In this document: in pieces, positions 1-27,619 of the stretch
Position numbering within the stretch: the first letter of the stretch is position 1
Layout of the letters: every line of letters starts with the position of its first letter
Source: a virus
Length of the DNA: 27,619 nt
IMG/VR virus record: IMGVR_UViG_3300028384_000405
Location: 1 to 27,619 of that record
Reading direction: 5' to 3' (one strand)
The notes under the pieces: model-generated
The model's input: the letters and a program-made list of their open reading frames with translations, nothing else
What the model was told of the DNA's origin: nothing
Database searches by the model: none
Program-made: the position numbers and the translations under genes

Positions 1-84
1 GCTCAGCGGTAGAGCAGCGGGTTTATACTCCGTAAGCGCCAGATAAGCGGCAGGTCGTGGGTTCGAATCCCACCTGGACTACCA
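1..84 (+). tRNA. tRNA, anticodon UAU (Ile, AUA codons), 5' end cut by window
   Basis: The D stem (1-4 with 12-15), anticodon stem (17-21 with 29-33), T arm (57-61 with 69-73, loop TTCGAAT), 3' acceptor strand (74-80), discriminator A81 and encoded CCA (82-84) are all visible. The 5' acceptor strand lies before base 1. The seven-base loop 22-28 puts the anticodon at 24-26 (TAT), which would read AUA. AUA codons are common in the window's AT-rich genes. The oddity is the region between anticodon and T stems (34-56), which is 23 bases long, as in type II tRNAs (Leu, Ser, bacterial Tyr). A short pairing such as GCC(38-40)/GGC(49-51) is possible. Isotype is therefore less certain than the tRNA call. 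Confidence 0.85.
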
Positions 85-91
85 TTTCCGG

Positions 92-119
92 TTGACATTT
101 GTCTATAAGAATATATTAT
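92..119 (+). promoter_or_regulatory. sigma70-type promoter before tRNA-Arg
   Basis: A -35 TTGACA (92-97), a 16-base spacer and a -10 TATTAT (114-119) lie between the two tRNA genes. Transcription would start near 126, a few bases before the mature 5' end of tRNA-Arg, and could continue into the radical SAM gene, which has no promoter of its own. Confidence 0.6.
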
Positions 120-129
120 AAACTTGTAT

Positions 130-206
130 CTGCCCGTAGCTCAGCTGGATAGAGCGCAAGTTTGCGGAACTTGAGGCCGGGAGTTCGAATCTCTCCGGGC
201 AGGCCA
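130..206 (+). tRNA. tRNA-Arg, anticodon GCG
   Basis: This is a complete cloverleaf. The acceptor stem CTGCCCG (130-136) pairs perfectly with CGGGCAG (196-202), followed by discriminator G203 and encoded CCA (204-206). The D stem is GCTC/GAGC, the anticodon stem CAAGT/ACTTG (157-161 and 169-173), and the T arm has the TTCGAAT loop. The anticodon GCG at 164-166 reads CGC and CGU. The GGA in the D loop supplies A20, a known arginine identity element, and C35 is also present. It was probably transcribed with the downstream gene. Confidence 0.95.
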
Positions 207-227
207 ACATAACAGTTAAATAGATAC

Positions 228-1421
228 ATGAGTAGAAAATGTATTGTTCCTTGGACACAGATGGAAATATGCGCAACTGGATCTATACGTCCGTGTGCTG
301 AGTATCATTGGGATATGAAAACCGACGATGGTAATATGCTTGACTTTAATGATCCTAATATTACTATACAAGATATTTGGAACAGACACGAATATGTAAA
401 ATTGCGCGAACAGTTTATTAATGGCGAAGAACCTAAAGGTTGTAAAAAATGTTGGCAACTTGAAGAACAAGGTAGCAAAAGTAGACGTCAATATGAATTA
501 GAAATGCATGGTAAGTATCTTGAAAGAACAGATACAATACATGCAGACAATCCTATCCTACTAGATTTAAAATTAGGAAATCTTTGTAACTTTAAATGTA
601 GAATCTGCAATAGTGAATATAGTCATAATTGGAACGAAGACGAACTTGAACTTTTTGGCAGACACATAAACAAAAACTTTGGCAAGGACTGGACAACCGA
701 TCCTAATAACTGGGAAGATATCAAAGGGTTTGTTGATAAAGTAGAAACAATATATTTGAGTGGCGGTGAGCCGTTTCTTATTGAAAAACACTTTGAGCTA
801 CTAGAACATATGATTGCAACTGACGTAGCAAAGAACATTCGCATAAAATTTGCTACAAATGGTTCTATAAAACTTAGCGACAGAATATTAAATTTACTCA
901 AACAATTTAGAGAAATTACTGTAATGTACAGTATTGACGATATTGGTAAAAATTACGAGTATCAAAGGCCACCAGCACATTGGGAAGTTATAGAACGTAA
1001 CTTCCGACATGCAATGGAGCAAGATTTCTTAGATATAAAAATTACTACAACAGTTAGCATACTCAATTCATTGAGTGGACAACGTATAGAAGACTTTTGT
1101 GCAGAAGTAGGATTTTCTTTAGATGATATATTTTTAAATTATCTAAGGTCGCCGCCTCATTATGATATTAGTATGTTAACGCAATATCAAAAAGATTATC
1201 TATTAAGCAAACTAGGTAACGGTTATATTGATAGTGAGATTAAAAAATACATTAAAACACAACATCACGATAAACTTTCTGATAGCGGTTGGGGCGTAGA
1301 TAATAACGAACAATTAGATAAACTAAGACTATATATTATATCAAGTCTTGACAAAAAGAGTAAACTTACACTCGAAGAAGTTAACAAAGACATTGCAGAT
1401 TTAGTATATGGAAGAATTTAA
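228..1421 (+). CDS. Twitch-domain radical SAM protein
   Basis: A 397-residue radical SAM enzyme. The Fe-S/SAM motif CX3CX2C is at Cys120, Cys124 and Cys127, followed by the SAM-binding LSGGEP at about 177-182 and FATNG near 208. N-terminal cysteines 15, 23, 72 and 75 look like ligands for an auxiliary cluster, as in the family with an N-terminal 'twitch' domain. Such proteins occur in marine T4-like phages, but their substrates are generally unknown; related SPASM/twitch enzymes modify peptides or sugars. The ATG at 228 lacks a clear Shine-Dalgarno and lies 21 bases after the tRNA. The stop overlaps the next start (TAATG), so the two genes are probably translationally coupled. It is not QueE, which is much shorter and lacks this N-terminal domain. 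Confidence 0.88.
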   Translation: MSRKCIVPWTQMEICATGSIRPCAEYHWDMKTDDGNMLDFNDPNITIQDIWNRHEYVKLREQFINGEEPKGCKKCWQLEEQGSKSRRQYELEMHGKYLERTDTIHADNPILLDLKLGNLCNFKCRICNSEYSHNWNEDELELFGRHINKNFGKDWTTDPNNWEDIKGFVDKVETIYLSGGEPFLIEKHFELLEHMIATDVAKNIRIKFATNGSIKLSDRILNLLKQFREITVMYSIDDIGKNYEYQRPPAHWEVIERNFRHAMEQDFLDIKITTTVSILNSLSGQRIEDFCAEVGFSLDDIFLNYLRSPPHYDISMLTQYQKDYLLSKLGNGYIDSEIKKYIKTQHHDKLSDSGWGVDNNEQLDKLRLYIISSLDKKSKLTLEEVNKDIADLVYGRI

Positions 1422-2230
1422 TGGAAGTTGTTACAATTACCTGTAAGGATGACTTTGATTTATGCCTATGGCAATTGAAAAGTATCGAAAAATTTTTAGA
1501 ACCTTGTAACATTAATGTTGTTGTCAACGAAGACGATAACTACACAGAGGAATGTAGACAACGTATTAACAGCCTCAATCTAAAGTTGAATATTAGAGTT
1601 TGGTCTCAGTATGAAATACTTCAGCAAGAATCTCCGCACTTTAATGGTTGGGTAACACAGCAACTTTTAAAACTCCTTGTTCCAATTGACTGCGACTATA
1701 TATGTTTAGACTGTAAAGATATTTTTATAAAATCTACATTACTAAAAGACCTGCAAAAGAATCATTATAAACGACATCCAGATCCGCGCACAGGTCAACC
1801 TTGGTGTAGGTTTTATGATCCTATGATTTCTAAATTATACAAACATTATAAAATTAGAATTAATAGCAAAAAGATAAATGCTATACAAACTCCTAGATAC
1901 ATTAAAAAAGAAGTAGTAAGTGAGATACCTCAAATATGGAATAGTAAATCTAATTTTATAAAATGGTGGGGCAAATTTGGAATGCCTAGTGAATTCATAT
2001 TATATGATAGTTTAGAAATGATATTAAATTTGCAAAAGAAAAAAGGACAACGCTTTGACCAAACCGAAGTACACAGTTTTTGGTATAAAGAAGAAGTTGA
2101 CTTTGCTAGTGTAACCGAAAATACTAGGATTTTAAAAATACACAGAAGAATTTACAATGATCCTAAAGTTCAGTCAAAAATTAAATCTTGGCTTGACAAT
2201 AAGATAAACGATGCTATACTATGTGTATAG
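1421..2230 (+). CDS. DUF6492-like glycosyltransferase family protein
   Basis: A 269-residue protein whose layout matches the DUF6492/glycosyltransferase-like group. It has an N-terminal beta strand (VVTITCKDDF), a GWVTQQLLKL helix at about 76-85, and then an acidic DCKD (97-100) where a DxD metal and sugar-nucleotide site would be expected. The DxD is atypical, so activity is unproven. It starts within the stop codon of the radical SAM gene, which suggests the two act on one substrate. The C-terminal part is lysine-rich and aromatic. The distal end carries the promoter of the next gene. The family call rests on the motif pattern alone. Confidence 0.6.
   Translation: MEVVTITCKDDFDLCLWQLKSIEKFLEPCNINVVVNEDDNYTEECRQRINSLNLKLNIRVWSQYEILQQESPHFNGWVTQQLLKLLVPIDCDYICLDCKDIFIKSTLLKDLQKNHYKRHPDPRTGQPWCRFYDPMISKLYKHYKIRINSKKINAIQTPRYIKKEVVSEIPQIWNSKSNFIKWWGKFGMPSEFILYDSLEMILNLQKKKGQRFDQTEVHSFWYKEEVDFASVTENTRILKIHRRIYNDPKVQSKIKSWLDNKINDAILCV
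2193..2220 (+). promoter_or_regulatory. sigma70-type promoter for the phosphoesterase operon
   Basis: TTGACA (2193-2198), a 16-base spacer and TATACT (2215-2220) lie inside the 3' end of the upstream gene. The predicted start near 2227 leaves a short leader with the purine-rich Shine-Dalgarno AAAAGAGGG (2234-2242) before the ATG at 2250. Confidence 0.7.
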
Positions 2231-2249
2231 TTTAAAAGAGGGTCACATC

Positions 2250-2789
2250 ATGGCTAGAGATATTTGGGTAATCAGTGATACACACTTTGATCACGCTAAC
2301 ATTCTAAACTTCACTGATCGTGAAGGTCGTCCTACTCGTGGCGATCGTTTTACTGACGTTGAAGACATGAACGAGCAGATGATTGCTAACTGGAACAGTG
2401 TAGTCAAACCTGGCGACAAAGTGTATCACTTGGGCGATGTGTTGTTTGGCACTCGCAAGCAAGAGTGGATGGACACTAATATGCCTCGTTTAAACGGACA
2501 GAAGCGTTTGATTGTTGGCAACCACGACAACATCAAGTTCCACGCTGCCGGCGGTTGGTGGGGCAAGATTGACTTGTGGAGAATGTGGCCCGAGTTTGGT
2601 CTGCTGTTTACCCACGTTCCTGTACACAACAGTACATTAGGTGAGAGTCACAGATTTGGTGAAGGTAATATGGTAAACGTACACGGACACATTCACCAAA
2701 ATCCAAGCCCAACAGAGTTCCACAGATGTGTGTGCGTTGAGCAAATCGACTACACTCCTATCAATATTGAGGAATTAAGGGTAAGATAA
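2250..2789 (+). CDS. Calcineurin-like metallophosphoesterase
   Basis: A 179-residue protein carrying the metal-site motifs in order: DTH (D10, H12), LGDVL (61-65), GNHD (90-93), THVPVH with H122, and HGHIH (145-149). These are the two-metal site residues of the calcineurin-like family, in the short phage version. The substrate (phosphomonoester, cyclic nucleotide or nucleic acid) cannot be inferred. The ATG at 2250 is chosen over an upstream in-frame ATG at 2211 because AAAAGAGGG precedes it at good distance and because the extra 13 residues would come from promoter DNA. The stop overlaps the next start (TAATG). Confidence 0.9.
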   Translation: MARDIWVISDTHFDHANILNFTDREGRPTRGDRFTDVEDMNEQMIANWNSVVKPGDKVYHLGDVLFGTRKQEWMDTNMPRLNGQKRLIVGNHDNIKFHAAGGWWGKIDLWRMWPEFGLLFTHVPVHNSTLGESHRFGEGNMVNVHGHIHQNPSPTEFHRCVCVEQIDYTPINIEELRVR

Positions 2790-2941
2790 TGTCTAAAAAG
2801 ACAAGACGCCCGCAAGCACCAAAGCAACGCAATTGGGTTGCTAAAGCGGTTAGGGATCTAGATGGTCCCTTCCGCCCTAAGGTGATTAAGAACAAGATTA
2901 AAAAGAAACCCAAATACAATAAGATTGACTGGGATGATTGA
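2789..2941 (+). CDS. Small basic protein, ArfA-like pattern
   Basis: A 50-residue, strongly basic ORF. The ATG overlaps the stop of the phosphoesterase (TAATG), and its own stop overlaps the next ATG, so it sits in a coupled chain. Its second half (NWVAKAVRD, then FRPKVIKNKIKKKPKY) resembles the core of ribosome-rescue factor ArfA, FRxRVxKxKKGKGSY, in order and spacing. ArfA is about 55-72 residues and brings RF2 to stalled ribosomes. The likeness is short and could reflect a general basic RNA-binding composition, so the function is an inference. No RNase III-type hairpin was noticed in its 3' end. Confidence 0.7.
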   Translation: MSKKTRRPQAPKQRNWVAKAVRDLDGPFRPKVIKNKIKKKPKYNKIDWDD

Positions 2942-3140
2942 GCATCGTCTTTACAGCATAGAAAAATGGGAGCAGGGCAAGAAAACGGAAGAAAAACTCT
3001 TGCTCTGTTCTACTCGTGATGCTATAATATATACATTAAAAGGTTATGAAGTATTTGACTTTCACGAATCACTAGAAATGGAACCGGAATATTATGAGAA
3101 CTCAACCAACTTGGTTTATTCAACAACTAGAAATACATAA
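2934..3140 (+). CDS. Small hypothetical protein
   Basis: A 68-residue protein from ATG 2934, which overlaps the stop of the preceding gene. A TTG at 2925 in the same frame would add three residues but has no better signal. It is mixed in charge, with a Lys/Glu-rich segment (KWEQGKKTEEK) and an acidic Tyr/Glu stretch near the C terminus. It has no membrane segment or motif I recognise. The 3' end overlaps the ligase start by 47 bases. A possible promoter for the ligase lies inside it. Confidence 0.6.
   Translation: MIEHRLYSIEKWEQGKKTEEKLLLCSTRDAIIYTLKGYEVFDFHESLEMEPEYYENSTNLVYSTTRNT
3000..3028 (+). promoter_or_regulatory. Possible sigma70-type promoter before the ligase
   Basis: TTGCTC (3000-3005), a 17-base spacer and a perfect TATAAT (3023-3028). 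The -35 is weaker than at the other promoters in the window. It would give a leader of about 60 bases for the ligase at 3094. Confidence 0.4.
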
Positions 3141-4314
3141 CAGTCGTATTAACAAAGAAGACATTATTCGAGCAGCACACGAAGAAGGTGTGCCAGAGTT
3201 CTTTGATGGCTTGCGTATGGCACTGGATCCGCTTGTAACATTTGGTGTTAAGCAGGTTCCTGTACGTGAAGGACTAAACGAAGGTCAAGGACTTACTTGG
3301 ACTAACTTTGTTAAACTAGCAGAACAGTTGCAAAACCGCGAACTAACAGGACATGCGGCACGTGATGCTATTGAATTGGCAATGGGTGTTGCTACTACTG
3401 AACAATGGAATGATTGGTATCGCCGTGTCCTTATCAAAGACCTGCGCTGTGGCGTAAGTGAAAAGACTGTAAACAAAGTAGTACCAGGTACTGTGCCTAT
3501 GTTTACTTGTGCTCTTGCTCATGACAGTGCCAAGCATGAAAAGAAAATGGTAGGCAAGAAGCAGATTGAAATCAAACTGGACGGTGTGCGTGTTATCACA
3601 ATCATCCGCGATAACAAAGTAGAAATGTTCAGCCGCAACGGAAAACAGTTTTATAACTTCGGACACATCATTGAAGAGATTGAAGCCGTAGTTAAAGAGT
3701 ATCCTGTACCATATCCACTGGTACTAGATGGTGAAGTAATGAGTGCTAACTTTCAAGACCTTATGAAAAGTGTACATCGCAAAGACGGGAAACAAAGCAC
3801 TGACGCAGTACTGCACTTGTTTGATACTATTCCGCTAGGCTGCTTTCAATCAGGTAGTTGGGACAAGCCACAGAGCTTTCGTAGTCTTATTACCAAGCAT
3901 TGGGTAGAGGATCATAAAGACGTCTTAGAGCACGTACAAGCACTGGACTGGGAAGATGTAGACTTGGATACCCAAGAAGGACAAGACCGCTTTGTAGCGT
4001 TAAATAAAGCGGCTGTAGACGGTGGATATGAAGGTGTAATGATTAAGGATGTTGATGCTCCTTATGAATGTAAAAGAACACACGCATGGCTCAAAGCAAA
4101 GCCATTTATTGAAGTAACATTAGAGGTAGTAGATGTCGAAGAAGGAACAGGACGAAACGAAGGACGGCTTGGAGCGTTGGTATGCGCTGGAGAAGATGAT
4201 GGACGAATGGTCCAAGTCAATTGCGGTAGCGGGTTTAGTGACAGCGACCGTGATGATTTTTGGAATGGTCGTAGCGACCTTATTGGGCAACTTGTAGTAC
4301 ACGAAAAAATATAA
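3094..4314 (+). CDS. ATP-dependent DNA ligase, short C terminus
   Basis: A 406-residue ligase that seals nicks through a lysyl-AMP intermediate. Motif I is KLDGVR (K161 is the nucleophile), with LDGEV (211-215, motif III), YEGVMIK (312-318, motif IV) and WLKAK (332-336, motif V). The OB-fold follows, with GRLGALV and a GSGFSDSDRDDFW segment (378-390) typical of family members. The protein ends at LVVHEKI, where relatives normally continue through about 20-30 residues that include motif VI (RxDK), which acts in the adenylation step. That motif is not seen here, and no other frame immediately downstream restores it. The last 60 codons are shared with an overprinted ORF in another frame. T4 ligase has 487 residues. 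Confidence 0.93.
   Translation: MRTQPTWFIQQLEIHNSRINKEDIIRAAHEEGVPEFFDGLRMALDPLVTFGVKQVPVREGLNEGQGLTWTNFVKLAEQLQNRELTGHAARDAIELAMGVATTEQWNDWYRRVLIKDLRCGVSEKTVNKVVPGTVPMFTCALAHDSAKHEKKMVGKKQIEIKLDGVRVITIIRDNKVEMFSRNGKQFYNFGHIIEEIEAVVKEYPVPYPLVLDGEVMSANFQDLMKSVHRKDGKQSTDAVLHLFDTIPLGCFQSGSWDKPQSFRSLITKHWVEDHKDVLEHVQALDWEDVDLDTQEGQDRFVALNKAAVDGGYEGVMIKDVDAPYECKRTHAWLKAKPFIEVTLEVVDVEEGTGRNEGRLGALVCAGEDDGRMVQVNCGSGFSDSDRDDFWNGRSDLIGQLVVHEKI
4122..4126 (+). promoter_or_regulatory. Ribosome binding site for the embedded ORF
   Basis: AGAGG lies six bases before the ATG at 4133, inside the ligase coding sequence. Well-placed Shine-Dalgarno complementarity in the middle of a gene is the main reason to take the overlapping ORF seriously. 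Confidence 0.5.
4133..4297 (+). CDS. Overprinted small membrane protein inside ligase gene
   Basis: A 54-residue ORF lying wholly inside the ligase 3' end, in a different frame. It begins with a charged, soluble stretch (MSKKEQDETKDGLERW), continues through an acidic/basic linker, and ends with one strong membrane helix at about residues 30-52 (IAVAGLVTATVMIFGMVV and on). The AGAGG at 4122-4126 gives a good ribosome binding site. The order charged N terminus, hydrophobic helix, short tail looks like a real small membrane protein. It ends with an amber codon (4295-4297), after which the frame stays open for 20 codons to TAA at 4358-4360. The ligase frame matches its family here, so the ligase is the older frame. 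No homologue is recognised. Confidence 0.55.
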   Translation: MSKKEQDETKDGLERWYALEKMMDEWSKSIAVAGLVTATVMIFGMVVATLLGNL

Positions 4315-4331
4315 ACGAGAACCTGTACGCT

Positions 4332-4589
4332 GTGTCTGGAATCAAGAAACAGAAGGCTAAGTATGTTCTACACGAGTTTACAATGGGCGATGTGGAAGAT
4401 GTAGAAATCTATGCCGCAGAGCCTATCTACCAGTGGCAGCAGACTCCAGAAGGCAAGTTCTGTATGGAAAAAGCAGAAGATGTTTACTGGACTTCCGTTA
4501 TAGATCCTGTTTCGTTTGGGCACCGTATTAAGATAATTGGCACACTCACAGACAAGTATGCTACCTTCTGGGCACTCAAAAGAGCTTGA
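4332..4589 (+). CDS. Small hypothetical protein, start uncertain
   Basis: An 85-residue reading frame that opens with GTG at 4332. No ATG exists upstream in this frame before a stop at 4272-4274. An internal ATG at 4383 would cut off KYVLHEFT, which looks like part of the folded domain. The body contains a GDVEDVEIYAAEPIYQWQQ segment, then aromatic and acidic residues, and ends in LKRA. There are no membrane segments. I do not recognise the family with certainty, but this type of small acidic protein is familiar from T4-like marine phages. It lies after the ligase, separated by 17 bases, and directly before a strong promoter. Confidence 0.6.
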   Translation: MSGIKKQKAKYVLHEFTMGDVEDVEIYAAEPIYQWQQTPEGKFCMEKAEDVYWTSVIDPVSFGHRIKIIGTLTDKYATFWALKRA

Positions 4590-4614
4590 CTTTTAATAAA
4601 AAGGTATATATAAT
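4586..4614 (+). promoter_or_regulatory. Strong sigma70-type promoter
   Basis: TTGACT (4586-4591), a spacer of exactly 17 bases and a perfect TATAAT (4609-4614). It begins at the stop codon of the upstream gene, and the predicted start near 4621 is followed by AGGAG (4630-4634) and the ATG at 4643. Confidence 0.85.
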
Positions 4615-4642
4615 TACAACTTGAACGTTAGGAGATTTATGA

Positions 4643-5932
4643 ATGGCACTTCCAAAAACAAAGAAAAAAGCACCAAGAGCAGCACCTCGTATCAAGCGTG
4701 GAGCAAAACTAGCAGCACCCGGTTGGGATGGTTGGGAAGAATGGACTGGTGAACAGATACATCGCCATAGAGAACACGTTCGATCGTTTTATTACGAAAA
4801 TTTTAAACCTTCTGACTTGTATCCTTCTATTTGGAAGTGGATGGAACAAAATGATTATACCAAAGAACAGATTAAAAATGCAAAAGCATCTCCCGGGCAC
4901 ACAGTAAGTGTTACGGCTGCGATTGTCGCTAAGAGTTTTTTAGATGGTGCGCCTGACTATGTTAAAAAAGAAGATGAGTACTGGCAGAGTCTTCCAGGCA
5001 CTATGGGAGAAAAGAAAGGACCAAGTGAATTTCTAAAGAAACGAATTGAAGTTTATATTGAAGAAGGTTCTAAAGTAGTAGTTGAAAAGAAAGAAGAAGA
5101 AAAAGAAAAGGCAAACGTTTATGTTCCGACAATTCAAGAGCGTATCCGAGATCAGTCGTTTGCTATGTCAGAAGCAATTGATGAATGGCTAGAAGGCTGG
5201 GTAGCAGACCCAAAGTCGTTTGATCCGAAAGGATTCGACTTTAAAAAACACTTTAAAGAAGTACAGCCTAGTCAAGCACATGCCCGCAAAATGAAACAGT
5301 TTTGGGAAACAGAACTAGTAGACTTTGACGAACTAGAGCGTATGCCAACAAAAGGACAATTGGCTAAAATGAGCGAACTAGATGCAGATCTCTGGGCACA
5401 ATTAAAAGAAGGTTACAGTCATCTAAAGAAAGCAGATATTGCAAAATATCGTAAGGCAATTGAAACTGTAAATGCAGAACTAGACTTTATTATTGATCAA
5501 GCAAAAGCACAACGCAAGCCACGTAAGCCTAAAGCACGTTCGGCAAGTAAAGTAGTAGAAAAATTAAAATTCTGCAAGGCAGACGACAAATACAGCCTTG
5601 CATCAATTGACCCTACTACAATCGTTGGTGCAAGCGAGCTTTGGGTGTTTAATGTTAAAACACGTAAACTAGGAAAGTATATTGCATCTAACATTGATCC
5701 AAGAGGTACTATGCGAGAAGGTAGCGGCCTAAGTGTAAAAGGCACAACTATTATTGGCTTTGACGAAAAGTTAAGTATACAAAAAACATTACGTAAGCCA
5801 GCAGATCAGTTGAAAGAATTTAAAGCCGCAGGCAAAGTAAAATTGCGTAAGTTTTTAGATGAAATTAACACTACAGACATCAAATTAAACGGACGATGTA
5901 ATCCTGATACAGTGCTTCTAAAGGTTTCCTGA
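4643..5932 (+). CDS. Conserved-looking hypothetical protein, 429 residues
   Basis: I do not recognise this family. The N-terminal 25 residues are very basic (KTKKKAPRAAPRIKRG), which suggests nucleic acid contact. A Lys/Glu-rich coiled stretch follows near 135-155. Residues 165-290 are helical and charged, and 290-310 form a second basic linker (QRKPRKPKARS). The C-terminal 110 residues are predicted to be beta-rich and contain ELWVFNVKTRKLGKY. It has no signal peptide or membrane helix. ATG 4643 is preferred over an ATG at 4639 because AGGAG is eight bases away and 4639 is in another frame. It is expressed from the strong promoter just upstream, unlike the next gene, which has a late box, so it is probably an early or middle protein. 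Confidence 0.85.
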   Translation: MALPKTKKKAPRAAPRIKRGAKLAAPGWDGWEEWTGEQIHRHREHVRSFYYENFKPSDLYPSIWKWMEQNDYTKEQIKNAKASPGHTVSVTAAIVAKSFLDGAPDYVKKEDEYWQSLPGTMGEKKGPSEFLKKRIEVYIEEGSKVVVEKKEEEKEKANVYVPTIQERIRDQSFAMSEAIDEWLEGWVADPKSFDPKGFDFKKHFKEVQPSQAHARKMKQFWETELVDFDELERMPTKGQLAKMSELDADLWAQLKEGYSHLKKADIAKYRKAIETVNAELDFIIDQAKAQRKPRKPKARSASKVVEKLKFCKADDKYSLASIDPTTIVGASELWVFNVKTRKLGKYIASNIDPRGTMREGSGLSVKGTTIIGFDEKLSIQKTLRKPADQLKEFKAAGKVKLRKFLDEINTTDIKLNGRCNPDTVLLKVS

Positions 5933-5938
5933 TAAATA
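5931..5938 (+). promoter_or_regulatory. T4-like late promoter box
   Basis: GATAAATA, one mismatch at the first base from the T4 late consensus TATAAATA. It lies at the stop codon of the previous gene, 24 bases before the ATG at 5963. In T4 such boxes are read by RNA polymerase carrying the phage factors gp55 and gp33. Confidence 0.75.
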
Positions 5939-5962
5939 CTGTATAATGAACAGGAACTTTAG

Positions 5963-7051
5963 ATGACTGATATACGCAATAATTTAGATTCGCTGGCAAC
6001 AGCAATAGAAAATTTACAAAATCAACCTGCACCAACGCCTAAAATACTTGATAGAGAACTGTCAGGTAATAAAATACACGGCGGCAGAATTACTGATTTC
6101 TCTAGCAAGGGAATTAAAGATAGAGCAACAGACTTTGTTGTTACAGTAAATGATGACGGAATACATGTTAATGTAGCACACGTTCAAACTATTGCAAATA
6201 ACCTAGAAGTAGATGGCGATCTAACTGTACAAGGTACTGTTCATGCACAACGTATGCACGTCGAAGAAGTAACAGCAGATGTAAGAAACGAAAGAACTGA
6301 GCCTTTACAGTTTACAGCAAAAGGCAATAAGACTGCATACGGAAAAGGTCTTATATGGCCCGGTAGTGACTATACCAAACAATTTATATTACAAGAACGA
6401 CCTGATAGATTTTTTGCTACTGAAAGTATCGAACTTCGTGGTAATAAGATTTATATGATTAACGGACAAAACGTCCTCAGTCAAGATACCTTAGGTACAA
6501 CAGTTGTTAATAGTAATATCAAACGACTAGGTACACTAGAATCTTTAAATGTCGAAGGCACATTAAATGTTGATAATTTTTTAATTTATGATGCAAATAC
6601 ACAACGTTTAGCACTAGGTACTGATGCGCCAAACGGCACTATTTCTGTTGTTAGTTGGGACCACGAATTTGTTGTTGATTCAACAGACGATGGCAAGTTT
6701 AAAGTAGGAACATATACTACAGGCGGCCTTGATATTGTTACGGATGATACTGCAAGAATAAGTGTAGAACCAACAGGAAATATAACTGTACATAATAAAA
6801 CAGTGTTTAAAGGACAAATTGGCGTAGGTGTTAAAAACTTTACTGCTGATGCTGATGTAACAGTTGCAGGACCAATTAGATTCCAAGATAAAAAGTTTGA
6901 AACAGGATCGGCAATTCCTGAAAGAGGAAGTTATTCTAAAGGCGACATTGTTTGGAATACTGAACCTGCTACAGGCGGCCATGTTGGCTGGGTATGTATA
7001 AGTGCAGGTAAACCAGGTACCTGGAAACCTTTTGGTCAAATTGCTACGTAA
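5963..7051 (+). CDS. Tail fibre-like structural protein
   Basis: A 362-residue protein. The N terminus (1-30) is helical, and the body consists of short beta-strand repeats such as NNLEVDGDLTVQGTVHA and LESLNVEGTLNVDN, the pattern of trimeric fibre shafts. The C terminus (about 320-362) has GDIVWN, then GWVCISAGKPGTWKPFG, a tip domain common on phage fibre proteins. It has a late promoter box (5931-5938) and AGGA seven bases before the start. It is separated from the main structural block by about 5 kb of other genes, so it may be a separate whisker or side fibre. The attachment point and receptor cannot be inferred. Confidence 0.8.
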   Translation: MTDIRNNLDSLATAIENLQNQPAPTPKILDRELSGNKIHGGRITDFSSKGIKDRATDFVVTVNDDGIHVNVAHVQTIANNLEVDGDLTVQGTVHAQRMHVEEVTADVRNERTEPLQFTAKGNKTAYGKGLIWPGSDYTKQFILQERPDRFFATESIELRGNKIYMINGQNVLSQDTLGTTVVNSNIKRLGTLESLNVEGTLNVDNFLIYDANTQRLALGTDAPNGTISVVSWDHEFVVDSTDDGKFKVGTYTTGGLDIVTDDTARISVEPTGNITVHNKTVFKGQIGVGVKNFTADADVTVAGPIRFQDKKFETGSAIPERGSYSKGDIVWNTEPATGGHVGWVCISAGKPGTWKPFGQIAT

Positions 7052-7080
7052 TATTAACATTTAATACTCCCATTATACTT

Positions 7081-7088
7081 CATAAATA
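7081..7088 (+). promoter_or_regulatory. T4-like late promoter box
   Basis: CATAAATA, 36 bases before the ATG at 7125. It matches the late box at all but the first position, and suggests late expression of the small membrane protein. Confidence 0.65.
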
Positions 7089-7124
7089 TTAGTGCTGAAA
7101 CAAACTTTTTCAGAGAGGGTAAAC

Positions 7125-7430
7125 ATGAACAATACAGAAAAACAGGCACGTTGGTGGAAGTATGCGGCGTGGACAGCACCATTTGTCGCATTGGCCATCC
7201 TTATAGGCGAAGAACTACTAGGCTTTGATACAGCACCCACAGCAGTCATAATCTCTGTTACATTTTTCGCAACCAGTGTATTCTGGTGGTGGTGGGCGCT
7301 AAGTAAGATTGTATATTTCACGAAATGTTCACAACGCATGGAAAAAAACGTTGAATCATTAGTTAGCGAACTACTAGAATTGAAAAAAGATGTTAGTAAT
7401 AGGGAATGGCGAGAGCCGAAAGACGATTGA
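7125..7430 (+). CDS. Small two-helix membrane protein
   Basis: A 101-residue protein with two membrane helices (about 13-29 and 38-61, the latter with a run of four tryptophans) and a charged, heptad-like C terminus (70-91), which would leave a cytoplasmic coiled coil. The ATG at 7125 is chosen because GAGAGGG precedes it at good distance; the longer frame from 7092 starts within the leader. A late box lies upstream. The size, late timing and two helices would fit a holin or holin-like protein, but the long C-terminal coiled coil is not typical. No lysozyme gene is visible nearby, so this remains a guess. The last 41 bases overlap the next gene. Confidence 0.75.
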   Translation: MNNTEKQARWWKYAAWTAPFVALAILIGEELLGFDTAPTAVIISVTFFATSVFWWWWALSKIVYFTKCSQRMEKNVESLVSELLELKKDVSNREWREPKDD

Positions 7431-7986
7431 TATAGATAGAATCAAATGTTCTAAAATAGGATGTAATGCTATCTACAGAGATTACTACATGGATCATTTA
7501 GTATGCGTTGACAAACGGATGGTAAGTGAAGTACTACACTCAGGAACAAATATAAAAGGAACATATGTTTATACTCGTCCAGACTGGTATAAAAATTTTA
7601 AAACACTGCGTGTTAGAGAAGTTCCTGAATTACCGTATATAGGAAGTGATAGATGGGACGAACCCTTTCAATGGGGTAGCGGTCCGTATGCTATTCTTTT
7701 GGCTGCAAAACAAGCTACAGACAATTTTGTAAACGTGTTAGGATTTGATCTTTGGAGTAACACAGATACTATAAACAACGTATACAAAAGCACAACTAAC
7801 TATGACGATGCAAGCAAACGTCCGATAGACCCTAGATATTGGATACATCAAATAAGCATGGTATTCAAATGTTTTCCTAAAATAAAATTTGTAATACATC
7901 AAGATAACAATTGGAATTTACCAAAAGCCTGGAATCAACCCAATGTAAAGGTTGACACGATAAGTAACATATACTATAATACATAG
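7390..7986 (+). CDS. DUF115-like (glycosyltransferase-type) protein
   Basis: A 198-residue protein beginning with LVIGNGESRKTID, a nucleotide-binding loop pattern shared with DUF115/sialyltransferase-like proteins, followed by GCNAIYRDY and LVCVDKRMV, which recur in phage members of this group. A QWGSGPYAILLAAKQA segment near 95-110 looks like the second half of the binding site. There is no signal peptide or membrane segment. It overlaps the membrane protein gene by 41 bases, and a perfect promoter for the following queD gene lies in its 3' end. It may transfer or activate a sugar for a virion or host surface glycan. The substrate is unknown and the assignment rests on motif resemblance. Confidence 0.65.
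   Translation: MLVIGNGESRKTIDIDRIKCSKIGCNAIYRDYYMDHLVCVDKRMVSEVLHSGTNIKGTYVYTRPDWYKNFKTLRVREVPELPYIGSDRWDEPFQWGSGPYAILLAAKQATDNFVNVLGFDLWSNTDTINNVYKSTTNYDDASKRPIDPRYWIHQISMVFKCFPKIKFVIHQDNNWNLPKAWNQPNVKVDTISNIYYNT
7952..7980 (+). promoter_or_regulatory. Perfect consensus sigma70 promoter for queD
   Basis: TTGACA (7952-7957), a 17-base spacer and TATAAT (7975-7980), with no mismatch. Transcription starts near 7987, leaving a leader of about 80 bases with a weak hairpin (AGTGG/CCACT, both in 7996-8022). Confidence 0.9.
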
Positions 7987-8052
7987 TATGTTATACAGTG
8001 GCCTTACATGCTCATCCCACTCTAAATATTCTGCGCATCAAACTTACTCACA

Positions 8053-8060
8053 AAAGGAGG
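8053..8060 (+). promoter_or_regulatory. Strong Shine-Dalgarno that sets the queD start
   Basis: AAAGGAGG, six bases before the ATG at 8067. It is the best ribosome binding site in the enzyme half of the window, and it rules out the longer frame that starts at 7998. Confidence 0.85.
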
Positions 8061-8066
8061 CAAGAG

Positions 8067-8651
8067 ATGAGTTTAAAAATTAAAGCAACTAAAGTATACA
8101 AGAATCTACCTTGTGGACATGCGCAACACTTTGATACTAATCCCGACGGGACTCCAGGGCACTGTGCCCAAGTACACGGCTATGACAGAAGTGTAGAGTT
8201 TACATTTGCAGGAGAACCAGACGAACATGGCTGGATTGTTCCGTTTGGGCAATTGAAGCCTGTTAAAGATTTCTTAGAATACTACTTCGATCACGTAACT
8301 GTACTACCAGCAGATGATCCACGTATTGGTACTATTCCAGAGCACATTACAGAAGGCAACGGTTTGCTAGGTAATCTACGTATATTGCCTAGCGGTGTAA
8401 GTATGGAAATGAGCAGTGTGTTTATTTGGGAGCATGTAAATCATTATGTGTATCAAACTACTCAAGGACGTTGTTATGTAGAACAAGTGCGTGTATACGA
8501 ACACGAGCGTAATGATGCAATGTGTACAGTCGACGAAGAAACTGCACGAGCAGATGCACAACGCAAAAATCCATCAGGAGAACTTTTACCTAAGAAGCCT
8601 CGCTGGGACTGGGAATCACCTAAGGACTTGATGGATCGTATTAATGGCTAA
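8067..8651 (+). CDS. QueD-like 6-carboxytetrahydropterin synthase (PTPS family)
   Basis: A 194-residue protein of the QueD/6-pyruvoyl-tetrahydropterin synthase fold, which makes 6-carboxytetrahydropterin on the route to preQ0, used by phages for deazaguanine DNA modification or for tRNA queuosine. The visible motifs are CGHAQHF (16-22), C33-A-Q-V-H37-G-Y39, GWIVPFGQLK (55-64), the catalytic-type YFDH (73-76) and the ME..FIWEH segment (113-123). The third zinc histidine of the usual HGH is Tyr39 here. The protein is longer than E. coli QueD (about 120 residues) because of a C-terminal extension rich in charged residues. No queC, queE, folE or dpdA is in the window. It starts behind a perfect promoter and a strong Shine-Dalgarno. 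Confidence 0.85.
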   Translation: MSLKIKATKVYKNLPCGHAQHFDTNPDGTPGHCAQVHGYDRSVEFTFAGEPDEHGWIVPFGQLKPVKDFLEYYFDHVTVLPADDPRIGTIPEHITEGNGLLGNLRILPSGVSMEMSSVFIWEHVNHYVYQTTQGRCYVEQVRVYEHERNDAMCTVDEETARADAQRKNPSGELLPKKPRWDWESPKDLMDRING

Positions 8652-9468
8652 GATTGACAAAACTGGTCTTTCTAAAGAAGAAGCAAAACGGCTTATGGAC
8701 GAACGCCGTTTACAAAAAGAAATAGATGCATTAGAGGATTCTGATATAGATACTTCAGGCAACTACTATATTCTATGTTTAAAACATGGACAAAAATATA
8801 GTGCAAATTACGTTAACAGACTATATAGCATGGTTAAAAGAAATTGTACATTACAATTCACGTTTGCATGTTTAACTGAAGATCCTATGGGGTTGCATGA
8901 AGATATAAAAATAATACCACTTCCTAGACATTTAACTGGATGGTGGTGTAAGCCATATATGTTCTCTAAAGATCTTCCTATCAAAGGAACTATTCTTTAT
9001 ATGGATCTCGATGTTGTAGTTTCAGGCAATATTGACAAGTTATTAACGTATCAACCTCATCAGTGGTGTACTATTAGAGACTTTACTCGTGCTATGCGAT
9101 CTAATTGGCCAAAGTATAATTCTAGCATTATTAGATTTAGCACAGGACAATTAGATTTTCTCTGGGAAAAATTTAAAATACAATACAAAGATATAATGCG
9201 TAAGTATCACGGTGATCAAGATTATTTGTATGAAGAAACCAGACGTGTAAAACCGGCATTTTTATATCCTGATAGTTGGATACAAAGTTGGAAATGGGAA
9301 GTGCGTAAAAGTAGAGAGTTTGCTCCAGGTGGTCGAAAAGGCAGTAGAACATTTAAACACATTGAACATAACGCTAAACCTAGAGTAGAATGTTGCGTTT
9401 GTGTTTTTCATGGAGATCCAAATCCTGAGCATTGTGAAGATCAATGGGTTGTTGACAATTGGAAATGA
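8644..9468 (+). CDS. DxD glycosyltransferase (GT8-like)
   Basis: A 274-residue protein. Residues 1-38 are a charged, helical extension. The catalytic region runs from YYILCLKHGQKYSANYVNRLY (first 20 residues; NTP-sugar binding strand and helix) through YMDLDVVV (119-126), whose DLD is the expected metal/UDP-sugar DxD site, to FHGDPNPEH near the C terminus, a typical closing motif of GT8/GT-A fold enzymes. Lys and Trp are abundant in the 100-160 segment. It has no membrane helix. The start overlaps the queD stop by 8 bases. With the DUF115-like and DUF6492-like genes, this gives three sugar-transfer-type genes in 9 kb. The sugar and acceptor cannot be told from sequence. Confidence 0.8.
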   Translation: MAKIDKTGLSKEEAKRLMDERRLQKEIDALEDSDIDTSGNYYILCLKHGQKYSANYVNRLYSMVKRNCTLQFTFACLTEDPMGLHEDIKIIPLPRHLTGWWCKPYMFSKDLPIKGTILYMDLDVVVSGNIDKLLTYQPHQWCTIRDFTRAMRSNWPKYNSSIIRFSTGQLDFLWEKFKIQYKDIMRKYHGDQDYLYEETRRVKPAFLYPDSWIQSWKWEVRKSREFAPGGRKGSRTFKHIEHNAKPRVECCVCVFHGDPNPEHCEDQWVVDNWK

Positions 9469-9593
9469 CTCGTATCAAAGACTTCTTTTGGTGGTATAAA
9501 CACTTGACATCTCAAGGTTACAGTCGTATAATGAGTATTGAGTATGCAAGATATAATAGTAAACACTACAACCGAAACGGCAAAAATAAATGA
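9465..9593 (+). CDS. Small hypothetical protein, 42 residues
   Basis: This short ORF opens with an ATG overlapping the TGA of the glycosyltransferase (ATGA) and ends with TGA overlapping the ATG of the UV endonuclease (ATGA). The chain of overlaps is the main reason to list it. The product is basic and aromatic (DFFWWYKH near the start, then several Tyr/Asn residues). It has no recognisable motif and no membrane helix. A perfect sigma70 promoter lies within it, so part of its sequence is fixed by regulation. It could be a non-coding stretch that happens to stay open. Confidence 0.4.
   Translation: MTRIKDFFWWYKHLTSQGYSRIMSIEYARYNSKHYNRNGKNK
9504..9532 (+). promoter_or_regulatory. Perfect consensus sigma70 promoter for the UV endonuclease
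   Basis: TTGACA (9504-9509), exactly 17 bases, then TATAAT (9527-9532). The start near 9539 gives a leader of about 50 bases before the ATG at 9590. Confidence 0.85.
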
Positions 9594-10723
9594 ATGATTT
9601 AAAGTTTACAACAGCAGGCGACTTCTTGAAACAGCAAGAAATACATCGTATTGGCTTTGCATGTAAGTACATGCATCCAGATCAAACGCAGAAAAAGAAA
9701 CTGCTTGAAGAAATTCAACGTCCATTGAACACTAAGAGTACTACAGTTCAATGGCTCAACAGACAAACACGTGATGTTGCTGAACAACGCTTGTGGGACA
9801 TCATGGTGCATAACATTCAATCGTACTACAACTTGATCGAATACGTAGGGAGTTTACCACATGAATTACGAATGGTTCGACTTGGCAGCGATGTCCTTCC
9901 TGTATACACTCAGCCTGACTGGTGCTATTATTGGAAACTACCTGCTGTGGTCGCATATTGCGAAAAGCATTTCGCAAGGGTCGGCGAGCTTGCAAGGCAG
10001 TTGGATGTACGGTTGTCTATGCATCCTTGGCAGTTTACTGTGCTTGCAAGTGATAATGACGACATAGTCGAGAGGAGCATAGAAGAATTTGAATATCACA
10101 CCGATGTCGTGCGCTGGATGGGATACGGACAGACATTTCAAGACTTTAAATGCAATGTCCACATATCGGGTAGAAAAGGTCCACAAGGCATCAAAGACGC
10201 CCTCAAGAGACTCTCGCCAGAAGCACGAAACACAATCACAATCGAAAACGACGAAAACAAGTGGGGACTCGAACACAGCCTTGAGCTCGTCGACCACTGC
10301 GCACTCGTTCTTGACATACACCACTGGTGGTGTCGTGAAGGAACATACATTTCACCAACCGACGATAGATTTGCTCGCGTAATAGATAGTTGGCGTGGTG
10401 TACGTCCTGTTATACATTACAGTTATAGTCGTGACGAACATTTGCCTGCAGACTTTGCACACAACACCATGCCTGATATGAAAGCATTACTCGAAGCAGG
10501 ACATAAGAAAGCAAAACTGCGAGCACACAGTGACTACTATCCTAACAGTGCTGTAAATGACTATGCACTATCATTCTTGCCATATGCGGACATTATGGCG
10601 GAGAGCAAGGCAAAAAATCTAGCAAGTATCGCACTATATAAATACTATATGGAGAACAACAATGAGCTATTTGAATCAAATGTACGGCAGAAAGTCGCCG
10701 GACCAGACCCAATTATCATCTGA
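9590..10723 (+). CDS. uvsE: UV damage endonuclease, UvdE/UvsE type
   Basis: A 377-residue TIM-barrel endonuclease that nicks 5' of UV photoproducts. Family landmarks appear in order: IGFACKYMH (21-29), RMVRLGSD (94-101), RLSMHPWQF (141-149, H145), NVHISGRKG (189-197), ITIENDE (216-222, E219), LVLDIHHWW (239-247), VIHYSYSRD (274-282), AHSDYYP (312-318) and DIMAESKAKNLA (334-345). These supply the His, Asp and Glu residues of the metal cluster. It is longer than bacterial UvsE (about 300 residues). The ATG overlaps the upstream TGA. The middle (9860-10380) is GC-richer with more C-ending codons than its flanks, and a second frame stays open there. The gene ends overlapping the next start by 62 bases. 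Confidence 0.93.
   Translation: MNDLKFTTAGDFLKQQEIHRIGFACKYMHPDQTQKKKLLEEIQRPLNTKSTTVQWLNRQTRDVAEQRLWDIMVHNIQSYYNLIEYVGSLPHELRMVRLGSDVLPVYTQPDWCYYWKLPAVVAYCEKHFARVGELARQLDVRLSMHPWQFTVLASDNDDIVERSIEEFEYHTDVVRWMGYGQTFQDFKCNVHISGRKGPQGIKDALKRLSPEARNTITIENDENKWGLEHSLELVDHCALVLDIHHWWCREGTYISPTDDRFARVIDSWRGVRPVIHYSYSRDEHLPADFAHNTMPDMKALLEAGHKKAKLRAHSDYYPNSAVNDYALSFLPYADIMAESKAKNLASIALYKYYMENNNELFESNVRQKVAGPDPIII
9847..9852 (+). promoter_or_regulatory. Ribosome binding site for the ORF embedded in uvsE
   Basis: AGGGAG, eight bases before the ATG at 9861, inside uvsE. It has good complementarity and spacing for an internal start. Confidence 0.4.
9861..10067 (+). CDS. Possible embedded membrane protein inside uvsE
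   Basis: A 68-residue frame, +1 relative to uvsE, with a good internal ribosome binding site (AGGGAG at 9847-9852). The product has two hydrophobic segments, about residues 8-31 (LAAMSFLYTLSLTGAIIG and on) and 48-66 (WMYGCLCILGSLLCL), joined by a serine-rich turn with a few polar residues. This is the architecture of small phage membrane proteins. Doubt comes from its position in the GC-richer part of uvsE, where several frames stay open by composition. The uvsE frame carries conserved residues throughout, so it is the older gene. No homologue is recognised. Confidence 0.35.
   Translation: MNYEWFDLAAMSFLYTLSLTGAIIGNYLLWSHIAKSISQGSASLQGSWMYGCLCILGSLLCLQVIMTT
10637..10644 (+). promoter_or_regulatory. 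T4-like late promoter box (perfect)
   Basis: TATAAATA, an exact match to the T4 late consensus. It lies inside the 3' end of uvsE, 17 bases before the ATG at 10662. Confidence 0.75.
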
Positions 10724-10952
10724 TAAAAATCCCAATCGTGTAACAGGCGGATTAAAAGCACAAGGTGTTGATCGTTTTACTATGGTTAGTGAAGACGGGT
10801 CTAATCACGAAGTGCCTACTATAGAATATGTGCGCTCTTTGGAGGAGCAGTCAAGAAAACAGCGAGCAGCTATCACTGTTTTAGAGCGAAAGCTAACTCG
10901 CTTAGATACTGCATTACAACAACTGCAATCAGCCGTTGTTAATCGCGGCTAA
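10662..10952 (+). CDS. Small coiled-coil protein, late
   Basis: A 96-residue protein starting with ATG behind GGAG (10651-10654) and a perfect late box. The N-terminal 40 residues are polar and glycine-rich (GGLKAQGVDRFT), probably flexible. Residues 50-92 form a heptad-rich helix (SLEEQSRKQRAAITVLERKL and on), likely a coiled coil and oligomerisation segment. A small virion or scaffold-type protein is plausible from the late promoter, but no family is recognised. It overlaps the end of uvsE by 62 bases, and its 3' end overlaps the convergent minus-strand gene by 24 bases. Confidence 0.75.
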   Translation: MSYLNQMYGRKSPDQTQLSSDKNPNRVTGGLKAQGVDRFTMVSEDGSNHEVPTIEYVRSLEEQSRKQRAAITVLERKLTRLDTALQQLQSAVVNRG

Positions 10953-11192
10953 GATATCTGCCTTTTTCATACTAGCATTAGCTTTAATACCATTCTTTTT
11001 AGCATGAGCTAACAAATCATTTTTTGACATACCACTTAGATCTGTCTTAGCTGATTTCTTAGTTGCAGTCTTCTTTTTAGTTGTCTTTTTAGCAACAGGT
11101 TTTGCTTGTGCTTCTACTGTGTCTTTATCTGCCTGTAATGTAGGCTCTAAAGGTGCTTCGAAACTAAAAAGTGATTTTAACCATTTAATCAT
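10929..11192 (-). CDS. Lysine-rich protein with SAP/Rho-N-like motif
   Basis: An 87-residue protein on the minus strand. AGGAGG (complement of 11200-11205) lies seven bases before the ATG. Residues 1-14 are amphipathic (MIKWLKSLFSFEAP), 15-34 an acidic linker, and 35-49 a histone H1-like run of Lys, Thr and Ala (KKTTKKKTATKK). Residues 51-86 (MSKNDLLAHAKKNGIKANAS and on) match the helix-extended-helix pattern of SAP or Rho N-terminal domains, which bind DNA or RNA. A role in nucleic acid binding or phage DNA packing is an inference. It is one of only two minus-strand genes in the window, and its 3' end overlaps the coiled-coil gene. Confidence 0.85.
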   Translation of the reverse strand: MIKWLKSLFSFEAPLEPTLQADKDTVEAQAKPVAKKTTKKKTATKKSAKTDLSGMSKNDLLAHAKKNGIKANASMKKADILAAINNG

Positions 11193-11222
11193 AATTTTTC
11201 CTCCTATAGGAACACATATTTA

Positions 11223-11230
11223 CATAAATA
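11223..11230 (+). promoter_or_regulatory. T4-like late promoter box
   Basis: CATAAATA, 20 bases before the ATG at 11251, lying between two divergent starts. AGGAG (11238-11242) follows it. Confidence 0.65.
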
Positions 11231-11250
11231 CATACACAGGAGATACAATT

Positions 11251-11466
11251 ATGAATAACAACATTTTACGTAAAAATAGATATTTGTTTAACGGTCCGAT
11301 AACAAGCTATCAAACAGATTTAAAATTGGACAAAATTGTAAGTCCTAGAGTTGATAAAGGTCAATACACTAAAATCGATACACTATTAAAACCCGATACA
11401 AGATTGAAAAAAAGTTTAGGTGCGCAAAAAAGTACATCTAACACTTATAGAGGAGCAAAATACTAA
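11251..11466 (+). CDS. Small basic hypothetical protein
   Basis: A 71-residue protein from ATG 11251, with AGGAG eight bases upstream and a late box. It is rich in Lys, Arg, Asn and Thr (ILRKNRYLF near the start; IDTLLKPDTRLKKS in the second half). It has no membrane helix, cysteine pair or known motif. The frame is open back to 11119, but that region belongs to the minus-strand gene and has no start signal. Its stop overlaps the next ATG (TAATG), so it is coupled with the small membrane protein. The late promoter suggests a virion or lysis-stage role; nothing more can be said. Confidence 0.7.
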   Translation: MNNNILRKNRYLFNGPITSYQTDLKLDKIVSPRVDKGQYTKIDTLLKPDTRLKKSLGAQKSTSNTYRGAKY

Positions 11467-11630
11467 TGAAAAAATTTATCATTGATAGATTAGGCGAACG
11501 TACAACTTTAGACGGTGCTATTTTAATTGGTGCAGGAATTGCTTTTTTAATTTTTAAACCAATTGCTAGTTTAGTAGCATACGGCGCTATTGCATACGGT
11601 GCTTGGACTATTTGGAAGAAAGAAGACTAA
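11466..11630 (+). CDS. Small hydrophobic membrane protein
   Basis: A 54-residue ORF, ATG overlapping the previous stop. Residues 1-14 are basic and polar, 16-50 are almost wholly apolar (AILIGAGIAFLIF, then ASLVAYGAIAYGAWTIW), long enough for one long or two short membrane helices, and it ends in KKED. No catalytic motif is visible. Such a protein from a late transcript could assist lysis or membrane attachment, but no family is recognised. Its TAA (11628-11630) shares bases with the stop codon of the convergent minus-strand gene. Confidence 0.7.
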   Translation: MKKFIIDRLGERTTLDGAILIGAGIAFLIFKPIASLVAYGAIAYGAWTIWKKED

Positions 11631-11914
11631 AGTTTTCCGATAGGCAAGTCACTACTAGCACTTAGATTCCAAATCTGTTTGCGTTCTACGCCTTTTTTTT
11701 GTGCAAATACTTTTGCATCACATTCACTACATACATGGAAATAATTATTGTTTAGCCTTTTAGGATCCATGCTACCTCTAGGACGTTCAAACTCTGCATC
11801 ACAATTATCACAACGAAATACACACATAGTTAATTCACGCTTATAGGGGTGTTCCTTGCCGGTTTTGCTTTTACGAATATGTCGTGTTTGCGTTTTATAT
11901 TCTTTCATAAACAT
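11627..11914 (-). CDS. Zinc-ribbon-type small protein
   Basis: A 95-residue minus-strand protein from ATG at 11914 (an ATG at 11908 is equally possible, and neither has a Shine-Dalgarno; the longer frame to 11974 would add a hydrophobic stretch coded by promoter DNA). The first 27 residues are basic. Two cysteine pairs, C35xxC38 and C62xxC65, about 24 residues apart, form a probable zinc ribbon around RPRGSMDPKRLNNNYFHVC. A weak sigma70-like pair (TTGCTA, 18 bases, TATAAT) can be drawn on the minus strand at about 11934-11963. The function is unknown, perhaps nucleic acid binding. It overlaps the convergent gene by four bases. Confidence 0.75.
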   Translation of the reverse strand: MFMKEYKTQTRHIRKSKTGKEHPYKRELTMCVFRCDNCDAEFERPRGSMDPKRLNNNYFHVCSECDAKVFAQKKGVERKQIWNLSASSDLPIGKL

Positions 11915-11947
11915 AACTATATTTACATTAAGATTATAAAATGAACT

Positions 11948-11955
11948 GATAAATA
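11948..11955 (+). promoter_or_regulatory. T4-like late promoter box for the giant fibre gene
   Basis: GATAAATA, about 52 bases before the ATG at 12008, the first gene of the main late block. GGAG (11996-11999) is the Shine-Dalgarno. Confidence 0.75.
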
Positions 11956-12007
11956 CTAGCAATAGAGCTAACATTTAGCTTGAAAATACAATTCTGGAGC
12001 ATATATA

Positions 12008-15000
12008 ATGGCAAAACAAGATATCGATATTGGTGTTGAAGGTAATGACGGCACTGGTGATAGCATACGTGAATCGTTTCGTAAAGTAAATGAAAACTTT
12101 CAAGAACTGTATGCTGTATTTGGTGCTGGAGGTCAAATTAGTTTCACTAACTTAGGTGACACACCAAACAGTTTAAATCCAAGAAAACTTCTTCTTGTAA
12201 ACGATAGCGGAACAGCACTAGAATATCAAGAACTTGCAAGTGACAGTGGAAAAGGCACAGGTGATCCTGATAGTATTACAATTAGTTATGACATTGCTGG
12301 TAAGATTATTTTATCTACATCGTTTAGAGCATTATCACAAGACTTGTCACCGACTTTAGGTGCTCCGTTAGACGGTGACGGCAGAGGTATTGCACGAGTA
12401 AGTATTGATCAAAATGCTGTTAATGACTTTAATGCAACGCATCCAGGCGATGATATTACAATTGACGATCTAGTAATTACAAAAGGATATGCAGACAATC
12501 GTTATATTGCTGGTGTTCTTCCAATACGTGTTGACGACGAACCAGTTGATGCTTCGGAATATATACTAGAAATTGAGGACTACACAGACGGTAACATTAC
12601 TGTTACTGACCACGGCTATGATAACACAGTTAACGGCACTCCATTTGTATTTAAAGCAGAAGATACTGATCCTTCTAATCTAGCATCGGGAACAACATAC
12701 TATCTAAGATATGCTTCGCCAAGCCAATTAAGTGTTCACAGAACAAAGCAAGGTGCTATTGACGATACAGACCAAGCATTTGTAACATTTACAATCGATG
12801 CTGCTGATAGTCATACAATGACTGATGCAGGATATGATGAAAACCTAGAAGGATTCTTCCTTTCAAACGAAGCAATGCCACGTAAGAGTATTGTAAGACG
12901 TCAAGGCGATGCAATGACAGGTCCTCTTGTACTTCATGATAGTCCAGGAGAACTTGCGGGATTAACAAATAGTGCTGAAGATTTACAGGCAGCAACTAAG
13001 TTTTATGTAGACAATACTAGCTACTCAAGTCCACAAAACTTATTTGTAAGCACTACAGGTGATGATACTATGCGTGGTGTTCCAAGTGGCAAAGAAGGAA
13101 CATCTTGGAGCTATGCCTACAGAAGTATTAATGCTGCTGCTCGTCGTGCTGAAGAAATGATCAAAGCGTCGGATGCTGAGCCAGGTCCGTATATGCAAAC
13201 TATTACCAGAGATAACCAAAGTGCAAATGCCGAAGTTGTTAGTGCTGGTATTAACAATCCTTTATTCAATCAAGCAAGAAATCTTATTGAAGAAAATAGA
13301 GAATATATTATTAGAGAGATTACAGCATATCTAAATTTTGAATATCCAGACTTTGAGTATAACATTAAAACTTGTGAAAGAGATTTAGGTTTAATTTTAG
13401 ATGCGATTGCATTTGATATTAACAAATCACCTAGTTTAACTGATGCTACAGCAAACAGTTTAACACGTAGAGCAGGCGAAAGATATTATAACAGTGCAAG
13501 CGGAAGAATTGCAATCGGGCGCCAGTTAACAGAAACTGTTGACGCTATTAATATTGCTAGAGACATTGTTGAACAAATATTGCAAAACAGAAGATACAAT
13601 CAAGTTGGAATTAATAGTGTTACACAAGCTAATATTGCAACAGTCACTACAACAATTAATCACGGATTAGAAGATAAAAACATTGTATTAGTTGAAAATG
13701 TGTCAGGCATGACACAAGTTAACGATCAGTTTTATTATGTTAAAGTTACAGGCGATAGAACTTTTGAATTATTCTTAGATGACGAATTAGAACAACCTTT
13801 GAACAGTGCAGGGTTTACCGCTTATGCAGGCCAAGGTAATATAGGCCTAGTATACCAAACAGATGAAAAACAATTCCGTGATATCGGTGATGATGCTGAT
13901 CCAGTAGCAAGACAAGCAGTTATTGACAAATTTAATCTAGTTGTAAACATTATGTCAAACGGCATTGATTCTGGTGCTACAACATCATTTGGCAAGACAT
14001 ATCGTGTTATTGTAAACAACGGCGGACTAGTTGCTACTGATCAAGGTAACATTGACAATAGAGATATAAGTCCAGGTAAAATACTTGTTGGTAAAATATC
14101 AGGTGCACAAGGACGAATTGTAACATATAATCAAAACGATCCAAATTTTAATGGCAACGATAACATCGAAGTTCATCTAGAAAAAGCGATTGATTTTATC
14201 GACGGCGAAGATTTAGAATACGGAAACTTTGTAAAAACTGAACAAGTAACTATCTTTATTGAATCAGGTCAATACGAAGAAGACTATCCTATTAAAGTTG
14301 CTGCTAATGTTTCAATCAAAGGTGACGAATTTAGACGAGTAATTATACGTCCTAAAAATCGTGTATCGCAATCTCCGTGGGCAGGCACATACACTTATCG
14401 TGATAGATATTTTGACGGCTTAGAAATTACCAGAGGCGGCGCAAGATTTTACAATCAAACAGGCGAGTGGCAAGGTTACTTTGGCTACCATTACTTGTCA
14501 GATCCAGAAAAAGTTATTAATACTGGTGTACCAGTTGCAAATGCTGGCGAGTACAACACAGCCGCAAATATTATTACTGAAAACAGAGAATTTATTCAAA
14601 ATGAAATTATTGAATATATCAATCAAAACACTGCTGATCTATTATATGATAAGACAGAGTTCGGTAATGATCTAATTGAAATTTTAGATGGTATTGCTTA
14701 TGACATTGTTCTTGACACTACATTTAATGCAAGACGACTCGGATTAAAATTCCAAAGAGATAAAAGCATCTATAAAGATCAACAACTAAAAGATTTATGG
14801 GTTGTTGGATTAACTGAAGCAAAACGTTTAGTAGGCGGTCTTCCTGCTGTATCAAGTTCGTCAGATGCTACTACTAGAGCGAATGCAGCATTTGACGAAA
14901 TTATTGATATTATCGAAAACGGTGTATTAGATACAGATGATGCTACTGTTGCACCAATTTATAATACAGTAAACACTACCGATCCAAATGAAGAACGTGC

Positions 15001-18000
15001 AAAAGATAGACTACTTGCTAACATAGAATTTATTGCTGCTGAAGCATTGGCTTACTTACAATCTAACTATCCAAGAAAATACTTCAATGAAGACATTCGT
15101 TTGCGTGATGCACGTAATATGTCTTACGCACTGGCTTATGATATCATGTACGGCGGAAATAGTGCAACTGTAGATTTCATTAAAGATATGTTTATCGAAA
15201 ATGAGTTGAGATTAGAAATTGTTTCTAGAATTCCAACTCTAGAAATGATTACACATATTAAAACAGTTATTAGTTCTGTAGTACAAAACGTAGGCGTACT
15301 TGCTACTACAGGTAATACAGAGATACAAGATTTAAGTGGTACACCAGCAACAGCAACAGAAGCAACTACTATTGGTTTATATGTTGATATAATTTATAAT
15401 CAAATTAATAACCAGAACTTGTTAAACATTCCTAGTACAACTTATCCAAGTTTAGTAGGTTTGAATAGTGCGTTAGTTGATGCTAAAACAGGTATCGACG
15501 GCGGAGCAACATCTATCCGTGATGCAGTTTATATTGTAGTAGATGCAAGTCCTGAAGCAGTATTTACTTACAATCAAACAAAATGTAAAAGAGACGTTGG
15601 ACTAATTGCAGATGCTATTGCTAAAGATTTAGAACGTGGCGGTGATGAAAACTCATTAGAGGTACAAGGTGAATACTTCGAGAGTTATATTCAAAAATAT
15701 AACAATAATGGGTTTGGTGGGCAAGAGAATGTCACAAGAAATGCAATTGAATACACCGCTATCATCATGGCAAGACTTTTCCAAGGTAACTATAATCCAA
15801 ATGATATTTGGCAAAACACAGGCGATAGTTCTTACATTGCTCCTGATTTTAAATTCGGAACCGCTGAGCTTGGTACAAATGTTATTGTAAACAATCTTGT
15901 AGACAGAATTGTATTTGCTTTTGATAGAAAATATAATCCACCATTGCGCAATGACGAAATGGATGTGTTCTTGATGAATGATGCAACTATTTTGCGTAAC
16001 ATGACAGTACAAGGACACGGCGGATTCCTTTGTGTGCTTGACCCAGCAGGACAAATTCTAACTAAATCGCCATATGTACAAACAGGTTCATCATTTAGTA
16101 AGAGTATTAACAGCAAGATCTTTGCTGGTGGTATGTTTGTAGATGCATATGTAGGTAACTTACCGGCATCTGTTCCAACAACTATTGATGTAGGTAATGG
16201 TTCTGAAAGCGGTAAGATTAACAATTTAACACTTTGGGTACGTTCAGAAGAAGGTCAGGGCTTGTTTATTCGTCCACCGGAACTACCGTGTCCGTTCTAT
16301 TTAGAAGGTAGACGTTTCCAAGTTAACGCTATTTCAGATTATGACCAAGGTAATGGTTGGTGTAAAATTTACTTAGATCCAGGTTCAAATGACGGTAACG
16401 GATTTGACGAAACATTATTTGAAGAAAGACCAGGCGACATTGCTAGAGATCTTTATCTACAAACTGCTGGTAACAGATCAATGCTCGGTAACGACTTTAC
16501 ACAGATTAACGATTTAGGTTATGCTCTTGTTACTACAAACGGTGCGTTCTCTGAGATGGTTAGTATGTTTACATACTACTGTCAGGCTGCATACTATGCT
16601 GCAAATGGTTCAGAGATTAGATCACTAAACGGTTCTAACGGTTATGGTAACTTTGGTCTTGTTGCTGAAGGTGCTGACCCTAACGAAATTCCGGATCAGG
16701 TTACTTACGAAGGAGATATGACATTCCCAGGACGTTTAGTCCGTTGGTTTGAAGATGGCGAATTTGTAAACGTAGCAGAGTCTAGCACAATTTATGTTAC
16801 AGACTTTAAACGCTTACCTGAACCAAACTCCAAGGTTGTTACAGGTATACATACAGTTACAGGTATAGGTGCAGCTGATCCTAGCAGAGCTAGTGGACAG
16901 TATCCTGCTGTTACTGCTAACGGCGACACCAAAGGAGCAACGTTTAATGTCACTGTTGACGGTTCAGGTGCTGCAACAATATCTATTGCTGCTTGTGGTG
17001 AAGGTTATGCTGACGGCGATTCGTTAACTATAAGTGATGCAGATTTAGGCGGTGGAGGAGCTGCTGACCTAGTATTTACTGTAGATAAAGTTTATGGCTC
17101 AGACGGAACTCTTGTTTTACCAACAGCTAAATATGATAACAAAATTTATGGCTTACAAATTACAGGTACTCCTGCTGGAACTAATGGTGACTTCTTTAGT
17201 AATATCCAAGACGATATTCCAAATGGCGAGTTTGCTGAATATAGACATAGCGAAACACACAGATTTGATAATATTAGAAACCAAGATCGCTTAGTTACTC
17301 GTCCTTCTACTGCAATTAACTTTGACGAGAGTGACGATATCACTTATCGTTCAATCGCATTTAGTAGTTTTGACAGTCAAGGAAATCCCTTAGATTCAAA
17401 TAGTATTACTGTTACTTTTGAAGTAGAATATGATAATGTCGAGTTCCAAGTTGATACTGGAAGTGCATTTTCGTCAAATGGACAAGCAATTGGAGATTTA
17501 GAAATTGCTATTAATGACGAAGCAGAAGGTTTTGTTATTGATGATTCAGAGAAGCGAAGACTTGTTACAGATATCAACGGCAATTTGCCGCCGGCAACAT
17601 TGGAAAATCCGAATGCTAGTGATCTAATTAGACGTAACATCGAATTTGTACAAGAAGAAGTCATTGCTTGGGTCAACGCAACATATCCATCATTGCAGTA
17701 TATTCAGTCTAAGTGTTATAGAGATATTGGGTATATTCTAAGTGCTATTGATTTTGATATACAGCACAGCAGTAATAACAAAACTGTTGATGCAGCATTG
17801 TACTATTGGGATGGTGCAGTGAGTCAAGTTGTAGGTCAGACTATAGAAACTATTGCAGCAATTAACAAAGCAAAAGAAATTGTTGCAGATTATATTCTTA
17901 CACAAACAGCCTGGACTGCTATCAATACTAACGGTGCTACACAAGATTTAACAGGCACAGCAGCAGAACCAGGTATTAGTGTTGAAGTTGAAGGCCTAAT

Positions 18001-21000
18001 GGATATCATAACTGACGTTATTGCAAATGGTGTAGGCGTTGCTCCTGATAAAACAGGTTACTCAGGCGGTATGGTGTTTACATGGGCAGGTAGAACTCAC
18101 CAAATTATTAGATACAATAACGGTGTTAATGCCGGAGAAGCATCTATTAATATTTACGGCGCACCAAGAGCCGATCTAACTGACGGTGCTACACAAGGTA
18201 TTAACCAAGCATTTACTGAGAATAGAGTTCTTAGAGCAGGTCTTCCTGATAAACAAACAGCAGAGATTACAATTAGTATTTCGCTATGTAGAGCAACAGG
18301 ACACGACTTCACACAAATTGGTACAGGATCGTTTAACGATTCAAACTATCCAAATGTTATTTTAGGTGATCCGGAAAATACACTTGCACCATTCTATACA
18401 GATAGTCCAAATGCTACAAGCGCACAAGTTTGGGAAAGACGTAAAGGGCGTGTGTTCTGGATGTCAACTGACCAATTTGGATTCTTTAGAGTTGGTAAAT
18501 TCTTCGAAGTTGACCAAGGTCAGGGTAGTATTAAATTCTCAGGTGAGATTGGTATTACAGGTGCAAACGCACTAGGATTTAAAAAGGGTGTTACAATTGA
18601 CGAATTCTCAATTGATGATACTATGGCTGACGAATCAGACACTTCGGTACCAGTTGAAAAAGCTATTGTATCTTACATCAATAAACGCTTAGGCAGAGAT
18701 AAAAATGACAATGGTGTTTCAGGGCAAATTGGTCCAGGCTTCCTTCCACTAAGTGGTACACCTGAAATGACAGGTGATTTACAGATGGGTGCAAATAAGA
18801 TTACTAATCTCCAAAACCCAGAAGGCGGTAGCGATGCTTCTACTAAGTCATATGTTGATACTAAGATTACAGAGTTTGATAGTTTTGAATCTGTAAGAAA
18901 CACTGAAACAAACAGAGTAGAAAGTGGAGACCTAGTTGTATTTACGGGCTCAAGAAAAGTTTATACCACAGTTCCAGAGGATTCAAGCGGTAGTGATACA
19001 TTTGAAGTTGGCGATAACATTGAAGATGTATCAGGTAATAAGACTGCAACTATTGTTGATGTATACACAACTACAGATTTAATTATTGGTGAAAACGAAC
19101 CAAGTAATATAATTGCTGTTATTACATACGATCTCACAAATAGTAGTGCAGAGTTTAACCAAGCAGAAGATATACAAGGCACAGGTGCTAAGAGTACTGT
19201 AAGTGCAAATATTATTAGAGGACCATTTGACGAGATTGGTCATGCTAGGGAAGCAACTGGTAGTATAATTAATCTTTCGCTAACACGTACTCCTGGAGTT
19301 AGACAAGACTCACTAACAGATCCTGTTGCAGAATTTAACTTACAAATTGAAAATGATTCAATTATCGATGCTGATATTAATTCAGGAGCAAGTATTGCAC
19401 AAAGTAAGTTATTATTAGAAAGAGCTAAACCTCTAGGAAATAGTAGTGGATTGTACGGAACAGGCGACGATACCGGACAAGGTTCAAGAGGTTCGGCAGC
19501 ATTTGATTCAGCTCAATTTGCACATGAAGTTCAGCTTACACTAAGCAATCCTATAACTGCTAATCAAGGTGATATTATATTCCAAAACACTAACAAAGGT
19601 ACAGTTGTTGATACTATTGTAAATAACACACTAGTTGTTATTAGAACTACTGATAACTTTGTTGCTGACTCTACTGTTATTGGTGTTGCTGAAATTATAG
19701 GTGGTGTCGAACGTATTCCACAGCCGCAAGCAGGTGTAACAGTATCAGCTGTTAATGCTAGTGGTTATATTGGTATTAAAGACAGAGGTATTAGTTTAGA
19801 TAAACTAGACGAAATAGCTACTGATCATTTACTAGGAAGATCATCAGATGGTACAGGTATAGTTGAATCTATTCCGTTTGAATCAGTAGTAGATCAAGGA
19901 TTTGGTTTACTTGATGTTGATTTCGAAAATTCTGAAATCGATGAGCTGTCAGGAACAGTACTAACATTTGCTTCACCAGTTACAATAAGCGACGGCGAAA
20001 CACTATCACAAAGTGCTACAGGTGCTAGTGCTACTGTACAAGGCAAAGTTGAATCTGAAACTTCAATCCGAATTGTTAATGTTACCGGAACGTTTAATGC
20101 TACAGCAGTATCAGGTAACTTGAGCGGACCAATTGGTGCTCCGGTTGCAGTTGCGAACGGTGTAAACTTTATTGGACAGGCTCTAGTTAAGCAAGCCGAA
20201 GGAGTATATGGTACAACGTCAATAAGCATTGGATCTGCTAACGATAGTATTGCAAGAAGAACTGATAATGGTAGTTTACAAGCTACAAGTTACATCATCG
20301 GCGGCACATCAACAAACGTAATTTTAGCAGAATCTGGTGGTACACTAACAATGACAACACCAGCAGGTGGTACAATTCTTGAAGCAAACGGCGGCAATGC
20401 TTCTAATGCTCCAAGAGTTGATATGCCAGGAAGTGTTAACATTGGTGATGCTGGTGCAACAGATGAAGGTAATGCACAAGGTAACGTATCTGGTCTAACC
20501 GGAACAGGTTATGCAGCAAGTCCTTGGAATTATACTAACTTCATTGAAGCATTAGACACTAAAGAATCTAATAATACTACAGGCTTTGCATTAGGTGCAC
20601 CAAGTGCCTACACAAATGCAGCAGCAGGTACAATTATTGGTGTAAGTAATAATACTGAAGCATTAGTAATTGCAAATACTGGTGTTGAATCTAAAGTAAG
20701 TTTTAGTGTTGCATCTAATAAATTTACAGTAAACGCTACAAACGGAAACACTGTTGTTGCAGGTAATTTATCAGCAGGCGGAACACTTGGTGTTACAGGT
20801 GCTACTACTCTAAGTAGTACACTAGCAGTAACAGGAGAAACATCACTCAATGGTAATGTTAACTTAGGTGATAATGTTGCTGATACAATTAGTGTAACAG
20901 GTTCAGTTGATACTGATATTATTCCAACAGGAACTCGTAATTTAGGTAGTGGATCGGCAGCTTGGGATACAGTATACGGTACAACGTTCAGTGGTACAGC

Positions 21001-21391
21001 TACAACTGCAAAATATGCTGACCTAGCTGAAAATTATCTAGCTGATATGCCATATGATCCAGGAACAGTAGTTGTTTTAGGAGGCGAACACGAAGTTACA
21101 CTTACAAGTGCAAAAGGAGATCAACGAGTAGCAGGTGTTGTATCAACAGATCCAGCACACTTGATGAACTCACACTTAGAAGGTGATAATGTTGTTGCAG
21201 TAGCACTAACTGGCCGCGTTCCGTGTAAGGTACTAGGTAGAGTAGCCAAAGGCGATATACTAGTTACAAGTGCAATCCCCGGATATGCCATTGTTGACAA
21301 TAAGCCTGCATACGGCACTATTATTGGTAAAGCAGTAGGAGCTAAGGACGATGACGGAAAAGGTGTCGTTGAAGTATTGGTTGGTAAGTAA
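12008..21391 (+). CDS. Giant tail fibre/structural protein, 3127 residues
   Basis: A very large virion protein. Residues 14-31 carry the N-terminal docking motif NDGTGDxxRExFxKxNxNF shared with the protein at 22984. There are phage-fibre signatures AMTGPLVL (near 300) and LSGTPEMTGDLQMGANKI (near 2250). Around 345-370 is a WSYAYRSINAAARRAEEM block, and near 745-800 IESGQYEEDYPIKVAANVSI begins a pectin-lyase-like beta-helix. Five helical repeat units lie at residues 425-471, 854-900, 1001-1046, 1188-1208 (half) and 1872-1918. The last 130 residues (ADLAENYLAD, GGEHEV, GVVSTDPAHLMNS, VALTGRVPCKV, KGDILVTS) form a C-terminal domain common in marine T4-like fibre proteins, probably a trimerisation or maturation tip. 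A late box and GGAG precede it. Confidence 0.9.
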   Translation: MAKQDIDIGVEGNDGTGDSIRESFRKVNENFQELYAVFGAGGQISFTNLGDTPNSLNPRKLLLVNDSGTALEYQELASDSGKGTGDPDSITISYDIAGKIILSTSFRALSQDLSPTLGAPLDGDGRGIARVSIDQNAVNDFNATHPGDDITIDDLVITKGYADNRYIAGVLPIRVDDEPVDASEYILEIEDYTDGNITVTDHGYDNTVNGTPFVFKAEDTDPSNLASGTTYYLRYASPSQLSVHRTKQGAIDDTDQAFVTFTIDAADSHTMTDAGYDENLEGFFLSNEAMPRKSIVRRQGDAMTGPLVLHDSPGELAGLTNSAEDLQAATKFYVDNTSYSSPQNLFVSTTGDDTMRGVPSGKEGTSWSYAYRSINAAARRAEEMIKASDAEPGPYMQTITRDNQSANAEVVSAGINNPLFNQARNLIEENREYIIREITAYLNFEYPDFEYNIKTCERDLGLILDAIAFDINKSPSLTDATANSLTRRAGERYYNSASGRIAIGRQLTETVDAINIARDIVEQILQNRRYNQVGINSVTQANIATVTTTINHGLEDKNIVLVENVSGMTQVNDQFYYVKVTGDRTFELFLDDELEQPLNSAGFTAYAGQGNIGLVYQTDEKQFRDIGDDADPVARQAVIDKFNLVVNIMSNGIDSGATTSFGKTYRVIVNNGGLVATDQGNIDNRDISPGKILVGKISGAQGRIVTYNQNDPNFNGNDNIEVHLEKAIDFIDGEDLEYGNFVKTEQVTIFIESGQYEEDYPIKVAANVSIKGDEFRRVIIRPKNRVSQSPWAGTYTYRDRYFDGLEITRGGARFYNQTGEWQGYFGYHYLSDPEKVINTGVPVANAGEYNTAANIITENREFIQNEIIEYINQNTADLLYDKTEFGNDLIEILDGIAYDIVLDTTFNARRLGLKFQRDKSIYKDQQLKDLWVVGLTEAKRLVGGLPAVSSSSDATTRANAAFDEIIDIIENGVLDTDDATVAPIYNTVNTTDPNEERAKDRLLANIEFIAAEALAYLQSNYPRKYFNEDIRLRDARNMSYALAYDIMYGGNSATVDFIKDMFIENELRLEIVSRIPTLEMITHIKTVISSVVQNVGVLATTGNTEIQDLSGTPATATEATTIGLYVDIIYNQINNQNLLNIPSTTYPSLVGLNSALVDAKTGIDGGATSIRDAVYIVVDASPEAVFTYNQTKCKRDVGLIADAIAKDLERGGDENSLEVQGEYFESYIQKYNNNGFGGQENVTRNAIEYTAIIMARLFQGNYNPNDIWQNTGDSSYIAPDFKFGTAELGTNVIVNNLVDRIVFAFDRKYNPPLRNDEMDVFLMNDATILRNMTVQGHGGFLCVLDPAGQILTKSPYVQTGSSFSKSINSKIFAGGMFVDAYVGNLPASVPTTIDVGNGSESGKINNLTLWVRSEEGQGLFIRPPELPCPFYLEGRRFQVNAISDYDQGNGWCKIYLDPGSNDGNGFDETLFEERPGDIARDLYLQTAGNRSMLGNDFTQINDLGYALVTTNGAFSEMVSMFTYYCQAAYYAANGSEIRSLNGSNGYGNFGLVAEGADPNEIPDQVTYEGDMTFPGRLVRWFEDGEFVNVAESSTIYVTDFKRLPEPNSKVVTGIHTVTGIGAADPSRASGQYPAVTANGDTKGATFNVTVDGSGAATISIAACGEGYADGDSLTISDADLGGGGAADLVFTVDKVYGSDGTLVLPTAKYDNKIYGLQITGTPAGTNGDFFSNIQDDIPNGEFAEYRHSETHRFDNIRNQDRLVTRPSTAINFDESDDITYRSIAFSSFDSQGNPLDSNSITVTFEVEYDNVEFQVDTGSAFSSNGQAIGDLEIAINDEAEGFVIDDSEKRRLVTDINGNLPPATLENPNASDLIRRNIEFVQEEVIAWVNATYPSLQYIQSKCYRDIGYILSAIDFDIQHSSNNKTVDAALYYWDGAVSQVVGQTIETIAAINKAKEIVADYILTQTAWTAINTNGATQDLTGTAAEPGISVEVEGLMDIITDVIANGVGVAPDKTGYSGGMVFTWAGRTHQIIRYNNGVNAGEASINIYGAPRADLTDGATQGINQAFTENRVLRAGLPDKQTAEITISISLCRATGHDFTQIGTGSFNDSNYPNVILGDPENTLAPFYTDSPNATSAQVWERRKGRVFWMSTDQFGFFRVGKFFEVDQGQGSIKFSGEIGITGANALGFKKGVTIDEFSIDDTMADESDTSVPVEKAIVSYINKRLGRDKNDNGVSGQIGPGFLPLSGTPEMTGDLQMGANKITNLQNPEGGSDASTKSYVDTKITEFDSFESVRNTETNRVESGDLVVFTGSRKVYTTVPEDSSGSDTFEVGDNIEDVSGNKTATIVDVYTTTDLIIGENEPSNIIAVITYDLTNSSAEFNQAEDIQGTGAKSTVSANIIRGPFDEIGHAREATGSIINLSLTRTPGVRQDSLTDPVAEFNLQIENDSIIDADINSGASIAQSKLLLERAKPLGNSSGLYGTGDDTGQGSRGSAAFDSAQFAHEVQLTLSNPITANQGDIIFQNTNKGTVVDTIVNNTLVVIRTTDNFVADSTVIGVAEIIGGVERIPQPQAGVTVSAVNASGYIGIKDRGISLDKLDEIATDHLLGRSSDGTGIVESIPFESVVDQGFGLLDVDFENSEIDELSGTVLTFASPVTISDGETLSQSATGASATVQGKVESETSIRIVNVTGTFNATAVSGNLSGPIGAPVAVANGVNFIGQALVKQAEGVYGTTSISIGSANDSIARRTDNGSLQATSYIIGGTSTNVILAESGGTLTMTTPAGGTILEANGGNASNAPRVDMPGSVNIGDAGATDEGNAQGNVSGLTGTGYAASPWNYTNFIEALDTKESNNTTGFALGAPSAYTNAAAGTIIGVSNNTEALVIANTGVESKVSFSVASNKFTVNATNGNTVVAGNLSAGGTLGVTGATTLSSTLAVTGETSLNGNVNLGDNVADTISVTGSVDTDIIPTGTRNLGSGSAAWDTVYGTTFSGTATTAKYADLAENYLADMPYDPGTVVVLGGEHEVTLTSAKGDQRVAGVVSTDPAHLMNSHLEGDNVVAVALTGRVPCKVLGRVAKGDILVTSAIPGYAIVDNKPAYGTIIGKAVGAKDDDGKGVVEVLVGK
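13280..13420 (+). repeat. Helical repeat unit 1 in giant fibre protein
   Basis: Residues 425-471: NREYI, then a Tyr-Pro step, a central Cys, RDLGLILDAIAFDI. This is the clearest copy of the five and keeps the Cys-x-RD core. Confidence 0.7.
14567..14707 (+). repeat. Helical repeat unit 2 in giant fibre protein
   Basis: Residues 854-900: NREFI, then IEYIN, and ILDGIAYDI at the end. It has the same length as unit 1, but the Cys is lost. Confidence 0.65.
15008..15145 (+). repeat. Helical repeat unit 3 in giant fibre protein
   Basis: Residues 1001-1046: NIEFI, AYLQSNYP, then RDARNMSYALAYDI. It follows unit 2 after about 100 residues. Confidence 0.6.
15569..15631 (+). repeat. Helical repeat, second half only, in giant fibre protein
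   Basis: Residues 1188-1208: YNQTKCKRDVGLIADAIAKD, the second half of the unit. The first half is missing or has diverged. Confidence 0.6.
17621..17761 (+). repeat. Helical repeat unit 5 in giant fibre protein
   Basis: Residues 1872-1918: RNIEFVQEEV, WVNATYPSLQY, then CYRDIGYILSAIDFDI. It keeps the Cys-x-RD core and lies 660 residues beyond the other copies. Confidence 0.7.
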
Positions 21392-21398
21392 CAAACAC

Positions 21399-21406
21399 GA
21401 TAAATA
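21399..21406 (+). promoter_or_regulatory. T4-like late promoter box
   Basis: GATAAATA, eight bases after the giant gene stop and 21 bases before the ATG at 21428. Confidence 0.75.
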
Positions 21407-21427
21407 TATAAAACAGGAACATAGATA

Positions 21428-22972
21428 ATGGCAAACAGATTTCCACTAGTATTTGACGCTGCTGGCGACAAACAAATTAAAGAACTACCGACAGGTGATA
21501 ATTTAAACTTGTTAGGAAGCAGTATTGTTGACGTTGTTAATGTTAATGCATCAGGTACAATAGTTGCAGATACATTAACAGTTAATAATATAAACGCTAG
21601 TGGAGGAAGTATTGCTGCGGTTGCAATTAGCAATGATTACGCAGACTTAGATAATAAACCTACTTTGTTTAGCGGTGATTATAACGATTTAACAAACAAA
21701 CCACAATCATTAGCAAACGACTGGGCAGACATTACTAACAAGCCTATTATTCCAACAAAGCTAAGTCAACTAATAAATGATACAGACTTTGCTAGTGAAA
21801 ATACATTTGTACTAAATGTTTCAAACATTACAGGTTTAGCAGATGTTGCAACTAGTGCTTCATTTACTGACTTAGTTGATGTTCCAGATTTTGTAACACA
21901 AGCAGAAATTGTAGACGGTACACTTACTATTGATGTAAACAACACAGGTGATCTAAATGGACGTTTGATTGCAGATGACGGAGACCGTGTTGTATACGAC
22001 AATGAAACTGATAGATTTAGTAATCCTAAAATTGATGGTGAAATACAATGGATCGGTCAAGGCAACGATACTCTTACAAAAATCTTCGCAGAAGACAATC
22101 GTGTAATAATAAACAGTGCAGCAACTAGAAGTTTAATGTTACAAAATTATCAGAATTTTTCAGGAGAATTTCAAAACAGAGGCGTTACGCTAAGATGTGC
22201 CGTAGATCAAGCGATCTTTGACACTAATTTGCAATTACAAATTGGCGATGCTAGTGGTGAAACAAATCGATCTGTAAAAATAATGGGAGAAATTTATACA
22301 GACGAATTTGGCGATCAACAGATAACAGATCTTACACTAGGCGGAATATATGATTTCCCAGAAAATATCAATCCTATACAACCGGTAGGCAAAGGATCGA
22401 TATGGCGTTTACAAGGCGGTTATTTTGAAACACTTGATACAGACAATTTAATTGTTAATAACGATCTTGAACTAAAAGGACATATAACTAGCGACGATAG
22501 TACAATACTAGTTGATACAGAACAAGGAAAATTCTTTGGCAATTTAGAAGGCGATGTTGTAGGATCAGTATTTGCAGATGATTCTAGCATAATAGTAGAT
22601 GCTATTAATAATAGAGTATCTGCTACAACGCTAGTAGGTAATCTAGAAAAGAATGGCAGTGCGTTAGATATTTCTAGTAATAGTGGTATTAACTTCCGTC
22701 CAGGTGGCTTCCTAAGTATTCCGAATGCTACAACGATTACCGCAGCAGCATCTAGTACTATTAGTATTAGTGCAACAGGAAATTTAATACTTTCGTCTAA
22801 CACAGGAAAAGTAAAAATTACAAGTAACGCACCTACTACATCGATCGGTGCTAGTGGCGATGAAGAAGGTATGATTGCATTTGATGCAACATACATGTAT
22901 TACTGCACAGCAGATTATGACGGAGCAGCAAATGTTTGGAAACGTGTTGCGTGGTCAGGTGACACATGGTAA
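21428..22972 (+). CDS. Tail fibre protein with DLTNKP repeats
   Basis: A 514-residue fibre protein. The N terminus is short and polar. Residues 70-120 hold repeated YADLDNKPT, DYNDLTNKPQ and DWADITNKPI steps, a repeat widespread in marine phage tail fibres. Beta-strand runs such as LSSNTGKVKITSNAPT fill the rest, and the C terminus (about 478-514: GASGDEEGMIAFDATYMYYC, then WKRVAW) is the usual tip domain of cyanophage- and pelagiphage-type fibres. Its cysteine and aromatic residues suggest a compact trimer end. It has its own late box and an AGGA before the start. The next gene follows 11 bases later without a late box, so both are probably read from this promoter. Confidence 0.88.
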   Translation: MANRFPLVFDAAGDKQIKELPTGDNLNLLGSSIVDVVNVNASGTIVADTLTVNNINASGGSIAAVAISNDYADLDNKPTLFSGDYNDLTNKPQSLANDWADITNKPIIPTKLSQLINDTDFASENTFVLNVSNITGLADVATSASFTDLVDVPDFVTQAEIVDGTLTIDVNNTGDLNGRLIADDGDRVVYDNETDRFSNPKIDGEIQWIGQGNDTLTKIFAEDNRVIINSAATRSLMLQNYQNFSGEFQNRGVTLRCAVDQAIFDTNLQLQIGDASGETNRSVKIMGEIYTDEFGDQQITDLTLGGIYDFPENINPIQPVGKGSIWRLQGGYFETLDTDNLIVNNDLELKGHITSDDSTILVDTEQGKFFGNLEGDVVGSVFADDSSIIVDAINNRVSATTLVGNLEKNGSALDISSNSGINFRPGGFLSIPNATTITAAASSTISISATGNLILSSNTGKVKITSNAPTTSIGASGDEEGMIAFDATYMYYCTADYDGAANVWKRVAWSGDTW

Positions 22973-22983
22973 CGGAGATATAA

Positions 22984-23709
22984 ATGGCAATTACATACAT
23001 TAACACAGGAACAATCGCAAACGACGGAACTGGTGATGATCTCCGCGAAGCGTTTATTAAAATTAATAATAACTTTGAAGATTTAGATCTACGTATTGTT
23101 GAAGAATTTAATGTTGAAAACTTAGGTAGCTTAGGCGAAGGTGTATATGGCGGCAAGGTAGACGGCATCCATGGCTTTAAAAGATTTATAGGTGGATCTA
23201 ATATTACACTATCATCAACTGCTAATGGTATTACTATTAACGGTGCTGATAGTTTAGATCAACTAGTTGTAGTTTCGGATAGCGGCACATTAACTGTTGC
23301 TAGGGGCCAAACCATGACTGTTAGAGGCGGCGAAGGAACTAACACTAGAGTTGACGGACAAACAATAATAGTTGACTTAGACGATACTGGCATTGTGTCA
23401 CAAGATACACAACCGCAGTTGTCAGCATCGTTGAATGCCGTTAATAATGATATTACAGCAGTTAGGACATTACAAGCTAATACTATACAAGGCCAAGGCG
23501 GCATTCCGGCAAACGTCGAAGGTTTAATTTATGGCTATGATGTTAGAGATTTTGGACCTTATCTCAGCGGATTTGATTTCGGAGAAATTAGAGCAGTTTA
23601 TAATAATACACTAGAATTTGTTATCAAATTCATTGATATGGATTTCGGAGCAATAGGTTCTGGAGGACCAGATTCAGGACCAGAAGTTGACTTACGTTAC
23701 ATTGTATAA
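22984..23709 (+). CDS. Fibre/baseplate protein with shared docking motif
   Basis: A 241-residue protein. Residues 13-31 (NDGTGDDLREAFIKINNNF) match the first 31 residues of the giant fibre protein in the same register, which marks a shared attachment module. Residues 40-70 have GEGVYGGKVDGIHGFKRF, then a beta-rich body with a TVARGQTMTVRGGEG strand. The C-terminal half ends acidic with FDFGEIRAVY and IDMDFGAIGSGGPD. It has GGAG in front and no late box of its own, so it is read from the 21399 promoter. A trimeric short fibre or baseplate adaptor is likely. The exact T4 counterpart cannot be named. Confidence 0.8.
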   Translation: MAITYINTGTIANDGTGDDLREAFIKINNNFEDLDLRIVEEFNVENLGSLGEGVYGGKVDGIHGFKRFIGGSNITLSSTANGITINGADSLDQLVVVSDSGTLTVARGQTMTVRGGEGTNTRVDGQTIIVDLDDTGIVSQDTQPQLSASLNAVNNDITAVRTLQANTIQGQGGIPANVEGLIYGYDVRDFGPYLSGFDFGEIRAVYNNTLEFVIKFIDMDFGAIGSGGPDSGPEVDLRYIV

Positions 23710-23719
23710 TCCTATATCC

Positions 23720-23727
23720 GATAAATA
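23720..23727 (+). promoter_or_regulatory. T4-like late promoter box
   Basis: GATAAATA, 19 bases before the ATG at 23747, followed by AGGAAG (23736-23741) as the Shine-Dalgarno. Confidence 0.75.
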
Positions 23728-23746
23728 TGCTATATAGGAAGAAAAT

Positions 23747-26425
23747 ATGGCAGAACTTTGGACAGCAAAATCAGACACAATACTAGCAGACCTTGAGGAA
23801 AACATAACTACACAGGTTGCGTTACCTGTACTTTCTCGTGCATCTATATCTCTTATTAGTGGATCATTACCACCTGGTATGCGTTTACAAGGAAATTCAA
23901 TTTCTGGTACTCCTAAAGAAGTTGCAAGAAAGATAGAATACAGATTTGTTCTTAGAGCAGCACTAGATAATGCAGTAAGAGATAGAACATTCAAAATGAC
24001 TGTTTCAGGACCTGATGCACCTGAGTGGGTTACAGATCCAGGTTTATTACCTGTAGGTAATAATGATACATTTTATATACTTGATAGTAGTCCTATTGAA
24101 TATCAGTTAGTAGCAACCGACGATGATCTAATTGCTGGCGATGTTCTCGAATACTATATTGCAGACGGCGACGGTGAATTGCCTCCAGGTACTGAGCTAA
24201 CTTCAGACGGTAGAATTATTGGTATTGTTGATCCGCTATTAGCTATCGAAAAAGGTCTACAATATAGTGACGGTACATACGATACTGTACCTTATGATTT
24301 AATTAGTGGCGGCTATGACTTTGGTGTAAGAAGTACAAACGGTTTTGACAGTTTTTACTATGATACAACTACTTGGGATTTTAATTACACAGAACGTCCG
24401 CCAAAAAAATTAAATAGATATTATCAATTTACAGTAAGTGTTACAGATGGAGATACAGTATCTCGTAGAACGTTTAGAGTATTTGTTGTAGGCGACGATT
24501 TCTTCCGAGCAGATAACACTGTATTACAAGTAGGTACAGGAACATTTACTGCTGACAATACTAACCTTCGTACTCCTATTTGGATTACTCCGGGAGACTT
24601 AGGTATTAAACGTGCAAACAACTATGTTACTATTGCACTTGATATTATCGACACAAACTCACAAGTTGGATTTGTAAATTATAGTTTAGAAAGCACTAAT
24701 GACGACAATAGTGCTAGTATACTTCCGCCTGGTATGGAGCTAGATACTTCCAACGGTGAAATAGCAGGACGTATACCTTATCAAGCAGAAGTAACAAAAA
24801 CTTACAAATTTACAATTAAAGCAACACGTTTTACTCCGGATCAAATTGATGAAAATGTAAGTACTAGTAAAACTTTTACCTTACGATTATTAGGCGAAAT
24901 TAATAGCGAAACAACTTGGATTACAGATTCTGACTTAGGAACTATTAATACTAATATTATTAGTGTGCTACGTGTAGAAGCACAAACAAATGTTACTAAC
25001 AGCAGAGTATTATACAGTTTAGAAAGTGGCAGACTTCCTCCTGGATTACAGTTATCATTTGACGGTGAAATTGTCGGTAAAGTAAATGCATTTGGACAAA
25101 ACGTTTATAAAAGTATCTGGCGTGGCGGCCGTAATTATAAAGTTGGCGATATTGTAAAACATGACGGACAGTTATACACTACAGCTAGTGACCATTTAAG
25201 TACTAGTTCTAATGTATTTGACAATGATAGCGCACTATGGGTAGAGTTTGATTATGATCGTTTTGGACTTATTGTATTTGATAACGATACTATAATATAC
25301 GACGGCGGCGAAACTACTATTGACAGAGAATACAAGTTTACTGTAAATGCAGAAGATCAATACAAGTATAGTATTGCTAAAAAAGAATTCAAAATAAAAG
25401 TAAATGATCCTGATACAAAGAAATATAATAACTTATATTTGAAACCTTTCCTAAAACAAGATATAAGAAAGGAATATGCAGACTTTGTGTCAGATCCAGA
25501 AATATTTATTCCCGAATATATTTATAGACCACAAGATCCAAATTTTGGTGTTCAGCGTGATATTAAAATGTTAGCATATGCGGGAATTGAGTCTGTAGAT
25601 ATAGACGAATTTGTAGCAGCGGCAGCTGCAAATCACAAGCGTAAACAATATGTTGTCGGCGATTTAAAAACTGCTATAGCAAATGTGCCAGGAACAAATG
25701 ACAGTGTATACGAAGTTATATATTTGCAAATAATTGATCCAAATGATACTAACGTTGGTCGTACTAGAACTAATTTTAAAATTATTACTGATAATAAAAT
25801 TACAGCAGATATTGCAAGTACAACAGTAGATAACTATTACTATGAATACGACACACCTCCGCAATTTGTTATAAACACAAGGAACAGAAATTATACAGTA
25901 ATTTTTGGTTCTGATTTTAATATTACTACAAGAGACGACGGAACACAAACAATCAAATGGAACGAACAAGGTTTTAACGTTGATTCGAGGACTGAAGAAA
26001 ATATATTAAAAATACTATTAGGGCTAGGTCCAACAAATACAAGACGTCCGCAATATGAAAATACAATTAAAGCAGACAACAAACAAGTTAACGTATCTCA
26101 AAGTTTAGATAATAAACGCTATATTAGTAATCTAAATAATATGCGTGACAGAATTAGAAACTTAGGTATAACAAACAGAGAGTTTGTACCGCTGTGGATG
26201 AGATCATCTCAGCCAGGAAGTGTAAATGAATTAGGATATACACCTGCAATAGTATTATGTTATTGCAAACCAGGAACTAGTCGAATCATTTTAAGTGCTA
26301 TTAAAGCAAGTGGATTTGATTTTAGTAAGTTTAATTTAGATGTAGATAGATATTTAATGGATAGTACCAAAGAGTCTAGTAACTCTAAATATATCCTGTT
26401 CGCAAACTATAGACACAACATTTAA
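23747..26425 (+). CDS. Large Ig-like (He_PIG) structural protein
   Basis: An 892-residue virion protein built from putative-Ig domains with the LPPG signature: about 41-56 (LPPGMRLQGNSISGTP), 144-160 (LPPGTELTSDG), 325-344 (LPPGMELDTSNGEIAG) and 429-446 (LPPGLQLSFDGEIVG). At about 456-501 GRNYKVGDIVKHDGQLYTT followed by a Trp resembles a short chitin/carbohydrate-binding module. The C-terminal 350 residues lack these repeats and are mixed alpha/beta, ending in KYILFANYRHNI. Ig-like folds on phage tails help loosely adhere to surface sugars, which fits the carbohydrate-binding insertion. It may be a baseplate wedge or fibre-attachment protein. No T4 counterpart can be named from sequence alone. 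Confidence 0.85.
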   Translation: MAELWTAKSDTILADLEENITTQVALPVLSRASISLISGSLPPGMRLQGNSISGTPKEVARKIEYRFVLRAALDNAVRDRTFKMTVSGPDAPEWVTDPGLLPVGNNDTFYILDSSPIEYQLVATDDDLIAGDVLEYYIADGDGELPPGTELTSDGRIIGIVDPLLAIEKGLQYSDGTYDTVPYDLISGGYDFGVRSTNGFDSFYYDTTTWDFNYTERPPKKLNRYYQFTVSVTDGDTVSRRTFRVFVVGDDFFRADNTVLQVGTGTFTADNTNLRTPIWITPGDLGIKRANNYVTIALDIIDTNSQVGFVNYSLESTNDDNSASILPPGMELDTSNGEIAGRIPYQAEVTKTYKFTIKATRFTPDQIDENVSTSKTFTLRLLGEINSETTWITDSDLGTINTNIISVLRVEAQTNVTNSRVLYSLESGRLPPGLQLSFDGEIVGKVNAFGQNVYKSIWRGGRNYKVGDIVKHDGQLYTTASDHLSTSSNVFDNDSALWVEFDYDRFGLIVFDNDTIIYDGGETTIDREYKFTVNAEDQYKYSIAKKEFKIKVNDPDTKKYNNLYLKPFLKQDIRKEYADFVSDPEIFIPEYIYRPQDPNFGVQRDIKMLAYAGIESVDIDEFVAAAAANHKRKQYVVGDLKTAIANVPGTNDSVYEVIYLQIIDPNDTNVGRTRTNFKIITDNKITADIASTTVDNYYYEYDTPPQFVINTRNRNYTVIFGSDFNITTRDDGTQTIKWNEQGFNVDSRTEENILKILLGLGPTNTRRPQYENTIKADNKQVNVSQSLDNKRYISNLNNMRDRIRNLGITNREFVPLWMRSSQPGSVNELGYTPAIVLCYCKPGTSRIILSAIKASGFDFSKFNLDVDRYLMDSTKESSNSKYILFANYRHNI

Positions 26426-26429
26426 TAAC

Positions 26430-26437
26430 GATAAATA
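26430..26437 (+). promoter_or_regulatory. T4-like late promoter box
   Basis: GATAAATA, 18 bases before the ATG at 26456, with AGGAG (26442-26446) between. Confidence 0.75.
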
Positions 26438-26455
26438 GTTTTAGGAGATATAAAA

Positions 26456-27049
26456 ATGGCAGATAGTACCGTAACTTTTACAGACATAGATGAAGAATTT
26501 CCTGTTGCTGGACAGGATAACGATTCTCAAGGTTTTAGAGATAACTTTAGAGAAATTAAAACATCATTACAATCAGCAAACGGAGAATTAAGTACACTAC
26601 TTACTAACTCAGCACGTTTAGATCAAGCAAATAATTTTAACGGAAATCTTATTGATAATGCTTCTACACGTTCAGTTTCGTCAGCAGTGTATAACACTGG
26701 AAATATTAACCAAGATGCAACACTTGAATGGTCAGATGGATTGTATCAGAATGTTACTGTTGATACTGATGTTACTTTAATTTTAGGTGGTTGGCCTGCA
26801 ACAGGCGAATACGGTAAGTTTAAAATGGCTATTAGAAGTGCTAATCCTGGTACTAGAATTACATGGGAAGCAGCAAATGGCGGAACACTACGTGTAAACG
26901 CAACCGCTTGGCCAACAGACGCAAATGATAATTTTATTACTACAACAGAAATTGCAGATATTACTTCTCCTATTTTTATTGAGGCTTGGACCACAGATGG
27001 CGGTCAAACAGTTTATTTAAATTACATGGGAATATATGAGGAACTTTAA
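26456..27049 (+). CDS. Small virion protein with divergent docking motif
   Basis: A 197-residue protein. Its N-terminal residues 22-34 (NDSQGFRDNFREI) follow the same order as the docking motif of the two fibre proteins (NDGTGDxxRExFxK) but with two residues fewer and a shift of about nine. The middle (30-60) is a probable helix ending in ARLDQANNFNGNLID. The C-terminal half is beta-rich with WPATGEYGKFKM, then ITWEAANGGTLRVN and AWTTDGGQTVYLNYMG. This compact tip with several tryptophans suggests a short fibre end or baseplate decoration. It has its own late box. Its stop overlaps the next ATG (TAATG). Confidence 0.8.
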   Translation: MADSTVTFTDIDEEFPVAGQDNDSQGFRDNFREIKTSLQSANGELSTLLTNSARLDQANNFNGNLIDNASTRSVSSAVYNTGNINQDATLEWSDGLYQNVTVDTDVTLILGGWPATGEYGKFKMAIRSANPGTRITWEAANGGTLRVNATAWPTDANDNFITTTEIADITSPIFIEAWTTDGGQTVYLNYMGIYEEL

Positions 27050-27285
27050 TGTTTAATCCTCTACTAGACGATTTTAGTGTACTATCAGACTCTGAAGTTG
27101 AAGAAAAAATTTCAGAGTTGAGCCGTAAATATTTCCAATCAAGAAACCCACAAGTTCAGCAGCAAATTTCTGTTATTTTAGAAATGTTTAAAGATGAAGC
27201 ACGATCACGCCGTGCTAAAGCTATGTTGAAAAATCAACAAGAAAATGGCGAAGAAGGACTTGACAATCTTATCAAAGTGTCGTAA
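27049..27285 (+). CDS. Small helical conserved-type protein
   Basis: A 78-residue, highly charged and almost wholly helical protein. The N terminus (MFNPLLDDFSVLSDSEVEEK) leads into ISELSRKYF and a long helix to about residue 60, then an acidic tail. Its composition and place at the end of the late block would suit an assembly chaperone or small baseplate protein. Similar short proteins recur in marine T4-like phages without known function. The start overlaps the stop of the preceding gene (TAATG), so it is coupled to it. The 3' end contains the -35 and -10 of the next gene. Confidence 0.75.
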   Translation: MFNPLLDDFSVLSDSEVEEKISELSRKYFQSRNPQVQQQISVILEMFKDEARSRRAKAMLKNQQENGEEGLDNLIKVS

Positions 27286-27288
27286 AAT
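27260..27288 (+). promoter_or_regulatory. Strong sigma70-type promoter
   Basis: TTGACA (27260-27265), exactly 17 bases, then TAAAAT (27283-27288). It ends the late block, and the transcript would start near 27295, at or next to the first ATG of the next gene. Confidence 0.8.
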
Positions 27289-27294
27289 ACACTT

Positions 27295-27619
27295 ATGCTT
27301 ATGAAAACAGACGACCTAGGTATACCACGATTCTCTAACCGCGATCTTATCGATATGATCTATTCAGGTCATGCGGATAAAGTTCATGTGGTATTGTGTG
27401 ATGCAAACGATGATGTAGACAAGTTCAATGCCGCAATGGAAGAACAAGGCTTTGACAAACTACAGAAGTATATTCCGCTAGATGTAGATCAAAAGACTTT
27501 TGACGGTGTATGTCAAGGTGAATTGTTTATGCCTGACGAATACAAAAATATTGCATTAGACGAATGGCTTATGGCTAAACTAATGGAAGAAAAACAATTT
27601 ACAGAACGTTTTAGAGCAC
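27295..27619 (+). CDS. Hypothetical protein, 3' end outside window, possibly leaderless
   Basis: An open frame from ATG 27295 (a second ATG at 27301) to the window edge, at least 108 residues. The N-terminal part (KTDDLGIPRFSNRDLIDMIY) is followed by VHVVLCDANDDVDKFN, an alpha/beta pattern, and an acidic helix rich in Glu, Lys and Met at the end of the visible region. I do not recognise the family. The gene follows a consensus sigma70 promoter rather than a late box, so it begins a new early or middle transcript. With the transcription start expected near 27295, there is no room for a Shine-Dalgarno, and translation may be leaderless. Confidence 0.7.
   Translation, partial: MLMKTDDLGIPRFSNRDLIDMIYSGHADKVHVVLCDANDDVDKFNAAMEEQGFDKLQKYIPLDVDQKTFDGVCQGELFMPDEYKNIALDEWLMAKLMEEKQFTERFRA

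Follow-up and report, generated by a model that had tools for sequence, protein, structure and literature searches.

The window examined here, that is, the whole stretch of DNA that was analysed, comprises the entire 27,619 bases of an IMG/VR record and is a fragment of a tailed phage. It encodes tail-fibre-like proteins, a radical SAM protein, a glycosyltransferase and a QueD-like protein. A single ORF of 3127 amino acids at positions 12008 to 21391 gave several tail-fibre profile matches. At one end of the record, a tRNA at positions 1 to 81 is cut by the record end and adjoins a tRNA-Arg(gcg) at positions 130 to 206. The T4-type late promoter TATAAATA was found on the + strand of the window only at 10637. 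A T4-type capsid protein, Gp23, is encoded in the record of a ligase-bearing relative (L080), and it is about 70% identical to the Gp23 of jumbo phages, such as Pseudomonas phage PA5oct and Vibrio phage 2.275.

The features of interest all lie within an ATP-dependent DNA ligase gene of the Pmar-Lig type (Table 1). Its product matched the Pfam profile DNA_ligase_A_M (5.5e-19) and PHROG 114 (6.4e-81), and the full-length ligase of a related phage (L002) matched the Prochlorococcus ligase 6RAU with an E value of 2e-196. The gene encodes the adenylation domain and the OB-fold that characterize Pmar-Lig-type ligases. Motif VI (RFPRF..FRGF), a further characteristic of this type, was not present in the window. 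According to the comparison with its relatives, this motif (RFPRFKTFRGF) sits in the last 34 residues or so of the ligase family, and 29 residues are missing from the window. In the relatives examined, the ligase C terminus reads ...LVEVRADAITQNQDGTYSLRFPRFKTFRGFE-x-x-EK-x, and motif VI was found in those listed relatives whose sequence extends to the C terminus; in the window ligase, LV is fused straight to VHEKI. The first-pass annotation had described the conserved residues of the OB-fold as retained, which is correct only in part, motif VI being deleted. Residues of this motif help step 1 of ligase catalysis (PMC6698739). The window ligase is possibly broken, or the deletion may be an assembly error. 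A private mutation and an assembly error cannot be told apart because the junction was found in no other IMG/VR contig. A 2-base (AG) microhomology was observed at the deletion (positions 4294 to 4314). The overprinted gene described below, stop codon included, is intact despite the deletion.

Table 1. Coordinates of the ligase gene and of the features nested in it
Feature	Position	Strand	Remarks
ATP-dependent DNA ligase, Pmar-Lig type (host gene)	3094..4314	+	406 aa; relatives about 435 aa
Putative overprinted gene, 54 codons, ligase +1 frame	4133..4297	+	Polar N-terminal half, residues 1-28; membrane helix, residues 30-52
Shine-Dalgarno AGAGG of the overprinted gene	4122..4126	+	Formed by ligase codon E344; GGAGG in most relatives
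ATG start, long form	4133..4135	+	ATG in 79/108 relatives
Possible second start	4189..4201	+	GGAG at 4189-4192, in-frame ATG ATG at 4196-4201; helix-only form of 32-33 aa
Stop codon TAG of the overprinted gene	4295..4297	+	V401 = GTA (makes TAG) in 73/107 relatives
Ligase deletion junction, in-frame 87 nt (29 codons), motif VI lost	4296..4299	+	From comparison with 80 relatives

The second ORF lies wholly within the ligase ORF with a +1 shift, as expected of a nested, same-strand overprinted gene. Its predicted product is MSKKEQDETKDGLERWYALEKMMDEWSKSIAVAGLVTATVMIFGMVVATLLGNL. The spacing between AGAGG and the ATG is 6 nt, and the best 19-residue Kyte-Doolittle mean of the helix at residues 30 to 52 is 2.39. 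AlphaFold2 modeled the product as one helix from residue 3 to residue 53, with a pLDDT of 88. A 54-codon ORF with these elements had been pointed out in the first-pass annotation, and the ORF, its AGAGG, its helix and its coordinates were all confirmed.

The open frame in the window sequence alone would not be compelling. For a ligase with this amino acid sequence and codon usage, the chance of such an open frame was about 1.7%, and the chance of an open frame combined with an ATG and a hydrophobic helix was 0.4%. Relatives were then judged against a null in which each one's synonymous codons were sampled anew according to the codon usage of that relative. The results showed that the overlap was open for at least 50 codons in 102 of the 109 relatives, compared with 3.8 expected. 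A second-frame start and a stop-free frame in close relatives, the absence of which would have spoken against the gene, were found. The idea that the ligase sequence itself forces the frame open was rejected, as only about 1 to 4% of sequences were open under the synonymous null. Across about 108 related phage ligases, 20 stops in the +1 frame were found in the overlap versus 318 expected. Per sequence, this amounted to 0.19 stops versus 2.74 expected, and the rest of the ligase had 30.0 versus 29.5. No stop deficit was found over the overlap in the +2 frame. In 13 lineages near saturation at synonymous sites, there were 6 stops in the +1 frame versus 39.2 expected (p = 5e-11). Single valine codons were also inspected. 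V375, which precedes Asn, was GTA or GTG in 0 of 105 rows, and V377 was GTG in 10 rows and GTA in none; V363, which precedes Cys so that a stop is impossible, was GTA in 42 of 101. Just outside the overlap, V341, V345 and V401 were freely GTA and hence gave +1 stops, so that the boundaries of the effect are sharp. The relatives had been fetched partly by similarity to the overlap region; the frame was also open in most of a set chosen by the ligase alone.

The start signal was analyzed in the same alignment. Ligase codon E344 was GAG in 92% of the relatives, compared with 21% for Glu elsewhere, and together with its neighbors it spelled GGAGG or GAGG six bases upstream of the ATG. For D347, where GAT makes the ATG, the ratio of GAT to GAC was 76:6, versus 52:48 elsewhere. 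A TTG was located one codon downstream in 21 rows without the ATG, and 16 of these stood behind GGAGG. The frame was open in all 83 rows with a Shine-Dalgarno sequence and in only 11 of the 41 rows without one. The Shine-Dalgarno sequence and the open frame coevolve: the two went together in 7 to 8 independent pairs and were opposed in none (sign test, p = 0.008). About 11 of 112 rows had no usable start or Shine-Dalgarno sequence for either the long form or the short form described below. As for other glutamates of the ligase, conserved codon 35 (window positions 3196 to 3198) was GAG in 84% of the relatives, so a high GAG level can occur away from E344; codons 57 and 195 were GAG in about half.

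At the protein level, the two halves of the predicted product deviated from the synonymous shuffles in opposite directions. Residues 2 to 14 exceeded the synonymous-codon expectation in polarity (mean hydropathy, -1.05, against -0.08 in the shuffles), and residues 29 to 53 exceeded it in hydrophobicity (+2.15 versus +1.21). Openness of the frame alone does not explain such an opposite codon bias. Polar residues at positions 30 to 52 numbered 0.95 versus 3.23 expected. G378 and G380, where GGA would place Glu or Asp in the helix, were each GGA in 1 of 107 rows, compared with 27% of Gly codons elsewhere; GGA was favored in the polar half, whereas the helix half excluded it. The pairwise identity of the products (0.40 to 0.45) was only modestly above that of the shuffles (0.33 to 0.36), and therefore it is mostly the residue class that is kept. 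Conservation of the helix in relatives had been proposed as a check, and a charge-free helix is indeed retained there beyond what the ligase forces. Judged by stops, start signal and opposite hydropathy bias together, the second frame is kept by selection beyond the constraint of the host frame.

The first-pass annotation had also proposed comparing synonymous variation of the ligase over the ORF with that in the rest of the gene, and it had held that equally free variation there would refute the gene. We codon-aligned the 80 IMG/VR sequences closest to the ligase (76 to 86% identity) and found no lower synonymous divergence in the overlap: with 60 representatives, the observed/expected ratio was 1.05, versus 0.97 elsewhere. 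Taken literally, the refutation was met. The plain synonymous-divergence test is insensitive here. It is blind because T/C exchanges are frequent and the bases that would make stops or charges are excluded at ligase third positions. These are the second positions of the new frame, and therefore the identity of the base, not the rate of change, is informative. We did not accept as evidence the lower synonymous divergence of the closest subclade (0.68) because amino acid divergence drops too and the sample was partly picked by similarity of the region; the low divergence likely reflects a recombined or recent block. Pairs matched by amino acid divergence were confounded for the same reasons.

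We next considered 79 Prochlorococcus ligases (L242 to L320), about 67% identical, as a control. None of the 79 had the Shine-Dalgarno sequence or the ATG; Lys is found at 344 and Ser at 347. Their second frame had 2.2 stops per sequence and placed charges within the helix part, polar residues were not depleted, and GGA was used at G378 in 70 of 79 and at G380 in 72 of 79. A partial stop deficit was found over residues 24 to 52 (0.22 versus 1.39), which may be a relic or a local codon bias. Stops also interrupt the overlap frame of three distant phage ligases (L323, L406 and L408). The distribution of the second frame is thus restricted, as expected for the younger frame, which is kept neither in Prochlorococcus nor in these distant phages. 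In the tree built from the nonoverlapping part of the ligase, the trait was scattered, with 13 changes. No single origin is claimed because of this scatter and because recombination is likely. In each genome record searched there was one copy, always within the ligase. The Prochlorococcus ligases, relatives of Pmar-Lig, formed one clade nested among phage ligases (e.g., L075, L357 and L369) in the ligase tree, and this placement suggests that the cellular ligase was derived from a phage. A phage-type ligase with 77% identity and an open overprinted frame was also observed on a 335-kb contig assigned to a Neomarinimicrobiota MAG (L241; PBPT01000016.1), which may be a phage contig binned with the bacterium.

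Stops in the N-terminal half were present in 18 phage rows, namely, the EDDGY group (13 rows), L115, L118, L119, L120 and L343. All of them except L343 (17 of 18) had AAGGAG or AAAGGAG immediately upstream of ATGs that are in frame at residues 22/23. Over residues 24 to 52, the EDDGY group had 0 stops versus 1.46 expected and 3.0 polar residues versus 7.34 expected. We read this as a second phage group that would keep only a helix-only short form of about 31 to 33 residues with its own start. The charge-free helix did not separate open from broken rows in independent pairs, since the helix persists in the broken rows as the short form. The window, which has both start signals, could by inference make both products.

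Searches for known relatives of the product returned little. No homologue of the overprinted protein was found outside ligase genes; three weak profile matches there (L010:2126 +, L194:2126 + and L193:3261 +), with E values of about 0.06, were probably due to chance. Comparison of the ORF with PHROG, Pfam and PDB gave only scattered matches at the noise level and no family, and a Pfam MMPL match was below its cutoff. Sequence homology to phiX174 E or to a known lysis family was not met in PHROGs, PDB or Pfam. No Pfam holin match was obtained among 61 ORF members, including with the class III holin profile (PF11031). A PF11031 search of 8 records also gave no match, and the positive controls were likewise silent. 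No psbA was found in the large contigs. Annotated features beside the ligases of Vibrio phages proved to be upstream overlaps, not nested genes. Neither Pfam nor PHROGs nor 50,697 phage records contained the overprinted family, and the literature searched, which was open access only, yielded no description of a phage ligase with a nested gene.

Several explanations other than a gene were weighed. The ligase amino acids and T-rich third positions could by chance yield an open, hydrophobic +1 frame without any product. Such a chance frame would fit the synonymous variation of the ligase, which is as free in the overlap as elsewhere, and T-rich third positions do make +1 frames hydrophobic, as in phiX174 D/E (PMC8227390). 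We nevertheless consider it very improbable and already strongly contradicted: about 2.7 stops per sequence are expected under the null and 0.19 were observed, the missing bases are precisely the ones that would create stops or place charges in the helix, the polar half shows the opposite bias, and the Shine-Dalgarno sequence and start are kept in the phages, with no such feature in Prochlorococcus.

Under programmed +1 frameshifting, the ligase would gain a membrane tail and no separate small protein would be made, which is possible in principle given a frame that is open and ends inside the ligase. However, a +1 stop lies at most 11 codons upstream of the start in 79 of the 83 rows with a Shine-Dalgarno sequence, leaving few codons for a shift, and what is kept is a Shine-Dalgarno sequence and a start codon. 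We find this explanation hardly credible. We rate no higher the proposal that the codon bias reflects a nucleotide-level element, such as an RNA structure or regulation of a downstream gene. The overlap does lie at the 3' end of the ligase gene, where such elements are common. Still, avoidance of GTA is confined to codons whose following base would complete a stop (V375, V377 and V348), GTA is used at V363, and the preference for GGA reverses between the polar and helix halves; an RNA element would not track the +1 codon grid in this way.

We conclude, with a probability of roughly 0.88, that positions 4133 to 4297 are a genuine overprinted gene for a 54-residue single-pass membrane protein; its translation, membrane insertion and function are inferred. 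Comparison of the relatives demonstrates that, in most of the phage ligase family, selection has kept the predicted ribosome-binding site and start, the open frame and a helix without charges. The overprinted membrane protein first suggested from the window is supported by these retained elements and by their absence from the cellular orthologues. To the extent that sequence evidence can tell, the hidden gene in the ligases of these uncultured marine phages very probably encodes a real, unannotated phage membrane protein.

In the proposed mechanism, ribosomes would initiate within the ligase message at the internal Shine-Dalgarno sequence and ATG, and translation in the +1 frame would give the 54-residue single-pass protein. 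Its polar N-terminal half would probably be cytoplasmic and be followed by one C-terminal helix, with about 2 residues beyond it. The product is inferred to be inserted in the host inner membrane and might act via general helix properties, like lysis proteins, holins or exclusion factors, because the identity of its residues is only modestly above the level dictated by the ligase. Judged from size and hydrophobicity only, the product is most likely a small effector that crosses the inner membrane once. Among the specific roles, a lysis or membrane-perturbing protein comes first, well short of an even chance; superinfection exclusion or another kind of membrane takeover is less probable, and regulation of another membrane protein and any other role are equally placed below it. 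A broader scenario is speculative and, taken as a whole, unlikely. It holds that a new microprotein family with two architectures, 54 residues and helix-only of about 31 to 33 residues, each with a separate ribosome-binding site, is an active part of a lysis/exclusion system in the replication ligase of a large marine phage group; that some phages, this one included, may make both forms as an effector-regulator pair; and that Prochlorococcus obtained its ligase from a phage, the hidden gene having decayed in this copy.

By analogy, the closest precedent for the origin of such a gene is phiX174 E in D, likewise a gene for a small membrane protein lying wholly inside another phage gene, whose hydrophobicity arises as T-rich third positions of the older frame become second positions (PMC8227390). 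The overprinted gene differs from E in that no sequence homology is established, lysis is not shown, and it has its helix at the C-terminal end and a second, internal-start architecture. phiX174 is a 5.4-kb single-stranded DNA phage, whereas here the host gene is a DNA ligase of tailed phages with records of up to 275 kb. Lambda Rz1 in Rz and MS2 L are small, envelope-directed phage proteins from a second frame; the proteins, frames and host genes are different from those described here. Single-helix (class III) holins, such as T4 T (Pfam PF11031), are small, phage-encoded proteins with one membrane helix, and some holin genes have two starts. Unlike these, the present ORF lies in a DNA metabolism gene and not in a recognized lysis cassette, and no sequence match links the two. 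Pmar-Lig (6RAU/6RAS/6RAR/6RCE) is the cellular relative of the host ligase, and this orthologue without the hidden gene provides a natural control.

Documentation of overprinted genes is best for very small genomes. In the present case, overprinting is kept in an essential-type enzyme gene in phage contigs of up to 275 kb, which space saving explains poorly. The reduced-synonymous-divergence test can miss real overprinting, and checking which synonymous bases are excluded can expose it. Since this family had escaped the databases and phage records searched, other phage enzymes may hide similar genes.
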